Of a stretch of 64,000 nucleotides of DNA, positions 1-64,000 are shown in pieces. Every line of letters begins with the position of its first letter. The first letter of the stretch is position 1. This DNA is from Gordonibacter sp. An230 (lineage in GTDB: Bacteria; Actinomycetota; Coriobacteriia; Coriobacteriales; Eggerthellaceae), in NCBI RefSeq assembly GCF_002159915.1, contig NZ_NFJP01000006.1, positions 62,001-126,000 of the forward strand, in the 5' to 3' direction. The position numbers were made by a program, and so were the translations under genes. The notes beneath the pieces were generated by a model. It saw only the letters and a list, made by a program, of their open reading frames with translations. It made no database searches and was not told the DNA's origin.

Positions 1-924
1 TTCCGTGCGCGGGTAAGTGACCAGGCCGCGCTCGTAGAGGGACTGGAGGGCCTTGAGCGTCTCGTCGGCGGTCAGCCCGCAGCGTTTGGCGGCGTCGCGC
101 TGGAGCGCCGTGAGGTCGTAGGGCGGCGGCGCCTTGGGCCGCTCCTCCCTCCTCTCCGCCGCTTCCACGGCCGCCGTCCCGGCCGCGCGCACCTTCTCGG
201 CCGCGGCCTCGGCCTCCTCGCGCGAGCCGAACCTGCCGGACTCGGCCGCGAAGCCGCCGAGATCGGCTTCGACCAGCCAGAACGGAACGGCCTCGAACGA
301 CCGGGCCGCCCGGGTCCTCTCGACGACGAGGGAGAGCACCGCCGTCTGCACGCGCCCCGCCGTGAGTTGCGCACCGTAGAGGGACGCGTAGGCGCGCGTG
401 GCGTTGAGCCCGACGAGCCAGTCGGCCTTCGCCCTGCCTTCGGCCGCGTCGGCCAGCCCGTCGTAGTCCGACAGAGGGCGCATGGCGGCAAGGTCCCTCT
501 CCACGGCCTCCGGAGTGAGCGCCGTGCTCCAGAACCGGAGGGCGGGCTTCGGGCACCCCGCATGGGAGAGCACACGCCGGAAGATGCCCTCCCCCTCGCG
601 GTCGGCGTCGCAGGCGTTCACCAGCTCCGCGACGTCGCCCCTTCCCATGAGCGACGTCACGATGCCGAGCTGGCGCGCGGCGCCGTCCTCCTCCGAAGGC
701 TCCCAAAGCCACTCCTCCGGCACCATGGGCAGGTCGTCGGGGTTCCAGCGCCCCGCCCACTCGGGGTACCTGTCCGGAGGGGAGAGCTCGACCAGGTGCC
801 CGCGGCACCAAGTGACCACGTCGCGCTCGCCCTCGAGGAACCCGTCCTCCTCCCTGTCCGCTCCGACCGCCCGCGCTATGGCCCTCGCGACGCTCGGCTT
901 TTCTGCGACTATGAGCCTCTTCAA
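1..924 (-). CDS. topB: DNA topoisomerase III, N-terminal part (cut by window edge)
   Basis: Type IA topoisomerase, which relaxes or decatenates DNA through a 5'-phosphotyrosine intermediate; a standard companion of conjugation modules. The TOPRIM domain begins at once with EKPSVARAI (about residues 8-16), carries the metal-binding DADREGE motif (about 104-110), and is followed by LTAGRVQTAVLSL. The last visible codons encode LVTYPRTE, which holds the catalytic tyrosine of the family (about residue 302), so the window cuts the gene just after the active site. The start is a TTG at 922-924, chosen because a strong GAGGAGG Shine-Dalgarno lies directly upstream and translation from it starts the family sequence correctly. 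It lies 18 bp downstream of the unknown gene at 943-2118, in the same minus-strand operon. Confidence 0.93.
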   Translation of the reverse strand, partial: MKRLIVAEKPSVARAIARAVGADREEDGFLEGERDVVTWCRGHLVELSPPDRYPEWAGRWNPDDLPMVPEEWLWEPSEEDGAARQLGIVTSLMGRGDVAELVNACDADREGEGIFRRVLSHAGCPKPALRFWSTALTPEAVERDLAAMRPLSDYDGLADAAEGRAKADWLVGLNATRAYASLYGAQLTAGRVQTAVLSLVVERTRAARSFEAVPFWLVEADLGGFAAESGRFGSREEAEAAAEKVRAAGTAAVEAAERREERPKAPPPYDLTALQRDAAKRCGLTADETLKALQSLYERGLVTYPRTE

Positions 925-942
925 CGGCTCCTCCTCTCTCGA

Positions 943-2118
943 CTATCTGGCCTCCCGGCCTTCCGTCCCTTTCGGCGCGGAGCCCCTTTGGTCCGCCTCG
1001 CGCCTCGCGTCGTCCATCCGCTCGCCCAGCCCGCGCCTCCCGGCGCCGCGCGCGGGAGGCGCCAGGTCCGAGGAGGTCGGCTTCCCCGGATGGGCGAAGG
1101 CGACGGACGGGCAGCCGAGGACGTACTCGGCGCACTCCTCGAAGCTCCCGTACCCGGACGAGACGCCCTCCTCCTTCGCTCCGAGCGCTCCCGTCTCGGG
1201 GTCCGCCTCGTAGAGCGCCCACCGCATGCGGCCGGGATGGGCCTCGGACAGGGACACCTCCGCGAGGAGCCCCTCCTTGCCCGGCCCTCCCGGCCTCCAC
1301 GTTCCCGCCGTTCCGGCCCGTTCGGGATGGGCGGCGATTTCGAGGATCGCGAGGTCGCATTCGTCGAGAAGGCGCCCCTCGCCCCCTTCCAGGGCCTCGC
1401 GGAGGATCCTCGCGAGCTCGTCTTCGGGCAGTCGGGGCGCGTCGGCGAAGGAGAGCCGGCCCTCCGTCTCGGCCAAGGCGTCCGCCAAGATGCTCGCGAT
1501 CCAGTCGAGGGGGCGGGAGGCTCCGAGCATGCGCCAGGCCCTCTCGGCCGCGTCGATGACCCCGTGCACTTCCTCCCCGCGTATGCCCCAGGGGCCGTCG
1601 AGGAGCGATTGCGCGGCGCTGCCTCGGCGCAGGGCCTCCCTGTCGGCCGCGCGCCAGGCCGCCATGTCGGCGCGGAGGGGGAGGCCCACCCCGCGCGCGA
1701 AGAGGGCCGCCTCGCCGCGGCTGTCGAACGTGCCGAGCGAGGGCCCTCCCGGGGCCGGGGCTCCGTTGTAGCCGAGCCACGACCCGGTTCCGTCCGCCGC
1801 GTCCGCGACGAGCATGGGGCCGTCCTCCCTGGGGCCGCGGGCCGCCTCCGCCTCGAGATGGGCGCGGGAGACGAGCTCGGCCACCCTCTCCCCGTCCGCA
1901 GCCGCGCGCCACTCTCCGGACTCCGCGTCGCGGTAGGGCCTGAAGGCGATCGACGCCTCGGAGGCGGCCCCCTCGAAGTCGACGCGGCAGCGCCCCTCGC
2001 GCGCGGCTTCCTCGACCCTGCGCTCGAGCTCCCTCGCGCGCTCGGGCGTCGGCTCCGCGCCGTCCGCCTCCGCGAGGGCGTCCCTCAGCCTGGTCCTCAG
2101 CGCGTCCGTCATCCTCAT
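943..2118 (-). CDS. Conserved-looking ICE protein of unknown function
   Basis: A 391-residue protein that I do not recognise. It is acidic, rich in Ala, Glu and Arg, has no signal peptide or membrane segment, and has a low-complexity C-terminus. The N-terminal 60 residues look like a charged helical segment; a Trp/Gly-containing middle (about 95-290) may be folded. It starts at ATG 2116-2118, overlapping the helicase stop by the ATGA arrangement, so it is translationally coupled to the helicase, and it ends 18 bp before topB. The position between the methylase/helicase and topoisomerase III suggests a role in element DNA processing or host-defence evasion, but nothing in the sequence proves this. 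Confidence 0.75.
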   Translation of the reverse strand: MRMTDALRTRLRDALAEADGAEPTPERARELERRVEEAAREGRCRVDFEGAASEASIAFRPYRDAESGEWRAAADGERVAELVSRAHLEAEAARGPREDGPMLVADAADGTGSWLGYNGAPAPGGPSLGTFDSRGEAALFARGVGLPLRADMAAWRAADREALRRGSAAQSLLDGPWGIRGEEVHGVIDAAERAWRMLGASRPLDWIASILADALAETEGRLSFADAPRLPEDELARILREALEGGEGRLLDECDLAILEIAAHPERAGTAGTWRPGGPGKEGLLAEVSLSEAHPGRMRWALYEADPETGALGAKEEGVSSGYGSFEECAEYVLGCPSVAFAHPGKPTSSDLAPPARGAGRRGLGERMDDARREADQRGSAPKGTEGREAR

Positions 2119-5100
2119 GTCAGCGTCTCCTCCCTCTCGTTCGCCCTTTCCGCAGCGCCCTTCGTCGCGTCGGTCGATGCGGACGCGGCGCGCGCCTCCT
2201 CCATCTGCTGCGCCAGGCCCTCAATGCGCCGGGCCGACGCGGGCCGGCGGGTCCTTTTCTCGTCCCTCTTGAGCTCTTCGAGCTGGCGGGACAGCTCCGA
2301 GTACTCGCGCTCGTGGCTCCACGGCCTTCCGAGCTCCGCCCTCGCCTCCTCTAGCTCCGCGCGGGCTTCGGCGAGCTTCCCCTCCAGCTTCCCCTCGGCT
2401 TGCGCGATCTCGGAGATCACGCGGTCCATCTGGGCGATCGCCGATCCCTGGACGGATGCCGAAGGATGGGGCAGGGGTTTCGGGGCGCGGTGCTCGCAGG
2501 CGCCCGCGAGGGCGATCCGGGGGATGGGGTCCCCCGACAGGGGGTCGGGGTCGGCCGTCATCATCACGTCGAACCCCCGGTAGCTGCCGACCCTCTCCGA
2601 AAGGCCGGGGCGGCCGCGCCCGCGCAGCTCCCACAGGGCCCTGCACGCCGCCCCCCTGTCCGAGAGGCGATCGCCCATGACCTCCATGCCCCTCCACTCG
2701 CCGCCCTCCGTCGTCTGCGGCGGCGCGGCGCGGGCGCGCGGCCCGTCGCTCCGCGCCGCCTCCAGCTTCCGGGAGAGGCCCTCGACGCGGGGCGCGATCA
2801 GCGCCTCGATGCGCGTGCGCAGGTCCGCCTGCTGCTTCGAATGCGCCGAGCGCAGCAGCGTGAGCTGCCCGAACCGGTTCTCCAGCTCCATGCGCCTTTG
2901 GATGTTGGGGTCGCCCGTGGCGAGGGCCTTTATCTCGGCGTAGGACAGCACCGTCTCGTCGAGGTCGGACGCCTCGCGGACCGGCGACTCCGAGGTGAAC
3001 ACCTGGCTGATGAACGCCTGCTTGTTCTGCACCAGCTGGTACAGGTAGCTGTCGAACGTCCCGGAGGTCACGTACCGGTAGACGCTCACGCGCTCGTTGA
3101 GGTTGCCCCTGCGCACGATGCGGCCGAGGCGCTGCTCGAGGTCGGACGGGCGCCACGGGCAGTCGAGGTCGTGGGTCGCCACGAGGCGCGTCTGGACGTT
3201 CGTCCCCGTCCCGAGCTTCTGCGTGCTGCCGACGAGGATGCGGGTGCGCCCCTCCCGGACCCGCTCGAACAGCTCTTCGCGCCTCTTCGGCGTGGGCGCG
3301 TCGCTCACGAATGCGACCTCGGAGGGGGGCACCCCGAGGGCCGAGAGGCGCTCGCGCAGGTCCTCGTATATGTTCCATTTCCCCGAGGCGGGCGTGGACG
3401 CGTCGCAGAACACGAGCTGGCATCCCCGCTCCCGCTCCGTCTCGCGCCATATGGAAGCGACCTTCCGGGCGCAGGCGTCCACCTTGCCCCCGTCGAGCGG
3501 GTCGGAGTCCCCGTCCGGGTCGAGCAGCTTCGGGTCGAGCGCCACCTTGCGCCCGTCCCCCGTTATCTTGAGCATGTTGTCCACGTCGGGGTCCACCGCC
3601 CCGCTCCGCACGAGCGCCGCGCGGTCGGCGAGCTCCCCCACAGCCTCGCGCTGCTCGGGCGTCGCCTCCACGGCCACGGGGACGATCCGGCACTCGGGCA
3701 GGTCGAGCTCGATGTCCGAGTTCGTCTTGATGTCCGCGTAGCAGTGGAACGAGGCCATGAGCTCCGGAAGGTTGTGGAAGCGCCCGAACCGCTGCTTGAT
3801 GTGGAATCCCGTGCCCTCCGGCCTGAGCTCCACCGACTCGGTGATCTCGCCGAAGGTGGAGGCCCACGACGCGAACGAGGACGTCCCCTGGGATTCGAGG
3901 AGCCCGGGGGCGAGGTAGCGCTGCATGTTGTAGAGCTCGCTCATGCTGTTCGACACCGGGGTGCCGGTGAGGAACACGAGGTTCGACGGGTTCTTCTCTC
4001 TGATGAGGTCGCATTTGTCCAGGAGGTCTTCGCACTTCTGCGATCCCGACACGCTGATCCCCGACACGCTTATCGAGGTCGCCACCGCGAGGTTCTTGTA
4101 GTTGTGGGCTTCGTCGACGACGAGCATGTCGAAGCCCAGGTCGTCGAAGTACACCCCCTCGGGGTCGATCTCGGCGCGCAGCTGCTCCATCTTGCGCTCC
4201 GACGCCTTCCGGGCGGCCTCGATGCGCTTCACGCTCGGTAGGTTGCCGGACTCGTCGGCGGCCTCCCGAGCCTGAGCGAACTCCTCCACGCGGCTCTCGA
4301 GGGCCGCGATCCTGCGCCTGGGGGAGACGGGCACCATGCCGAAGCGCGACTGGGCGACGATCACCGCGTCCCAGTCCCCCGTGGCGGCCCGCCCCCAGAA
4401 CCGCTTGACGGCCTCGGCTCCGCGCATGTCCTCCCGGCCCATCACCAGGATGCGCGCCGACGGGTAGAGCCGGACGAAGTCCGCGGCCCACTGCTCGGTC
4501 AGGTGGTTGGGCACGACGACGAGGGGCTTTCTGGCCTTGCCGAGGCGGCGCGCCTCGCATGCCGCCGCTATCCCGTCGAACGTCTTGCCCGCGCCCACCA
4601 CGTGGGCTATGAGCGTGCCCTCCGGGGCGAGCAGGGCGCGCGCGATGGCGTCCCGCTGGTGCTTCGTCAGCTCGACGGCCGATGACATGCCGGGGAACGT
4701 GAGCGACGATCCGTCGTAGGATCTGGGCGCGGTGGCGTTGAACCGGGAGTTGTAGATGCGGCAGAGCTCGGCGGCGCGCCCGGGATCCTCCCACGCCCAT
4801 TCCTTGAACCGCTCCACGAGGGCGCGCCTGCGCTCCCACGCCGCCATCGTCGCCGCATGGTCCCTCCTCCTCTCCCCGTCGCGCCCCTCCCTCGTGACCG
4901 TCAGGTCGGTCGAGTTGAGCGCCGAGGAGAGTATGTCTAAGCAGCTTCGCTCGGGAGTGCCGTACGCTTCCCGGGCCGCGGCGCGCACGTGGGAGGCGGT
5001 CCCCGAGCAGGATACCCTCCATTGCCCCAGCACGTCCGAACGGGCCACGGAGAACCCGCGCATGACCGCGTCGTTGCGCGTCGGGAGGCCGAACGTCTCG

Positions 5101-8100
5101 ACGGCGAAGTCGTGCACGATCTTCGGCGGGACCCAGTGGCTCCCGAGCGTGAGGGCTATGTCGGCCGGGCCGAGCTCGGGCGGCATGGCGGCCCTCACCC
5201 TTTCGAGGAGCCGTTCGAGCTTCCGCACGCGCCCTTCGTCCTCCTCGCGCGGATTGGACTCGAGGAAGGTGCGGCGCTGCCTCTTGAACGCGGCCAAGCC
5301 CTCCGGCGTGGCCCGCAGGTAGGTCCTGCGTCCGTAGTACGAGGGCTCCTCCTCCAAGGCGATCTCCAAGAGGTACTCCGGGAGGGCTTCGTCTTCCGCG
5401 AGCGCCCGTGCGGCGGCGTCCCCCGCAATGCGGATCGGGGCGTCGATTCCCGCTGCTCGGCACGCCGCCCGCGCCATGTCCAGGCTCATGCGGGCCATCG
5501 CCGCGAAGGCGGCGTCCGACTTCGGGGCGTGAAGGGACGCGAGGAGCGCTCCGTACGCGGCCGTCTCGCCCGGAGGGCATCCCGCAGCCTCGAACTCCGG
5601 CGTCAGGAAGTTCAGCATGGCGGCGTCTGCGGGCGTTTCGCTGCGCGAGGACTCCTCGAGCAGGTCGCGGACGGCCGCCATGCCGCATCCCGCCGACCTG
5701 CCGGCGAAGCCCTTTCCGTTCAGGACGGCGCCCACGGCCACGTACCTCTCGGCTGCGAGCGGGTTGACGGCCGAGGCCCAGGCCCCCGACTTCGCGAGGT
5801 CCTTCTTGAGGTCCGGCCACGGCCCCTCCTCCGGCTCGACGGCGTCCAGCCCGCGCTCGGCGAGCCATGCCGCCCTTCTGCCCTCCTCCGGCTCGCGTTT
5901 GAGCCGGCCTATCTCCGATTCGAGCCACTCCCTCTTCCCGGCCAGGTTGCCGGAGAGGTACTCGTCGGCCATGAGCGCCTCGCCCGTCTCGGGGTCGACC
6001 ACCGCCAGGTCCCCCAGCTCTTCGAGCGCCCCGGCCTCGTCCGTGCCGAGGAGCCCTGCTATGTAGGAGAGGTCGAACCCTCCCTTGCGGTCGATCGAGT
6101 AGGCCAGCGCGTCGGCGGCGGACTCGGCGCGCTCGAGGGGCGGGCGCTCGGCCGCCACGACGCGCCGGGTGAACACGTCCGCCTTGGAGACGAACTCCCC
6201 CTTGGCGTCCGTCACCTCGAGGCCGGCCAGGAGGTAGTACGAGGCTTCGGAGGGGCTGTAGAGCTTGGCGTTGCGCTTGTCGGAGAGCCGCCCGTGCAAG
6301 ATGACGAAGCGGTCGTACGCGTCGTTGAGCGCCCTCATGGCCGACTCGACCTGCCGCTCGTCCGCCGAAGGGGACGCCTCGAGGGCGAGGAGGGCCCTGG
6401 CCAGGTCGCGGATGCGGACCATGCCCGCGAGGCGGTCGGCGTCCCTCCTGGGGAGGGGCACGGGCTCGACGGTGCTGCCGTTGCCGAACCACACGCGGCC
6501 GCCCTCGTCCAGGACGTACTCGTAGTCGCCGGAGGGCTTCGGCGCCTTCGCGATGTAGGGCTCCGGCGCCTTCGCCGCCATCGCGCGGGCTCGCGTCCCC
6601 GGCGCGTCCTCCACTCGCTCGAGCTGCTTGGCCGCGAGCCTCTCGATGGCGTCGGACAAAGGTTCGTCCCCCTCGCGCCTGACCGCGGGGACGGGGCCGA
6701 ACCTGCCCGGCACGATGGAGAGCCGTCCCGCCGCGCACTCGGGCCTCTGCGCGACGATCGCGTTGACGAACGCCCCCTCGACCTCGACGGAGCGCACCCA
6801 GGGCTCGTCGGCGTCCTCGAGGCGCTCCGGCCTCTTGCGCAGGAAGATGACATCAGCCGTGACCTCGGTCCCCGCCTGCTCGAGGAACGCATTCCCGGGC
6901 AGGCGCACGCAGGCCGCCAGCTCGGCCCTGCGCGCCATCTCCCTGCGCACGCGCTCGCCGCGCTTGTCCATCAGGAAGCGGGACGCGACCACCGCGACGA
7001 CGCCGCCCGGCCGCACCGCGTCGAGCGACCGGAGGACGAAGTAGTCGTGGATGGCCAGCGTCCCGACGCCCGGGTAGGCGATCTTGATGCTGTCCGAGAA
7101 GGGGACGTTTCCTATCACGGCCGAGAACGACCCTTCGGGGAAGGCGCACTCCTCGAACGGCGCGCACACGACCTCCGCGTCGGGGGACAGCGCCTGCGCG
7201 ATGGCCGCCGACAGAGGGTCCACCTCGACGGCGCGGAACCGGTACCCCTCGGGCGCGGCGAGCATGAAGTTGCCGACGCCGCACGAGGGCTCCAGCACGT
7301 CGCCCGCGACCCCCTCCCCGCCGAACCCCATGCGCCCGAGCGTGCCGTACATCGCGCGCACGACCTCCTCGGGCGTGTAATAGGCGGTCAGGACCGACGA
7401 CCGGGCGCTCGCCAGCTCGTCGGGGGAGAGCAGCTCCTCGAGGCGCGCGAGGGTTCCCGCCCATTCCCCTCTGCCCGAGAACGCGTCTGCGCACGGGCCC
7501 CATCCCGAGTAGGCGGCGAGGGCCCTCGCCTCGTCGGCCGTCGGGCTCCCGCCGCGCTCGCGGACGGCGGCCAGGGCCTCGATGGCGGCGAGGTTGCGGG
7601 CCGCGTGGCCCGCGGGGCCGCCGCCCGCCTGCGCTCCCAGGTCTACCTTGGGGAGCCCTACAGGGCCTCGACCACCTCCTTGACCGCTTGGGAGCGCGCC
7701 TTCATCTGGGCCGCCATCGCCGCCGTGTACCACGCCCCCCAGTCGCGCGCCTTCTGCTCCTCGTCGGCCCCCGCTTGGACGCGGTACACCTCCTCCAGCT
7801 GGGCCCTCCTCTCGTTCACGAGCTTCTCCGTCTCCTCGAGGTGGGCGTCCAGCGTTCCCGCCTCCCTCATGCCCTCCAAGAGGGCCGGGGCGTTCTCCTC
7901 CAGGAACGCCAGCCGCATCGCCGCGTACCCGCTGTACGCCTGATCCGTCAGCATATCCTTGCTCCTTTCCTTGAAAAACCGTAAAAAAACCCAGTTTATC
8001 ATTATAGGCGAGCTCCTCCGGCTTGTCCACTTCTGGGGCGTCCTGGGAAAACAGGTCCAGCGATAGCTGCCCCGGAACCACGGCGTTTCTTCTCATGCGC

Positions 8101-8105
8101 GCCAT
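2115..8105 (-). CDS. Giant DNA methylase / SNF2-type helicase fusion of an ICE
   Basis: Large cytoplasmic protein of the kind carried by many ICEs, joining an N6-adenine-methylase-like domain to an SF2 helicase. Counting from 8105, the SAM-binding motif EPSCGVGNFM is at about residue 270, followed by the catalytic-type GNVPF at about 330. The helicase half has GAGKTFDG (about 1168), a DEAH box VVDEAHNYKN (about 1328) and an arginine-finger region QRLGRIVRRGN (about 1660), with a coiled-coil tail. The ATG at 8105 has a good AAGGAGG site and encodes a plausible opening (PGQLSLDLF), but residues about 37-150 read through a separate gene (7658-7954, TnpV-like) in another frame. That stretch looks like a shadow. 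The functional protein may therefore start near 7650 at an unrecognised codon, or the gene may have been split by the TnpV cassette. No ATG or GTG between 7660 and the methylase domain is convincing. Confidence 0.85.
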   Translation of the reverse strand: MARMRRNAVVPGQLSLDLFSQDAPEVDKPEELAYNDKLGFFTVFQGKEQGYADGSGVQRVRGDAAGVPGGERPGPLGGHEGGGNAGRPPRGDGEAREREEGPAGGGVPRPSGGRRGAEGARLGGVVHGGDGGPDEGALPSGQGGGRGPVGLPKVDLGAQAGGGPAGHAARNLAAIEALAAVRERGGSPTADEARALAAYSGWGPCADAFSGRGEWAGTLARLEELLSPDELASARSSVLTAYYTPEEVVRAMYGTLGRMGFGGEGVAGDVLEPSCGVGNFMLAAPEGYRFRAVEVDPLSAAIAQALSPDAEVVCAPFEECAFPEGSFSAVIGNVPFSDSIKIAYPGVGTLAIHDYFVLRSLDAVRPGGVVAVVASRFLMDKRGERVRREMARRAELAACVRLPGNAFLEQAGTEVTADVIFLRKRPERLEDADEPWVRSVEVEGAFVNAIVAQRPECAAGRLSIVPGRFGPVPAVRREGDEPLSDAIERLAAKQLERVEDAPGTRARAMAAKAPEPYIAKAPKPSGDYEYVLDEGGRVWFGNGSTVEPVPLPRRDADRLAGMVRIRDLARALLALEASPSADERQVESAMRALNDAYDRFVILHGRLSDKRNAKLYSPSEASYYLLAGLEVTDAKGEFVSKADVFTRRVVAAERPPLERAESAADALAYSIDRKGGFDLSYIAGLLGTDEAGALEELGDLAVVDPETGEALMADEYLSGNLAGKREWLESEIGRLKREPEEGRRAAWLAERGLDAVEPEEGPWPDLKKDLAKSGAWASAVNPLAAERYVAVGAVLNGKGFAGRSAGCGMAAVRDLLEESSRSETPADAAMLNFLTPEFEAAGCPPGETAAYGALLASLHAPKSDAAFAAMARMSLDMARAACRAAGIDAPIRIAGDAAARALAEDEALPEYLLEIALEEEPSYYGRRTYLRATPEGLAAFKRQRRTFLESNPREEDEGRVRKLERLLERVRAAMPPELGPADIALTLGSHWVPPKIVHDFAVETFGLPTRNDAVMRGFSVARSDVLGQWRVSCSGTASHVRAAAREAYGTPERSCLDILSSALNSTDLTVTREGRDGERRRDHAATMAAWERRRALVERFKEWAWEDPGRAAELCRIYNSRFNATAPRSYDGSSLTFPGMSSAVELTKHQRDAIARALLAPEGTLIAHVVGAGKTFDGIAAACEARRLGKARKPLVVVPNHLTEQWAADFVRLYPSARILVMGREDMRGAEAVKRFWGRAATGDWDAVIVAQSRFGMVPVSPRRRIAALESRVEEFAQAREAADESGNLPSVKRIEAARKASERKMEQLRAEIDPEGVYFDDLGFDMLVVDEAHNYKNLAVATSISVSGISVSGSQKCEDLLDKCDLIREKNPSNLVFLTGTPVSNSMSELYNMQRYLAPGLLESQGTSSFASWASTFGEITESVELRPEGTGFHIKQRFGRFHNLPELMASFHCYADIKTNSDIELDLPECRIVPVAVEATPEQREAVGELADRAALVRSGAVDPDVDNMLKITGDGRKVALDPKLLDPDGDSDPLDGGKVDACARKVASIWRETERERGCQLVFCDASTPASGKWNIYEDLRERLSALGVPPSEVAFVSDAPTPKRREELFERVREGRTRILVGSTQKLGTGTNVQTRLVATHDLDCPWRPSDLEQRLGRIVRRGNLNERVSVYRYVTSGTFDSYLYQLVQNKQAFISQVFTSESPVREASDLDETVLSYAEIKALATGDPNIQRRMELENRFGQLTLLRSAHSKQQADLRTRIEALIAPRVEGLSRKLEAARSDGPRARAAPPQTTEGGEWRGMEVMGDRLSDRGAACRALWELRGRGRPGLSERVGSYRGFDVMMTADPDPLSGDPIPRIALAGACEHRAPKPLPHPSASVQGSAIAQMDRVISEIAQAEGKLEGKLAEARAELEEARAELGRPWSHEREYSELSRQLEELKRDEKRTRRPASARRIEGLAQQMEEARAASASTDATKGAAERANEREETLT
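7658..7954 (-). CDS. TnpV-like small protein nested in the helicase 5' region
   Basis: A 98-residue protein resembling the TnpV family of small proteins found in transposons and ICEs (role unknown). Family-like features are the Y-x-x-MRLAFLEE segment, the motif GTLDAHLEETEKLVNER, and a helical C-terminus with WGAWYTAAM. The start at 7954 has AAAGGAG seven bases upstream and its own promoter at 8001-8029. It lies on the same strand as the long helicase reading frame but in a different frame, and stops at 7658 just before recognisable helicase sequence begins. Its codon pattern and family resemblance make it the genuine reading of this stretch. TnpV assignment is by pattern memory and should be confirmed by a profile search. 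Confidence 0.72.
   Translation of the reverse strand: MLTDQAYSGYAAMRLAFLEENAPALLEGMREAGTLDAHLEETEKLVNERRAQLEEVYRVQAGADEEQKARDWGAWYTAAMAAQMKARSQAVKEVVEAL
8001..8029 (-). promoter_or_regulatory. Promoter of the TnpV-like gene
   Basis: On the minus strand a TGGACA -35 box (8024-8029), a 17-bp spacer and a perfect TATAAT -10 box (8001-8006). The predicted transcript starts near 7994 and has a leader of about 40 nt, with a T7 run, before the AAAGGAG of the TnpV-like gene. The promoter lies inside the apparent coding sequence of the helicase N-terminus. Confidence 0.7.
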
Positions 8106-8156
8106 GCGGGATGCTGACCTCCTTGTGCGATGCTCGGCCGGATCGAGGTGGGCCGT

Positions 8157-8735
8157 CTAGATGGACATGCCCCTGAACGCCGCCGGGGCCGTCTGCGGGC
8201 GGGCCGCCTCGCGCGACCCCTCTGCCCCGACAGCGGCGGCCTGCTGCGCCGAGAGGCTCTCTCGCCGCGCGGGCTCGGGGCGCTCGCCGCGCCCGCGGGC
8301 CTCGTCGCCGCGCTCGGGGACGGTGGTCAGCGCTTGGACGATGGCCTCCTCGAGGGCCTGGGGCGAGACTTCGATCCTCTCCTGGAGCCTCCTGCCGTCC
8401 GGGTCGAGTGCGGGCTTCAGCCTGTTCTCCCGGCGGTCGTAGAGCAGGACATCGCGATGAAGGCGCACGTCGCGGTCGGCGAGCAGGGGGATGACGCTCA
8501 TGGCCGACGAGTACCTCGACTCGTCGACGAACAGGGGGTTGAACACCCACCCGTTGCCGAGGGGCTTGCCCCCTATCTCCGCGTGGGCGGGCACCTTCAC
8601 CTCGTTGAACGTCGTCCCGTCCCGTTTCGCCACCTCTCGCACGTAGGGCTCGGTGGGGACGGTGAGGTACACCTTGGGCACCCTCTCCTCCTGCGGGACC
8701 CCTCCCGTCGCGCCCCTCGTCTCGGCGTACTCCAT
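8157..8735 (-). CDS. Small ICE protein of unknown function
   Basis: A 192-residue cytoplasmic protein. Residues about 20-110 contain a compact segment (KVYLTVPTEPYVREV, then DGTTFNEVKVPAHA, then GWVFNPLFVDESR) that resembles short proteins recurring in Firmicute and Coriobacteria ICEs. The rest is an Ala/Glu/Arg-rich tail. The start at 8735 is supported by GAGGAGG about 8 bases upstream. It sits between the VirB6-like membrane protein and the helicase, in the same direction, with an untranslated gap of about 110 bp upstream. No catalytic motif is visible and I cannot assign a function. Confidence 0.7.
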   Translation of the reverse strand: MEYAETRGATGGVPQEERVPKVYLTVPTEPYVREVAKRDGTTFNEVKVPAHAEIGGKPLGNGWVFNPLFVDESRYSSAMSVIPLLADRDVRLHRDVLLYDRRENRLKPALDPDGRRLQERIEVSPQALEEAIVQALTTVPERGDEARGRGERPEPARRESLSAQQAAAVGAEGSREAARPQTAPAAFRGMSI

Positions 8736-8842
8736 TTTGGCCTCCTCTCTCGTCGGATGGTTCTCCCATTGTGCGCTTTCGCCCCGCCGCGATGCCGAGG
8801 TGCCCATATGGGCACCTTTGCCCTCTCCGCGCCGCCTCCGGC

Positions 8843-9841
8843 CTATCCTCCCAGTATCTCGCGGGCCCACGAGCCGGTCTTGCACATGGCGACGAGCATC
8901 ACGAGCATGAGCGCGAGCCACTGGGCGAACACCCCCATGGCATCGGCGAGCTGCCCCACCGCTCCCATGTCTCCGAGGTTCGCGTACCCGATGGAGGAGA
9001 TGATCGCCGGGAAGAAGTACAGGACGGCGAGCAGGAGCGCGTTGGCGAGGGCGACGCCGGCGAAGCTCTTGAGGAACCCGAGCCCCGCGCCGCGCGTGCC
9101 GTCCACGCCGAGCAGGGCGATGGGCAGGGCCGAGAACGCGGCGTACACGTATATCTGGACCGCTCGGCCATACACGAGCAGCTGGGCGACCACGTGCGCA
9201 GCGAACGCGCAGGCTATCTGGAGGCAGCAGACGACGAGCACGACGAGGCAGACGGCTATGTCGGTGCTCTCGAAGGCCGCGTCGGGCATCGACTGCGCGG
9301 CGACGCCGCTCGCCGCGGTGATCGACGCCATGACCTTCCCCGCCGTGCGGTAGATCGCATCGCATATCTGCATCGAGTTGTCGATGAGGAGCTTGCCTAC
9401 CGCGTACCCTACGAGCAGCATGCAGATGTTCTCAAGCCCGGGCATCCCGGTCATGGAGCCGTCTGCCCGCTGCGTCAGCTTGACGAACTGGAGGACCATC
9501 GACAGCGCCAGGACGCAGTAGGCGAGCGGACGGACGGCGTTGGCGTTGACGGCGCTGCCCATCTCGTGCACTCCGGAGAGGAGCTCTCCCAGGCCGCCGT
9601 GCTGCATCTGCGAGAGAACGGTTCCGGCGGCCAGCGCCCCCACGAGGTCGGTGGAGACGGAGGCGAGGGTGCGGCCGAGGTCGTTGCACAGGCCGCAGAG
9701 CCAGTTGTTTATATCGGTGCCGATGTCGGCCCAGGCCGTCCCGGGGAGGGCGGCGGTCGCAGCGAGGGCCAGCGCGAGGCACAGGGCGATCCTGCCCGCG
9801 GACGCGCGCGTCACGACGGCCCTCCGGCCATCGTGGAGCAT
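8843..9841 (-). CDS. VirB6/TrbL-like conjugation membrane protein
   Basis: A 332-residue polytopic membrane protein with an N-terminal signal-type hydrophobic segment ending near the sequence AWADIG, a periplasm-type loop with paired cysteines (CGLCND), and about six further membrane spans. This layout matches the VirB6/TrbL-like inner-membrane components of type IV secretion systems in Gram-positive ICEs. It follows the VirB4, hydrolase and secreted-protein genes as expected for a mating-pair channel module. The start at 9841 overlaps the end of the upstream gene by 31 bp; a later start (for example the methionine-poor region before the signal) cannot be excluded. The family assignment rests on topology and neighbourhood rather than on a diagnostic motif. 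Confidence 0.75.
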   Translation of the reverse strand: MLHDGRRAVVTRASAGRIALCLALALAATAALPGTAWADIGTDINNWLCGLCNDLGRTLASVSTDLVGALAAGTVLSQMQHGGLGELLSGVHEMGSAVNANAVRPLAYCVLALSMVLQFVKLTQRADGSMTGMPGLENICMLLVGYAVGKLLIDNSMQICDAIYRTAGKVMASITAASGVAAQSMPDAAFESTDIAVCLVVLVVCCLQIACAFAAHVVAQLLVYGRAVQIYVYAAFSALPIALLGVDGTRGAGLGFLKSFAGVALANALLLAVLYFFPAIISSIGYANLGDMGAVGQLADAMGVFAQWLALMLVMLVAMCKTGSWAREILGG

Positions 9842-10560
9842 GCGATCCCGCCCTTCCCGTCGCAGACGGCGGCCACCTCCACCCCCGGCGCGAACTCGGA
9901 GGCGAAGTAGAGCGTCGCGGTGCCCGCATCGAAGTCGACCGACGCCAGGCCCGTGAACTCGGCGCGGGTCGCCGCGGGCAGGTTGGCGCGGCAGTGCTCG
10001 GCGACGGCGGCTTCCACCTCCTCCGGGGCCGCCGCGGCGAGGGCCGCGGCCTCCTCGGTGACCCCGTTGACCTCATAGGCCGCCTCGGCGCTTCCCCGAT
10101 ACGAGGGGGCCAGCTTGAACGCGGGGGACTCGACCGCCGCCGCCCCCTCGGAGGGGAGCGACAGGGAGAGCGCCACGTGCTCGCCGCCGGCCTCGATGAC
10201 CGCGGTCGTCCCGTTCGGCCTCGCGTCCACGCTCTCGATGGAGAATTCCGTGACGACGCCCTCGGACTCTCCCGCCCGACGCTCGGTGAACGTCCCGTCG
10301 CCGAACTCGAGGACGATGGACCCTGTGGCGTCCGACCACGGGGCCGATCCGAGCCTCGCCAGGAGGTCCTGCGCCCCGGGCGGGGCCGCCTCGCCGTCCG
10401 GAAGGCCCTGGCCGTCCTCCCCGCGCTCCTGGGCGTTCTCCTGCTGGCCCGCCGCTCCGTCTCCTGCGGCCACCATGGCCGCGCATCGGGCGGCCGTGCC
10501 CCCGGTGAACAGCGCGACCGCGGCCGCCACGGCGATGATCGCCGCCCTCTTCCCTCTCAT
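9811..10560 (-). CDS. Secreted/anchored ICE protein of unknown function
   Basis: A 249-residue protein with an N-terminal signal or anchor segment (MRGKRAAIIAVAAAVALFTG), then a Gln/Glu/Asp-rich linker and a beta-rich extracellular domain of about 180 residues with no motif that I recognise. The start at 10560 overlaps the stop of the PP-loop gene. Position next to the VirB6-like gene and the cell-wall hydrolase is typical of TrbL/VirB8- or VirB5-like extracellular channel parts in Gram-positive conjugation systems, but the sequence shows only that it is exported. Confidence 0.7.
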   Translation of the reverse strand: MRGKRAAIIAVAAAVALFTGGTAARCAAMVAAGDGAAGQQENAQERGEDGQGLPDGEAAPPGAQDLLARLGSAPWSDATGSIVLEFGDGTFTERRAGESEGVVTEFSIESVDARPNGTTAVIEAGGEHVALSLSLPSEGAAAVESPAFKLAPSYRGSAEAAYEVNGVTEEAAALAAAAPEEVEAAVAEHCRANLPAATRAEFTGLASVDFDAGTATLYFASEFAPGVEVAAVCDGKGGIACSTMAGGPS

Positions 10561-11327
10561 GGCATCTCCTTGTCTCTCGCGTCGATTCCCGTCCGGGCGC
10601 CGCCCGCCGGGCCCTCTTGCGCGTCCTCGGAGGCGAACCGCCGCTCCAGGTCGGCGACGGAGCACCCTATGCGGAACGTGTTCCAGGCCCGCTCGTCCAT
10701 GCGGCCCAGCAAGCTCCACAGGTCGGGGTGCCGCCTTCGCAGCGCGCGCAGGTCGGGGAGGGACTGGAGGGGGCAGCACCAGCATGAGAGCCTGTTGAAA
10801 TGCCGGTACTCGCCCTCCCAGTCGAGTCCCCGCCTCCGGCAGTAGTCCAGGGCGTCCGCCTCCGTCACGCCCCATTCGGCCAGCGGGTAGCGCACCCCGC
10901 GCCTCTCCCTTCTCCGGCGAGGCGCCTCGTCGGCCGCTATCCCCAGGTACTGGGTCACGGGCCTCCCCGCGCTCGCGGCGCGGAGGTGGCGCGCGATCGG
11001 TTCGACCTTGAGCCGGGCGGTGCACCATCGGGCGCGCGGCCGCGGCCAGCCGTAGCCGCGGCCGCCTGCCCGCTTCCCGCGCGTGATCTCGTGGTCGAGC
11101 AGGTAGTGCTCGAACGAGAGCGGGGGTCGGACGCGGACGACGGGCACGCCCGACAGCTCCTCGACGCGCGCGAGGTGGGCCTCCATGGCGGGGAGGTCCA
11201 TGCCCGTGTCCGCGTACACCGCCGCGTCAACCCTCATGCCCCTCTCGACCATCATGAGGAGCATCGCCGTGCTGTCCTTGCCCCCGCTCAGGGAGACGGC
11301 GTGGTATCCGCTCCGATCCTGCTCCAT
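10557..11327 (-). CDS. PP-loop ATPase / PAPS-reductase-family protein of the ICE
   Basis: A 256-residue member of the adenine-nucleotide alpha-hydrolase (PP-loop) superfamily. The signature SGGKDST is at residues 14-20, with YADTGMDLP after it, a WCTARLK motif, YLGIAADE and a CWCCP cysteine cluster that could bind a metal. These features match the PAPS-reductase-like accessory proteins common in ICEs rather than a sulfate-assimilation CysH. The start at 11327 was chosen over one 48 bp upstream because a strong GAGGAGG ribosome site sits just before it, giving an 8-bp gap after the hydrolase stop. The substrate is unknown; relatives include DndC-type DNA-modification enzymes, but no dnd partners are present here. 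Confidence 0.85.
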   Translation of the reverse strand: MEQDRSGYHAVSLSGGKDSTAMLLMMVERGMRVDAAVYADTGMDLPAMEAHLARVEELSGVPVVRVRPPLSFEHYLLDHEITRGKRAGGRGYGWPRPRARWCTARLKVEPIARHLRAASAGRPVTQYLGIAADEAPRRRRERRGVRYPLAEWGVTEADALDYCRRRGLDWEGEYRHFNRLSCWCCPLQSLPDLRALRRRHPDLWSLLGRMDERAWNTFRIGCSVADLERRFASEDAQEGPAGGARTGIDARDKEMP

Positions 11328-11335
11328 CCGGTCCC

Positions 11336-13081
11336 TCACCTCCTCGAAAGGTCGTCTCCGGAAAGCCAGCCCCATCCGAGCCAGCCCACGCGCCCGTTGC
11401 AGTTCGCGTACTGGGAGGAGGCCCATTCCAGCAGGCTCCACACCCGAGAGTAGTCGGCCACCTGGCCGTCTCCGAGGTAGATGCCCACGTGCCCGTAGGG
11501 GTTCTCCGCCCCGAGCCCGGGGTAGGGCCAGCCCGACGCGTACACCGCCGCCCCGACGGGGATGGCCCCCGCGTCCTCCGACACCCCGTTCGCGAGCCAG
11601 TCGTCCCAGGCCGACGCGTACCGGGCGCACGCTCCGGACCCGAAAGCCCTGTCGTACATGTCGTTCGCCCATCTGGCGCACTGCTGCTGGTAGTAAGGGG
11701 AGTTCGTCGCGTTCTGACGCGCTATGTCCGCGAGGGACCGCTGCGCATCGCTTCCACCTTCGGACCCGGTCCCCCACGGATAGTAGGCCATCACCTTTTC
11801 GGCGTGGTTCGCCGTGCCCTTGAAGCCCTCGGGGAGCGTCGCCTGGAACTCCTCGGAGGCGTCGATGGACCATTCTTCGATGCCGCGCGCCTGGCACCAC
11901 GAGAACCATGCCGACATGTTGTAGTTGTAGCCCTGCGCTATGAGGGCGAGCTTCCCCGCGTCCTCGATGCCGATCTCCCCCAGGTAGCCGCTCCACATCT
12001 CCAGCCCGTCGCGGAAGTAAAGCGTTCCCGCGTAGATGGACGCCCGGGCCGTCGATGCCCCCGCGTCGCGCCACGGCCACTCTCCCACGGAGGGGCAGCA
12101 TGCGACGGGGCTTCCGCGGGACGCTCCGTGCACGACTACGCCCCCGTAGCCGCATTCGGACGCTTGCATGACGTCCTGCCTCACGGAGGACAGGGGCGTT
12201 CCGCAGCCGCCGGGGCACGACACGTAGTCCGCCCCTCCGGCTGCGGGCACGCCCAGGTCCCCTCCGGATTCGGCGGCCATGAGTGCCAGGATGAAATCGG
12301 CCCAGCCCGCCTCGTCGAGCACCTCCGCGCACACCTCTTCGACCTCTCCTCGCAGCGCCTCGCAAGCCGCGGGCAAGGGCACGGCCGCGGTGCCCCTGTT
12401 CGCGTCCTCCCAGAACCACGAGAACGAGAAGACGGCGACGATGGCGGCGCATGCGGTCGCCGCAACCGCCGCGGCCGCCCCCGCGCCCCCGGCGGCCGGG
12501 AGGGCTCCCCCGGCCGCGAGCGCGGCCGCCTTCGCCAGCGGGCCCTTCGGGGCGGCGGTCGCGCCCCGGCCCGCGAGGGCGCTCCCCGCCGGCCGGGACG
12601 GTGCCGGACGCGCTCCCCCTGCCCGGAAGGCGCGGCGGGGAGCCTCCCTCCGCGCCGCGCCTCCGGCCCTCGGGCCGACCGACCCGGCGGGGGAGCGGCG
12701 AGGCCGGAGCGCGCTGCGCGCAGCCGAGCCGGCGGCGCGGAGGCTCCCGCTCTCGTCCTCGCCCTCGACGCGCGCGGCGGCCGCGCCCGCCCCGCGCCCG
12801 CCCGCCGCCAAGAGGGCCGCCCCGCGCCCGCCCGCCGCCTCTGCCGGGCCCTGCCCGGCCTCCCGGCCCTCGGGCGCGGCCTCCTCTTCCGCCGCTCTCC
12901 TCGCGGCCGCTTTGCGCGAGCGCTCGGCCGCGGCGCCCCCTCCCTGCGGCCCGGCCGCCCCGCGCCCCCCGCCTCGGCGCGCGCGAGCTGCGAAGTCGAA
13001 CGGGCCGTCGCCGCGGTCCCTCCGCGCGTCGTCCACCATGCGCAGGAGAGGCCCCCTGCGGCCGTCTCTACGCGCGCCCAT
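11336..13081 (-). CDS. Conjugation cell-wall hydrolase (lysozyme-like plus NlpC/P60-type domain)
   Basis: A 581-residue membrane-anchored peptidoglycan hydrolase that would open the wall for the mating channel. Residues about 1-200 are a cytoplasmic, extremely Ala/Gly/Arg-rich low-complexity region, followed by a hydrophobic span near 205-230. A lysozyme-like domain (about 240-420) contains LMAAESGGD and YNYNMSAWF. The C-terminal peptidase-type domain has a cysteine in QQQCARWANDMYD (about 467) and a histidine in HVGIYLGDG (about 528), the pattern of NlpC/P60 or CHAP enzymes. The start at 13081 has GGAGGAG upstream and overlaps the virB4 stop by 14 bp. The arginine-rich head is unusual; it may interact with the ATPases or be compositional drift. 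Confidence 0.85.
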   Translation of the reverse strand: MGARRDGRRGPLLRMVDDARRDRGDGPFDFAARARRGGGRGAAGPQGGGAAAERSRKAAARRAAEEEAAPEGREAGQGPAEAAGGRGAALLAAGGRGAGAAAARVEGEDESGSLRAAGSAARSALRPRRSPAGSVGPRAGGAARREAPRRAFRAGGARPAPSRPAGSALAGRGATAAPKGPLAKAAALAAGGALPAAGGAGAAAAVAATACAAIVAVFSFSWFWEDANRGTAAVPLPAACEALRGEVEEVCAEVLDEAGWADFILALMAAESGGDLGVPAAGGADYVSCPGGCGTPLSSVRQDVMQASECGYGGVVVHGASRGSPVACCPSVGEWPWRDAGASTARASIYAGTLYFRDGLEMWSGYLGEIGIEDAGKLALIAQGYNYNMSAWFSWCQARGIEEWSIDASEEFQATLPEGFKGTANHAEKVMAYYPWGTGSEGGSDAQRSLADIARQNATNSPYYQQQCARWANDMYDRAFGSGACARYASAWDDWLANGVSEDAGAIPVGAAVYASGWPYPGLGAENPYGHVGIYLGDGQVADYSRVWSLLEWASSQYANCNGRVGWLGWGWLSGDDLSRR

Positions 13082-15863
13082 CCCGGTGCTCCTCCCTCGC
13101 TGCCCTCGCCTCGGCCTCGCGCTCGTTCGGGTTGGTCGTCATGAGCCGGTAGAGCGCGGTGCCCTTGGGGTAGACGTTTCTGAACGGGATGACGGCCGGC
13201 CCCGCCACGAGCAGGCCGCACCCCGGCTCGGCGTCCTTGATGTAGCCGAGCTCCGTGTCCGAGAGCGAGAGGATCTTCTTGAGGTGCATCCGGTTGTTGT
13301 AGGATTGATCGAGCAGGATCTGGAACTCGCAGGACGAGAGCATCTGCCGGAACGTGTCGTTTCCCAGGATGCGGTCGGGGTGCTGGGTTATCCCCGTGGG
13401 TATGAGGCCGTAGCTGCGGCCCTCGGCGAAGTACTTCTGCAGGTACCCCATCGCGTAGGGGTTGCCCTCGAAGTTCTGTATCTCGTCTATGTAGACCCAC
13501 GTCCGCACGCCCCGCCCCTCGTTCTCGGTCACGTGGAGCCATGCGCGGTCCATGACGGCCATGGAGCCGGCCATGGCCAGCTGCGGCCCCATGCGCTTGG
13601 TGGACCAGCTCGCCCACGGCGCGTCGGCGTCGATGTCCGTGGTGTGCGAGAAGCACGAGAGCGTCCCGTTCACGTACATCTCCAGGGCCCGCGCCATCGT
13701 GTCGGCCTCGGGGTCGGGCTGCGTTCTCAGGAGGTCCCAGAAGTCGGCGACCGTGGGCATGTCCCCGGGCGGGGCGCCCGGGCTCCACCGGGAGTACGTC
13801 TGCCTCACGCACCGGTCGAGGATCGACCGCTCCACCGGCGTGATCCCGCCGTCGGGGGCGAGGATGTCGGAGAAGAACGCCACGAGGAACTCGGACTTGA
13901 AGAGCACGGGGTTGCTCCCCGCCCCCGAGTAGTTCTCGTTGAGGTCGAAGATGTTGATGTGGTGGGGGCTGTCCACGGCGAGCTCGAAGGACTGGCCTCC
14001 CCACGCCTCCATGCACGCGCCGTACTCCCCCTTGGGGTCGACGATGATGCCGTGGTCGTCGGGGTTGCCGAACCTCGCGTTGAATATCTCGCCCTTGTTG
14101 TTCATCCCCTTTCCCGCCCCCGGCTTGCCGAAGATGAACCCGGCGGGGGTCTTCAGGGTCTTGCGGTTGAAGATGATGGGGTTGCCCGAGAGCTGGTTCT
14201 GCCCGTAGTACACGCCCCCCTCCTGCATGAGCTCGCGCGAGGAGAACGGCAGCAGCATGGCGGCCTCGGCCGTGGTGAAGGTGCGGTCGAGGCGGACGTG
14301 GTCGAACCCGAGGGGGAGCGCGGAGTTGAACGCCCGCTCCTGGCGCAGGTCGTAGGACGAGAGCCTGACGCCCGCCTTGCGCGCCGCCGACGTGACCTGG
14401 TAGACGCGCGAGGACAGCTCGTCGAGGTCACGGCCCCACACGAGGACGACCACGGACACGCCGAAGAGGTGCTGGCTGCGGCTGCGCAGGTCGTCCAGCA
14501 GGTCGCCCGCTTCGGACTCCCGGTGCTGCACCTCGAGCGAAACCCCGAGCTCGGGGTCGAGGCCCTGCCTGAACGCCTGCTGCTGGGAGCGGGCCTTCTC
14601 TCCGCGCATCCATGCGAGCTTCTTGAGGACCATGGCCACCGCATCGCCCTGGTCGTAGGCGTGGTAGTGGACGGACACGTTGAGGGGCACGGGGAGGTCG
14701 GTGATCGACGCGAGCGCCCGGTCGGTCAGGTCGGAGGGCCAGCTCTGCGCGACGAGCGCTTGCGCGAACACGTCCCCCGCCGCGGGGGCGTTGTTGATCC
14801 TGAAGAAGCGCCCTTGGGGGTCGAGGGACGCGGAGAAGTCGAACGACGACGGCGCCACGGCGTCCTTGGTCGTCTCGCCCGAGACGAGGGACCGCCCGTA
14901 GTCGAACGGGAGGTCCCCGTCCGGGGCGATCTGGGAGCGGACGAGCCTGAGCCGGTCCATCCCGTCGAGCTTGCGCACCTCGCACCCCATGCGCCTCAGC
15001 ATGTCGGCCACGTCGTCGCGGACCCTCGCGAGCAGGGGGAGCGCCTCGTCCCGTCCCGCGGCGCGCACGCTCACGGTCAGATAGCGCTCGCGCGTGATGC
15101 CCTGCGTCGATTCGGCCGCCTTGTCCGCGAGCATCCGGTTGTACTCCCGCACGTAGACGTCGCTCGCGCCCCCCGTCTCGGGCAGCATCGTGCGCCTCAT
15201 GCACGCGTCCTCGTCCCGCGCGAGGGAGACGGCGTTGAGCTGGAGCCCCGTCTGGGGGCCGAAGTAGTTGAGCACGCCGCACCACGCGTTGAACGCGCTC
15301 CGCTGGTCCTCGGGGGACGCCGTGCGATAGTTGATGTCCGAGAAGGAGAGCGTCTCCGAGAACGTCCCCGGCGCGCTCTCGCACACGCCGTCCTCGTACA
15401 TGAGCGAGTACCCGATGAGGTCCTGCGCCCTCCGGGCGCGGGAGAGCCCGTCGGACCATGCCTCGGCGCGGCGGCTTTCCGTCCGGCTCTGGCGGCGCAT
15501 GAGCGTGTCGACGTCCCGGTAGACCCCGGCGCGCTGCGTGGCAATCCGGCGCGCGTCCGCGCTCTGCGCCCGGCGGGCGGCCTCGCACTCCCTCCCGGCT
15601 CGCCGGGCCTCCCGTCGTGCCTTCTTGGCGGCGGCCCTCGATTCGCTGACGGTCCGGCGGGAGCTGTCGAAGAGCCTCCTCTCCGCCTCCCTCGCCTCCC
15701 CGCGCGCCCGCAGCCTGCCGAGGAGGGGGAGGGAGCCGTCGCCCGCCGCGGCCCGCCTATCCTCTATGTACGCTCTGAGCTCTTCTCGCCCTTCGTAGCT
15801 CTCCCCGCGACGCGGGCCGTCCGAGAAGTTCCTCTCCCCGAGCGGGTTTCCTTGCTGCTCCAT
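13068..15863 (-). CDS. virB4: VirB4-family conjugation ATPase
   Basis: A 931-residue ATPase that powers the type IV secretion channel of the element. The C-terminal motor domain has the P-loop FIFGKPGAGKG (about 577-587), a second nucleotide motif IIVDPKGEY shortly after, and a Walker B segment WVYIDEIQNF (about 790). The P-loop reads GAGKG where GAGKS or GAGKT is expected, so the residue that normally contacts magnesium is glycine. The first 100 residues are charged. The start at 15863 is fixed by a GAGGAGG ribosome site and overlaps the end of the PrgI gene by 107 bp in another frame, implying tight coupling. Homology to VirB4 is clear from motif order, length and position after PrgI. Confidence 0.93.
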   Translation of the reverse strand: MEQQGNPLGERNFSDGPRRGESYEGREELRAYIEDRRAAAGDGSLPLLGRLRARGEAREAERRLFDSSRRTVSESRAAAKKARREARRAGRECEAARRAQSADARRIATQRAGVYRDVDTLMRRQSRTESRRAEAWSDGLSRARRAQDLIGYSLMYEDGVCESAPGTFSETLSFSDINYRTASPEDQRSAFNAWCGVLNYFGPQTGLQLNAVSLARDEDACMRRTMLPETGGASDVYVREYNRMLADKAAESTQGITRERYLTVSVRAAGRDEALPLLARVRDDVADMLRRMGCEVRKLDGMDRLRLVRSQIAPDGDLPFDYGRSLVSGETTKDAVAPSSFDFSASLDPQGRFFRINNAPAAGDVFAQALVAQSWPSDLTDRALASITDLPVPLNVSVHYHAYDQGDAVAMVLKKLAWMRGEKARSQQQAFRQGLDPELGVSLEVQHRESEAGDLLDDLRSRSQHLFGVSVVVLVWGRDLDELSSRVYQVTSAARKAGVRLSSYDLRQERAFNSALPLGFDHVRLDRTFTTAEAAMLLPFSSRELMQEGGVYYGQNQLSGNPIIFNRKTLKTPAGFIFGKPGAGKGMNNKGEIFNARFGNPDDHGIIVDPKGEYGACMEAWGGQSFELAVDSPHHINIFDLNENYSGAGSNPVLFKSEFLVAFFSDILAPDGGITPVERSILDRCVRQTYSRWSPGAPPGDMPTVADFWDLLRTQPDPEADTMARALEMYVNGTLSCFSHTTDIDADAPWASWSTKRMGPQLAMAGSMAVMDRAWLHVTENEGRGVRTWVYIDEIQNFEGNPYAMGYLQKYFAEGRSYGLIPTGITQHPDRILGNDTFRQMLSSCEFQILLDQSYNNRMHLKKILSLSDTELGYIKDAEPGCGLLVAGPAVIPFRNVYPKGTALYRLMTTNPNEREAEARAAREEHRDGRA

Positions 15864-16203
15864 GTCTCCTCCTCATCCTGCGCGCCCTGCGGTCGGCGGG
15901 GCGCGCCGCTTCGTTCGGCACGCGGCTCTTCCCGAATCGGTGGCGGGCCCATGCGGCGAGGTAGTCCTCGGCCGGCAGCCCGAGGGGGCGCCAGAAGCCG
16001 AGGAGCCACACGGGCACGCACACCCCTATGACCGGCCATGCGGCGTCCTCGGGCCGCATTCCCCAGACGTGGACGAGCGCCGCGCCGAGGCCGACCGCCG
16101 TCGCCGCTGCGGCGGCGACGCAGACGGCCTTGCGCCCCGACAGCCCGAACAGGGGCTTCTCCCGGTAGTCGCGCACGTCCGCGTGGACGGATATCTCGAT
16201 CAT
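15757..16203 (-). CDS. PrgI-family conjugation membrane protein
   Basis: A 148-residue protein with the PrgI-type start MIEISVHADVRDYREK, two membrane spans (about 26-46 and 55-73), and a basic C-terminal tail ending in an Arg/Ala-rich segment. PrgI proteins are small inner-membrane parts of Gram-positive type IV secretion systems and normally precede the VirB4 gene, as here. The last 35 codons overlap the start of virB4 in another frame, so the tail may be partly free of selection. It begins a few bases after the Maff2-like gene stop (16205), in the same operon. Confidence 0.85.
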   Translation of the reverse strand: MIEISVHADVRDYREKPLFGLSGRKAVCVAAAAATAVGLGAALVHVWGMRPEDAAWPVIGVCVPVWLLGFWRPLGLPAEDYLAAWARHRFGKSRVPNEAARPADRRARRMRRRHGAARKPARGEELLGRPASRGELRRARRAQSVHRG

Positions 16204-16204
16204 C

Positions 16205-16426
16205 TCAGTAGGGCCAGGTCTGGGCGAGGGCCACGAAACCGCCGGCCACCGCCACGATGATCGCCCCGCCGACGAGCTGGCCGAGCCCCGAGTTCATCGA
16301 CATGCCCTGGCCGTCCTTGATGGCGTCGGACACCTTGAGGGCCCCGAAGAGCAGGTGGTAGCCCCCGTACAGGCCGACGGCCGCCCCTACGACGGTCGAT
16401 ATGCCGGAGAGAGATGTGAGGTCCAT
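16205..16426 (-). CDS. Maff2-like small conjugation membrane protein
   Basis: A 73-residue protein with two membrane spans separated by a short loop (GALKVSDAIKDGQGMSMNSG). Size, topology and location between the coupling ATPase and PrgI fit the Maff2 family, which occupies the VirB2/TrbC position in many ICEs. The start at 16426 is preceded by GAAAGGA at a good distance; a longer upstream reading frame lacks such a site and is compositionally odd. The 120-bp gap upstream, to the coupling-protein stop, is mostly GC-rich non-coding DNA. Confidence 0.82.
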   Translation of the reverse strand: MDLTSLSGISTVVGAAVGLYGGYHLLFGALKVSDAIKDGQGMSMNSGLGQLVGGAIIVAVAGGFVALAQTWPY

Positions 16427-16545
16427 GGTCGGTCCTTTCATGTAGAATGGCCCTGGCCGTCGCCTTCGGGCCTCGGTCTGTCCTTTTGGGCGGGGGCGCC
16501 GCGCGGGGGTAGGAGCCTGTCGCGGGGCGCCGCCCCCGCCCCTCG

Positions 16546-18396
16546 TCATCCGCCGCGCGCCTCCTCCCTCCGCCGCCTGATGTAGGCCCCATCGTCGAAG
16601 GGATCGGCGTGGAGCGCGCCGGGGCGGCCGGGGTCGATGGCCGCATACCGGGGGTGCTTCCCCAGGTCGTACTTCCTCGACTGGAAGTCGGCCGCCTTGA
16701 GCCTCACGATGCACATATCGGGCGGTATCCTGCCCACCTCCGCGGCGTCGATGAGGGCGCGCTGTATCAGCTGCTCCGACACGCCCGACGAGTTCGTGGC
16801 CGAGTAGGTCTTCGACCGGGAGTCGTGCTCGACGGTGGTGCTGCCTATCCCCTCGGAGATCATCTTGGTGGTCTTCTGCGACTTCCCGCCCAGGAACACC
16901 ATGCTGTCGCACCCGTCCACGATGGCGTCCTGCGCCTTCTCCTCGTAGTTCATCGCGAGCTGCCCGTAGGACTGCAGGATGATGACGAGGGAGATGCCGC
17001 GCGACCGGAGCGTGTTCACGAGCAGCTCCACGTCCGGTATGCGCCCGATGTTGGCGAACTCGTCGAGGTAGCATTGGATGGGTATGGGCAGCCTCCCTCC
17101 CTTGTCGCGATAGTCCGTGTCGGCTTTGCCCTTGTTCAGCTGGAAGAACTGCGACAACAGCATCGACGTGACGAACGAGAACGTCGAGTCGGAGTCGGGC
17201 ATCTGGAGGAAGAGCGCGCACCTGCGCTCCCCGAATTCGCTCAAGTCCAGCTCGTCGTCCGACATGAGGTCGCGCAGCTCGTCGTTGTCGAAGTCGGACA
17301 GGCGGCTGGCCACGGAGATGAGGATGGACTTCATGGTCTTTCCGGCCCCCAGCTTGAACTTGCGGTACATGCGGCACGGGTACGCGTTGGGATGGGGCTC
17401 GAGCGCCGGGTCGCGAACGAAGTCCCCCGCTGCGTCGCTCCACGCCTCCCCCGTCTCGTACTTGCGGAACATGTGGTCGAGCGGCGACATGTAGTCCTCG
17501 TCGTCCTCCTTGCACCTTGCGAGGTCCACCAGGTCTATCATGGAGGGGAAGGTGCGCTCCTCGGGGTTCACCGCGTACATGAGGTAGCCGATCACCGCGC
17601 GGAACAGGTTGCGCTCGGCCTTCGCCCAGAAGTCCTCCCTGGAGCGCTCTCCCGACCCCTCGGTGTTCTTCATGAGGACGTTCACGATGCGGCTTATGTC
17701 CGACTGGCACCTGCCGTCCCCCTCGGTTTCGGGGTCGGAAACGTAGGCGAACGGGTTGTACCGCATCGATCGGGCGAGGTCTATGAGGTTGACCACTTTG
17801 AGGTCGTAGCCCGCATCCAGAAGCATCTGGCCCACCTCCGGCAGGAGGGTCGCCTTGGGGTCGGTCACGAAGAAGCTCGCGTTGAGCTGGGCGAGGTTGG
17901 GCTTGACGATGTAGCGCGTCTTGCCCGTCCCCGGGCCTCCGATGACGAGCACGTTCTTATTGCAGTCCGTCTTGAGGTCGAACCTCTTGGGGCGGAGGGC
18001 TATGCGCTCGGTCGCGGACAGGATTATGTTGTTGTCGGGGTCCTCCGCGTCGGCGTAGGCGGCCGCCTCCTCGGGGGTCCCCCAGCGCGCCGACCCGTGC
18101 TCCACCCCCGGCATGAGGTTGCGCTCCCTCCTGCCGAGGACGGCCGCCGCGCCGAGGGCGAGGCCGAGCGCGCCCGCGGCCGCCGAGGGGGCCAGGGCCG
18201 TCGGGTCGGCGCTCCATGCGGACGGGTCCGCCAGCGCGCTGGGCAGATCGGCGATCGCCTGCGACAGCGCGAGCGGGTACGGCTGGGGGGACTGCGCGGC
18301 GGCCCACGCCAGCTTGTTGGCGACGAGCGCCGAGGCCGAGGCGGCCGCGCCCCCGGCCACGGCCGCCTCGGCGACCTTTCTCCGGGCGCCCCTCAT
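16546..18396 (-). CDS. virD4: VirD4/TraG-type coupling ATPase
   Basis: A 616-residue type IV coupling protein that brings the relaxase-DNA complex to the channel. Two N-terminal membrane spans are followed by GSARWGTPEEA, the P-loop VIGGPGTGKTRYIVKPN (about 150-166), the motif FFVTDPKATLLPE, and Walker B YLDEFANIG (about 441-449), then GGKSQKTTKMISE. All are hallmarks of TraG/VirD4 proteins. The start at 18396 overlaps the preceding DUF3801-like gene through ATGA, the usual PcfB-PcfC arrangement. An upstream extension of the reading frame exists but overlaps two well-supported genes in other frames and was rejected. Confidence 0.94.
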   Translation of the reverse strand: MRGARRKVAEAAVAGGAAASASALVANKLAWAAAQSPQPYPLALSQAIADLPSALADPSAWSADPTALAPSAAAGALGLALGAAAVLGRRERNLMPGVEHGSARWGTPEEAAAYADAEDPDNNIILSATERIALRPKRFDLKTDCNKNVLVIGGPGTGKTRYIVKPNLAQLNASFFVTDPKATLLPEVGQMLLDAGYDLKVVNLIDLARSMRYNPFAYVSDPETEGDGRCQSDISRIVNVLMKNTEGSGERSREDFWAKAERNLFRAVIGYLMYAVNPEERTFPSMIDLVDLARCKEDDEDYMSPLDHMFRKYETGEAWSDAAGDFVRDPALEPHPNAYPCRMYRKFKLGAGKTMKSILISVASRLSDFDNDELRDLMSDDELDLSEFGERRCALFLQMPDSDSTFSFVTSMLLSQFFQLNKGKADTDYRDKGGRLPIPIQCYLDEFANIGRIPDVELLVNTLRSRGISLVIILQSYGQLAMNYEEKAQDAIVDGCDSMVFLGGKSQKTTKMISEGIGSTTVEHDSRSKTYSATNSSGVSEQLIQRALIDAAEVGRIPPDMCIVRLKAADFQSRKYDLGKHPRYAAIDPGRPGALHADPFDDGAYIRRRREEARGG

Positions 18397-18923
18397 CGCT
18401 CGATTCCCTGCGACATCTCGCGGCTCTTCGACGCGGCGCGGCCCGCCTCGCGGGACTCCTCCGCGGCGACCGCGTCGGCCACCTGCTTCTCCAGCGGGTC
18501 CCGCGCCGCTTGGCGCCCGTCCCGCAGCGCCTCCTCCGAGATGATTCCGGCGAGCGCCGACTTGACCGCCTCCTCGTCGGGTGCGCGGAACAGCACGTCC
18601 ACGTCTCCGTCCCAGCGCTCGTACAGCTCCATCTCCACGCCGGCCGCCGCGAGGCGCGCCTCGATCCCCTCGCGGTCCCGGGGGTCCATCGTTACGCGCC
18701 TCCATCCCTGCTCGCCCTCCCCGCCGTCTCTGGCGGCGCGCGCCTCCCCGGGGTCGATGGCGCGCACCTCCCCCTCGGAGCTCTCGAGGCCCCGGCGCAG
18801 CCCGTCGGCCATCTCGGCGGCGCCCCTCCGCGCGTCGCGCCTCGAGACGCGCTGCCACATCTCGAACGTCTCGCGGGATGCCCGGGCCGCCGCTTGGACT
18901 GAATCGTCTCCCAGGTCGTCCAT
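18393..18923 (-). CDS. PcfB/DUF3801-like conjugation accessory protein
   Basis: A 176-residue, mostly helical, charged cytoplasmic protein. A central segment (about 75-115: VTMDPRDREGIEARLAAAG, then MELYERWDGDVDVLFRAPD) resembles the DUF3801/PcfB family, whose members bind the coupling protein and processed DNA. The context is exactly as in other ICEs: directly upstream of, and overlapping, virD4 by four bases. The start at 18923 has a strong AAGGAGGAG ribosome site. Flanking arms are Ala/Arg/Glu rich, as in other genes of this element. The assignment is from pattern and synteny. Confidence 0.75.
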   Translation of the reverse strand: MDDLGDDSVQAAARASRETFEMWQRVSRRDARRGAAEMADGLRRGLESSEGEVRAIDPGEARAARDGGEGEQGWRRVTMDPRDREGIEARLAAAGVEMELYERWDGDVDVLFRAPDEEAVKSALAGIISEEALRDGRQAARDPLEKQVADAVAAEESREAGRAASKSREMSQGIER

Positions 18924-18938
18924 CGCCTCTCCTCCTTC

Positions 18939-19985
18939 CTACGCGCCGATGCCCTCGGTCTCGATCTCCTCCATGCGGGCCGACGCCCTCTTTATCTCGT
19001 CCTCCAGGCGGGATGCCTTTTCGGCGCTCCCCCTCAGCTTCTCCCACCCCATCTCCGGGTAGAGGCGCCCGACCAGCTCCTTCAGCTCCCGGTACTCGGG
19101 GTTGCGGTCCATGAGCGCCCGCTCGAACCGCTCCCGCTCGGCCCTCCGCTCCTCCTCTGGCGACGGCCGCTTCCCCCTGCTCCGCTTGGGCGGGAGGTCG
19201 AAGGAGAGGCCGTCCGGCCTTGAGAGCCAGTTGTCGAGCCGCATGGCGTACCGGGCGGTCTCCGGGTTGTCCCGGCGGTACCTCGCCGTGTAGCGCCGAT
19301 AGCCCTCCTCGATCGTTTCGGGGGAGTACCCGCGCGCGAGGGCCCTCGCGTAGGCCGCGGCCACCTCCTCGAAGGAGGCGCGGCGGTTGATCGACGCCTC
19401 CATGAGGCGCTCCACGGCCTCCGCCGCCTTTTCCCCCACGGCCCTGCGCGTCTCCGCCGGGGATGGTTTGGACGGATGTCCATTTGACCCGCAACTTCCC
19501 TCCATCCTTTCGGAGCGACATTCCGTCGCCCGAGCGGCGGCCTCCCCGGACATTCCGTCGCCCGAAGCGCGACGTTCCGTCCGGCGGTCGGGCGACGTTT
19601 CGTCGGGCAGGGCCTCGCGCGACATTCCGTCGCCCGAGAGGGCGCGCGCCGCCGCCTCCGCGTCGAACGACCTGACCGCCTCGTCGATGCGGGCTTGGGA
19701 CACCTTGAAGCGGCGGGAGTCCCGGTTGTTGCCGAGGCGGTACCTGCCCACCTCGACGACGAGTCCGGACTCCGAGAGCGATTTGATGGCGCGCTGCACC
19801 TGGCGCACGGACACCTCGAAGGCGTGCGCGGCGGCCTCCTGCGTCTCGTAGTAGACGCCCGCCCCGCGCCTGCTGAACGCGTAGATGCGCGCGTAGAGGC
19901 ACAGCTCGACGCTGCCGAGCTTGAGGCCGAGGCCCGCCTTCGACCACATCCAGGCGTGCAGCGTCAGGTAGTCACGATCCCTCAC
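18939..19985 (-). CDS. Replication-initiator-like winged-helix protein
   Basis: A 348-residue DNA-binding protein. Residues about 10-95 form a winged-helix/HTH domain (LKLGSVELCLYARIYAFSR, then QEAAAHAFEVSVRQVQRAIK, then ESGLVVEVGRY) like the HTH_36-type N-termini of plasmid and ICE replication initiators. The middle (about 115-170) is low complexity and contains the iteron-like DNA repeats described separately. The C-terminal part (about 185-345) is helical, with EEGYRRYTARYRRDNPET and an RGKRPSPEEERR linker. The start is a GTG at 19983-19985, overlapping the upstream HTH gene by 14 bp. Location before the conjugation genes suggests it maintains or replicates the excised element; this is inference. 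Confidence 0.7.
   Translation of the reverse strand: MRDRDYLTLHAWMWSKAGLGLKLGSVELCLYARIYAFSRRGAGVYYETQEAAAHAFEVSVRQVQRAIKSLSESGLVVEVGRYRLGNNRDSRRFKVSQARIDEAVRSFDAEAAARALSGDGMSREALPDETSPDRRTERRASGDGMSGEAAARATECRSERMEGSCGSNGHPSKPSPAETRRAVGEKAAEAVERLMEASINRRASFEEVAAAYARALARGYSPETIEEGYRRYTARYRRDNPETARYAMRLDNWLSRPDGLSFDLPPKRSRGKRPSPEEERRAERERFERALMDRNPEYRELKELVGRLYPEMGWEKLRGSAEKASRLEDEIKRASARMEEIETEGIGA
19517..19637. repeat. Iteron-like repeats inside the replication gene
   Basis: Three exact copies of GACATTCCGTCGCCCGA (19517-19533, 19549-19565, 19621-19637) and two degenerate copies (19571-19587, 19594-19610) lie in 121 bp. Start-to-start spacings are 32, 22, 23 and 27 bp, so the copies fall in different codon frames of the overlapping gene. 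The repeat is therefore conserved as DNA, not as protein. Regularly spaced short repeats next to a putative initiator gene are typical of initiator-binding iterons. Confidence 0.65.
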
Positions 19986-20193
19986 GGCCGTCGCCGTCCG
20001 TCGGAGGGTTCACGAGGCAGAAGTTCCGCTTTATCCAGTCCCACAGGTCGCGCTCGGACACGCGCAGGATCTTGGGGTGCAGGGGGTCGTAGGCGAAGGG
20101 GATGGGGTCGATGTGCCGGTTGCAGTACTCGCTGAACACCGTCGTTCCGACCCCGAGCACGTCTTTCGCCTGCTGTTTCGTGAGCATCTTCAT
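19972..20193 (-). CDS. Small HTH/DNA-binding protein of the element
   Basis: A 73-residue protein: MKMLTKQQAKDVLGVGTTVF at the start, then an aromatic centre (YCNRHIDPIPFAYDPLHPK) and DLWDWIKRNF near the end. It looks like a helix-turn-helix protein of the excisionase or AlpA type, in which a first helix pair reads DNA and a wing follows. The start at 20193 has GTAGGAGG about 7 bases upstream and overlaps the upstream HTH gene (stop 20190) by ATGA. It heads directly into the replication gene. Likely role: control of element genes or excision; not proven. Confidence 0.72.
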   Translation of the reverse strand: MKMLTKQQAKDVLGVGTTVFSEYCNRHIDPIPFAYDPLHPKILRVSERDLWDWIKRNFCLVNPPTDGDGREGS

Positions 20194-20444
20194 GAGCGTC
20201 CTCCTACGTTCGGAGCATGCCCGCGGGCATCCTCGGTTTTCCCCTGCATTGCGCAGAGGTCCTCTATCAGCCACTGCTTTGGGATGCGAATGAGCTTCCC
20301 GACTCGCAGGTGCCTCACTTGGGAGCGGCAAAGGGACCGCATCGAGTTGTCGGATATGCAGAGGGCTTTCGCCGCCAAGGCGGGGTCGAGCATGTCCGGC
20401 ATGTCCGAGAAGACCGCGCGCAGGTCGCGCATGCCTGCCCTCAT
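20190..20444 (-). CDS. Small HTH protein of the element (second of three)
   Basis: An 84-residue protein with the pattern LDPALAAKALCISDNSMRSL (a first HTH helix pair) followed by HLRVGKLIRIPKQWLIEDL, the typical basic wing of MerR-like excisionases (VGKLIRIPK resembles the common VGRRWRIPK). It overlaps the neighbouring HTH genes by four bases on both sides, so the three small genes are one translational unit. Start at 20444; an internal ATG four codons later is an alternative. Predicted DNA-binding protein; the target sites could be the palindromes at 20853-20935. Confidence 0.75.
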   Translation of the reverse strand: MRAGMRDLRAVFSDMPDMLDPALAAKALCISDNSMRSLCRSQVRHLRVGKLIRIPKQWLIEDLCAMQGKTEDARGHAPNVGGRS

Positions 20445-20674
20445 CGCCGCCCCGCCCTGTCCCGGCGCCCCACGTAGTCGATGCGCTCGACGCCGCCCCG
20501 TTCGATGAGCGCGGCGACCGACGCCTTGGGTATCCTCCACGCCGTGCCGATCTTCATCGCGTGCTCGAATTCCCCCGACCTGCACATGAACCGGATAGTG
20601 CGCTCGCATATCTGGAGGGCGGAGGAAACCTGCTTGGGGGTGAGCATGGGCGGGTACCCTTCCAGGTAGGCCAT
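20441..20674 (-). CDS. Excisionase-like HTH protein (first of three)
   Basis: A 77-residue protein with LTPKQVSSALQICERTIRFM, a short linker and HAMKIGTAWRIPKASVAALI, the classic excisionase/MerR-like HTH plus wing. I chose the ATG at 20674, with a GGGAG site upstream, over an in-frame ATG at 20725. It is the first gene of the minus-strand element operon and is transcribed away from the palindromic region at 20853-20935, with the integrase on the other side. That layout suits a recombination directionality factor or operon repressor. Which of the three HTH proteins acts as Xis cannot be told from sequence. Confidence 0.75.
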   Translation of the reverse strand: MAYLEGYPPMLTPKQVSSALQICERTIRFMCRSGEFEHAMKIGTAWRIPKASVAALIERGGVERIDYVGRRDRAGRR

Positions 20675-20852
20675 GCAGGGGCTCCCGGCGGTCTCCGGGC
20701 GCGCGGCCCTCCCTCCCGTCCTCACGGCCGCCCCCTTTTCCCGGGCGGCGCGGCGGGCGGCCTTGGGCGGCTTGCCCTCTCTCGCTCGTCAATCATAGTG
20801 GCCTCCGTTCTTCGATGACCTCCCCGCTTTCCTTGCCATAGTGTGGCTTAAA

Positions 20853-20935
20853 ATAAATACGCTATAAATTATGTTTTTAAGCGTATTTATCTTGATTTAT
20901 CGTGGTGGCACGCTATTAATTAGATTTAATAGCGT
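20853..20935. promoter_or_regulatory. Divergent AT-rich control region with two palindromic operators
   Basis: An AT-rich island in otherwise GC-rich DNA between the minus-strand HTH operon and the plus-strand zinc-finger/integrase genes. Palindrome 1 has perfect 11-bp arms ATAAATACGCT (20853-20863) and AGCGTATTTAT (20880-20890). Palindrome 2 covers 20910-20935 with arms ACGCTATTAA and TTTAATAGCGT. Both share the core ACGCTAT/ATAGCGT. A plus-strand promoter fits: TTGATT (20892-20897), 16 bp, TATTAA (20914-20919), the -10 lying inside palindrome 2. A repressor at that site would block the promoter. Confidence 0.65.
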
Positions 20936-20950
20936 ATCGAAGGAGAGAAA

Positions 20951-21973
20951 ATGCTCGCAAAAGATGACTTTACGGGCGAAATAGGGGGGTTCGAACTCTC
21001 GATACCTGCGGGGGGCTCCGATCTCCTTTTCAGGCCGAGCGCCGTTGCGGCGCCCCCTCGCCCCCTCGCCCCCTCGCCCTTGTTCTACGAGTTCGGCAAC
21101 CTGTCGGACGACGACGAGGTGGTGGCCTTCGCGGCCGTCCACGGCCCTCTGTTTGGTACGAGGGGGTGGGTCCCCGAGGACGGGGCCATACGGGAGAGCG
21201 TCGAAGACTGGAAGGAGGCGGCGAGCGCCCTGAACCACGTCCTAAGGCTCAAGGCGTTCTGCGACGGGAAGGCGGGCGTCGGAGACGTGTCCGACTTCAT
21301 GCACGTGGTGGTCGCGATGGGGGCGAGGGGCTTTTCCCTGACGGCCTCCTGCTCCCTTTTCTCCGGCAGGAGTGAGGGCGCGTACCGCGACCTCGTTCGG
21401 TCCTCGCACGTCGGCGAGAGCTACCAGGGGGCGGGCGGCGAGCGCGTCGTGGCCGGGCTTTCCGTGGACCCCTTGGGCGCCCACGTGGCGGCCACGTATG
21501 AAACCTTCGACTACTATCCGGCCTCTCCCCAAAGCGGGCAGGACCGCTCATTCATTGACGCCTTGGCCTCAGAGGGCTTTCCCGGCGACATGGCCGAGGA
21601 GTGCGCCCACGCGGTCGTGAGGCTGTGCACGATGGCCCACACCTCCGACGTCCGGTTCGGATTCGTCGACGGCGTGTACGGGCCTGTGGTCGAATGCCTC
21701 CTCGCAGGGATATGGCACGAGTTCGGCCAAGCGTACTCCCACGAGGCGATCGGGGTGTGCAAGGAGTGCGGCCGGGTCATGGACTGCACGAACGAGCGGG
21801 GGAAGCAGAAGGACTACTGCTCGAAGGCGTGCAGGGACAGGGCCCGAAACAAGAGGAACGCCCCGAAGATGAAGCTGAGGCGCCGCATGGCCGCGGGGAT
21901 GACCGTGGAGGAGGCGGCTCGGGACAGCGGGGTCCCGATCGACGAGGCGAAGCGCCTTGTGGGGGTGGAGTGA
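20951..21973 (+). CDS. Zinc-finger protein encoded upstream of the integrase
   Basis: A 340-residue cytoplasmic protein. The first 250 residues are an unrecognised alpha/beta region. At about 270-310 lies a four-cysteine zinc finger, CKECGRVMDC followed by YCSKACRDRARNKR, similar to the C-terminal finger of CGNR-type regulators. The last 45 residues (MAAGMTVEEAARDSGVPIDE) look like an HTH. The start at 20951 has AAGGAGAG at good spacing, and the gene is driven from the palindromic region just upstream. It precedes the integrase by 43 bp, so the two probably share a transcript. A DNA-binding regulator of integration or excision is the natural guess; the exact function is unknown. Confidence 0.75.
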   Translation: MLAKDDFTGEIGGFELSIPAGGSDLLFRPSAVAAPPRPLAPSPLFYEFGNLSDDDEVVAFAAVHGPLFGTRGWVPEDGAIRESVEDWKEAASALNHVLRLKAFCDGKAGVGDVSDFMHVVVAMGARGFSLTASCSLFSGRSEGAYRDLVRSSHVGESYQGAGGERVVAGLSVDPLGAHVAATYETFDYYPASPQSGQDRSFIDALASEGFPGDMAEECAHAVVRLCTMAHTSDVRFGFVDGVYGPVVECLLAGIWHEFGQAYSHEAIGVCKECGRVMDCTNERGKQKDYCSKACRDRARNKRNAPKMKLRRRMAAGMTVEEAARDSGVPIDEAKRLVGVE

Positions 21974-22016
21974 GGTTCCGTTCCGCCCGACGCGCGGATG
22001 AGCGAGGAGGTGGGAT

Positions 22017-23339
22017 ATGGCGTACGTGGTCATAGGCGAGGGAACCGGCGAGTTCCGTGGAAAGAGCTCCTTTCGCGGCGAGTTCATCGTGCTCGACACC
22101 AAGACCGGGAAGACCGAAAAGATTCGCGAGACGATGAAGGTGTCCTCCAGGACGAAGGCGGAGAGAGGCCGCTGCCTCCGGGAGCTTCGCGAGAGGATCG
22201 AGGGCTCGGCCCGCTACGACGCCCGCAACACGACGGTGCGGCAGCTTTGCGACGAGTGGATGGGCTACCGGGCCAAGGACGAGGATGTGGCGGCGGGGAC
22301 GCTGCGCAAGGACAAGTCGCTCGTCGACAACATCTGCCTCCACCTCGGCGACATGCGCGTGTCCGAGGTGCGGCCCTACGACATCAAGGACATGCTCTCC
22401 AAGCTCGCCGCAGGGGAGACGGTCAGCGGCAGGCCCGCCTCCGGGACGCGCCGGGCCGACGTGTTCGTGAAGGCGAACCAGGTGTTCGAGGACGCGGTGA
22501 TCAACGAGGTCATCGTGAAGAACCCCTGCAAAGGGGTCAAAAGGCCCAAGAACGATACGCAGGAGAGGTCCTTCCTCTCCTTCGAGCAGGTGCGCCTCAT
22601 GCTGGCGCTGGCCGATGCGCTGCCCGTCGGCTCCCCGTCCATCGGGTTCTACCTCGCCCTGCTCGCAGGGCTCAGGCGGGGCGAGATATGCGCGCTGCGG
22701 TGGAAGAACGTGGACTTCGACAAGGGCGTCATCCACGTCGAGAACAGCTACAGCTCCGACACTCTCTCGCTTGAGAAACCCAAGGGGGGCAGGGAGAGAA
22801 GGCTGTTCGCCCCCTCCTTCCTCATGGAGATGCTGAAGGAGTGGAAGGGACGCCAAGCGCGGCTCCTCCGGCTGACGCTCGGCATCGAGCAGGGGCCGGA
22901 CACCCCGGTGGTCTCGTCCCAGAAGGGCGGCTTCACGCATCCCGACAACCTGAGGCGGTCCTGGGGGCGGTTCGCCGCACGCCACGGGATGGGGGCCTAC
23001 ACGCTGCACGAGCTGCGCCACACCTACGCCACCATCCTGTTCGCCCTCAACGCCGACCTGAAGGCGGTGCAGAACAACATGGGGCACCTGCGGATGGCGA
23101 CGACGATGGAGATATACGTCCACTACGTCGAGGCCAAGGGCGAGGAGGCGGCCGGGGTCCTCGACGCCCTCGCCAGGAGCCTGGGGAGCGGGTCGTCCTT
23201 CGGGGAGACGGCGCGCGCGGGCGGGGCGCCCGGCCCCGCCGCCCTCGGGGAGGGGCCGTCCCTCGGGGCGGTCGCGTCGGCCGGGGAGGCGGCGATCGCC
23301 CTTCCGGGCGGGGCCGCCCTGCTGGAGAAGGCCGTGTGA
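22017..23339 (+). CDS. int: Tyrosine recombinase (ICE integrase)
   Basis: A 440-residue site-specific recombinase. An N-terminal arm-binding region (about 1-60) and a core-binding SAM-like domain (about 70-165) precede the catalytic domain. Catalytic signatures are GLRRGEICALRW (first Arg, about 219), HELRHTYAT (His-x-x-Arg, about 330), the GH in NMGHLRMATT, and the nucleophile region MEIYVHYV (about 366-370). The last 60 residues are a Gly/Ala-rich tail. It starts at 22017 after GAGGAGGTGG. It is transcribed away from the conjugation genes, toward the right end of the element; the likely attachment site is the tRNA-Leu fragment about 4.1 kb away. A second integrase may once have belonged to the intervening segment. 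Confidence 0.95.
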   Translation: MAYVVIGEGTGEFRGKSSFRGEFIVLDTKTGKTEKIRETMKVSSRTKAERGRCLRELRERIEGSARYDARNTTVRQLCDEWMGYRAKDEDVAAGTLRKDKSLVDNICLHLGDMRVSEVRPYDIKDMLSKLAAGETVSGRPASGTRRADVFVKANQVFEDAVINEVIVKNPCKGVKRPKNDTQERSFLSFEQVRLMLALADALPVGSPSIGFYLALLAGLRRGEICALRWKNVDFDKGVIHVENSYSSDTLSLEKPKGGRERRLFAPSFLMEMLKEWKGRQARLLRLTLGIEQGPDTPVVSSQKGGFTHPDNLRRSWGRFAARHGMGAYTLHELRHTYATILFALNADLKAVQNNMGHLRMATTMEIYVHYVEAKGEEAAGVLDALARSLGSGSSFGETARAGGAPGPAALGEGPSLGAVASAGEAAIALPGGAALLEKAV

Positions 23340-23355
23340 GGGGAGGGAGGTGCCC

Positions 23356-23415
23356 ATGCGCGCGATCGTCAGGCTGCTGAAATGGTTGTTCCGCCTCGTG
23401 TTCCGGTCGATCTGA
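23356..23415 (+). CDS. Putative 19-residue amphipathic peptide after the integrase
   Basis: A short reading frame beginning 16 bp after the integrase stop with a strong GGGAGGGAGG ribosome site before ATG. It encodes MRAIVRLLKWLFRLVFRSI and stops at 23413-23415. The peptide is strongly basic and hydrophobic, with Arg/Lys spaced every three to four residues, as in membrane-active amphipathic helices. It could be a small toxin-like or leader peptide, or a chance frame. The good ribosome site and short spacing are the only support. Confidence 0.35.
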   Translation: MRAIVRLLKWLFRLVFRSI

Positions 23416-23738
23416 CGGACGGAGGGGCTGATCAAGCTTGCGATCCGGACAAATGCCTGGATCGCCTTTGAGGATCGAGATGCGGCCCTAGCGTTGTCTA
23501 GGCCGTTCCCATTCTGGAGAAGGGGATGATGCCGAAGGGCGTCTTGATGCTCGAAGATACAGGAGATGCGAGACGCACAGAAGTCCTCTGAAAAACAAGG
23601 GGTTTCCAGGTTGCTTCTGCGATATAAAAGTGATGTTTTTGATCAACAAATATAGATAAACGATAGTTTTCTTTGTATTTTTTATGAAAGGATGGCGATA
23701 GATCGCTATCTATGGTCCTCGCGATACGGGAGGCAATT
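23416..23738. other. Intergenic, AT-rich in its right half
   Basis: No gene is visible. The right half (from about 23600) is distinctly AT-rich and probably carries the promoter of the broken peptidase gene. A short inverted repeat, CCTAG with CTAGG, lies near 23490-23505. Confidence 0.4.
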
Positions 23739-24839
23739 ATGCGTAGAAGGACCTTTTTGAAGGCGCTTGGCTTCGCTGCGGCTGGATGCGCTGTTTCACC
23801 CGCTCTTGCGCTCGCCTCGGAAGGAGGCGAAAATGCCGATACGATGGCTCTTACGGTTGATGGCGCTATCGACATGGCTCGGCGTTTTGCCGAGGATTGC
23901 TATCCTGATGAAGGCCTTGAGGCCACCAACCCCATAAAACTGGCGAACGCCTCTGGCCAGCCTGTGGGGTACGTCTGCGATTACCTCAAGGAGGGGCAGC
24001 CGTATGGCTACCTCGTTGTCGACGTGACTGCGCCCATGGGCATCGTTGAATTTTCCGTAGGCCCAGATGCCCGCAGTCCGTTTGCCAGGGCTGTTGAAGC
24101 TGGGACGGCGCAAAGGTCCGCGTTTTCGCTAGATGACGAGCCGATCGCGCTGCGGCTCGATCCTTTGACCTATGGAGTCATTAATCGTTCGAACGGGACC
24201 ATGGTTCTCAATGATGGCACAGAGCGGACGGCTCCTCCGGCTCTGCACAGCGCCTGGGGAATGCCTAACGGACTTTTTCTCGCATTACACCGTTGCTCTT
24301 ACCGACAATCTTCCTGTTTGGATAGCTGCGACTCAGGATAGGATTATTGAACTAACGGGTCGTTATGCTTGCGCGGTGACGGCGTATTTCACCGTGGCCG
24401 GCATCTACGGGCTCGTGGATGTTTGGCAGGATGGTGGTGAGTACCTAAAGATTTGGGACTACACCGGGACGGTCTAAGATACGAGCAACACCGATCCGAG
24501 CGCGTATTGGGGCTCGACTGACAGGGCGAAGGGCGCTGCCGGCTTCAAGTCGTATTGCGCCAGCAGGGGGAAGAGCATCAGCTACTCCCAGTTCGACAAC
24601 CCCTCGTTCTCGCAGTACGTTCTTTCCATCGAGGGAAAGAAGCCCGCGCTTTTCCACGCCAGGTCTTATGGTGGGCTGGACATGCGGTCGTCGTGGAGGG
24701 GTATTTCCAGGCGAGCCGGAAATCAGATGGGCAAAGCTTGAGCGTCATCCAGGTCGCTGACGGCTGGTACGGAGGCGTGCGCTACCTGAACTTCTATCAC
24801 TCAGGTTTGACCAATCGAACGGCAACCCTGCTCTATTAG
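23739..24839 (+). pseudogene. Broken Tat-exported cysteine-peptidase-like gene
   Basis: The remains of a secreted protein. It opens at ATG 23739 (GGGAGG upstream) with a Tat signal, MRRRTFLKALGFAAAG, then SPALALASEG. The frame breaks near 24260-24290, continues in frame +1 through VALTDNLPVWIAATQDRI and GRYACAVTAYFTVAGIYGLV, hits an in-frame TAA at 24475-24477, continues in that frame, then shifts back near 24670 to WAGHAVVVEGYF and VADGWYGGVRYLNFY. The Cys in YACAVTA and His in GHAVVV are placed as in C39/C10-type (streptopain-like) peptidases that act on peptide substrates outside the cell. With two frameshifts and one stop it cannot make the full enzyme. The family call is by motif only. 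Confidence 0.7.
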
Positions 24840-24847
24840 CCATTCGC

Positions 24848-25291
24848 ATGGTGTTGAGCCTTCGCATCCACTCAAGGGCGGCCGCTTTTGCGGTCGCCCT
24901 CGTCGCGTCTGCTGTTTTGTTCGGGTGCCAACCTGGGGGAGGCGCCGATGAATGAGGAGGAAGAGAGGTGCTTGAGGTGGAGGACATTCCTCTTGGAGAA
25001 GATGCTTCCTCGTATGACGGGGGAGTGTCGACTGTTGTCCTTCGCGGAACCGGAACCGTCGTAAGCGCGGATGCCTAAGAGATGACGGCCGAGATCGCCA
25101 TGGACGAAAATTCCGGGATTTTGGCTGATCGAGAAGTCGTCTTCGACTTCTCATCCCATACGGAGTATCTTCCGGTTATGCTTGACGCCGTGCAACCAGG
25201 CGATAGGGTTGAAGTCACGTACTTTTATGCAGAGAATTCTAAGGGATCTCTGTACGGCGAGTCGATCGTTCCCGCTTCCGACCGGTCGTGA
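24848..25291 (+). pseudogene. Lipoprotein gene with two in-frame stops
   Basis: One continuous reading frame interrupted by TGA (24953-24955) and TAA (25076-25078). It opens with a lipoprotein signal (LVASAVLFGCQPG, lipobox LFGC), continues with VLEVEDIPLGEDASSYDGGV and VVLRGTGTVVSADA, and after the second stop reads MTAEIAMDENSGILADREVV and ends in VEVTYFYAENSKGSLYG. The C-terminal part is a small beta-rich domain. It starts 8 bp after the broken peptidase gene, so the two were probably an operon that decayed together. Stop readthrough is conceivable but unsupported. Confidence 0.6.
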
Positions 25292-25482
25292 TGGGCCGTG
25301 TGATCGGTTCGGGGAGAGAGCCCTCGAGCCGATCTTCTTGTCGAAAAACCGAAAGCGAACTGGACGGTTCGGAGGTTTCCTCGTTTGCGGATCGCTCTCG
25401 GGCTTCGGGCGTCCGGGCTGCGTTTGCGGCCAATCGTCGAGCGGGGCAGAAGGGCCGTTCTTTGAGGCCGTTCTAGGAGGGG

Positions 25483-25579
25483 TTGCGCCGCGGGCGGGAA
25501 GGCCCCATAATGGCCGCATTGTGAAAAGCCTCACGGCTTTTGGCGGCTGCGGGCGCACGTGCCTTCAGCCGCGTTTTCT
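25483..25579 (+). ncRNA. Small-RNA unit 1 of the Abi locus (promoter, two hairpins, terminator)
   Basis: Promoter TTGCGC (25483-25488), 17 bp, CATAAT (25506-25511); predicted start near 25517. Hairpin A pairs AAAAGCC (25524-25530) with GGCTTTT (25535-25541) around loop TCAC. Hairpin B pairs GCGGCTG (25543-25549) with CAGCCGC (25566-25572) and is followed by GTTTTCT, a terminator. The order of parts and much of the sequence (GCCCCATAATGG, then GAAAA-CC-TC-GG-TTTTG) match unit 2 at 26821-26919 on the other side of the Abi gene. Expected product about 60 nt. Confidence 0.6.
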
Positions 25580-25623
25580 ATTCGGGAGCGAGGCATCGGC
25601 CCGTCGAAGTGAGGTGAGAAGGC

Positions 25624-25866
25624 ATGAGGTTCAAGATATCGTGCGCGAGCAGGCGGGATCCGGCGCCGGACGAGCCGCCGTGCGGCAACGCCTTGCGCGC
25701 CGGGACGCGCATGCACGGCGAGGAGTGGGGCTGCCCGAGGGTGGTCCAGGACTGGGAGGTCGAGCTGGACTCGATCGAGGGGCTCATGGCCCTGGTCGCG
25801 GAGGTCGGACCGATCATCGTGGAGGACCCGGCCACCATAACCGTCTACGACGACTACGTGGAATAG
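25624..25866 (+). CDS. Small acidic-tailed protein upstream of the Abi gene
   Basis: An 80-residue protein starting at ATG 25624 with GAGGTGAG about 8 bases upstream. The N-terminus (MRFKISCASRR) and the C-terminus (WEVELDSIEGLMALVAEVG, then IIVEDPATITVYDDYVE) look like a short alpha/beta fold ending on an acidic strand, a pattern I have seen in small hypothetical proteins of gut actinobacteria. It lies between RNA unit 1 and the Abi gene, on the same strand. It may be an unrelated resident or a partner of the Abi protein. No function is assigned. Confidence 0.65.
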   Translation: MRFKISCASRRDPAPDEPPCGNALRAGTRMHGEEWGCPRVVQDWEVELDSIEGLMALVAEVGPIIVEDPATITVYDDYVE

Positions 25867-25892
25867 GCGGCTTGCCCCGCGTCGGCGGGGGC

Positions 25893-26837
25893 GTGCGAGG
25901 GGAGCGACGCGCGCGATCGCCGGGCCGCCGAGGCGGCCGCTCTGCCTCACGCTCTGACCGGCCTGACGGACGTTCGAAGAAGGAAGCCGCCGCCTACCTC
26001 GCGGACCGCACGTACTTCTTCAAAGTCTACTCCTACCGGGCGCTCTTCGAGAAGCGCGTGGGAGGCCCGCGCGACGGCCAGTACGTCAACCTCTACTTCG
26101 GCCATCTCAAGCTCCTGGCGTCGCTCGACCGGACGCTGCGCTATGCGCTTCTCCCGCTCACGCTCGACGTGGAACATTTCGCTCGCACTAAGCTCGTCCG
26201 CGAAGCGATGACGTGCGAGGGCGGGGACGGCTGCACGCTCGTCGCCGACTACATGGCGCACCTCAACCACGCTGAGCGCCGCCGCCGTGAGGGCGAGGTT
26301 CGCGCCCTCGCCCCCGATGTCTACTGCGGCAACCTCGTGGGCAAGTACGCCCTACCCGACGGGATGCCGCTGTGGGCGCTTTTGGAGCTCGCGTCCTTCG
26401 GCACGTTTATCGACCTCTACCTGTTCTGCGCCGAGCGTTGGGGCGATAGGGAGATGCGCGATGGCCACTACTTTCTGCGTCAGGCGAAGGCCGTCAGGAA
26501 CGTCTGCGCCCATTCGTCGAACATCCTTAACGGCCTTGCCCGCCAAGACGGCGCGGTCGCCACCAACGCCAGCGTGAGCACGGCGCTCGCAAAGGCCGGC
26601 CTCTCCCGCCGCGTCCGCGCCTCGAAGATGCGCAACCCGCGTCTCCAGCAGATCGCGACGCTGCTGCACCTTCGCTCCCAGATTGTGCCGGAGGGGACGG
26701 CCAAAGGGTGCGCGAGGATGGGCGTCGCGCACCTCAAGGGCGAGATGGGGGGGGACGTATTGGAGGCCCTTTCCGGCAACGATGCCGTCCGCTCGTCCTT
26801 CGGGTTTCTCATGGTGCTGTTTTACAAATGGTTCTGA
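25893..26837 (+). CDS. Abi_2-family abortive-infection protein (AbiD/AbiF type, HEPN-like)
   Basis: A predicted phage-defence protein of the Abi_2 family. Recognisable sequence starts at KKEAAAYLADRTYFFKVYSY, runs through NLYFGHLKLLASLDRTLRYA and TLDVEHFARTKLV, and contains RNVCAHSSN (Arg about 202, His about 207 counting from 25893), the RX4H motif that forms the RNase-type active site of HEPN domains. Length from a GTG at 25893 is 314 residues, about the family norm. The first 27 residues are Arg/Gly-rich and unlike the family, and the ribosome site is weak, so the true start is uncertain and an N-terminal frameshift or truncation is possible. The gene is bracketed by two related small-RNA units; unit 2's promoter overlaps its stop codon. 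Confidence 0.85.
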   Translation: MRGERRARSPGRRGGRSASRSDRPDGRSKKEAAAYLADRTYFFKVYSYRALFEKRVGGPRDGQYVNLYFGHLKLLASLDRTLRYALLPLTLDVEHFARTKLVREAMTCEGGDGCTLVADYMAHLNHAERRRREGEVRALAPDVYCGNLVGKYALPDGMPLWALLELASFGTFIDLYLFCAERWGDREMRDGHYFLRQAKAVRNVCAHSSNILNGLARQDGAVATNASVSTALAKAGLSRRVRASKMRNPRLQQIATLLHLRSQIVPEGTAKGCARMGVAHLKGEMGGDVLEALSGNDAVRSSFGFLMVLFYKWF

Positions 26838-26919
26838 TGCCCCATAATGGGGGCAGATAGAAAAACCTCCGGGTTTTGCAAGGCGGGGTCGCGCAAGCGG
26901 TTCCGCCTAGTTTTTTCTT
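26821..26919 (+). ncRNA. Small-RNA unit 2 of the Abi locus (promoter, two hairpins, terminator)
   Basis: Promoter TTTACA (26821-26826, inside the last Abi codons), 16 bp, CATAAT (26843-26848). Hairpin A pairs AAAACC (26862-26867) with GGTTTT (26872-26877) around TCCG. Hairpin B pairs AGGCGG (26881-26886) with CCGCCT (26903-26908) and is capped by CGC-GCAA-GCG, a GNRA-type tetraloop. A run of six T (26911-26916) follows. The layout duplicates unit 1 although the stems differ in sequence, with compensating changes in both hairpins. Confidence 0.65.
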
Positions 26920-27297
26920 GGGGCCGCCGCCGGGCCGGAGGGAGGTGCGGGAAAGGCTCGTGTTCGCCTACTTGGCGGAGCGCGGGGCCTCAGGCGGCCG
27001 CCATGTCCTCCGACCTCGGGGTCGCCGAGACGATCCCGAGGAGCGATTTGGCGCGGCTTAAGGAAAGCGAGGCCGTGGCCTCGGAAAGGGCCATCGAAGG
27101 CGCCTCTACCGCCTCGCCGACGGCCCGGAAGGCTGGGGGATCCCGCGCTCCTTGGCAGGTGCGCACCGGGGGACCGGCTCCTCTCCACGGTATCTCCTTT
27201 TGCATAAACGCGGCATCCCTCGGCGCCTACGGGTCGGGGCGCGCCGGAGCGGATGCTGCCTCTGACCTGCTGGGTCCGGGATCGGCGTCTTCGGCAA
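26920..27297. other. GC-rich stretch without a clear gene
   Basis: Open frames exist on both strands but none has a ribosome site or a family-like sequence. A plus-strand stretch around 27002-27120 (reading SSDLGVAETIPRSDLARLKE) could be a gene remnant. Nothing firm. Confidence 0.3.
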
Positions 27298-27435
27298 ATT
27301 GGGGTGCGGCGGGGGGTGCGAGGGCGGAATTGGGGTGGGATTGGGGTGTTTCCAGGCCTCTCCGCGATCACGACCAATCACGTGAAATCCCAGCTCAGAT
27401 GGCGTGCAATCATCTCCGATCACGTATAATCAAAC
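27298..27435. repeat. Short direct repeats next to the att site
   Basis: Three copies of ATTGGGGTG (27298-27306, 27329-27337, 27340-27348), then GATCACG motifs at about 27366 and 27418 (the second in GATCACGTATAATCA), with AATCACGTG between them. Such short repeats just inside a tRNA-derived junction are what one expects for arm-type binding sites of a tyrosine integrase and its accessory proteins. This is inferred from position and pattern. Confidence 0.45.
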
Positions 27436-27440
27436 CCCTT

Positions 27441-27479
27441 TCGAACCCCATGGAGGTTCAAGTCCTCTCGCCCGCACCA
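27441..27479 (+). other. 3' fragment of a tRNA-Leu gene: probable right attachment site
   Basis: The T-arm (GGAGG TTCAAGT CCTCT, 27452-27468) and the acceptor 3' strand CGCCCGC followed by A and CCA (27469-27479) are present, but the 5' acceptor strand, D-arm and anticodon arm are not found upstream. A discriminator and GTTCAAG loop of this kind with acceptor CGCCCGC suit tRNA-Leu. Integration into a tRNA 3' end leaves such a copy at the far junction; the intact tRNA gene should lie beyond the left edge of this window. Confidence 0.7.
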
Positions 27480-27489
27480 TGTAAACCGC

Positions 27490-27526
27490 AAGGCCGGAAG
27501 CTTGAAATAGCGCTTCTGGCCTTTTT
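27490..27526 (+). terminator. Rho-independent terminator behind the tRNA fragment
   Basis: A 12-bp stem AAGGCCGGAAGC (27490-27501) with GCTTCTGGCCTT (27512-27523), one G-U pair, a 10-nt loop and five T. It starts 10 bp after the CCA end, as expected for the native terminator of the tRNA gene, so chromosomal DNA resumes here. Confidence 0.85.
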
Positions 27527-27632
27527 GCTTCTCTGGTTGGTATGCCAAACGGCATACCGAAACGCCTGCGCAGAAGCGCGCGACGGTGGCGGAACGGGAG
27601 AAGGCGGCCTCCCCGGAGGGAGCCCCTAGCCT

Positions 27633-27830
27633 CTAGGCTGCCGCTAGGTCGGCCCAGAAGGCCGTGATCACCCTGCCGTTGCCGGCGTAGTCGTCACTCC
27701 GCCCGGACGTGTCGGCAAGGTCGCGCATCTTGGCCATGAAGCCCTCTCCCTGGTTGGCCGCCGCGTACTCCACGACGCGCCAGCAGGTGGAGGCCGGGTC
27801 GGGCGTCTCGTAGGAGAGCGGATCGTCGGA
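27633..27830 (-). pseudogene. 3' remnant of an unidentified gene
   Basis: A minus-strand frame that reads like natural protein (DDPLSYETPDPASTCWRVVE, then AAANQGEGFMAKMRDLADT, then GNGRVITAFWADLAAA) and ends at TAG 27633-27635. No start codon with a ribosome site precedes it, and the frame begins next to the flavoprotein terminator. It is probably the C-terminal scrap of a gene truncated by past insertion near the tRNA site. Family not recognised. Confidence 0.4.
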
Positions 27831-27837
27831 ATGGTGG

Positions 27838-27867
27838 AAGGGCCTCGAACGTAAGCTCGAGGCCCTT
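27838..27867 (-). terminator. Perfect-hairpin terminator of the flavoprotein gene
   Basis: Perfect 11-bp inverted repeat AAGGGCCTCGA (27838-27848) and TCGAGGCCCTT (27857-27867) with an 8-nt loop, about 55 bp downstream of the flavoprotein stop codon. The T-run is short, so it may be an imperfect or bidirectional terminator. Confidence 0.65.
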
Positions 27868-27923
27868 TGCGTACCTCTCTCGACTGCGCGTTTGGAGCGT
27901 GCCTCCTCTCTTGGCGTCGTTGC

Positions 27924-29618
27924 CTATGCGACGTCCACGAATTCGGCGCGGAACGCCTCCCAGTCGCCCGAGGGCTTGCTTGGGGCAAGGCCGCCCGTCA
28001 GGGCGTGGATCGTAGCGTAGCGGCCCGAGGTCATGCACGATCCGCACGACATGCCTCCCAAATACAGCGACCAGTCCACGTCGCCGCAGATGTCCCCTGC
28101 GTTGAATCCAGCCGAGTACAGTCCGGGTATCGGCGCACCGTTCTCGTCCACTACCTGGTAGTTCTCGTTCACTTTGATGCCGCCTCCCATTGCGGTGAGG
28201 CGAATCCACTGGCGTATGCCCCAAAACGGTGGCTTCAGAATGGGCGCCAGGTACTTGGATTGCTTGCCGAAGTCCTCGTCGAAGCCCGCCTCGCACAGCT
28301 GATTGTACCGTTCGACGGTTTTCTTCAGCGCGTCGGCGGGGATGCCCAGCTCGTCGGCGAGCTCGTCGAGTGTGTCGCAGCGATGCGTGTCGATAAGGTC
28401 TTCGATCACGCCCTGCGGGTTCTCCACGGCGCCGGGTATGTAGTTCTCCATCAGTTCGACGGGCGAGGGGGAGTAGCCCCATGCTTTCGCCGTCTCGAAG
28501 TACGTGCTGTCGAAAACGCGACAGAACCTTCCGGGATCCTCCGCGTTCTGGAAGCGCAGCGTCTCGTCCCAGTAGTGCATGGGGATCTCCTCGTTCATGA
28601 AGCGCTCCCCTTTCTCGTTCACCGCGAGGAAGGGTATTTCCGTCATGGCCATGGGCGCGGCGTCCATGTCGTGCATCTGCTTGCTGTGGCCAACAGGAGT
28701 CATCGTTGCGCCCACGCTCATGGCCATGAGTATGCCGTCCCCGGTTTTGTTCATCTGCTTCTTCGTGAATTTAACGAGGTCGGGCGCATACTTCGACAGC
28801 ATGCTGTCGTTGTTTTGGTAATCGCCCGTGGCCAAGATGACGGCTTTGGACGCGTTGAATTTGATGTAGCCTTCCCTTCCTTCGCCGATGGCGGCCGTCA
28901 CGCGCTCTCCGTCCTTCACCAGTTGCACGCCCGGAGTGCTGTAGAAGAACTCGGCGCCCTTCGAGGCTGCGTACTCGGCAAGGGCTTTGACCAGATTGCC
29001 GTTGTTCTCCGGTTTCACGCCGAAAGCGTTGCGCATGGTGGTGACGTGGCTGCCGTCCGCCGTCTCGGTGCGCGTGAGCTTCGATTCGTACGGTGGATAC
29101 CCTGCCTCCTTGCCCATGCGCGCCATCCACATGGCCGTTTCACCCGAGTGCTCGGCGAAGAACCGCACGAGGTCGAGGTTGACGCGGTAGCTGCATGCCT
29201 CGCGGTACCCCTGTATCCAGCGAAGCAGCCCCAGGTCGGTCGTCTCGTCGAGGATGACGCCCGACGAGCCGTTGCCCTGCGAGATGGGGGTCGACTCTTT
29301 CTGCAAGCATGCGACGGTGGCGCCCTCCTCAAGCGCCGTGAGAACCGCCGGAAGCCCCGCGGTTCCCGCGCCCACCACCACGATGTCGTACGTCTTCTCG
29401 TCTGCGAATTCAGTGATAGGTTCGGCGACAGCGCTGGATTGCTCGAAGTCGCTCGCCGTGGTGCCCGCAGGGTACGAGAAGTTTCCGTCTTTTCCCGACG
29501 TGCCGCTCGGCGCGGCCGCGCATCCCGTCAGGCTCGCTCCGAGCGCCGCGACGGTGCCGGCGGCTCCCAAGGCGAGGCCTCCCTTGATAAACCTCCGTCG
29601 ATCCATGTTCGTACCCAT
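27924..29618 (-). CDS. Tat-exported FAD_binding_2 flavoprotein reductase
   Basis: A 564-residue flavoprotein of the fumarate-reductase/urocanate-reductase type. The Tat signal is DRRRFIKGGLALG, followed by a Cys near SLTGCAAAP that suggests a lipoprotein or anchored form. The FAD dinucleotide fold begins with YDIVVVGAGTAGLPAVLTAL (about 75-95), with VILATGDYQNN and the C-terminal GLYSAGFNAGD that closes the FAD site. In Eggerthellaceae, paralogues reduce diverse small organic acceptors outside the membrane, receiving electrons from quinones or cytochromes. The substrate here is unknown. The gene is divergent from a membrane-type LuxR regulator (29965-31428), the usual genomic pairing, and ends in a hairpin terminator. 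Confidence 0.9.
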   Translation of the reverse strand: MGTNMDRRRFIKGGLALGAAGTVAALGASLTGCAAAPSGTSGKDGNFSYPAGTTASDFEQSSAVAEPITEFADEKTYDIVVVGAGTAGLPAVLTALEEGATVACLQKESTPISQGNGSSGVILDETTDLGLLRWIQGYREACSYRVNLDLVRFFAEHSGETAMWMARMGKEAGYPPYESKLTRTETADGSHVTTMRNAFGVKPENNGNLVKALAEYAASKGAEFFYSTPGVQLVKDGERVTAAIGEGREGYIKFNASKAVILATGDYQNNDSMLSKYAPDLVKFTKKQMNKTGDGILMAMSVGATMTPVGHSKQMHDMDAAPMAMTEIPFLAVNEKGERFMNEEIPMHYWDETLRFQNAEDPGRFCRVFDSTYFETAKAWGYSPSPVELMENYIPGAVENPQGVIEDLIDTHRCDTLDELADELGIPADALKKTVERYNQLCEAGFDEDFGKQSKYLAPILKPPFWGIRQWIRLTAMGGGIKVNENYQVVDENGAPIPGLYSAGFNAGDICGDVDWSLYLGGMSCGSCMTSGRYATIHALTGGLAPSKPSGDWEAFRAEFVDVA

Positions 29619-29964
29619 TTCGCATCATGCCCCTTTCTTCTGATCGTCCTCGTGTCGCGTCACCTTGAAGGCGCGGGCATTCGACAAAGCGCTTGGTCGC
29701 GTTCGCGTGGTGGCGTCAGGACGGATGCCCCTTCGCCTGCATGCCTGCGCGATGTTGGCGGTGCTGGCTTAATGATCGTCGTTCGGACGGGTTCCGTCCT
29801 CGCATAAAAGGAGCGAATCGGATTGAGGGGCGGCCATAAAAGAGGGGATTTTCTTTCGAAGCGCCCGCGATCCGGGCTTCGCAGCGCCGTGCTGCATGCC
29901 GTGCGAAGCGGCTGCTGTATAATCGCGGCAGCATGCCGGGCTCTGAGAAAGGACGGGAAGGGGT
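29619..29964. other. Divergent promoter region of flavoprotein and LuxR gene
   Basis: Non-coding spacer of 346 bp between two divergent genes. A perfect TATAAT at 29918-29923 points toward the LuxR gene, whose GTG is 42 bp downstream behind a GAAAGGACGGGAAGGG ribosome site. No convincing -35 box or operator palindrome was found by eye. Confidence 0.5.
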
Positions 29965-31428
29965 GTGGCCAAAAGCGCGTTTCGCATGCCGAGTTTGAAC
30001 GAATGGCTGTTCGTGATCGGGCTTGCCTGCTACTGGCCCACGTTTCGCAACAGCTTCTTCGGCTTGGTGTTCTCGGAGGGGGGCGAGGGTCTCGGGCACC
30101 TCGATGTGGAGTACCTGTTGTTTCTGGGCTTCGTCGCGCTGTGGTGCGGCGCGTGCTTGGCTCGACCACGCCTTGTGGAGGCGTTTTTGGCAGCGCGTCG
30201 TTTCGCGGTGTGCGGTCTTTGCGTGCTGGCTTCCGTCGGCATGTCGCTGGTCTACTGCGTCGATGCGTTCGATTTGCCTTGGGCGGCGTCGTTCGCGGGC
30301 GTGGCGTTTTCGTCTGCCGGCTTCGTCGTCCTCACGTTTGCATGGTCGAACGAGGTTGTTCGAGCGAGAAGCCGCAACCTCTTCTTCGACATCGCGCTCT
30401 CGTTTCTGTTGAGCTTCGTCCTCTCGCTCACGAGCCTTCTGCCCGGCCCGTTCTCCCTTGCGCTGCCGTTTTTCTCCTGGGCGATCTCGGGTTTGGCGTA
30501 TGCGGCGTATCGTGCGCCGCGCATCGGTTCCAAAGCCGCATCGGCATCCGCGGCGTGTGGTCGAGACGGCTTGGCGGCGCGCATTGGCTCTGCTCGCGTT
30601 GCGCTTGACGGAATCGTCGTGCTGCTCATCGCGTTTCTGGTGATCGGGGCGTTCGTGAGGGGCTTTCTCTACCTGGGTACCATCGCCTACTCGCCGGAGC
30701 AGACGACGCTGTCGAGGCGCGTCGTGTCGTTCGCGCTCTCGTTTTTGGTCGCCGTCGTCGCGTATCGGGCCGATTCGGGCAAGCCTCCCCTGTTCTGGCT
30801 CTGGACGCTCGTCTCCCTCGTCTTCTTCAGCGGTCTCTTCCTCATCGCGGCCCTCTACCCCCTCATGCCCGATCTGGCGGGCGGCGTCGCCATCACGGGG
30901 CGCACGTTCGTGTCGTTTTTCCTCTGGGTTGCGCTTGCCCTGACTGTTCGCGAGCGTGGCGGGCATCTGCTCGTGCCGGTCGTCGGCATACTGTTCATCA
31001 TGGTCGAATGCGCCTCCGGTTTCTGCAGCTACTTCCTTGCGCCCGAGATCGCGCGGGCGATCGGTCTTCCGATGTCCGCGTATCTGCCGTTCTTCGCGCT
31101 GCTCATTGCGTTCATACTCATTTCCAGCACCATCGTGTTCCTTGCGTTGCTGGCCAACAGGAGGCTGGCCGAGCCGACAGATGCGCCCCGTCTCACGCGC
31201 GAGCGGGCGTGTGCCGCTTTGGGCGAGGAGCGGGGCCTGACCGCGCGTGAGGTGGAGGTGATGGAACGGTTTTCCCAGGGCAACAGTCTGAGGAAGGTCG
31301 CCGAGACGATGTTCATCTCTACGAGCACGGCGCAATCGCACGTCAAGAGCGTGTATCGTAAGTTGGGCATCCATTCCAAGCAAGAGTTGATAGACCTTGT
31401 GGGCGATCGCATGGGAAAGCGCATGTGA
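29965..31428 (+). CDS. LuxR-family regulator with multi-span membrane sensor domain
   Basis: A 487-residue regulator. About twelve hydrophobic segments fill residues 10-400, and the last 65 residues are a LuxR-type HTH (LTAREVEVMERFSQGNSLRK, then VAETMFISTSTAQSHVKSVY, then RKLGIHSKQELIDL). This architecture, common and much expanded in Eggerthellaceae, is thought to sense small molecules at the membrane and control an adjacent reductase gene. The start is a GTG at 29965. It is divergent from the flavoprotein at 27924-29618, which is its likely target. Confidence 0.92.
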   Translation: MAKSAFRMPSLNEWLFVIGLACYWPTFRNSFFGLVFSEGGEGLGHLDVEYLLFLGFVALWCGACLARPRLVEAFLAARRFAVCGLCVLASVGMSLVYCVDAFDLPWAASFAGVAFSSAGFVVLTFAWSNEVVRARSRNLFFDIALSFLLSFVLSLTSLLPGPFSLALPFFSWAISGLAYAAYRAPRIGSKAASASAACGRDGLAARIGSARVALDGIVVLLIAFLVIGAFVRGFLYLGTIAYSPEQTTLSRRVVSFALSFLVAVVAYRADSGKPPLFWLWTLVSLVFFSGLFLIAALYPLMPDLAGGVAITGRTFVSFFLWVALALTVRERGGHLLVPVVGILFIMVECASGFCSYFLAPEIARAIGLPMSAYLPFFALLIAFILISSTIVFLALLANRRLAEPTDAPRLTRERACAALGEERGLTAREVEVMERFSQGNSLRKVAETMFISTSTAQSHVKSVYRKLGIHSKQELIDLVGDRMGKRM

Positions 31429-31763
31429 TCGATTGCGAAAGGAATTGCGTTTCCGTGCCGGAGCTGTCGCGGTCGCGAGTCGAGGTGGGGCGTGCCTCGC
31501 GCGCGATGTCGTCGCGCTGCGGCCGCGCCGCAGCTGCATGCCGAGGGTTGACGTTGGCTGGCCGTGCGCCGCTGCCGCGTTGACGCCGCCGTGCTGCGTG
31601 CTGCCGTCACCGCGGCGCGCCGTCGGGATGCTGCTCGCGCGCTGCGTCGCACCGCCGCAGCGCGCCGGAGCTCGTCGCTCCCCGCTCGCGCATCGGACGA
31701 GAGCGGGGGAGAAGTGCCGCCCTTTTCCCATGCGCCCTTGCCGGCTCGTGCTACACTTTCCCC
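31429..31763. other. Intergenic, GC-rich
   Basis: No gene seen. The stretch is skewed toward GC-rich repeats of CGC/GCG. It ends in the promoter of the next gene. Confidence 0.4.
31752..31763 (+). promoter_or_regulatory. Leaderless-type -10 box of the YigZ-family gene
   Basis: TACACT at 31752-31757 ends six bases before the ATG at 31764. Transcription would start at or next to the start codon, and there is no Shine-Dalgarno sequence. Confidence 0.6.
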
Positions 31764-32399
31764 ATGACTTCCTATACGACCATAGCGGGACGCGCCGTCG
31801 CGGAGATCGAGGAAAAGAAGAGCCGCTTCATCGCCAGCCTTGCGCACGTAGAGACGGAGGAGGAGGCGCTCGCGTTCTTGGAGGAGGTGCGCGCGGCCAA
31901 TCGCATGGCGCGTCACAATGTGTACGCTTACGTGCTGCGCGAAGGCGGTGCGGGTGCGGCGGGACGCGTGCGGTACTCCGACGACGGCGAGCCGCAAAAG
32001 ACCGCCGGACTGCCCACGTTGGAGGTGCTGCAGCACGCGAGCCTCACCGATGTGGCGGCGGTGGTCACGCGCTATTTCGGCGGTGTGCTCCTTGGCACGG
32101 GCGGGCTTGTGCGCGCCTACACCCAGGCGACCCAAGCGGGCGTTGAGGCGGCGGAGCTCGTGGTGGTGTCGCGCTGCGTCGATCTGGAGATTCGCACGTC
32201 TTATGCGCGCTATGAGCAGCTGGTGCGCATAGCCGCCGATTGCGGGGCGAAAGTGCTCGACACGGGGTTCGCCGACGAGGTGATGCTGCGGTTGCGCATG
32301 CTCGACGGCACGCAGGCGCCGCTGCTTGCGAAGCTCACCGAACTCGAGCGAGGCCAAGAGCGCGTGTGTGTGAGCGATCCTGTGGACGCGGCGTTCTGA
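31764..32399 (+). CDS. yigZ: YigZ/IMPACT (UPF0029) family protein
   Basis: A 211-residue cytoplasmic protein of the YigZ/IMPACT family. The N-terminal UPF0029 domain has EEKKSRFIASLAHVETEEEA, then ARHNVYAYVL, RYSDDGEPQKTAGLP, and VVTRYFGGVLLGTGGLVRAY. The C-terminal DUF1949-like domain (about 140-211) is present, so the protein is full length. Its biochemical role in bacteria is not settled; links to translation and proteostasis have been proposed. It appears to be monocistronic and translated from a leaderless mRNA. Confidence 0.93.
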   Translation: MTSYTTIAGRAVAEIEEKKSRFIASLAHVETEEEALAFLEEVRAANRMARHNVYAYVLREGGAGAAGRVRYSDDGEPQKTAGLPTLEVLQHASLTDVAAVVTRYFGGVLLGTGGLVRAYTQATQAGVEAAELVVVSRCVDLEIRTSYARYEQLVRIAADCGAKVLDTGFADEVMLRLRMLDGTQAPLLAKLTELERGQERVCVSDPVDAAF

Positions 32400-32873
32400 A
32401 CGGCGCGCTGGCCTCGGCGCGGCAGGGACGCGTCGCAACGTGCGGCAGAGAGCGGCGCGCCAGGGGCACATCGCGTGCGCCGAGGTCGGCGGGCTGGGCG
32501 ATGATCGTTGGGCATAGTGCGGTGCGCGCGGCAGGGAGCGCGTCAGACGCGCTGCAGGAAGCGACGCGGCAGAGAAACATTGGGTATGCTGCGGCAGGTG
32601 GAGTCGGCGATCATTGGGCGCGGCATCGAATGGTCTTTTGGTTCGGTTGGATGGTGCGGAGGGAGGCCGCCCGCAGCTTGACGGGCGCAGATTGGCATGC
32701 AGCGCGCGACGGAGGGCGCGCCGTGTAACGACCTGCGGTGCGTCGACGGTCCTCTGCGAGGCGTCGTACGCAGCGACACGAGATGCGCCTGAAGGCAACC
32801 TGCGGGGTGCTGCCGCATGACGGCCTGAACCGCGCAGTGCCCACGGGGCCTCATCTCCCCTATAATAGGCGGC
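32400..32873. other. Intergenic, GC-rich, carrying the kinase promoter
   Basis: No gene seen in 474 bp; open frames lack ribosome sites and family resemblance. A perfect TATAAT lies at 32861-32866. Confidence 0.45.
32861..32873 (+). promoter_or_regulatory. Leaderless-type -10 box of the Ser/Thr kinase gene
   Basis: TATAAT (32861-32866) is seven bases upstream of the ATG at 32874, with no ribosome site. The mRNA should start at the A of the start codon. Confidence 0.65.
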
Positions 32874-34853
32874 ATGGCGCGCAACCAACAGCTCATACTG
32901 GATCGGTATCGACCCATCGCCGAGGCGGGGACGGGCGGCTTCGGCACAGTGCAGGTTGCATGGGACACGCGCATCCAGCGCAAGGTTGCCATCAAATGCA
33001 TCGGCCTCGACGAGGTGGATACGATGCGTGTGGCATCGGGCGGTCCTAGCGGCCAAAACCACCCGGTCGGCTCAGGAGGTGCGACCGATGTCCTCGGCGG
33101 TTCCGGCCCCACCTGGGAGGCGGAGTCTGCAGATCTTGACGCCCCTGCGTTTTCCGATGACGAGGAAACGGCGTTGTTCGACATGATGGGTCGCTCTGTC
33201 AGCATGCTCGACAACGACTACCCGGCGCGCGTACTTGCGCGTACGCCGGGTCTCGACGAGGCTCGCACGGCGGCGTTGTTGTCCGATGCCAACATCGTGA
33301 CCGTGTACGATTTCGAGGTGCAGGGCTCCACGGCCTACCTCATCATGGAGTACGTGGACGGCATCACGCTCAGCGAGCTTCTCGAGCGTTTCGGAGACAG
33401 GATATCGCTCAACGCGGTGGCCGCCGTGTTCGCAGCGGTGTCGCATGCGCTGGAGGTGGCGCACGACAATCAGGTCCTGCATTTGGATATCAAGCCCGAC
33501 AACGTGCTCGTCAACCGTCAAGGCCAGGTGAAGGTGACCGACTTCGGCCTGGCCGTGCTTGCCGACGCCTCTGGCTTCGGCGTGGCGGGCGGCGGCACCG
33601 TCGGTTACATGCCGCTCGAGCAGATGCGCCAGGAGAGCCTCGACGCGCGCTGCGACGAGTGGGCTCTCGCCTCGGTGACCTACGAGATGCTGGCGGGCGA
33701 GAACCCCTTTCTCGCAGAAGACCTTCCGCGGGCCGAAGCTGCCATCGAAGATGCCGAGCTCGTGCTGCCGTCCTTGTGCTGGGACGAACTCGATCCGGCG
33801 ATCGACGACGTGATCTTCCGTGCGCTTGACCCTGATCGCGAAGAGCGTTACGACAACGTGACTGAATTCGCCGATGAACTGGAGCCTTTCCTGGGCGATC
33901 CGAAACGGGGCACGCGCGAGCTGGCCGCCATCGTGGGCTACGCCGACGAGGAAGAGGTCGATGACGAGCCCGTTCCCGCTTCGCGCGCGCCGCGCGCACC
34001 GTTGCGCGAGCGCATCACGCCGGGGCATCGAAGGGCGGCCGCCCGGGCGCTCGGCGCGCTGGGCTCGGCGCTGGTCGCGTTCGTTGCACTGGGGAGCATT
34101 CCGGAGGCAAGCGGGTTGGGCAACCCACTGTTCTGGGGATTGTTGGCGATGGTCGCTTTTGCGGGGGCGCTCAAGCCGCATTTGGGGGCATTGCTATCGT
34201 ACGGCACGCTGAGCGTGGCGCTTGTGGTGCAGGGGGCGCCGGCCGTTGGCTGTGCGCTGATGGCGGCTACGGGCGCCTGGTGGTACTTCGTCGGACGGGA
34301 GGGCGACGCCGAAGCGAACGTCGCTCTGGCAGCGCCGTTGGTCGGTGCGCTGGGAGGCGGCCAGCTCGCGCCGCTTGCAGCAGGCTTCTGCCTCTCGCCT
34401 GCCCGAGCGTTTGTGACCGCGGCATTCTCTTTGTCGACGGCCGCGGTTCTCGCGGCGCTCGGTTCCGGATCGCTTCTAGGATGGGACGCGCCTGCGCATA
34501 TCGCGTCCGCGTTCGACGGCTCCAGCGTGCAGGCTCTGCTCGGCTCGATGCTTATGAGTCCTGCGTTTTGGTGCGTGGCGGCAAGCTGGCTTGTGGCGGC
34601 GTTCACGCTTGCGTTCGTCAGGCAGCGCCCTACGCGCGTGTTTGCGGTGCTTGGCACGGTATGCGCTGCATCGGTTCTGGTTGCGGGCATCTGCGCGGCG
34701 GCATGGGCGGCGTCAGGCGGACTTACCTGGATGCCGTCCGTCCGTAACCTCGCTGGCACTGTCGTTGCTGTTGTTGCCATGCTGCTCGCCTGCAGTTTGG
34801 TGCCCGATCCGGCGTTTTGCGAGGCGGATCCTGAAGAAGGGGCAGCGGCATAG
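32874..34853 (+). CDS. Membrane-linked serine/threonine protein kinase
   Basis: A 659-residue Hanks-type kinase with a membrane module. The glycine loop GTGGFGTV (19-26) and lysine VAIK (Lys41) are followed by an unusual insert of about 75 residues before the C-helix region. The catalytic loop reads LHLDIKPDNVLV (His about 203) where HRD is typical, making it a non-RD kinase that may not need activation-loop phosphorylation. DFG is at about 223 and the activation segment ends in GYMPLEQM. Residues about 390-640 contain eight to ten membrane spans instead of the PASTA repeats seen in PknB. The target is unknown; it stands alone, without a phosphatase gene beside it. Confidence 0.9.
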   Translation: MARNQQLILDRYRPIAEAGTGGFGTVQVAWDTRIQRKVAIKCIGLDEVDTMRVASGGPSGQNHPVGSGGATDVLGGSGPTWEAESADLDAPAFSDDEETALFDMMGRSVSMLDNDYPARVLARTPGLDEARTAALLSDANIVTVYDFEVQGSTAYLIMEYVDGITLSELLERFGDRISLNAVAAVFAAVSHALEVAHDNQVLHLDIKPDNVLVNRQGQVKVTDFGLAVLADASGFGVAGGGTVGYMPLEQMRQESLDARCDEWALASVTYEMLAGENPFLAEDLPRAEAAIEDAELVLPSLCWDELDPAIDDVIFRALDPDREERYDNVTEFADELEPFLGDPKRGTRELAAIVGYADEEEVDDEPVPASRAPRAPLRERITPGHRRAAARALGALGSALVAFVALGSIPEASGLGNPLFWGLLAMVAFAGALKPHLGALLSYGTLSVALVVQGAPAVGCALMAATGAWWYFVGREGDAEANVALAAPLVGALGGGQLAPLAAGFCLSPARAFVTAAFSLSTAAVLAALGSGSLLGWDAPAHIASAFDGSSVQALLGSMLMSPAFWCVAASWLVAAFTLAFVRQRPTRVFAVLGTVCAASVLVAGICAAAWAASGGLTWMPSVRNLAGTVVAVVAMLLACSLVPDPAFCEADPEEGAAA

Positions 34854-35230
34854 CGCATGCGGAAGGCATCTGCTTGTGCAGGTCGGCTGAGCGCAGGAAT
34901 GAGCAGGCGAATGCGGATGCGGGACGCGAACGGGTCGGGCGCTCGCGCGCATGCGCAGGCGTGGAGCGCGGGAGTGGCTGCATGGTCGCGCATGGGCGGG
35001 TGCGCTGATGGGCAGATGGGAATGCTGGGCGAGGATCCCTGCGAATGCGGGCGTTGTGGCGGATGCGGCGGGACCGCAGGCGAACTTGGGCGAACGCAGA
35101 TGGGTGCTCCGTTCGAGAGCTCCGTCGCGCTCTGTGAAAGCACGGGGTGCGCTTAGCCAGATGCCGGCTTGGCGTCGCAATTCCTCCAAGTGATGCTTCG
35201 CGCGGGCACGCCACGCGTTCGATCATACCC
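34854..35230. other. Intergenic, GC-rich, no gene seen
   Basis: Downstream of the kinase stop. Open frames on both strands lack starts or family features. Confidence 0.4.
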
Positions 35231-35890
35231 AGCATCTGGGCTTTCGATCAACGGGTCTGTCTGTTTGTTGTTAGATCGGAATCAATTTGAATTCGCGTAT
35301 GTCGTATTTCAGATTGGCCTTTTGCGAATAGGCGAAGCGGAATGCCTTCCTGTTAGGCAAAGGGGTCGGCCAAGGCATTGAGCGGGGTTTATAGCGGGGT
35401 GATCTGGTCTCTGCTAACTTTGGCTTGATTGCAGATGCCCTCGTTTATTGTCGAATCGCCGTTGATGCGAATCTGCGTTCGCTAGATCTCGAGCTGGGCC
35501 TCTCCGATTGGGCGCTTGGGAAGGCCTTCTCCAATGAACGGGGTCTTCCGAAGCGCTGGTAGGGCCTTGCGCAACGGGTCAATCTTGCCTGTGTCAATGG
35601 CGGTTTAACAAAAGTGGATGCGTCCTCTTTGACGCAAAATTTGCCAGACTGCTATGTGCCCTTCCCTTTTGGCTTCGCATTGCCGTTGATGCATCCCGAC
35701 GATCTGGGGAAGCGAGAGATCTTCGGTGGTTGTTTCTATGAACGCTCCCAATTCGGTCAAATGTAAATGTGTAGCAATCTGGCGATCTTTGTTACGTATC
35801 TCCTTGCATTGACGGCAAAGACGAAATCGATGGAGAGCTCTAGTGGGTCCAAGGTTGCTCATCTGCATGTGGTTCGAGCTTGGAGTCCGG
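35231..35890 (+). pseudogene. Eroded gene of unknown family
   Basis: Base composition drops here and one plus-strand frame reads like natural protein across stops: EFAYVVFQIGLLRIGEAECL, then ANLRSLDLELGLSDWALGKA, a TAG near 35562, VNLACVNGGLTKVDASSLTQ, VPFPFGFALPLMHPDDLGKR, IFGGCFYERSQFGQM and a TAA near 35764. A further segment ends in TYLLALTAK. The scattered stops indicate a dead gene, perhaps horizontally acquired. I do not recognise the family. Confidence 0.4.
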
Positions 35891-36041
35891 ATCTAGCGCA
35901 TGCCAAGCTGCATCAATCTTGAACCAGCGGCAGATGTGTCCTTTTCGCGATTGCTCGTGGATGTCAGCGAAAGAGGAAATTTGGAAAGAGGGATGTCCGA
36001 CCGACGCCGAGTTTGCCGCTGCTTCGATTCTGCCGATGAAG

Positions 36042-37460
36042 CTATAATCCGACGAGTTCTTGCAACTCCTTTCTGCTGTGCACGCCGAGTTTGGCGTACA
36101 GGCGCCGCGCGTGGCCGCGCACCGTGTTCTCGGCGATGAACAGCGTTTCGGCGATGTAGGCCTTGCTGCGCCCCTTGCACAGCAGCTGCATGACCTCGAT
36201 CTCCCGGACGGTGAGGTCGTGCTGCTTCCCGATGGCCGCGCAGCGCTCGTCGATGAGGGCGAAGTCGTGCGGCGCCGGGCTCGACTCGTCGAGGTCGGAG
36301 AAGATGCGCTGCATGGTGGGGTCGCGATAGTCCAGCAGCAGGCTGAGCGCGATCATGATGGCGAACAGCAGCACGAGGGCGAGCGTGGGGCTCATGGCCG
36401 GCGCGACGAGGCCGCTCGAGCCCAGCAGCCTCCCCAGGTAGTTCGGCAGCGTGTACGCGAGCCAGCCCAGGCCGAACACGACGTAGGGGTGCAGGTTGCT
36501 GTGGTGGGCGATGTCTGAGAGCAGCAGCCAGAGGAACACCACCACCAGGTAGGATATGCTCGTGGAGCACATGGCTTGCAGGCCGGCCGTGGGCTCGAAC
36601 ACGCTGAGCACGAGCATCGCCCCGATGAGCAGCATGATGCCCCGCCACAGCTGCGCGAAGCTGACCGAGCGACGTTTGACGATGACCCACCAGAGGATGA
36701 GCAGCGACACGGCCACTTCGATGACGTGGCCCAGCAGCGATGCGTTGGGCAGCGGGTTGTCGTACATGCTGGGCAGCCCGCCGATGAAGGCGTAGACGAA
36801 CGCGTAGGCGGCCACGCATGCGAACACCTTCCAGAGCGACCCGAACGTTTCCGCGGTGTAGCGGATGTCAGTGGTGGGAAGAGGCTGCTGCCGCTTGAAC
36901 GAGCGAGACAGAAACGTCGTTGACAGCAGCGGCAAGCAGCATGCGGCCGCGGTGCCGGCTTCGGCGGGCAGCGCCGTGATGATCGACTTCGCAATCGCTC
37001 CCAGGATGCAGGCGGCGAAAATGCAGCCGAGGGCGTTGCGCAGGGCCAGGCCGCTGTAGAACACGCCCCACCGTAGGTAGCCCCATCCCAGGCAAACGCC
37101 GCCGAGGGCCACGACGGCTCCGCTTAGGAGCGGAGGAAACGCCACCGCGCTCGACCCGGCGGCGTAAAGGGCCGTGGTGGCGCAGCCGATGGCGGTGAGC
37201 ACGATGTCCGAGGCTTGTATGCGCGTGCGGTTCGGCTTCTCGGCCCGACGAAACGCGACGGCCATCACGACGAGGAACACGGACTGGGCCAGGTACAGGG
37301 AGAACCACGAGTTGCCGCTCCCCGACGGGTACGGCTTGTTCGAGTTGAGCCACAGTATCCACGTGTGCATGGTCCACAGCCCGAAGCACGGAAACGCCGC
37401 CGCGAGCAGCGACATTCGGGATCGACTCTGCGACCGTTCGAGCATCGACAGTTCAGCCAT
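36042..37460 (-). CDS. LuxR-family regulator with multi-span membrane sensor domain (second)
   Basis: A 472-residue paralogue of the regulator at 29965-31428. About twelve membrane spans precede a C-terminal LuxR HTH (LTVREIEVMQLLCKGRSKAY, then IAETLFIAENTVRGHARRLY, then AKLGVHSRKELQEL). The start at 37460 is chosen for its AAGGGGAC ribosome site; the open frame extends 38 codons upstream without one. It is divergent from the cytochrome-flavoprotein pair at 37742-40077, which it most likely controls. Confidence 0.92.
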   Translation of the reverse strand: MAELSMLERSQSRSRMSLLAAAFPCFGLWTMHTWILWLNSNKPYPSGSGNSWFSLYLAQSVFLVVMAVAFRRAEKPNRTRIQASDIVLTAIGCATTALYAAGSSAVAFPPLLSGAVVALGGVCLGWGYLRWGVFYSGLALRNALGCIFAACILGAIAKSIITALPAEAGTAAACCLPLLSTTFLSRSFKRQQPLPTTDIRYTAETFGSLWKVFACVAAYAFVYAFIGGLPSMYDNPLPNASLLGHVIEVAVSLLILWWVIVKRRSVSFAQLWRGIMLLIGAMLVLSVFEPTAGLQAMCSTSISYLVVVFLWLLLSDIAHHSNLHPYVVFGLGWLAYTLPNYLGRLLGSSGLVAPAMSPTLALVLLFAIMIALSLLLDYRDPTMQRIFSDLDESSPAPHDFALIDERCAAIGKQHDLTVREIEVMQLLCKGRSKAYIAETLFIAENTVRGHARRLYAKLGVHSRKELQELVGL

Positions 37461-37741
37461 GATCGTCCCCTTACGCAACGCGTCGGATGCGCCCCTCTGC
37501 GCGATCCGCGAATCCCTCCCCTCGATTATAGGAGCGTTCTTCCGCCCGTTCGGCCCGTTCGGGCAAAACAACACCTTTCGTGCCTAGGGAAAAAACCAGC
37601 CTGCTCCCCTTCGTGCCCATCGGCGAGGAAAAGAGGACACGGTTCGTAGCTAGAACGCATGCGGCATCGCAGGCATAGTCGTCGTAGGCCGCAGGAGGCG
37701 GTCGGAGTAAGGAATGCGATGCGTAACGAGAGGAGGGACAA

Positions 37742-38365
37742 ATGGGGATGAATCGCGGAACCGTGCAAGCGCGGAGCCGATGCGCCGCGATGGCGACGGC
37801 GATGGCCGTGGCGGCGGCGACCTTCGCCATCGCGGGGCTGTTGAGCGCATGCGCGCCGAAGCAGCAGCAGGCGGACGCTTCGTCCGACGAAGGCGCAGAC
37901 GCGGCGATCACGGTGGCGTGGTCGGCGGACATGGCGTGCTCGTCGTGTCATACGCACGAAGCGCAGACGGAGTCCGACACGGCCTGCCTGGCAAGCAAGC
38001 ACGAGGCAGATTCGTGCGAAAGTTGCCATGGGACAGCGGAGAGCCTTGCGGGCGCGCATGCGAACGCCTCGGCCGACGGATCCATGCCGACGAAACTGAG
38101 CAAGGAGCATGCGGTAAGCGAGGAAGCATGCCTCGCCTGCCATGGAAGCTGGGATGAACTGGCTGCGAAGAGCGTGGACGTGACGGTTCTCACCGATGCC
38201 GATGGCACGACGGTCAACCCGCACGCGATGGATCGAACGGGCGACCACGCCGCCATCACCTGCACGAGCTGCCATAGCGTGCACGAGGCCGAGACCGATC
38301 AGAAAGAGCTCTGCCTGAGCTGTCATCACGAGGACGTGTTCGAATGTCGAACGTGCCACGAATAG
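37742..38365 (+). CDS. Multihaem c-type cytochrome lipoprotein (six CxxCH)
   Basis: A 207-residue exported electron carrier. A signal peptide ends in a lipobox (LLSAC), so the protein should be lipid-anchored on the outer face of the membrane. Six CxxCH haem sites are visible: CSSCH, CESCH, CLACH, CTSCH, CLSCH and CRTCH, with additional histidines for axial ligation, as in small NapC/NirT- or cytochrome-c3-like donors. The gene lies 17 bp upstream of a flavoprotein gene and would pass electrons to it. This cytochrome-plus-flavoprotein arrangement is the one seen in the Eggerthella lenta cardiac-glycoside reductase operon (cgr1-cgr2); the substrate here is not known to be the same. ATG 37748 is an alternative start. 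Confidence 0.9.
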   Translation: MGMNRGTVQARSRCAAMATAMAVAAATFAIAGLLSACAPKQQQADASSDEGADAAITVAWSADMACSSCHTHEAQTESDTACLASKHEADSCESCHGTAESLAGAHANASADGSMPTKLSKEHAVSEEACLACHGSWDELAAKSVDVTVLTDADGTTVNPHAMDRTGDHAAITCTSCHSVHEAETDQKELCLSCHHEDVFECRTCHE

Positions 38366-38382
38366 AAGGAGGGGGAACTACC

Positions 38383-40077
38383 ATGGGGAAGAACAACGAG
38401 CATACGCTGGGACGCCGCGATTTTCTCAAGGGAGCCGCAGTTGCGGCAGCGGGCGCCGCGGTCATGGGCATGGCCGGGTGCTCGGAGGCGGGAAGCGCTT
38501 CCGCCGAGGCGGGCAAGCGGGCCGTGGAGCCCGAGGCGTGGGACGCGGAGACTGACGTCGTGGTGATGGGGTACGGATTCGCCGGCCAGGCTGCCGCCAT
38601 CAGCGCCGCGGCGGCAGGGTCGCAGGTGGTCATCTTCGAGAAGGCGCCCGAGGAACATGCGGGCGGCAACAGCGCGGTGTGCTGCGGGTTCCTCAACATC
38701 TGCTCGGGTGACGGTGCTGCTGAGGCCTGGAAGGCCATCACCGACGGCGGCGTGACCGACGCCGAATGCGAGGCGGTGGCGAAGGCGTCCACTGACATGC
38801 CGCAGTGGTTCAGCGATAACATCGTGGAAAGCGAAGTGGTGGTGAAGTCGGGAGCCGACGCCGTGCGCAAGCTGTGGGGCAAGGAGTACCCCGACGCGAA
38901 CGCCGTCAACCTGACCATCGAAGGCAAGGGCCAGACGGGTGGCGGCGCGTATCTGCACCAGCTGTGCGCCGACGTCATCAAGGACCGCTACGCCGATTCG
39001 ATTTCCATTCGCTACGAATCGCCGGTGACCGAGCTGGTGTACGATGCCGACGCGCGCGAAGTGCTGGGTGTGCAGTACGACGAGGGCGGCCAAGCGAAGT
39101 ACTGCAAGGCGAAGAAGGCTGTCATCATGGCGTGTGGCGGCTACGAAGGCAACCCCCAGATGATCGAGGACTTCGTGCTGACGCATTACAAGCAGTACCC
39201 CATCGGCAGTCCCTACAACACGGGCGACGGCATCCGCATGGTGGCGGGCATCGGGGCGAAGCTGCGCCATATGGCCGCCGTCGAGTACGGCTCGCCCGCG
39301 TGCCTCGAGCTGTCGGAGAAGTACAACCAGGCCATCGCGTGCTACAACGGCGGCGACACGACGTCGATGATTTACGTCAGCCAGCACGGCGAGCGCTTCA
39401 TGGCCGAGGACGGGAAGTGGCCGGCGCACGACAAACGCTACCCGTACCCGTGCTTCGAGGAGAACAAGGACACGGCCGAAACGCCCAATTATCCCTGGTG
39501 GATGGTGTTCGACGAGACGCGCCGCACGAAGGGAACCCTGTTCGCGTGGTCGAATGCCGAGCGCAACGAGGGATGGGCCGCCGTCCACAACGTGTACCAG
39601 TGGTCCGACGACAACATGAAGGAAGTCGAGGACGGCGTGGTGTTGAAAGCCGACAGCATCGAGGAGCTGGGCAAGCTCATGGGCTACGACGATGTCGATC
39701 TGGCCACGTTCACGGCGACGGTGGAGAAGTTCAACGCTGACGTTGCCGACGGGGGTACCGACAGCGCGTTCGGCCGTGCTCCTGCCGTTTCGAGCAAAGG
39801 TGAAGTCACGCCGGTCAATCCGCTGAACAATCCACCGTACTACGCTGTGCAGTGCTGCATCTCGTATCTCAACACGAACGGTGGTCCGGCTCGCAATGGC
39901 AAGTGGCAGGTGCTCGACTGGAACGACGAACCCATCGGTCGTCTGTACTCGGCGGGCGAGTTCGGATCGGTTTTCTATCATTATTACTGGGGAGGCGGCA
40001 ATGTGAACGAGTGCTTTGCAAGCGGCATGGTGGCTGGTCAGGAGGCGAACGCGCTTGCAGATTGGAGTGCGGCGTAG
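38383..40077 (+). CDS. Tat-exported FAD_binding_2 flavoprotein reductase (cytochrome partner)
   Basis: A 564-residue flavoprotein. The Tat signal is GRRDFLKGAAVAAAG, with a possible lipobox Cys in GMAGCSEAG. The FAD fold starts at DVVVMGYGFAGQAAAISAAA; AVIMACGGYEGNP and the closing GRLYSAGEFGSVFYHYYWGG are present. The gene immediately follows the six-haem cytochrome (17 bp, GGAGGGGG ribosome site) and is therefore a two-component extracytoplasmic reductase. Substrate unknown: the active-site loop does not allow a confident match to fumarate, urocanate or a drug substrate by eye. Likely induced through the divergent LuxR regulator. Confidence 0.92.
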   Translation: MGKNNEHTLGRRDFLKGAAVAAAGAAVMGMAGCSEAGSASAEAGKRAVEPEAWDAETDVVVMGYGFAGQAAAISAAAAGSQVVIFEKAPEEHAGGNSAVCCGFLNICSGDGAAEAWKAITDGGVTDAECEAVAKASTDMPQWFSDNIVESEVVVKSGADAVRKLWGKEYPDANAVNLTIEGKGQTGGGAYLHQLCADVIKDRYADSISIRYESPVTELVYDADAREVLGVQYDEGGQAKYCKAKKAVIMACGGYEGNPQMIEDFVLTHYKQYPIGSPYNTGDGIRMVAGIGAKLRHMAAVEYGSPACLELSEKYNQAIACYNGGDTTSMIYVSQHGERFMAEDGKWPAHDKRYPYPCFEENKDTAETPNYPWWMVFDETRRTKGTLFAWSNAERNEGWAAVHNVYQWSDDNMKEVEDGVVLKADSIEELGKLMGYDDVDLATFTATVEKFNADVADGGTDSAFGRAPAVSSKGEVTPVNPLNNPPYYAVQCCISYLNTNGGPARNGKWQVLDWNDEPIGRLYSAGEFGSVFYHYYWGGGNVNECFASGMVAGQEANALADWSAA

Positions 40078-40235
40078 GCGCTTTGCTTTAACCGATACCC
40101 GGGCCGTCGCGGGAAGCAGCGTCCTTCCCTCTCGCATCCTGCGGCGTGCCCGATTCCGCCATGTTCGTGCATCGTCGGTCGTGCTGGGGTATGCTGGCAA
40201 CGTAGCAACCGCACTCCGAGAGAGAGGAGCCTCCT

Positions 40236-41138
40236 ATGCGTCAACTGAACGACGAGCGCGTGTTGTTCGCGTTTTCGCGCGAAGCGGAGCCGGCGCTGAC
40301 GGTGAAGTCGGGCGAGACGGTGCGCATTCGCACGCAGGACTGTTTCGGCAACCAGGTGAGGTCGTCCGACGACGTGCTGGACGAGATCGACTGGGACCGC
40401 ATCAACCCCGCTACCGGCCCCGTGTACGTTGAGGGGGCGATACCGGGCGGTGCGCTCAAAGTGACTATAGAGGGCATCGAGCTGGACGCGCAGACCGCGT
40501 CGTGCACCGGCAAAGACGAAGGCGTGTGCGGCGACCGCTTCGAAGCGTGGAGCACGCGCCTGTGCGCTGTCGATGCCGAGAAGGGCGTGCTTTCCTGGAG
40601 CGACGAGCTGTCCATCCCGCTCAAACCCATGATCGGCGTGATCGGTGTTGCGCCGGCTGGCGAGCCAGTGAACTGCGGCACGCCCGGCAGTCACGGCGGC
40701 AATATGGATGCCACCGTCGTCACCACGGGCGCCACGTTGTATTTTCCCGTGGCGACAGAGGGTGCGCTGTTCGGCTGCGGCGATATGCACGCGGCCATGG
40801 GCGACGGCGAAGTGAGCGTGTCGGGTGCGGAGGTTGCCGGTTGGGCCACGGTTACCCTGACTGCGTTGCCCGACCTGCATTTGGTCGACCCTGTCATCGA
40901 AAACGAAACCCATATGGGCGTCATCGCGTCGGCCGAGTCGCTCGATGCGGCGGCCGACCGCGCCGTGCACGAGATGGTGGACCTTCTGCACGACCGCACG
41001 GGTGTCGCGGTCGACGAGCTGGTCATGGTGCTGTCGCTCGTTGCCGATGTTCAGGTGTGCCAGATGGTGGATCCGCAGAAGACCGTGCGGTTCATGGTGC
41101 CGAAGTACGTGCTGGGGGCTCTCGGTTTCGCGCTGTAG
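40236..41138 (+). CDS. Acetamidase/formamidase family protein
   Basis: A 300-residue FmdA_AmdA-family amidohydrolase, which hydrolyses formamide or acetamide to ammonia and the acid. Typical segments: VKSGETVRIRTQDCFGNQV, PATGPVYVEGAIPGGALKV, KPMIGVIGVAPAG, TPGSHGGNMD, LYFPVATEGALFGCGDMHAA and MGDGEVSVSGAEV. Length is normal for the shorter bacterial members. It has a GAGAGGAG ribosome site before ATG 40236. It is 158 bp downstream of the flavoprotein with its own leader, so probably a separate unit. Confidence 0.92.
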   Translation: MRQLNDERVLFAFSREAEPALTVKSGETVRIRTQDCFGNQVRSSDDVLDEIDWDRINPATGPVYVEGAIPGGALKVTIEGIELDAQTASCTGKDEGVCGDRFEAWSTRLCAVDAEKGVLSWSDELSIPLKPMIGVIGVAPAGEPVNCGTPGSHGGNMDATVVTTGATLYFPVATEGALFGCGDMHAAMGDGEVSVSGAEVAGWATVTLTALPDLHLVDPVIENETHMGVIASAESLDAAADRAVHEMVDLLHDRTGVAVDELVMVLSLVADVQVCQMVDPQKTVRFMVPKYVLGALGFAL

Positions 41139-41784
41139 GATCGCGCCTTCTTGACGTCCGTTTCGTCGGGTGCGGGGGCGTCGTTCGTGGTGGCGTGGCG
41201 AAGCGCGGCCTCCCTCCTGCGCGCCGTATGAAGGCTTGAGCCTTTGCATCGGCTCGCGCGAGGCGTCGCGGGCGGGGGAACCGTTCCCGTTGAAGCGCAG
41301 GCGGTCGCGGGCATCGTGGCTGCCGCGGCCCATACTCGTTCGTACGGCGCGGCTTTCGCCGCCTCGAACGATCTGCGCGGGCCCTTCGGTTCGCCACGCT
41401 CGCTTAAGGCGGCGGATTCGGGACTTGCCGGAAGGAGGGAGCGCGGTCGCTTTTCGCGGTGATGATCGGCAGAGACCTAGCGCTTTCCTGCCGCATCTTC
41501 GGAGTGACGGGGGTCTGGGCGACGGCGAGGAAGGTGCGCCGCCGCCCCTTCCTCGCCGTCTTTGCCCATTTCGAGAAGGGCAAAGACGGCGAATGCAAGG
41601 AGATGTTCGGGCATCGACCCTATCGCGTCCTTCGCGAAGCTTTTCGTCTGCAGGATGCCGTTCCCGCTCGTGCAGGCTCCATCTCGTCGCGCTTCGCGCG
41701 GGCCCTCCGAACGCTGCGCTTTTCGAGGCGGAGAGGCTCCCTCCTCTTATGGAGGCGATCCTGGCCCCCGCTCGCTTCCCTGTT
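41139..41784. other. Convergent intergenic region with large hairpins
   Basis: No gene is seen in 646 bp between converging fmdA-like and pyridoxamine-kinase genes. It holds the interlocking inverted repeats at 41521-41591 (listed separately). Confidence 0.5.
41521..41591. repeat. Two overlapping, mutually exclusive perfect hairpins
   Basis: Hairpin 1 has 14-bp perfect arms GACGGCGAGGAAGG (41521-41534) and CCTTCCTCGCCGTC (41547-41560). Hairpin 2 has 14-bp perfect arms CGCCGTCTTTGCCC (41554-41567) and GGGCAAAGACGGCG (41578-41591). They share CGCCGTC (41554-41560), so only one can form at a time in a transcript. No T-run follows either on the plus strand. Confidence 0.75.
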
Positions 41785-42675
41785 TTACAGCAGCTCGCAC
41801 ACCTTGCCGAGCAGGGGCTCGAAGCTCACGCCGCGATCGCGGAACTCGGGCTGCTTGGCGCTCACGATCATGGCGTCGTGCACGAAGTCGCCGGCGAAGC
41901 GCACGGCCTCCTCCAGCGTCCGTCCCGCCATCACGGCTGCCATCAGGCACGACGCGTACAGGTCGCCCGTGCCGTGCAGCAGGTAGGGCAAGTACTCGTT
42001 GTGCACCTCCGCCGTCTCCATGTCAACGCCGCCCACGAAGTTGCGGATGCACGTCTCGCCCTCGCGCTGGATGCCCTTGAGCACCACGTGCTTCGCGCCC
42101 TTCGCCACCAGGGCGTCCACCAGACGGTGCGCCTCCTCGTCGGAGATGTCGGTGCCGGCCCACTCGTCGCCGATGGGCTCGCCCAGGATGATGGCGGCCT
42201 CCGTCAGGTTCGGCGTGAGGATGTCGGCCCCGCAGGCCAGCTCGGCCATCGCGTCGCACAGTTCCGGCGTGTAGGTGGGGTACACCGTGCCGTGGTCGGC
42301 CATCACCGGGTCAACCACGCGCAGCGCCGCGGGGTACATGGCGTACAGGTCGCGGATACGGTCCACCTGCTCGGGCGCGCCCAGGAAGCCGGAGTACACT
42401 GCGTCGATCTCCACCCCGATGTTCTTCCACGCCGCCAGGTAGTCGCCCAGCATGGCGGTGGTGTCGTGCATGTACCAGCCGGGGAACGCCGTATGCGACG
42501 AGAACAGCCCGGTGGGCACGGGGCACACGTCGCAGCCGGCGGCCGAGAGCACCGGGATGGCCACGCCCAGCGAGCACTTGCCGTAGCCGCACAGGTCGTG
42601 CACGGCGGCGACGCGCGGGATGTAGTCGCCTTCGCGGTGGTAAAGGTGCGTTGCGGTTGCATTTTCTGAGTTCAT
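41785..42675 (-). CDS. pdxY: Pyridoxamine/pyridoxal kinase, PdxY-like
   Basis: A 296-residue PfkB/ribokinase-superfamily kinase making pyridoxal phosphate (vitamin B6 salvage). The N-terminal substrate-binding segment VAAVHDLCGYGKCSLGVAIP and CPVPTGLFSSHT are typical of PdxY. The anion-hole/catalytic GTGD motif appears as LLHGTGDLYASCL. VDPVMADHG and ILTPNLTEAAIILG are also family hallmarks. The start at 42675 has GAAAGG about 10 bases upstream. The gene appears to be monocistronic. Confidence 0.9.
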   Translation of the reverse strand: MNSENATATHLYHREGDYIPRVAAVHDLCGYGKCSLGVAIPVLSAAGCDVCPVPTGLFSSHTAFPGWYMHDTTAMLGDYLAAWKNIGVEIDAVYSGFLGAPEQVDRIRDLYAMYPAALRVVDPVMADHGTVYPTYTPELCDAMAELACGADILTPNLTEAAIILGEPIGDEWAGTDISDEEAHRLVDALVAKGAKHVVLKGIQREGETCIRNFVGGVDMETAEVHNEYLPYLLHGTGDLYASCLMAAVMAGRTLEEAVRFAGDFVHDAMIVSAKQPEFRDRGVSFEPLLGKVCELL

Positions 42676-42831
42676 AGGGCCTGGCCTTTCTCGTTGGATT
42701 CTGGACGATATGCCGCCGCCCTGCCTGCATGCGACAGGAAGGGCGGCGATGGAAAGCTATGCTGCGACAGACACGTGCCGGCCATGTGGAGATGGCGTGC
42801 TTGGATCGGAGTGCCGAAGACGAACGAAAGG

Positions 42832-43026
42832 CTACTTGCCCTCGTCCTCCTCGTCGTCGAAAAACGACCAGTCGTCTTCGTCGCCTTGACGGTCGACGAA
42901 GGTCTTGCGTGTCCGACGCTCCATGATAACGCATGCGATCAGGCTGATGACGAGCCCTGCCCCCACCAGGCAGCCGATGCCCGCGTAGGTGTTGAAGAGA
43001 AAGTCGTACAGCGCTTCGAAATCCAT
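42832..43026 (-). CDS. Small single-span membrane protein
   Basis: A 64-residue protein. The N-terminus (MDFEALYDFLFNTYAGIG) leads into one membrane span (about 15-36), a short basic stretch (MERRTRKTFVDR), and a very acidic tail (GDEDDWSFFDDEEDEGK). GAGGT lies upstream of ATG 43026. Such short acidic-tailed membrane proteins are common in Coriobacteria; function unknown. Confidence 0.75.
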   Translation of the reverse strand: MDFEALYDFLFNTYAGIGCLVGAGLVISLIACVIMERRTRKTFVDRQGDEDDWSFFDDEEDEGK

Positions 43027-43673
43027 GGCTACCTCGTTATCTCGTCTCGATCCGCCGTGATTCCCACAGGTCGGTTGGTTTCACGCGTTAGAGTATACTA
43101 TGCCCGGTCAATTCCCTCGCGGGCAGGCTTTGATATTCCTTTATTCTCTACCCCTCGTTTCGCGCTCTCTCGACAAGCAACAAACGGGCGGGCTCGACGT
43201 GATCGCGGGAAGGGGGCCCGCATCTGCGAAAGGGCCTTGTGCCCCTTTCGCCGAGAGCTAATGTGTCGCCCGACGTTTTGCGTGGCGAGCCTCGTTGCGG
43301 CAAGGGCGCGCCGCTTTTCGCTTGTTCGGATGCCTCCCGACGTTTCGCGGGGAGAGTCTCATCGTGCCTTATGCCGCTTGAACGGCTGCGGCGGCGGTCC
43401 GATGGCGCAGCCTGCCTCGAGCGTCCGGAGGGCGGGGTGGGGCTGTCTGCTTCGGATCGGTCTTGGTGCAGGGTGTCCTCTGTTGGCGCCTGGTGCAGGC
43501 TGGCTGCGATCAAGGGCGCGTCTACCGCAGATGACGGCTATTCTGGCATTCGTCCGCCGCCCATAAGGTGCCGAAACGGTAACATTCTGTCGACAAAGCG
43601 CTTTTTTCTCGTCATAATGGCGCTGTTCGCACGGTTGCGATGCATTGCGAATCCCCTGGAAAGGAGACGAACG
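43027..43673. other. Intergenic with the promoter of the lipoprotein gene
   Basis: No gene is seen in 647 bp apart from a promoter near the right end. The left part has short stretches of CGTTTCGCG-like repeats of the kind scattered through non-coding DNA in this region. Confidence 0.45.
43590..43618 (+). promoter_or_regulatory. Promoter of the lipoprotein gene
   Basis: TCGACA (43590-43595), 17-bp spacer, CATAAT (43613-43618). The -10 box has the same form, CATAATGG, as in the two Abi-locus RNA units. The leader to ATG 43674 is about 50 nt. Confidence 0.6.
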
Positions 43674-44333
43674 ATGAGGAAGCCAGAGATGCTCCCGAAA
43701 CGTACCGCGCTGATCGCCGCTTCGGCGGTTCTCGCTCTCTCGATGGGCGCGCTCGCGGGATGCGTGTCGTCGGGTGGTGCTGACGCCCAGCGCATAGCGG
43801 AGCTTGAGCGCCAGATCAACGAATTGAAGTCCCAGGATTCCAACAGCGGCTCTTCGTCCGCAGGCACGTCGACTGGAGGGACGGGTTCGTCTTCGTCGGA
43901 TGGTACGGGCACTTCCGGCTCGACGGAAGGGGGTTCTGGCGCCTCCGGTTCGACGGACGGCGGCGCAGGCACCGCCGGGTCGACCGGTGGCGGCTCTGGC
44001 GCAGCTGGCTCTACGGGTTCGGGCATCCAGATCACCGATGCGACTGCTCAGGACTTCTCGTCGCGCGCCGACACGCTTATCGCGGAAGCCGATGCGGCTC
44101 AGCCCGGTGCCGATTTCGGAGCGCGCGTCACCACGTACATGGATTTCGAACAGCGGTTCGATGCGCTTGACCGCGAGATCGATCTATACGACGACCAAAA
44201 AGAGCTTGAGTACAAGAGCGGAGGTCTCGGTTGGGAGGACTATCGTTCCGTCAAGGTCCAGCTCGACTACATTGAAGACCGCTTGGATTACGCGATGGAC
44301 TCTCTTGAACTGAGGTTTGGCATCGACGACTAA
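43674..44333 (+). CDS. Lipoprotein with Ser/Gly/Thr-rich linker and helical domain
   Basis: A 219-residue lipoprotein: signal ALSMGALAGC, then a short coiled coil (IAELERQINELKSQ), then a low-complexity Gly/Ser/Thr linker of about 75 residues built from near-repeats of GGSGASGSTDG type, and a C-terminal helical domain of about 95 residues (ADTLIAEADAAQPGADFG, then EDRLDYAMDSLELRF). The start at 43674 has GGAAAGGAG. The linker probably spans the cell wall. I do not recognise the C-terminal domain. Repeat number in the linker may vary between strains. Confidence 0.8.
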   Translation: MRKPEMLPKRTALIAASAVLALSMGALAGCVSSGGADAQRIAELERQINELKSQDSNSGSSSAGTSTGGTGSSSSDGTGTSGSTEGGSGASGSTDGGAGTAGSTGGGSGAAGSTGSGIQITDATAQDFSSRADTLIAEADAAQPGADFGARVTTYMDFEQRFDALDREIDLYDDQKELEYKSGGLGWEDYRSVKVQLDYIEDRLDYAMDSLELRFGIDD

Positions 44334-45605
44334 ACCAGACCTGATCGGTTTTCCTCCGCTCGTTTCGCTGCTTGCGGCGGCGCGGAGCGCAAATGAAGGC
44401 GCTTCAGCGACTGTTCTCTCGCGGAATGGGCGCCGCATTCGGTTACGCATGGGGTGGACGAAGCCTTTCGCGGAATGCGAGACGAAGGCTGCTCGAAGCG
44501 GGTTTCGAGGTGAAGCCAGCGTGTCGCACGCAGTGCGGGGCCGGTTGACCGTTCGACGGGCTCAAGACCCATGGGCTGCGTTTGCTTCTGATTCGTCGCG
44601 TTCGTCGCAGCGCGAACGGGTGCGCGGCGAAGCGTGGGTTGCGGCGGTTTCGGCTGGTTGGATAGCATCGGCGTAGTGTGGAGAAGCGTGCAGCGGGGGC
44701 GTTTCGCGAGCATGGCCGGAAGCGTGCGGGCGGGGTGACACGGGCGCGTTGCCGCTCGCGGGCGGCAACGCTTCTTTGGCGCGCGGCGGTCGCTGCGCAG
44801 GAGCGCTGCTTCGGCGTGCGGTGTTTTGCGGCAGGAGGGGTGCACGCCCTGAGCGAATCGCATGCGACCTCTTGCGACAAGGGAGCCGGCGCCTTGCGGG
44901 CGAGCGAGATCGCTGTACTTGGGAAAGCGGGACAGCTCATGTTGAGAAAGCGCTTTCCGAAAGATCCCCGACGGCTTTCGCCTGCCGATAGTTCTCGTTT
45001 CGCCGATTCGCTCGTTCGCATGTGCGATTCCTTTCCTTTCGCCGTGCTTGCCGCTCTTGCGCGATGCGCTCGGGCATCCGAAACCAAACGGCAGGCTGGG
45101 CGTTGTCCTGCCATCCTCGCGCGCGGCACGTTCGAGGTCGGGGTTGCCGGGTGTTCGCGAAGCGCGGTCGTGCGCGCATGCGCGACAGGAGGGAGTTTCC
45201 GACATCGCTCGCTTTCGATGCGCGTTCGGTGAAGCGGTCAAAAAGAGGGGGTCGACGCGCTTCGCGTCATGGCGTCCGTGCGCTTGGCGGAGGCGCGCGG
45301 TAGGCTGCGGGCGGCAGCTGATCTCGGTTGTTCCCCCGCAGTCGCGCGCTTGGCGGAGGCTTGCAGAAGGGGCTGTTCGAAGAAGGTGAATTGGACGCCG
45401 CAAGGCGCTGCGAGGGCGATGCGGTGGGCGCTGCGCTGCAAGTCGCAAGGGCGCGCAGCGTCGATAGAGGGGAGAATGTGCGGAGAGGGATCGGGCAAGG
45501 GGGCAAAGCGGCGCTCGAGGGAGACGACGTGAAGCTGGCGGCCTTGCGGCTTTGGTGCGCTATACTGGGCAGACCAATGAATCCGATCGGAGAAGGAGCG
45601 CGATC
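44334..45605. other. Long GC-rich intergenic region before serS
   Basis: Nearly 1.3 kb with no convincing gene. A weak trace of a decayed repeat protein appears near 45270-45540 (RLAEARGRLRAAADLG and AVARLAEACRRG; the DNA CTTGGCGGAGGC occurs twice, about 70 bp apart). A TATACT -10 box at 45561-45566 probably drives serS. Otherwise nothing is seen. Confidence 0.4.
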
Positions 45606-46895
45606 ATGCTCGACATCAAGTTCGTCCGCGATAACCAGGCAGCCGTCGCCGAGGCGATGGAAAACCGCCATGCTTCGTGGGATGCCGCTCGCTTCTCCGA
45701 ACTGGACGAGACCCGCCGTGCCGCCATCGCGAAGGAGGAGGCGCTGCAGGCCGAGCGCAACGACACGTCGAAGTCGATCGGTCAGATGATGGCCGCCGGC
45801 CAGAAGGACGAGGCCGAAACCGCCAAGGAGCGTGTGCGCGTCATCAACGACGAGATCGCCGCCATTGGCAAGGAGCGCGAAGCCGCCGACGAGGCCCTGC
45901 GCGACCTGCTGTTGGCCACGCCCAACATGCCGGCTGACACCACGCCGGTGGGCGCGAGCGAAGACGACAACCCCGAGGTGCGCCGTTGGGGTACGCCGCG
46001 CGATTTCGCCGCCGAGGGCTTCGAGATGAAGCCGCACTGGGACCTGGGCCCGGAGCTCGGCATCATCGACTTCGAGCGCGCGGTGAAGCTCGCGCGCAGC
46101 CGCTTCATCCTGCTGGGCGGCCTCGGCGCCCGCCTCGAGCGCGCGCTCATCAACTTCATGGCCGACACGCATGCATCGCGCGGCTACAAGGAGTGGTGGT
46201 GCCCGGCCATGGCCAACGCCGAGACGCTCACCGGCACGGGCCAGCTGCCGAAGTTCGAGGAGGACCTGTTCCACACCACGGAGGGCCTCTACCTCATCCC
46301 CACGGCCGAGGTGCAGCTCACCAACATCCACGCCGGCGAGGTGCTCGACGCCGGCCAGCTGCCGCTCAAGTACTGCGCGTTCACGCCGTGCTTCCGCGAG
46401 GAGGCGGGCAGCGCCGGCCGCGACACGCGCGGGCTCATCCGCGTGCACCAGTTCGACAAGGTGGAGATGGTGAAGTACGCCAAGCCCGAGGAGAGCTTCG
46501 ACGACCTGGAGGCCATGGTGGCCGACGCCGAGAACATCCTGCAGCTACTGGGCCTGCCGTACCGCGTGATCAGCCTGTGCACGGGCGACATCGGGTTCTC
46601 GGCCGCCAAGACCTACGACCTCGAGGTGTGGCTGCCCAGCTACAACGGCTACAAGGAGATCTCGTCCTGCTCCAACTGCACCGACTTCCAGGCGCGCCGC
46701 GCGAACATCAAGTACCGCGATCCCGAGCATTTCAAGGGCTCGCGCTTCGTGCACACGCTGAACGGCTCCGGCCTGGCGGTGGGCCGCACGATGGCCGCCG
46801 TCATCGAGAACTACCAGCAGCCCGACGGCACCGTGCGCGTGCCCGACGTGCTGGTGCCCTACATGGGCGGCGTCGAGGTCATCGCGCCGGAATAG
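45606..46895 (+). CDS. serS: Seryl-tRNA synthetase
   Basis: A 429-residue class II aminoacyl-tRNA synthetase that charges tRNA-Ser (and tRNA-Sec if present). The N-terminal coiled-coil arm ([20 protein letters not shown] to about residue 100) contacts the tRNA. Motif 2 is [20 protein letters not shown], followed by [10 protein letters not shown]; motif 3 includes [33 protein letters not shown] is also typical. The start is ATG 45606 with GGAGAAGGAGC upstream. Full length and intact. Confidence 0.97.
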
Positions 46896-46931
46896 GCGCG
46901 GCGGGCTCGTAGGAGAAGGTGGAGGCATTTC

Positions 46932-47975
46932 GTGGTTGCGAGGCGCGCACGTGCGACCAAGGCGAAGGGGAGGCGAGGAGGGTCTGGGCGCGTCGTGTCG
47001 CCCACCGCTCCCTCCTCGCCTTTCCGACCCGTGTCGGGCGTGCGCCGTGTTGGCTCCTCTTCGTCCGATCGCCCTGCCGGACCTTCGGCGTTTCGTCCTG
47101 CAGGTGGGTCCTCGGCCGGTCGTATTCCGGCTGCATCCGCGGGCAGGCGCCCCGCAGGTGCGCCGACGGCCGGTCGTCTTGCGGGTGCGCCCGTAGGCGG
47201 GCGTCTTTCTAGTGCGGCTGGGGCGCCCGACTCCGATCGCTCCGCTCGTGCAGGCCGGCGATCGCCACGAACGGCCAAACGGCGGCGTTGGCCGTTCGTG
47301 GCGGTGCCTGTGCTGCTGGTTGCGGTGACGATCGGCCTGTTCTCGTGGGATCGCTGGTTGCGCTACGACGACGCCGCCGAGTTTCAAGGCTCGTGGCAGG
47401 CTCATGGCACCGACGGCGTGGTGGTCATCGACGGAGAGCGCATTAATCTCACCGATGACGTGGCGTACTCTTACCGGATCGATCCGATGGCAAAGACCAT
47501 CTCGTTCACGTTCGGAACTTTGGAGGGGCAAGGTCGCTACCGATTCTCGCTCGATCGGTCGCAGCTGGTCATCACCGAGGGTGCAGGGTACTCGTGGATT
47601 TCCACGCTCGTTGACGACGTCGGATGGATGGCCGATCAGCTGGTGCGCTTCGTGCAGGGGCGACCGCAAGCGGAGGTTCTTCCCGGTGATGGCGTGACCG
47701 TGTTCGACCGTCTGCCCTCCGACGGGGCTGTTGCCGCGCAGGGCGGCAAGACGCTTTCGCAGGAGGGGCGCGCCGCCGATGGGGATGCGGGCCGATCAGC
47801 AGTCGATGCCGACAGCGCCTTTGACGGGAGCGTTGACGAAAGAGCAGACGATCCGGCTGGCGACGGCGCGCAAGGTCCTGCGGAAACGGGCGCCGCCAAC
47901 AGCGCTCAAGGCGCGTCCGGCATCGTTGGAGCCTCGTCGCAGGCTGCGTTTGGCGAGGCTGATCTTCCCGTATGA
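46932..47975 (+). CDS. Single-span membrane protein with basic repeat head
   Basis: A 347-residue protein. Residues 1-115 are a cytoplasmic Arg/Ala/Gly/Pro/Ser-rich head with near-repeats (AGRRPAGAPTAGRLAGAPVG). One membrane span (about 119-140) is followed by a beta-rich extracellular domain (FQGSWQAHGTDGVVVIDGER, then YRIDPMAKTISFTFGTLEGQ) of about 110 residues and an acidic low-complexity tail. The start is a GTG at 46932 with GGTGGAGG upstream. The extracellular part resembles a lipocalin-like or DUF-type small beta domain; the function is unknown. It overlaps the next gene by four bases. Confidence 0.75.
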   Translation: MVARRARATKAKGRRGGSGRVVSPTAPSSPFRPVSGVRRVGSSSSDRPAGPSAFRPAGGSSAGRIPAASAGRRPAGAPTAGRLAGAPVGGRLSSAAGAPDSDRSARAGRRSPRTAKRRRWPFVAVPVLLVAVTIGLFSWDRWLRYDDAAEFQGSWQAHGTDGVVVIDGERINLTDDVAYSYRIDPMAKTISFTFGTLEGQGRYRFSLDRSQLVITEGAGYSWISTLVDDVGWMADQLVRFVQGRPQAEVLPGDGVTVFDRLPSDGAVAAQGGKTLSQEGRAADGDAGRSAVDADSAFDGSVDERADDPAGDGAQGPAETGAANSAQGASGIVGASSQAAFGEADLPV

Positions 47976-48604
47976 GCTCTCGCCGCCATCTCTCCATCCA
48001 CCGTCGCTCTCTTCGTTGCACGCTTGGTTCGGCGAAAGACCCTCTCGCTCGTTCCGGTCGATTTTCATCGTCCGGCCCCTCAAAGCCTTCCGCGCGGATC
48101 GCGGCATCTCCTCGAGACGGCGAATCGCGATCCTCCGGGCGGCTTCGCGCGCCGTCTTCTCTGCCGGATCAGGCACGTTCCTCTGTTGGTTCGCCGGTTC
48201 GTCCCGCGCTCGCGATCGAACGGCTGACGGTGCGTACGGGTCGCCTCGTCTGCCACGTGGCGCTTGCTCCAGACGCTCCGCGCCTCACCTCGCCTGCGCT
48301 CGCCGCGCGCGTTTGCGCGGCGTTTCCCAACCTGCCGCACCATGCATGCGTGAACAACGTGGGGGACACGTTTGCTGCCGTTATGGATTGCACGCCGCTG
48401 CCGCATCTTCTCGAGCATCTCGTGGTGGACCTCCAGGCTCAGGCAGCTTCTCCGAGCAGCGACGACGTGTTCGTCGGCGTGACCGAATGGACCGACGAGG
48501 AGGCTGGTCGCGCTCGCGTAGAAGTAAGTTTTACTGACGATCTGATCGCTTTGCGGGCTTTTCGCGACGCCGTCGACTTTCTGAATGCCGTGGTGGTACT
48601 CTAA
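47972..48604 (+). CDS. Protein with cyanophycin-synthetase N-domain-like segment
   Basis: A 210-residue protein whose last 130 residues resemble the N-terminal domain of cyanophycin synthetases: AAFPNLPHHACVNNVGDTFA, then LPHLLEHLVVDLQAQA, FVGVTEWTDEEAGRARVEVS and ALRAFRDAVDFLNAVVV. In cyanophycin synthetase that domain binds the growing Asp-Arg polymer. Here it stands alone, without ATP-grasp or Mur-ligase domains. The first 80 residues are basic and disordered-looking, so the true start may be internal (near LAIERLTVRTGRL). It overlaps the gene before it (ATGA) and ends 4 bp before an aminotransferase. The family call is by pattern and needs a profile search. Confidence 0.6.
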   Translation: MSSRRHLSIHRRSLRCTLGSAKDPLARSGRFSSSGPSKPSARIAASPRDGESRSSGRLRAPSSLPDQARSSVGSPVRPALAIERLTVRTGRLVCHVALAPDAPRLTSPALAARVCAAFPNLPHHACVNNVGDTFAAVMDCTPLPHLLEHLVVDLQAQAASPSSDDVFVGVTEWTDEEAGRARVEVSFTDDLIALRAFRDAVDFLNAVVVL

Positions 48605-48608
48605 GCGA

Positions 48609-49913
48609 ATGACTACGGCACACCTCACATTCGACCAGACGGGCGACAAGGTAGCCGATCGCGTCACGAAGATGCGCTCTTCCGCCGTGCGCGACCTGTT
48701 CGCCGCCGCGTCGAACCCCAACATCATCTCGCTGTCGGGCGGCATGCCCGACGTGTCGCTCTTGCCCCACTCCGCCATCCGCACGGCCGCCCGCGCCGCC
48801 TGCGACGACGAGCGCGCCGTGGCGCTGCAGTACGGCTCGACCGACGGCCGCGTGGAGACGAAGCAGGTGTTCTGCGACCTCATGCGCGACATCGGCGTGC
48901 GCGCCAAGCCCGAGAACGTCATGATCACCACGGGCGCGCAGGAAGCGCTCGACCTCATCGCCAAGACGTTTTTGAATTCCGGCGACATCGTGCTGGCGGA
49001 AGGCCCCACCTACCTGGGCGCGCTCCAGGCGTTCAGCGCCTACGAGCCCGACATCCGCTGCATCCCGTTCGACGACGAGGGCATGCGCATGGACCTCCTG
49101 GAAGAGGAGCTCGCGCGCATCGGCAAGGGCAACCCGCGCCTCAAGTTCCTCTACACCATCCCGAACTTCCAGAACCCCGGCGGCGTGACCATGGTGCCTG
49201 CTCGCCGCAAGCGCCTGCTGGAGCTGTCGGAGGAGTACGGCTTCATGGTGGTGGAGGACGACCCTTACGGCCGCCTGCGCTACGACGGCGGCCACGTGCT
49301 GCCGCTCAAGGCGCTCTCGGACGACGTCGTGTACCTGGGCACCGTGTCGAAGGTGTTCGCGCCCGGCCTGCGCACCGGCTGGATCGTGGCGCCGAAGAGC
49401 GTGCTGGCGAAGATAAACCTGGTGAAGCAGGGCACCGACCTCTGCGGCAGCGCCTTCAACCAGGTGGTGGTGGAGCACTACTTCACCGACACGCCGTGGC
49501 AGAAGACGCTGCAGAAGTTCGTGAAGACCTACCGCACGCGCCGCGACGCCATGCTGGCCGCACTGGACGAGCACTTCCCGGCCGAGGCCACGTGGACGCG
49601 CCCCGAGGGCGGGTTCTTCGTATGGGTGACGCTGCCGAGCTACATGGATACCGGCTCCATGCTGGGCGTTGCGTTGGAGAACGGCGTGACATACACCCCG
49701 GGCGACGGGTTCTTCCCCGACGGGAAGACCGGCAAGAACTGCATGCGCATCGCGTTTTGCTACGAGAGCCCGGAGAACCTCGCAGAGGCGGTCAGGCGCC
49801 TTGCAGGCGTCATCGACGGGCGGCTGGGACTGTACCGTTCGTTTATTGATGCTGGCGTTCTGCCGAATGCCGGACAAGTCGAAGCAGCGAGCCCTTCCGG
49901 CGCCCAATCTTGA
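48609..49913 (+). CDS. PLP-dependent aminotransferase (class I/II, LysN/MocR-type)
   Basis: A 434-residue fold-type I aminotransferase. SLSGGMPDVSLLP, QYGSTDGRVETKQV, ITTGAQEALDLIAKTFLNSG, EGPTYLGALQAF, IPNFQNPGGVTM, VVEDDPYGRLRY and the PLP-lysine region YLGTVSKVFAPGLRTGWIVA are all present, matching 2-aminoadipate/valine-pyruvate-type enzymes without the GntR domain. The ATG at 48609 lacks a strong ribosome site and lies 4 bp after the preceding stop, implying coupled translation. The substrate cannot be told. The position before D-Ala-D-Ala ligase suggests a possible amino-acid supply role for the wall. Confidence 0.9.
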   Translation: MTTAHLTFDQTGDKVADRVTKMRSSAVRDLFAAASNPNIISLSGGMPDVSLLPHSAIRTAARAACDDERAVALQYGSTDGRVETKQVFCDLMRDIGVRAKPENVMITTGAQEALDLIAKTFLNSGDIVLAEGPTYLGALQAFSAYEPDIRCIPFDDEGMRMDLLEEELARIGKGNPRLKFLYTIPNFQNPGGVTMVPARRKRLLELSEEYGFMVVEDDPYGRLRYDGGHVLPLKALSDDVVYLGTVSKVFAPGLRTGWIVAPKSVLAKINLVKQGTDLCGSAFNQVVVEHYFTDTPWQKTLQKFVKTYRTRRDAMLAALDEHFPAEATWTRPEGGFFVWVTLPSYMDTGSMLGVALENGVTYTPGDGFFPDGKTGKNCMRIAFCYESPENLAEAVRRLAGVIDGRLGLYRSFIDAGVLPNAGQVEAASPSGAQS

Positions 49914-50039
49914 CCTTTGCGCGCTTGCCATCGCGTGCGAAAGGGCACTCGGTTGCGTGGCGGGCCAACCTTGGATGCCGAAAGGACCCTCGCTGACTGA
50001 AGTTGACTGGTGGTTTGCCCGCTGTTGAAAGGAAACGAC

Positions 50040-51032
50040 ATGGGCCTCAAAGTTGCAGTGTTGATGGGCGGCGCTTCGTTCGAGCGCGAGTTTTCCCTGG
50101 CCAGTGGCAGATGCGTGTGCGCGGCGCTCGAGGAGGCCGGCCACAAGGCGGTGCCGCTCGACACCACGAGCGATCTCGTACCCACGCTGCGCAGCGAGCG
50201 TCCCGACGTGTGCTACAGCGCCCTGCACGGCAAGCACGGCGAGGACGGCACCATCCAGAGCCTGCTGGAGTTTTTGGACATCCCGTTCGTCGGCTCGCCG
50301 TCGCACGTGTGCCACCGCACGTGGAACAAGGACTCCATGCACTACGAGCTGGCCACGTACCGCGCCATCACCGGCGACGCCCCCATCGCCTCGTGGCCGC
50401 AGGGCATTTACCTGGCGCGCGACGCCTTCAAGGACATGGGCGCCGCCACGGCGCTCGACCTGGTGCAGGAACGCGTGTTCGGCGGCTACCCCGTGGCGGT
50501 GAAGCCCGCGCACGGCGGAAGCGCCATGGGCGTGCATCGCGTGGATTCCGTCGACGATCTGGGCGAGGCCATCCTCGATGCGCTCTCGTTCGACGAGGCC
50601 GTGGTCATCGAGCAGTGGGTGGAAGGCGTGGAGATGGCCGTGTCGGTGCTCGGCACCGGCTGGGACGCCTACGCGCTGCCGCCGGTGGAGATCGTCCCGA
50701 AAAGCGGCATGTACGACACCGAGGCTCGTATGACCCCCGGCGCCGTGGAATATTTCGCTCCCGTGCGCAACGCCTCGCTCGCGCCCGACGAGGCCGACGC
50801 CCAGGCTATCCGTGCCGAGATCGAGCGCGCCGCGCTCGAGGTGTACCGCGCTTACCAGGTGCGCGATCTCGCCCGCATCGATCTCATCTGGGATGGTGCC
50901 CAAGCTCGCGTCTTCGAAGTGAACGTATCGCCGGGCATGGCCGAGCACTCCCTGTTTCCCGTTGCCTGTGCCGCCGCCGGTTTGTCGATGCCGAAGGTTT
51001 TCGACGAGCTGGTGTCCCAGTACGAACGATAG
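50040..51032 (+). CDS. ddl: D-alanine-D-alanine ligase
   Basis: A 330-residue ATP-grasp ligase joining two D-Ala for peptidoglycan. N-terminal VAVLMGGASFEREFSLASG, the serine region CYSALHGKHGEDGTIQSLLE, PFVGSPSHVCHRTWNKD, the ATP-grasp YPVAVKPAHGGSAMGVHRV, and the C-terminal FEVNVSPGMAEHSLFPVACA with LARIDLIWDG upstream. In family members NxxPG is NTLPG or NTIPG; here it is NVSPG. Whether the loop favours D-Ala, D-Lac or D-Ser cannot be decided by eye. The start at 50040 has GAAAGGAAAC. It is 126 bp downstream of the aminotransferase. Confidence 0.93.
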   Translation: MGLKVAVLMGGASFEREFSLASGRCVCAALEEAGHKAVPLDTTSDLVPTLRSERPDVCYSALHGKHGEDGTIQSLLEFLDIPFVGSPSHVCHRTWNKDSMHYELATYRAITGDAPIASWPQGIYLARDAFKDMGAATALDLVQERVFGGYPVAVKPAHGGSAMGVHRVDSVDDLGEAILDALSFDEAVVIEQWVEGVEMAVSVLGTGWDAYALPPVEIVPKSGMYDTEARMTPGAVEYFAPVRNASLAPDEADAQAIRAEIERAALEVYRAYQVRDLARIDLIWDGAQARVFEVNVSPGMAEHSLFPVACAAAGLSMPKVFDELVSQYER

Positions 51033-52248
51033 GGAAAAGAGCGGGCAGGGAGGCCAAGGTCCATCGAGCGGCAAGAGCGGCTGGGCGCTTCTCGAACGTT
51101 AGCGCTTTTTGTAGGGGTGGGGTGGCGGTCTTGGCAAGAGGGTCCGGCGGTTTTCCCATCGGCCGTCGGAAGCGGTGGCGACTATGTCGGCAACGCCGTC
51201 CAGGCTCTTTCGGGACGGGGGCGATAACCATTTACGGACACCTGGTCGGCAGTCCCTCTCGAGCGCGCGCCAATTGAGACCCCGATGGCTGAACGGATGC
51301 TCAGGCCACCGGAGCGGCTATGCTCCGACTGCAATGGGGTGCGCCGTTTCGGCTCGGCGGCGGGGCGCGTTTCCGAATGGAGCTGCCATGCCGACCCCAG
51401 CTTGGCGGTAAGCCCTTTCAGCGCAAAATTCGCCAGATTGCTACTGCAGCGCGATCTTGCGCGAGAAGACGAGCGCGGCGTTTCTCCAGGTTGCAGGAGT
51501 GCTCGCTAGGGTGCGGCGGACCGGATGGAGGAGCGCGGCGAGAGACGCCGTTTCCGGCGGAATCCGGTAGCAATCTCGGATTGCGGCAGAATCTCGGATC
51601 GCCGCAAGGGCATGCCCCCTGGGGCGCGGCGTGGCGACCGGCCCTTGGAAGGGGGCCGTGCGCGCATGGCAAATGAAGGTAAGGAGGGGGTGCCGACAGG
51701 CTTCAACACGAGGGGCGCTGCGGCGTTCGGGAAGATCCCCGGCGGCCCGTGCGCGACGAGCCTGCGCAACGGACCCTCGGGGCCGGGCGGGGGCCCTCGA
51801 CGTGCCCGAGGGGAGGTGCGCGGGCGCTGCGGGCATCCAGGGCGCGCCCACCGCCCGGAGGCTGCCAAGAAGGGGCCCTGCCGCCGCCGCGCAAAGGGAC
51901 GGGACCCGCCGACGCCTGCGGGCCGCGCGCTTTGCCGGGGCCGCCATCTCGTTCTGGACGCGAGGCCGCAGGAGGCGCGACCGCCCTCGCGACCGCCCTC
52001 AACGGTGCCGGGAGGAAAGGCTCGAGGCCTTCCGGGAGAACGACGGCGAGGCGCGCGATGCGATCGCGGGCCGCAGGAGGCGGCTCGGCTGCGCCGCGCA
52101 GGCAGTCCGGGCTGGCTGCGCGGCTCCAAATGCAACCTACGTGCAGCGCGGGGGGGGGCGAGGGTATTGTGGCGCATGGCGTTACAGACGAGCCGTCGCT
52201 CGATCTTCCTCGCGGGCACTTCGCGTGCGAAAGGGATAGAATACGGCC
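51033..52248. other. Long GC-rich intergenic region
   Basis: No gene is supported in 1.2 kb; all open frames lack ribosome sites and family resemblance. Contents: a small hairpin CGGAGC/GCTCCG near 51320, two tandem 18-bp units AATCTCGGATTGCGGCAG and AATCTCGGATCGCCGCAA (51572-51607), and at the right end the promoter of the kinase gene. Confidence 0.4.
52237..52248 (+). promoter_or_regulatory. Leaderless-type -10 box of the sensor-kinase gene
   Basis: TAGAAT (52237-52242) ends six bases before ATG 52249, with no ribosome site, so the mRNA probably starts at the start codon. Confidence 0.55.
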
Positions 52249-53644
52249 ATGGGTTCGCTCGATCTGCTCAACATAGGGCTCGATGGATACAGCGCGCTTT
52301 TGTGCGCGGTGATGGGCGTCCATGCGCTCATCGGCGAACGCGGGCGCCGTGACGGGGTGAGCCGCTGCTTCGCGGGCATCTGCTTCGCGAATGCCGTCAT
52401 GGCCTTGGGGGACATGACGTCGTGGGCGCCTGCGCCGCCCCTTGACAAGGCGGGATACGCGCTGGTGGTTGCAGGGTCGTTCGCCTATTATGCGGCTGTG
52501 ATGCCCCTCTACCTATTCTTCACAGGCTATATCGTGTCGTATTTGAAGCGCCGCACGCAGCTTGCGCCGGCGGTGCGCCGTGTGGCGCCGCCGCTTCTGG
52601 GGGCGCTGTTCGCGGCGTACCTGGCGTGCTGCGTCGCCTCGCTGTGGAACGGGATGCTGTTCTCGGTGACGCCGGAGAAGGGCTATGCGCGCGGCGACTT
52701 GTTTTGGGTGTCGCAGGCATCCGTCATCGCGCTGCATCTGTTCAACGCCGTCCTTGTGCTGCGCCATTTCGGATGCCTGACCGCGGCGGAACGCTTGGGG
52801 TTCGCAAGCTACCTCGTGCTGCCGATGGCGGCCAACGCCGTGCAGGTGGCGTCGTTCGGCATCGCGCTTCTGAACGCGTCCATCACGTTGGCGCTGCTCA
52901 TCATCTTCATCAGTATCCAATCCGAGCGCAAGGCGCTTTTGGCACGGCGCGATCAGGAGCTTGCCGAGGCGCGCGCGAACATCATGCTGAGCCAGATCCA
53001 GCCGCATTTCCTGTACAACACGCTGACGGCCATTCGCGAGCTGTGCCTGATCGACCCCGGCGAGGCCGCCCGCACGGTGACGGACTTCTCCTCCTATCTG
53101 CGAGAGAACATGGCATCGCTCACCAGCAGCCGTCCCATCCCCTTCGAGCGCGAGCTGCGCCATGCGCGCACGTACCTGTCCTTGGAGCGACAACGGTTCG
53201 GGGAGCGGCTTCGCGTGGAGTTCGATGTGGCGACGATGGCGTTCTGCCTGCCGCCCCTGTCACTGCAAGCGCTCGTCGAGAACGCGGTGCGCCACGGCGT
53301 CACCAAGCGCGAGGAGGGGGGGATGCGTGCGCATCGTCGTGCGGGAGGAGCCGGATGCGTTCGCGGTGGCGGTGGAGGACGACGGCGTGGGGTTCGACAC
53401 GGCGCGGATGGCGGATGACGGGCGGTTGCATGTGGGCATCGCCAACGTGCGGGCGCGTATGGGGATGCTGGTGGGTGGCACGCTTTCGGTGGAGAGCGCG
53501 CCGGGTGCGGGTACGCGCGCGACGCTGCGGGTGCCGAAGGCCGAGGAGGGGTGCGGGGGGTCGGAGTCCTCGGCGAGAGGGACGGTTTCTGCGGAAGCTG
53601 CGCGCCTGACGGGGCGCCGCGCGAAAGGAGGGCGGGTGAGGTGA
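52249..53644 (+). CDS. LytS-like sensor histidine kinase, frameshifted at a G7 run
   Basis: A membrane histidine kinase of the LytS/His_kinase type. Six to seven membrane spans (residues 1-225) precede a short coiled coil and the phospho-acceptor region SQIQPHFLYNTLTAIRELC (His253). The N-box region LQALVENAVRHGVTKREEGG follows. At 53316-53322 there is a run of seven G. Reading straight through gives an Arg/Gly-rich false tail ending at 53418. With one G fewer, the frame continues into CVRIVVREEP, VEDDGVGFDTARM, HVGIANVRARMGML and GTRATLRVPK, the missing half of the ATPase domain, and stops at 53644, overlapping the response-regulator GTG. The state here is therefore 'off' (or a sequencing error). 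Phase variation by G-tract slippage is plausible. Confidence 0.85.
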
Positions 53645-54639
53645 ACGTCATCGTGGTGGACGACGAGCCGTTGGCGCTGCGCGGCATCGGGCGCTTGGTG
53701 CGCGAGGCGCTGGAGGGCGATGGGGGTGCGGCGGGCGCCGGAGCGAATGCCGTAGCGGATGCGTTGCCTGCAGCGAGCGCGGCGGACGCCGGGATGGCCG
53801 ACGCCGGGGCGGCGGTGGATATCCGGCTGTTCTCGCTTTCGCGCGAGGCGTTGGCCTTTGCGCGCGAGCGTCGCGTGGACGTGGCGTTTCTGGATATCGA
53901 GATGCCGGGGATGGGCGGCTTGGCGTTGGCGAAGGCTCTCAAGGACATCGACCCGGATGCGCATATCGTGTTCGTAACCAGTTACGAGCGGTACGCGGTT
54001 GATGCGTTCTCGGTGCACGCGACAGGGTATTTGCTGAAGCCGGCGCGTTTGGAAGACGTGCGGCGCGAGCTGGCATTCATCGGGGATGATTTGCGGCGAC
54101 GCGATGCGCACGTCGGGGCCGAGGGCGCCTCGGCGGCAGGCTCGCGAGGGTCTTGGTATGCGGAGGGTGCTGACGGCCGCCGGGTTGGCGGCGAACCCTG
54201 CGACCGGTCGCGCAAGCTGCGAAAGGTTCGTGTGCGGACGTTCGGAGGGTTCGAGGCCGAGGTGGGCGGTGTGCCGCTTTCGTTCAAGCGCTCGAAGTCC
54301 AAAGAGCTGCTCGCGCTGCTGATCGACCGACGCGGGTGCGGCGTGACCACGCGCGAGGCGTGCGCGGTCTTGTGGGAGGATGCGCCCTATAGCGCCTCGC
54401 AGCGCAGCTACTTCCAAAACGTCGTGGCCGATCTGCGCGCCGCGCTCACCGCTGCGGGCGCGGAGGCGGCGCTCGTGCGCTCGCGTAACAGCCTGGCTAT
54501 CGACCCTGCGCTCATCGACAGCGACAGCTACCGCTTCCTCGAGGGCGACCCCGTTGCGGTGAACGCGTATCGCGGCGACTACCTGCCCGCCTATTCTTGG
54601 GCCGAGTACTCCGTTGGCTCGTTCTCGCGGGTGCGCTAA
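53641..54639 (+). CDS. Response regulator with SARP/OmpR-like winged-helix output
   Basis: A 332-residue regulator paired with the upstream kinase (GTGA overlap; GTG start). The receiver domain has VIVVDDEPLALRGIGRLV, the phospho-acceptor in AFLDIEMPGM (Asp85), FVTSYERYAVDAF and ATGYLLKPARLEDV. An Ala-rich insert of about 30 residues lies between the first helix and the rest of the receiver. The output domain (about 200-332) reads VRTFGGFEAEVGGVPLSF, RSKSKELLALLIDRRGCGVT and FQNVVADLRAALTAAGAEA, as in SARP-type winged helices, not the LytTR domain usual for LytS partners. Targets are unknown. Confidence 0.88.
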   Translation: MNVIVVDDEPLALRGIGRLVREALEGDGGAAGAGANAVADALPAASAADAGMADAGAAVDIRLFSLSREALAFARERRVDVAFLDIEMPGMGGLALAKALKDIDPDAHIVFVTSYERYAVDAFSVHATGYLLKPARLEDVRRELAFIGDDLRRRDAHVGAEGASAAGSRGSWYAEGADGRRVGGEPCDRSRKLRKVRVRTFGGFEAEVGGVPLSFKRSKSKELLALLIDRRGCGVTTREACAVLWEDAPYSASQRSYFQNVVADLRAALTAAGAEAALVRSRNSLAIDPALIDSDSYRFLEGDPVAVNAYRGDYLPAYSWAEYSVGSFSRVR

Positions 54640-55481
54640 GACAGAGGCGGCGAGCGCGGCGGGCGAAAGTGGCACAGATCGCGCTTCGTGCATAGGTCGG
54701 TAGCTCCCTATCGAGGTGATGGCGAATCTCGAGACAACGCGACCTGGGCTTTCTGTGCCAACGGGCCGAAGAAGGAAGGGTCACGGAGCCAATGCGGGCG
54801 GAAAATCTATGCACGAAACGCGATCTGCGCCACTTCGGTCGGTTCTCTCTGCCAGTTTTGGCCAACCGGCAGGTCGTGTGCTTGGTTCATCGGGAATGAA
54901 AAGCGCGGGCACTTGTCTCGTTGCAGAGTCAGACGCCCCCCTGGCTCGTGCCGTTCGAAGGCGTTGTCGGGGTTTCGGGTATCATGCGTCGAACCGATGA
55001 GGCCGATGCTCGGTCGGCATCGTCACCCGCGGCGGGAGAAGAGTGGCGTCGCAGGCAAAGGCATTGCCCGAAGCTTTGCGCTCTGTTTGCCGAAGGATTG
55101 GTCGAGGTCTGCGCGAGCATGTCCTAAAGCGCCTCATTATCCTGCGTTTCGCCCGCCACAATTGCTCCTGAAGGGCGGTCCGGTAAACCCGAAAGCCCCT
55201 AAAGTGGTGCTGTCTCTGTCGGCTTTCTCCATAGGAAAGCGCAAAGAGGCGTGTCGCCTTTTCCGGGCGGATCTCTTTGCGACCTCGGTGGCCGAGCACG
55301 TAAGTGCGAATGCGTTTATGGGAGGGGCAAGGGAAGGCGGGTTGGCGAGTTGGAAGGCGGAATCGACTCGCTTGTTGTCGTTTTGTTGCTCATGATTTTC
55401 TACTATAAACAACATATCGTCGGGTCGGTTGCGAAAGGCGTTTTTGATCCGATTTTGAGAAGGATGGAGGAAAGAGAGCCT
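54640..55481. other. Intergenic region with a long inverted repeat
   Basis: No gene is supported. It contains the inverted repeat at 54667-54835 (listed separately). The stretch from about 55380 is AT-rich and probably holds the promoter of the protease gene. Confidence 0.45.
54667..54835. repeat. Long inverted repeat, possibly a MITE-like element
   Basis: Arms of 29 bp (54667-54695 and 54807-54835) match at 27 of 29 positions when one is reverse-complemented; core shared sequence CAGATCGCG and TTCGTGCATAG. They enclose about 111 bp. There is no transposase. The size (169 bp) and terminal repeats suit a non-autonomous mobile element or a large RNA hairpin downstream of the response regulator. 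Confidence 0.55.
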
Positions 55482-58259
55482 ATGAGCAAAGCGATTTGTA
55501 CTGATCGATGCAGGAAGCTGCCGGGGTGCGCTCGCGGAGTCCGCGCGGCGTTGGCGTTCGTCCTGGCGACGACCCTTCTGCCGACGGCTTTGTTCCAAAC
55601 CGCTTGGGGCGATGAGGCCGTTGGGGACAAATCCCCGGGCCTTGCCAAGATGCTTGATCGCGAAAGCCAGGCGATCCTCAAGGCGTACCAAGCCGCCATC
55701 GACGCAGGGGAGGACCCGTCGTATGCGCTGGCCTATCTGGCGCAGGAATCGTACAACTCCAGTGAAAGCGACATCGCGCCTTTGTTGGGCGAAACTGCCC
55801 CTTCGGAGTTCTATCTGACGAACCAAGGGGCCGTCACTGATGTGAAGTTCCAGAACCCGTGGGGCTCCTGCTGGGCTTTCGCGGCCATTGCGGGCGTGGA
55901 GAGTTCCATCTTGAAGGCAAGCGGTGCCGCAACCGGTTCGGGCGAGGTCGACGAGCCGCAGCTTTCTAATCTGCCCAGTTCGGCCACGGGCAACGGTCTT
56001 GATTTCTCGGAGCACGCTCTGGCATGGTTCGTCCATGAGCCGCAAACCGAGGAGAGCGGCGGTTCGCAGGTGGGCGAGGGGTTGTTCCGCAACGATCCGG
56101 ATTCGAATGCCACTCAGATGGTGGGCGGCATGCCTTACCAGGCCGAGTCGGCCTTGACCTCGTGGCAGTCCTTTGCGACCGAGGAGTCGGTTCCCTACAC
56201 GTATCGGGATGCCGACGGGACCTTTCATACGGACGACTCCTCGTGGTACCACATGAGCAGCGCGGTGCTCGACCCTTCCGACGAAACCGATGCGCGCAAC
56301 AAGGACTGGTCTGTCGATCCCGAGCTGCGCACCGAGGAGGGCACCGGCTGGCGCGTGTCAGGGACGATCGATCTGCCGAGCCCCGCCGTTGTCAGCGTGG
56401 ATGCGACCACGGGCCAAAAGACGTACACAGGTTACGATGCAGAGGCCACCGAGGCCATCCAGCAGACGCTCATGGAAGTGGGGGCGGTCACCATCGCTTA
56501 CAAAGGGGACCAATCTGAGCCTTCCGAGACGACGGGGGACGGCAAGTATGCCGGCAGCGGCGAACATATCTCCTACGACAACTGGTGCCAATACGATGCA
56601 AACGAGCACCCGGGTGTTGACCATGCGGTGACCATCGTTGGCTGGGACGACAACTATCCAGCTTCGAACTTCACGGGCACGGTTAGCGGCAGTCCCGAGG
56701 GCAACGGCGCATGGCTGGTCAAAAACAGCTGGGGTGCCGATGCGTTCTTCTCTGATCGTGGCTATTCGGTGGAGGATTCCATAGGATGGGGGCTGCCAGA
56801 CGAGGAGGGCGGTGCAAGCGGCTTTTTCTGGCTTTCGTATTACGACCATACTATCTCAAACCCCGTCGCCTACCAGGTGACCCCCGCCTCCGAGAGCTAC
56901 GATAACAACTACCAGTACGACTACCTGGCCACCTCGCAGCAACCTTCCTGCGGAACCACTCCCGGCGATGTGCGGGTTGCCAATGTGTTCACTGCTGACA
57001 GCCCGGAGATACTGCAGGCGGTTTCCGCATGGACGTTTTCCCAAGATGCAACAGTCGAGATCGAGGTGTACCTGCTGGATGACGAGGCCGATTCTCCTGT
57101 TGAGGGGGTGTTGGCGGCAAAACAAAATGCGGTATTCGAGTATGGCGGGTTCCACACCGTTGCGCTTGACAACCCGGTGCGCTTAGCCGAAGGGCAGCGT
57201 TACGCGGTGGTGGAGCGCGTGCCGACGACGTACACCGATCCCGCTACCGGCGAACAGGTTCCCGGTGGTTATTTCAATCTGGAATCGGGCATAGACCCTG
57301 AGGTCACCGCGACGATGAACATTCCTTTGAGCGCAAGCACGGTGTCCAACGACGGGGAAACGTATTACACCGAAGACGGCAAGACGTGGAAAACTCCCGC
57401 TCAGCTTAATGAGGAGATGGACCAGCTGGGTTCGCCCATGTCGTACGGAAGCGCGCTCATCAAGGCGTTTACGGACGAGGATCCGAACCCGCCTGTTCGA
57501 GAAGATGCTGTGCTCGAGGCGGTGCAGGGCGAAGGCGCTCACGGCGAGATTGTTGAGACCTATGATGCGCAGGCGTTGTCTGCGGATGACCTGGTGGCGA
57601 AGGCCTACTACGGCGAGGAATCTGCTGAGGCCGACGACTTGTCGTTCTCGTATCGGCTGGAGGGTGCAGACGACGCGTTCGTCGAGGGTCTGCCTTCCGA
57701 TGCCGGCATCTACGAGGTTTCTATCACATTGTCTGGGAAGGCGGTCGGGAGCGTCGAGTATCGCGAGGTGACTGCGACGGTGCTCGTGCGAATCGATCCG
57801 GCGACGTTCTCGTATGCGGTTCCCGATCAGAAGGTGAAGATCGGCACGGGGTTGGATACTATCGAGGCGCCTTCCGTTGCCCAGGGGGTCGCGGGGCAGG
57901 AGGTGAGAGGCGCTCTTTCATGGTATCTCGATGAAGCGCGCGCTCAGCCGGTTCCGGCGGACTACGTCTTTGCCGGCAAGGAAGGCGACGCAGTGGAACT
58001 TCATTGGTCGTTCGCTCCTGCCGAAACGGAATCGAATTACGTGTCCGAGCCAGTCAACGGCGTCGCGCGGCTCACATTGTCGGGCGGTGGCAACCCCGAG
58101 GCATCGTCTTCCGGAGACGACGGTTCGACGCTGCGGAATCTTGCGAGCACTGGCGATGTGCTTGCGTCGGTGCCGATCGTGCTTGGCACGCTCGTTTCGG
58201 TGGCGGGGGTGACGCTTGTCGTGGCGGCGGCTCGCCGCCGATTCGCAGACAAAAGGTGA
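55482..58259 (+). CDS. Papain-family (C1) cysteine protease, cell-wall anchored
   Basis: A 925-residue secreted protease. Signal peptide about 1-43. The papain domain has NQGAVTDVKFQNPWGSCWAF (nucleophile Cys130), DHAVTIVGWDD (His381) and WLVKNSWGADAFF (Asn415). The central part resembles the lectin-like domain that follows C1 domains in such bacterial proteins (VRVANVFTADSPEILQAVS). About 300 residues of Ig-like modules follow (ALSADDLVAKAYYGEESAEA). The C-terminus has LASTGD, a hydrophobic span and a basic tail (AARRRFADKR), a cell-wall sorting signal of LAxTG type as used by class E sortases. The start at 55482 has GGAGGAAAGAG. It is paired with the homologue at 58687-60783; the substrate is unknown. 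Confidence 0.9.
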   Translation: MSKAICTDRCRKLPGCARGVRAALAFVLATTLLPTALFQTAWGDEAVGDKSPGLAKMLDRESQAILKAYQAAIDAGEDPSYALAYLAQESYNSSESDIAPLLGETAPSEFYLTNQGAVTDVKFQNPWGSCWAFAAIAGVESSILKASGAATGSGEVDEPQLSNLPSSATGNGLDFSEHALAWFVHEPQTEESGGSQVGEGLFRNDPDSNATQMVGGMPYQAESALTSWQSFATEESVPYTYRDADGTFHTDDSSWYHMSSAVLDPSDETDARNKDWSVDPELRTEEGTGWRVSGTIDLPSPAVVSVDATTGQKTYTGYDAEATEAIQQTLMEVGAVTIAYKGDQSEPSETTGDGKYAGSGEHISYDNWCQYDANEHPGVDHAVTIVGWDDNYPASNFTGTVSGSPEGNGAWLVKNSWGADAFFSDRGYSVEDSIGWGLPDEEGGASGFFWLSYYDHTISNPVAYQVTPASESYDNNYQYDYLATSQQPSCGTTPGDVRVANVFTADSPEILQAVSAWTFSQDATVEIEVYLLDDEADSPVEGVLAAKQNAVFEYGGFHTVALDNPVRLAEGQRYAVVERVPTTYTDPATGEQVPGGYFNLESGIDPEVTATMNIPLSASTVSNDGETYYTEDGKTWKTPAQLNEEMDQLGSPMSYGSALIKAFTDEDPNPPVREDAVLEAVQGEGAHGEIVETYDAQALSADDLVAKAYYGEESAEADDLSFSYRLEGADDAFVEGLPSDAGIYEVSITLSGKAVGSVEYREVTATVLVRIDPATFSYAVPDQKVKIGTGLDTIEAPSVAQGVAGQEVRGALSWYLDEARAQPVPADYVFAGKEGDAVELHWSFAPAETESNYVSEPVNGVARLTLSGGGNPEASSSGDDGSTLRNLASTGDVLASVPIVLGTLVSVAGVTLVVAAARRRFADKR

Positions 58260-58378
58260 TGTGCGCAAAGCTTCGGATGAACGCTGCGTGATCGTATGCC
58301 GTCGAGGGCTGCGCCCCTCCCGACGGCATGGCGAGCGCGTCTGCCCCTTTTGACGGCCGCAGAGAGGAAGGAATGCCG

Positions 58379-58675
58379 ATGGGCTTGTTCGGCTCGGGAA
58401 AGTTCGACGAGGAGAAGCTGCAGGAGCGCGTGGCAAAAGCTCTTGATGAGATGGGCCTTACCGTGGAGTCGGTATCCGAGAATGATGGGGCGTTGCATGT
58501 GGGCTGCTTTCAGGGCGGGTCGGGGCTGAGCTCGTTCAAAAACCTGTCGCTCACCATCGAGGGTGTCATCGGTTTTCTCCAGGCGAACGATCGCGAGATC
58601 GTTGATGTGAAAGCAAGCCCGTGCGGCTCGGGCGACTCGATCATGAGCCAGCTGGTGACGGTTCTGTATCGGTAG
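58379..58675 (+). CDS. Small protein between the two proteases
   Basis: A 98-residue protein starting MGLFGSGKFDEEKLQERVAK, then LTVESVSENDGALHVGCFQG and LQANDREIVDVKASPCGSGD. It has no signal peptide or span and looks like a compact alpha/beta domain, perhaps of the heavy-metal-associated or DUF type. The start at ATG 58379 is preferred over 58373 because AGAGGAAGG is then at a proper distance. It lies between two surface proteases on the same strand and ends 11 bp before the second. It could be a cytoplasmic companion, but its function is unknown. Confidence 0.7.
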   Translation: MGLFGSGKFDEEKLQERVAKALDEMGLTVESVSENDGALHVGCFQGGSGLSSFKNLSLTIEGVIGFLQANDREIVDVKASPCGSGDSIMSQLVTVLYR

Positions 58676-58686
58676 AGAGGTTGTCG

Positions 58687-60783
58687 GTGGAAGATCGTCG
58701 ACATCGAAGGGTAAGGGCCGACGTGGGAAAGCGGCTCAGCATGGATGGACGGCTTGGTGCGGGCCGACGATTTGTCGCGTTCGCACTGGGTGCGGCGTTG
58801 GCGTGCGGGCTTGCGCCTGCGGCGGCGCTCGGAGAGCCGTCGGTTTTGGAACGCACGGGCGATGCGGTTGACGTGCAAAACGCGGACGATGCGGAAAGGA
58901 CGGCTGGCGCGCCGGGCGAGAGTTCGCAGGGTGAGGGCGCGGACGGTGCGCAGGGCACTCGAGACGGAGCCGAGGAATTCGAACCGGCATCCGAACCGGA
59001 GCTGCCGTGCGAGTCGGAGTCCGGGTTCAATCCGGATCTGTCATCCGAATCGGAACCTGGGCTCGGTTCTGAGCCGTCGCCCGCCCCTGCCGACTTTGTC
59101 GATCCCGCCGATGCGGCATCGTTCGACCCGCGTGAGAAGGGCCTCGTCACGCCGGTGCGCAACCAAGGCTCCGACGATTTGTGCGGCCCGTTCGCCTCGA
59201 TGGCTTCGCTGGAGACCTCGCTCGTCTACGACGGCGTGGCCACCGACGAGCTGGTCGAGAAGGGCCTGTCCCCTTATCAGGCGGTGTATTTCGCCCGAAT
59301 GGGAGACGAGGAGCGCGAGGCGGGAGGCTTGAACGCCTTCATGCCGGATGTCCCCTATGCCGGAGGCGTCGCGCCGTTTGCGGTGGCGGGAAGTCTGGCT
59401 GCGGGCAAGGGCGCGTCCATTGCGCAAGAGGGCGTGACGGATTGGGCGAACCCGCAGCTTGACGAGGCGTTGCGGTTCCAAAGCGACGTGCGTCTCACAG
59501 GAACCGCTCACTTCAACTTCAACGCAGCTGCCTATTGGGAGACGCCGGGGGGTGGCGAGGAGGGGCTCGCCGCCGTGAAGCGCGTCGTGGCGCACGAAGG
59601 ACCGGTGGTGGCGGAGTTCTGCTCCGATCAGAGGTTCGGTAACTTCAACGACCGGGAGTCGTGCTACTACACGGCTCCCGGCACGACGGGCGCGGTGCCC
59701 GACCACTACGTGGCCATCGTGGGCTGGGACGACGGCTTTTCGCGTGAGAGCTTCAACGAGTGGATGCGGCCCGAATCCGATGGTGCATGGCTGGCGAAGA
59801 ACTCATGGGGCGGCGATTGGGGAGAATCGGGCTATTTTTGGATCTCGTACGAAGATGCCACGCTGTCTGCCCAGGCGGCGCTGTTCGGCGAGGTCAAGCG
59901 CGAAGGCGAGGCTATCTACCAGTACGATGCGAGCGGGTGGACCGACTCGCTGTCGATGGGCGGCTCCGTCGGCTGGGCGGCCAACGTGTTCACGAGCGGG
60001 CGGGACGAGACGCTTGAACGCGTGCAGTTCTGCACGACGGGCATCGGCACCTCCTATGCGGTGGAGGTGCATCGCGGGGCGACCGATGCAGATCCGCGCG
60101 GCGGCGAGGTGGCGGCGACGTGCACGGGCGTGCGGGGGATGCCAGGTTATGTGACGGTGGCGCTCGACGAGCCGGTGGCGCTTTCTGCGGGCGAGACGTT
60201 TTCCGTGGTGGTGAGGCTCGAGAACGAAAGCTACGCATATCCGCTTGCCGTGGAAACGTTCACGCCCGATCCGGAGTTTCCCGATGCTGAGCCTACGTAC
60301 ATGGGATACGACGCGCAGGGCTCGCGCGAGGTAAGCTGGGTGTCGGTTGACGGCGTGATCTGGGAAGACCCCGCAGGCTACGGGCGCGATCTCGCACAGG
60401 GAGGGACATGGGGCGACGAGGGCGCCGGAGCAGGTTCTGCAAACGCGCAGACCGTGTCCAAGGTCAGTTCGGCGCACTCGTACGTGACGAATGTGTGCGT
60501 GAAGGCGCTCACGATGCCGTGCGAGGCGGGCGGTGGCGAAGGCGAGGATGGCGATGCGGGGGGCGAATGCGATGTGGACGGCGATGACGGTAACGCGGCG
60601 CAAACCGGCGGCTCGTCGGACGGCCCAGCTGCGCTTGCCGACACCGGCGATGTGGCGGCTCCCGTTGCAACGTCGCTTGCGGTCTTCGCCGTCGTCCTTG
60701 CCGTTTTCGTCGTGGCAATGACTCGTCGGGTGGCTACCGACGGCCGATGCGGGAACGGTCGGAAACGGCGTGCGCTGCCATGA
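58687..60783 (+). CDS. Second papain-family (C1) cysteine protease, cell-wall anchored
   Basis: A 698-residue homologue of the protease at 55482. The start is a GTG at 58687 with GAGAGG seven bases upstream; the signal peptide includes FALGAALACGLAPAAALG. A Glu/Ser/Pro-rich spacer (about 60-135) leads to the papain domain: LVTPVRNQGSDDLCGPFASM (Cys166, in CGPF instead of the usual CWAF), DHYVAIVGWDDGF (His340) and WLAKNSWGGDWGESGYFW (Asn372). The lectin-like region follows (VGWAANVFTSGRDETLERVQ). The end shows LADTGD, a span and RRVATDG, again an LAxTG-type sorting signal. All catalytic residues are present, so it should be active. Confidence 0.9.
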   Translation: MEDRRHRRVRADVGKRLSMDGRLGAGRRFVAFALGAALACGLAPAAALGEPSVLERTGDAVDVQNADDAERTAGAPGESSQGEGADGAQGTRDGAEEFEPASEPELPCESESGFNPDLSSESEPGLGSEPSPAPADFVDPADAASFDPREKGLVTPVRNQGSDDLCGPFASMASLETSLVYDGVATDELVEKGLSPYQAVYFARMGDEEREAGGLNAFMPDVPYAGGVAPFAVAGSLAAGKGASIAQEGVTDWANPQLDEALRFQSDVRLTGTAHFNFNAAAYWETPGGGEEGLAAVKRVVAHEGPVVAEFCSDQRFGNFNDRESCYYTAPGTTGAVPDHYVAIVGWDDGFSRESFNEWMRPESDGAWLAKNSWGGDWGESGYFWISYEDATLSAQAALFGEVKREGEAIYQYDASGWTDSLSMGGSVGWAANVFTSGRDETLERVQFCTTGIGTSYAVEVHRGATDADPRGGEVAATCTGVRGMPGYVTVALDEPVALSAGETFSVVVRLENESYAYPLAVETFTPDPEFPDAEPTYMGYDAQGSREVSWVSVDGVIWEDPAGYGRDLAQGGTWGDEGAGAGSANAQTVSKVSSAHSYVTNVCVKALTMPCEAGGGEGEDGDAGGECDVDGDDGNAAQTGGSSDGPAALADTGDVAAPVATSLAVFAVVLAVFVVAMTRRVATDGRCGNGRKRRALP

Positions 60784-60867
60784 ATCTGGCGTCGTTTCGT
60801 TGCTCTCGATGCATTATGGTCGCTTCTGCTTTCCCGCGGTCGATGGAGAGGAGGTCCGTCATGGGTT

Positions 60868-61119
60868 TTGGGCGGTTTCAATGACGAAAAAGGCAAAGTC
60901 GGCTATAGCAACGGTCCGTATCGTGTGATGCAGGTGGTGCTGCGCGAGAAATTCGCAGGCAAGGGTTCGAAGCATTTCCGCGAGATCGAGGAATTGTGCA
61001 ACGAACAGTACCCCGAAGGCTATCGGTTGCACATGTTTGCTCAGTCGATTGCGAATTCTTCAGGCTTCGGCGGCGGGAATCGCGCCGTGTGCAATCTTGT
61101 GTTTGAGCGGATGGTCTAA
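60868..61119 (+). CDS. Small protein downstream of the proteases; start or frameshift uncertain
   Basis: An 83-residue protein (FNDEKGKVGYSNGPYRVMQV, then EIEELCNEQYPEGYRLHMFA, then SGFGGGNRAVCNLVFERMV), a compact alpha/beta domain not recognised. As read it begins at TTG 60868. However, an ATG with a strong GAGGAGGTCC site sits at 60861 in another frame. If GGG at about 60870 were GG, that ATG would run straight into this protein (MGFGGFNDEK). So the gene either uses TTG or has a one-base insertion after five codons. Confidence 0.6.
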   Translation: MGGFNDEKGKVGYSNGPYRVMQVVLREKFAGKGSKHFREIEELCNEQYPEGYRLHMFAQSIANSSGFGGGNRAVCNLVFERMV

Positions 61120-61239
61120 TCAGGCATTACAGGCATCTGCGTAAAGCCGCATGGCGCGCTGTGCTGCATGCGGCCTTGCGCGTTCCGTCCCTCCGGCTTA
61201 CGGGTAGGGCTTCGCTATGAAAAGAGAGGTTGTTCGAAG

Positions 61240-62316
61240 ATGGTTCGTGATTTCTCCAATCCCAAGAAGCTCGGCTTCATGCGCTTTCTACAGGCAGTGT
61301 TCTTCCTCAACATCCTGCTTACACTGGTCTTGTCGGCGTTTCTCATCAAAGAGCAGTACGCTCTTGATTTCGCGGACGTGCTCGATTACCTCAATCTTAT
61401 CTTCGAAGCCATGAGCTTCTGGCTTATCTGGCAGCGCAAAGCTGCGGCCCGCTTGCTCATCATGGCATTCGCGCTGTTCAACATCGTCATCGGGACGGGC
61501 TACAACCTCGGTCAGGGCGACTTCAACCTTCTCGACCAGCTGCTTTCCTCCCTTTTTGATGTTGTCCTGTTCCTGTACTTCCTCACGTCGCGGCGCGTGA
61601 AGGCCGTGCTCATCGAGCCGTTCACGGCTGAGGTGAAGCGCGAGGAGCTTGCGCGCGAGATCAGCTACTTCAAACCGCGTACTTGGGCGTTCTGGCGCAA
61701 CCTCATCATGTACTTCTGCGTGTTCAGCGTGGTGGGGCATTGGATGGAAGCCGCGTACTGCACGCTCATCCGTTTCGGCATCCTGCCTGGCATCTACGAT
61801 CCGAACTCGCAGATATGGTCGGACTGGTTCTACCCCTTCCCCGTCTACGGCGTGGGGGCGGTGGCGTGCGTGCTTCTGTTCTACCCCATCAAGAACTCCC
61901 TAGAGAGACGCATCGGCAGTCGTGTGGTGCCGCTGCTCATCAGTTTCGTCATCAACGCGTTTGTCTGCACGCTCATCGAGTTGGCGATGGGGCTTGCGCT
62001 CAACATGGATTACGCGTTGTGGGACTATCGCGATATGTTCTGCAACTTCATGGGGCAGGTGTGCTTGCAGAACGCCGTGGCCTTCGGCATTGTGGCGACG
62101 CTCATGACCTGGGTCGTCTATCCGGCACTGGAGGCGGGGCTACGCAAGCTGCCCAAGGACGGCGTGAACACGGCGTTCGTCGGCGTGTGCGTGGGGTTCG
62201 CCATACTCGTCTTCCTGTATTACGTCAATGTGGTTCTGCCTGGCGTGTCAATCACCTCCAACGAGGCGGGGTCTGTGGTGGAGATCGATTTTGGGAAAGA
62301 GGGCAAAGTTCAGTGA
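61240..62316 (+). CDS. CmpB-family (ABC_trans_CmpB) membrane protein
   Basis: A 358-residue polytopic membrane protein. The N-terminal third (MVRDFSNPKKLGFMRFLQAV) has four spans. The C-terminal two-thirds match the putative ABC-transporter/CmpB family: AFWRNLIMYFCVFSVVGHWM, DWFYPFPVYGVGAVACVLLF, LISFVINAFVCTLIELAMGL and WDYRDMFCNFMGQVCLQNAV. The role of the family is not established. The start at ATG 61240 has GAGAGG 12 bases upstream. It is followed 89 bp later by a shorter homologue. Confidence 0.85.
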   Translation: MVRDFSNPKKLGFMRFLQAVFFLNILLTLVLSAFLIKEQYALDFADVLDYLNLIFEAMSFWLIWQRKAAARLLIMAFALFNIVIGTGYNLGQGDFNLLDQLLSSLFDVVLFLYFLTSRRVKAVLIEPFTAEVKREELAREISYFKPRTWAFWRNLIMYFCVFSVVGHWMEAAYCTLIRFGILPGIYDPNSQIWSDWFYPFPVYGVGAVACVLLFYPIKNSLERRIGSRVVPLLISFVINAFVCTLIELAMGLALNMDYALWDYRDMFCNFMGQVCLQNAVAFGIVATLMTWVVYPALEAGLRKLPKDGVNTAFVGVCVGFAILVFLYYVNVVLPGVSITSNEAGSVVEIDFGKEGKVQ

Positions 62317-62405
62317 TGCGTGCGAAGGCCATGCCGGGTGGTGTGGGCGGGGTGGATTCTCCGTATTCCGCGACAACCGTCGCATAGGCTGCGAGGCGAT
62401 GTGCG

Positions 62406-63011
62406 ATGCCTTTGCTCGTTCGGGAGGACGAACTTTACGGTTACGCGCCCGACACTTTCGCGTTCTGGCGCAACCTCGCCGTGTACTTCTGCGTGTTCAG
62501 CGTGCTAGGACATTGGATGGAGATCGCGTATTGCTTGTTCATGGACGTGTGTTTCGGTATCGTGGAAGATGACTCGCTCGTGTGGGACGACCCTATGTAT
62601 CCCTTTCTCGTGTACGGGGTTGGCGTGGCGGTGTGCGCCGTGGTGCTTGTGCCGCTGCGGGGGCGTCTTGTGGCCGTGCGCCGCACGCTTGTGGGGGCGG
62701 GCGTCCAGTTCTACCTGATTTCAGTTTTGGTATGCCTCGCTATGGAGCTGGCGATGGGGCTTATGCTCAACCTCCCGGATGCCGCTGGCGAGTATCCACT
62801 ATGGGACAATTCCGAGCTTCCGTTCAACGTGTTCGGCCAAGCGTGGCTTGTGAACGATGCGGCGCTGGCTTCCGTGGCCACCCTCTACACCTGGGTGGTT
62901 TATCCGCTGTGCCAGAAGCTCTTGGCAAAGGTGCCGCTGCGCTTGATGAACGTGCTTGCCGCAGCCGTCGTCGCGTGCTTCGCTGCGCTGTGTGCGGTGA
63001 AGTTCTCGTAG
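62406..63011 (+). CDS. CmpB-family membrane protein, short paralogue
   Basis: A 201-residue homologue of the C-terminal part of the preceding protein: AFWRNLAVYFCVFSVLGHWM, DDPMYPFLVYGVGVAVCAVV, LISVLVCLAMELAMGLMLNL, and FNVFGQAWLVNDAALASVAT. About five spans. The near-identical AFWRN to GHWM segment shows a local duplication. It starts at ATG 62406 with no strong ribosome site, so translation may depend on the upstream gene. Confidence 0.82.
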   Translation: MPLLVREDELYGYAPDTFAFWRNLAVYFCVFSVLGHWMEIAYCLFMDVCFGIVEDDSLVWDDPMYPFLVYGVGVAVCAVVLVPLRGRLVAVRRTLVGAGVQFYLISVLVCLAMELAMGLMLNLPDAAGEYPLWDNSELPFNVFGQAWLVNDAALASVATLYTWVVYPLCQKLLAKVPLRLMNVLAAAVVACFAALCAVKFS

Positions 63012-63122
63012 AGTGTCTTGGGTTCGCTGGGCGAGCGCGCCTCTTCAGGGGCGGGCAACTCTGGTTCTTCGCCGGCAAGCGCGTGATCGACCTCAACGGA
63101 CGCCTGCGCACCGCAGTCTGCT

Positions 63123-63590
63123 GTGCCGTCAACGGAAAGCGAGGAGGCCGACGAATCATCTTCGACCATGATCTCCTGCGAGATAGACGAAACGACGATG
63201 ACGGTCGCCACGCAAATGGACTCGGCTGACACGACGATTACGATGGGCGCCGACGATGCGACCATCGCCGGCGCGAGCATCGGCAAGATAGCGCCGGCGA
63301 CAGGCGTGACTCCGCTGACGAAACTGACAGCCCACAATGCCTACACCTCAACCATCTCGTGGAACTGCACGGGCGCCTTTCAGGCGGGCACGCACCATAT
63401 CGCCACCATCGCGCTCACCGCAACGGAGGGGCTAAGCTTGAGCAAAAGACAACGCTTCGGTCGCCGTCGAAGGTGCAACAGCGCAGTGGAGCGTGACGCA
63501 CGATGGTGCGGCTGGACGGACAACGTGCCGAGCATCCACGCGGCGTTCTCCAAGACGTCGGGAACGCGAAGGCTTCGCTGTCCTTTCTTT
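63123..63590 (+). pseudogene. Decayed surface-adhesin repeat
   Basis: The plus strand reads ATIAGASIGKIAPATGVTPL, then YTSTISWNCTGAFQAGTHHI and ATIALTATEGLSL. This is the pattern of the tandem Ig-like repeats of large bacterial surface proteins (a TP...YTATISW...F...TYTATITLTA motif). The repeat then continues in other frames: DNASVAVEGATAQWSVTHDG and DNVPSIHAAFSKTSGT. Several frameshifts are needed to read one repeat, and no signal peptide is present, so it is a fragment of a dead gene. Confidence 0.55.
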
Positions 63591-64000
63591 TCTTTCCTGA
63601 TATCCGTGGTTACCTGTGTCCGTCTTATCCGGCCGTGTTCATCCGCATCTGACGTGCCCGGTCATCGCATCGCTTCTTTCGTGCCTGCCTATCTCGACCA
63701 TTCCGACTGCTTGCATCCACTCCCTGCGTTTGCGCCCCTCCTGTTTTCTCCATCTGCCGCGTTCGGTTGCTGCCTCGATTGCTGCAGCGCCGTCGCTCTC
63801 TCGCGCTCGTCGCGTCTGCCCGATGCCCTCTCTTGCCACCTCTTCACCCCGCTCTGCCCAGTCGCAACCTCTCTTGCGCTTGCCGTCCCGATCATCCCGT
63901 CCGTCTCGCCTTGTCTGCGCCGTCGCGTCTCATCGTCTCGCCTCGCGGTCTCGCTCGCGTTGCTCTGCGGTTCCACCTGATGCCGCCCCTGCGAGCGCCT
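63591..64000. other. Pyrimidine-rich, gene-poor end of window
   Basis: The plus strand is strongly rich in C and T (many TCTC, CCTC and CGTC words) with few purine runs. No gene is supported on either strand. Confidence 0.4.

Follow-up and report, generated by a model that had tools for sequence, protein, structure and literature searches.

A probable lambda-O-type replication origin within its own initiator gene on a putative integrative conjugative element

Why should a replication initiator gene carry, inside its own coding sequence, a set of repeats that appear to be kept as DNA? The gene that raises this question, rep, lies in the window, by which we mean the whole 64-kb stretch of DNA analysed here. 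We examined the repeats themselves, their counterparts in related initiator genes, the sequence and genes that adjoin them, and their likeness to known origins.

Five dyads in the linker-coding sequence of rep

The rep product matched the phrog_270 profile ("replication initiation protein") with an E-value of 3.7e-14 over residues 6-326 (positions 32-314 of the 383 in the profile) and the O-like initiator profiles phrog_391 and phrog_678 with E-values of 2e-5 and 4e-5, respectively; its matches in Pfam were weak HTH matches, all below the cut-off. An AlphaFold2 model, which was built from 36 aligned sequences, divides the protein into a winged-helix DNA-binding domain, a disordered linker and a helical C-terminal domain (Table 1), with the recognition helix of the first spanning residues 60-72 and including Arg65. 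Fold comparison of the winged-helix domain returned mostly general winged helices, with MarR-type regulators among the best matches. With regard to a DnaD-like or RepA_N fold, the entries 2vn2 (Z 7.5 over 96 residues, rmsd 3.9) and 5kbj (Z 7.5 over 108 residues, rmsd 4.2) were middling matches tied with many regulators; such structure-search rows, being mostly general winged helices, exclude no family. For the C-terminal domain, the structure searches gave no fold match, and the best E-value of its profile against the PDB was 0.13. This domain is also found behind another N-terminal type: the proteins at L127:1026-2489 and L135 join a different N-terminal part to the same C-terminal domain, and DNA repeats lie in their linkers too. 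No close relative of rep was found in the genome contigs, plasmids, phages and viral contigs searched, so the window array stands without a close comparison; the best matches in the order share 32-47% identity over parts of the protein. A search of plasmids with a short family member gave weak matches only, in three records.

Table 1. Features of rep, its repeat array and the surrounding mobile element (positions are those of the window; iterons are numbered in gene order).
Feature	Position	Strand	Basis or remark
rep, replication initiator gene	18939..19985	-	348 aa, GTG start; ORF list, phrog_270 match
Winged-helix DNA-binding domain, residues 1-116	19638..19985	-	AlphaFold2, most 10-residue blocks >90
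Linker, residues 117-175, holds the array	19461..19637	-	AlphaFold2, residues 123-170 with pLDDT < 50
Helical C-terminal domain, residues 175-348	18942..19463	-	AlphaFold2; family comparison
Iteron 1	19621..19631		GAC-N5-GTC, codon phase 0
Iteron 2	19594..19604		GAC-N5-GTC, codon phase 0
Iteron 3	19571..19581		GAC-N5-GTC, codon phase 2
Iteron 4	19549..19559		GAC-N5-GTC, codon phase 0
Iteron 5	19517..19527		GAC-N5-GTC, codon phase 2
Candidate unwinding element, weak	19466..19516		3' of the array; lowest-GC stretch of the gene
VirD4/TraG-type coupling protein	16546..18387	-	T4SS-DNA_transf E=2e-51; start chosen by the analyst
Small HTH_17-like gene, upstream, same direction	19972..20193	-	E=0.0028, below cut-off; start chosen by the analyst
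Excisionase-like HTH_17 gene	20441..20725	-	HTH_17 E=1.5e-12; excisionase model E=1.1e-5, below cut-off
Tyrosine integrase	22017..23339	+	Phage_integrase E=1.1e-22

The original prediction, made from the sequence of the window, described five copies of a 17-bp motif, three of them exact. Five repeats are indeed present, and the 17-mer GACATTCCGTCGCCCGA occurs exactly at 19517, 19549 and 19621; these are its sole exact copies in the genome, where two more places match it with two mismatches. However, the copies at 19571 and 19594 depart from the 17-mer at five and six positions, respectively, so the unit shared by all five is an 11-bp core and not 17 bp. This core, GACRTTYCGTC, is exact at all five plus-strand positions (19517, 19549, 19571, 19594 and 19621) and has no sixth copy in the window, in which nine matches were found against 6.0 expected when up to one mismatch was allowed. 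Read on the coding strand, the core has the form GACGGAATGTC or a variant of it, and all five cores contain the inverted repeat GAC-N5-GTC. The repeats cover codons 119-157, with the first one at the edge of the low-pLDDT stretch of the linker (residues 123-170).

As had been claimed, the copies fall in different codon frames: from 19517 to 19621 the phases are 2, 0, 2, 0 and 0, that is, two phases are used. Synonymous shuffles that preserved the protein and the codon usage placed at least five GAC-N5-GTC in the linker in 13 of 20,000 cases (mean 2.3) and never produced three identical 17-mers (0 of 4,000); a looser test, asking for five copies of an 11-mer within 125 bp with up to two mismatches each, was reached in 3 of 300 shuffles. 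The repeats might instead have arisen at the peptide level, through duplication of a linker segment that was kept for the protein. Three of the five copies do lie in one and the same phase, where they code for either DGMS or DETS, and SGDGMS is encoded twice in one frame within the array. Such a peptide can account for part of the repeat signal, but hardly for the whole array.

The surroundings of rep suggest a mobile element. Genes for a tyrosine integrase and a coupling protein are both located in the window, a PrgI-family gene and a helicase gene lie further to the left of the rep neighbourhood, and a relaxase match lies some 62 kb off, still within this contig. No att repeats were found between 2.2 kb 3' of the integrase gene and about 80 kb leftward, the longest exact match being 14 bp. 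The rep operon is separated from a divergent gene (20951-21973) by an AT-rich gap that holds two 28-bp boxes (20859-20886 and 20910-20937), which are 79% identical, lie 51 bp apart and both carry the inverted arms ACGCTAT..AGCGT; they are likely operators. The 340-aa product of the divergent gene matched no Pfam family and no PADLOC defence model. By eye, its C-terminus is Cys-rich and HTH-like, so it is perhaps a regulator.

Repeated dyads across the initiator family

Matches to the full protein turned up in 66 of 297 genomes of the same order (its own genome included), which judging by gene content probably belongs to the Coriobacteriia; with a profile of the winged-helix domain and a threshold of E<=1e-8, matches were obtained in 76 of 395 genomes from this order. 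Across the phylum, this profile matched 2 of 246 genomes at E<=1e-6, namely, its own genome and one of the same family. The loci were those from the protein and domain-profile searches, plus 54 regions selected from order-wide profile rows that came without a locus. Grouping the 119 domain hits at a threshold of 88% DNA identity gave 50 clusters, one of which contains the window. The loci were chosen by the analyst, with apparent duplicates and contig-end fragments omitted, and a truncated row (L114) was removed from the alignment and the tree, leaving 49 rows. A second family member, L056 (G000:C15), is located on another contig of the same genome; its 3.3-kb locus contains no GAC-N5-GTC, and it would therefore not share sites with the window initiator. 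Another member, L117, is flanked by an SSB gene on one side and a DnaC-like gene on the other; what looks by eye like a dUTPase-like protein is encoded further on, and the locus is probably a prophage replication module.

The original prediction would have been contradicted by homologous genes with no repeats, but the repeats recur among these homologues at the same place. Within -100 to +200 bp of the end of the winged-helix domain, the 50 clusters contained 83 GAC-N5-GTC, with at least one in 29 clusters, compared with 1-11 for each of the 15 other gaps (0-4 and 6-15) in the same interval and 1-7 GAC-N5-GTC in each of seven other 300-bp bins; in the first 28 distinct genes, gap 5 gave 31 and the other 15 gaps gave 3-13. 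Among the 21 clusters without GAC-N5-GTC in the interval, 10 had another repeated dyad by an automatic rule (the same 4-mer half-site, with a gap of 5 or 6, at least twice), and 11 of the 50 clusters had neither by these rules; the repeated dyad of L098 is probably spurious. Such a general dyad was present in 31 of 49 array regions versus 47 of 710 control windows from the same loci, and at least three times in 22 of 49 versus 1 of 710. A half-site-blind statistic pointed in the same direction (p=3e-24, with windows of related loci not being independent). The other dyads include GTGAA-N5-TTCAC (L093 and L104), TGCA-N5-TGCA (L119), GTAC-N6-GTAC (L118), TGAC-N6-GTCA (L120) and CCTC-N5-GAGG (L121), among others.

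These arrays keep their position whether they are coding or lie past the stop codon, and spacings of 33 followed by 22 or 23 recur in both kinds alike. Of 82 GAC sites between -20 and +260 bp, 59 are within the reading frame and 23 are at or past the stop, and among the 15 clusters that have at least two in-frame sites, 12 spread them over more than one codon phase. Because of these two results, we reject protein-level selection as the sole cause, in agreement with the original prediction. Together with the synonymous shuffles, the non-coding arrays and multi-phase clusters rule out a peptide repeat as the only explanation, and a duplicated linker segment retains next to no probability in our view.

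Over the family, the site consensus is YGACRNNNYGTCR. Beyond GAC, the arms show Watson-Crick pairing at 217 of 492 pairs, compared with 164 +/- 9 in shuffles, and the sites are often spaced by 21-23 and 31-33 bp, with spacings of 13, 15, 18, 27 and 42 also occurring. Helical phasing was dropped as a proof (vector strength about 0.39), since the copies are not independent and off-phase spacings occur. Paired arms could also act in RNA: a dyad whose arms are 5 nt apart would be able to fold, long arms are seen at two sites of L029, and the array might be a series of hairpins in the rep transcript. However, G/T arm pairs, which RNA tolerates, numbered 18, against 24.5 +/- 3.6 in shuffles, while Watson-Crick pairs were enriched, which argues weakly against hairpins, as do the many spacings in the ranges 21-23 and 31-33 bp. 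That A/C pairs outnumber G/T pairs (62 to 18) is uninformative here, because base composition gives 69 to 24.5. On balance, we regard RNA hairpins as very improbable.

The half-sites vary together with residue 65 of the winged-helix domain. Arg occupies this position in all 22 clusters with two or more GAC and in none of the six that lack GAC and have at least two GAA; L016 and L017, which have Lys at 65 together with three GAA and one GAC each, are outside both classes. When half-sites were assigned automatically by the stricter of two counts, they agreed with residue 65 in 28 of 29 clusters (21/0/1/7, p=5e-6, 29 of 49 rows counted). The looser automatic count gave 18/2/2/6 (p=0.0018, leaving out 17 of 49 rows in which no one base came out on top and 4 rows with T or G). 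The tree places just three to four switches behind the Arg65 association. Two of three independent pairs agree and one does not differ, and with three pairs only a sign test cannot reach significance. In its insignificant alignment, lambda O has Glu at position 65 and the inner base C, which runs against the Arg65 rule outside the family. Taken together, these limits weaken the rule.

This covariation also bears on a different kind of site. Inverted-repeat arrays also mark parS-type sites, and other small HTH genes are adjacent to rep, as one might see if the array were centromere-like, serving partition or incompatibility and bound by Rep or another protein of the element. Against this stand the tracking of the array with the winged-helix domain across the family, the agreement between half-site and residue 65 in 28 of 29 clusters, and the loader neighbour described below; centromere-like sites thus appear to us a slim prospect.

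Helicase-loader genes, low GC and the likely function of the array

Five genes downstream of family members were examined in Pfam, and all five encode IstB/DnaC-like AAA+ proteins. By a profile of these five genes, a loader gene adjoins 33 of the 36 short (winged-helix-only) members and 3 of the 14 long ones; these counts include training genes (4 of the 33 and 1 of the 3), L098 (one of the 33) has fragments only, and two long members have too little downstream sequence. The family therefore exists in two forms. In the split form, a winged-helix protein is accompanied by a loader; in the long form, of which the window protein is an example, the initiator has a C-terminal part of its own. In several short relatives, the array is located between the winged-helix gene and the loader gene.

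The last repeat of the window ends at gene offset 469, and the lowest-GC stretch of rep comes directly after it: the lowest-GC 40-bp windows of the gene start at offsets 463-480 with 52.5% GC, against 70.2% for the gene. Over -800 to +700 bp of this locus, however, GC reaches its minimum (0.50 in a 40-bp window) upstream of the domain end, at -528. In the family, scanning a 1.5-kb stretch per cluster in 40-bp windows placed the lowest-GC window between 0 and 300 bp 3' of the domain in 39 of 50 clusters, whereas about 10 were expected by sequence share; by ORF type, this was so for 31 of 36 short members and for 8 of 14 long ones. For the 22 clusters with two or more sites, mean GC was 0.46 and 0.40 in the two 20-bp steps past the last site and 0.60-0.73 elsewhere. 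Since DNA between genes is often rich in AT, a fall in GC past the end of short genes could be trivial; this is countered by the 13 of these 22 clusters in which GC after the array is equally low inside the frame or within 10 bp of the stop (mean 0.43, as in the nine clusters past it). The motif CC[AG]A[TA]AN[GC]AAA, written post hoc with the sequences already seen, occurs 18 times in 15 kb of post-array sequence, spread over 16 of 50 clusters, compared with a single occurrence in 215 kb elsewhere, and has no match in the post-array region of the window. L091, L105, L085 and others carry direct RATARSAAAGG-like units about 15 bp apart, 3' of the iterons, which could be a single-strand or DnaA-type binding element.

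Given the weakness of the low-GC stretch in the window, its lack of the AT motif and the failure to find a close relative, the window copy might be a decayed or inactive origin in a family whose other members are active. Nevertheless, its 348-aa frame is open, three 17-mers are identical, and five exact cores are distributed over two phases; decay therefore seems unlikely to us, if less so than hairpins or centromere-like sites.

We consider it likely that the array represents the initiator-binding iterons of a lambda-O-type replication origin that lies within rep itself, on an integrative conjugative element; over the family, such an origin would be located either inside the sequence coding for the DNA-binding domain or directly 3' of it. 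In the proposed mechanism, the winged-helix domain, as a dimer, would bind the GAC-N5-GTC dyads in the sequence coding for its own linker, and assembly on the array would open the AT-richer stretch directly 3'. The replicative helicase would then be brought in by the C-terminal domain or, in short relatives, by the separate DnaC/IstB-like AAA+ protein, and the origin would serve replication of the excised element. The original prediction had proposed an origin or an autoregulatory site within the initiator gene, which is supported by the family arrays, the low GC after the array and the loader neighbours. Between the two, an origin is favoured over a purely autoregulatory site because low GC follows the array and a loader gene adjoins most short members. 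Under pure autoregulation, there would be no origin in rep, and binding of the protein there would serve to block transcription or to control copy number. Winged-helix proteins are often repressors, the best fold matches include MarR-type regulators, and an array between winged-helix and loader genes, as in several short relatives, would suit such a role; on the other hand, the sites are 3' of the domain and not at a promoter, the profile matches are replication initiators, and neither the low GC nor the adjacent loader gene fits. We therefore judge autoregulation alone improbable, although slightly less so than a decayed origin. Autoregulation could still accompany origin function.

A broader interpretation is possible, and we offer it tentatively, as somewhat short of an even bet. 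The winged-helix domain, its own dyad array and the AT element may form one evolving, portable origin-recognition cassette in mobile elements found in this order. The cassette would work with a C-terminal domain fused to it in some members and with a separate DnaC-like loader in others, with specificity switching with residue 65 and the RATARSAAAGG-like units acting as an unwinding or single-strand-binding element. If true, Arg65 would specify the inner base C (GAC) and other residues the inner base A (GAA, GCA). The origin reading itself predicts a pairing between initiator and sites, for which the family provides dozens of natural pairs, some with changed half-sites, for co-evolution tests, and it would place the start of replication within a few hundred bases for a whole group of mobile elements.

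Comparison with known replication systems

The closest anatomical likeness is to phage lambda, in which, according to PMC5043065 and PMC7466680, ori sits in the O gene, O dimers bind inverted repeats and the adjoining AT-rich region opens. Measured in the same way, lambda O has four annotated iterons at gene offsets 348-432 in phases 0, 2, 2 and 1, and the window repeats lie at 354-469 inside their initiator gene. Lambda iteron 1 (TCCCTC-N5-GAGGGA) also has a 5-bp gap between its arms, and the lowest GC of O is at offset 435, directly 3' of the iterons; in the window, the lowest GC of the gene follows the array too, but at 52.5%. The lambda-O-type layout, with dyad iterons in the initiator gene 3' of the DNA-binding domain, is thus present here. 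The iteron sequences differ, however, and lambda is a phage, whereas rep belongs to a conjugative element with a coupling protein; no relatives of rep were found in phage records. Alignment of both rep domains to lambda O by hhalign was not significant, and phrog_277 (the lambda O family), which lambda O itself matches at 1.2e-152, was absent among the rep matches at E<=0.01. The weaker profiles phrog_391, phrog_678 and phrog_345 are common to rep and lambda O. The window protein does match phrog_270, but this entry tells nothing of an origin.

A second likeness is to RepA_N plasmids. The structure-search rows included the Rep entries 5kbj, 4pt7 and 4pql, which we take to be RepA_N-family Reps, and the rep product had no match to Pfam RepA_N at E<=0.05. 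In pSK41, the winged-helix N-terminal domain of the RepA_N initiator binds four boxes in the middle of rep, and the ori codes for a linker whose deletion the protein tolerates (PMC5703833); these boxes, like the window array, lie mid-rep in linker-coding sequence.

Among integrated elements, AICEs (actinomycete ICEs) are alike in carrying their own initiator, with which they replicate after excision (PMC3218068). They differ in using RepSA, RepAM or Prim-Pol and FtsK-type transfer, whereas the element here has a VirD4-type coupling protein. PMC3218068 reports no AICE in Coriobacteridae and lists no Pfam model for RepSA; for RepAM (DUF3631) and Prim-Pol, the initiator had no Pfam match. Our results suggest that these conjugative elements may replicate through an iteron initiator and helicase loading, unlike ICEBs1, which is described as replicating via its relaxase and oriT (PMC4489591). 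Among the literature matches listed, judged by title and the opening of the abstract, none described such an origin in Eggerthella-type elements. Judged by its anatomy, the putative origin resembles those of lambda O and the RepA_N plasmids, yet the initiator, by its profile matches, appears to be a member of neither family. The layout itself is known from these two systems, while the lineage and the conjugative-element setting look new.
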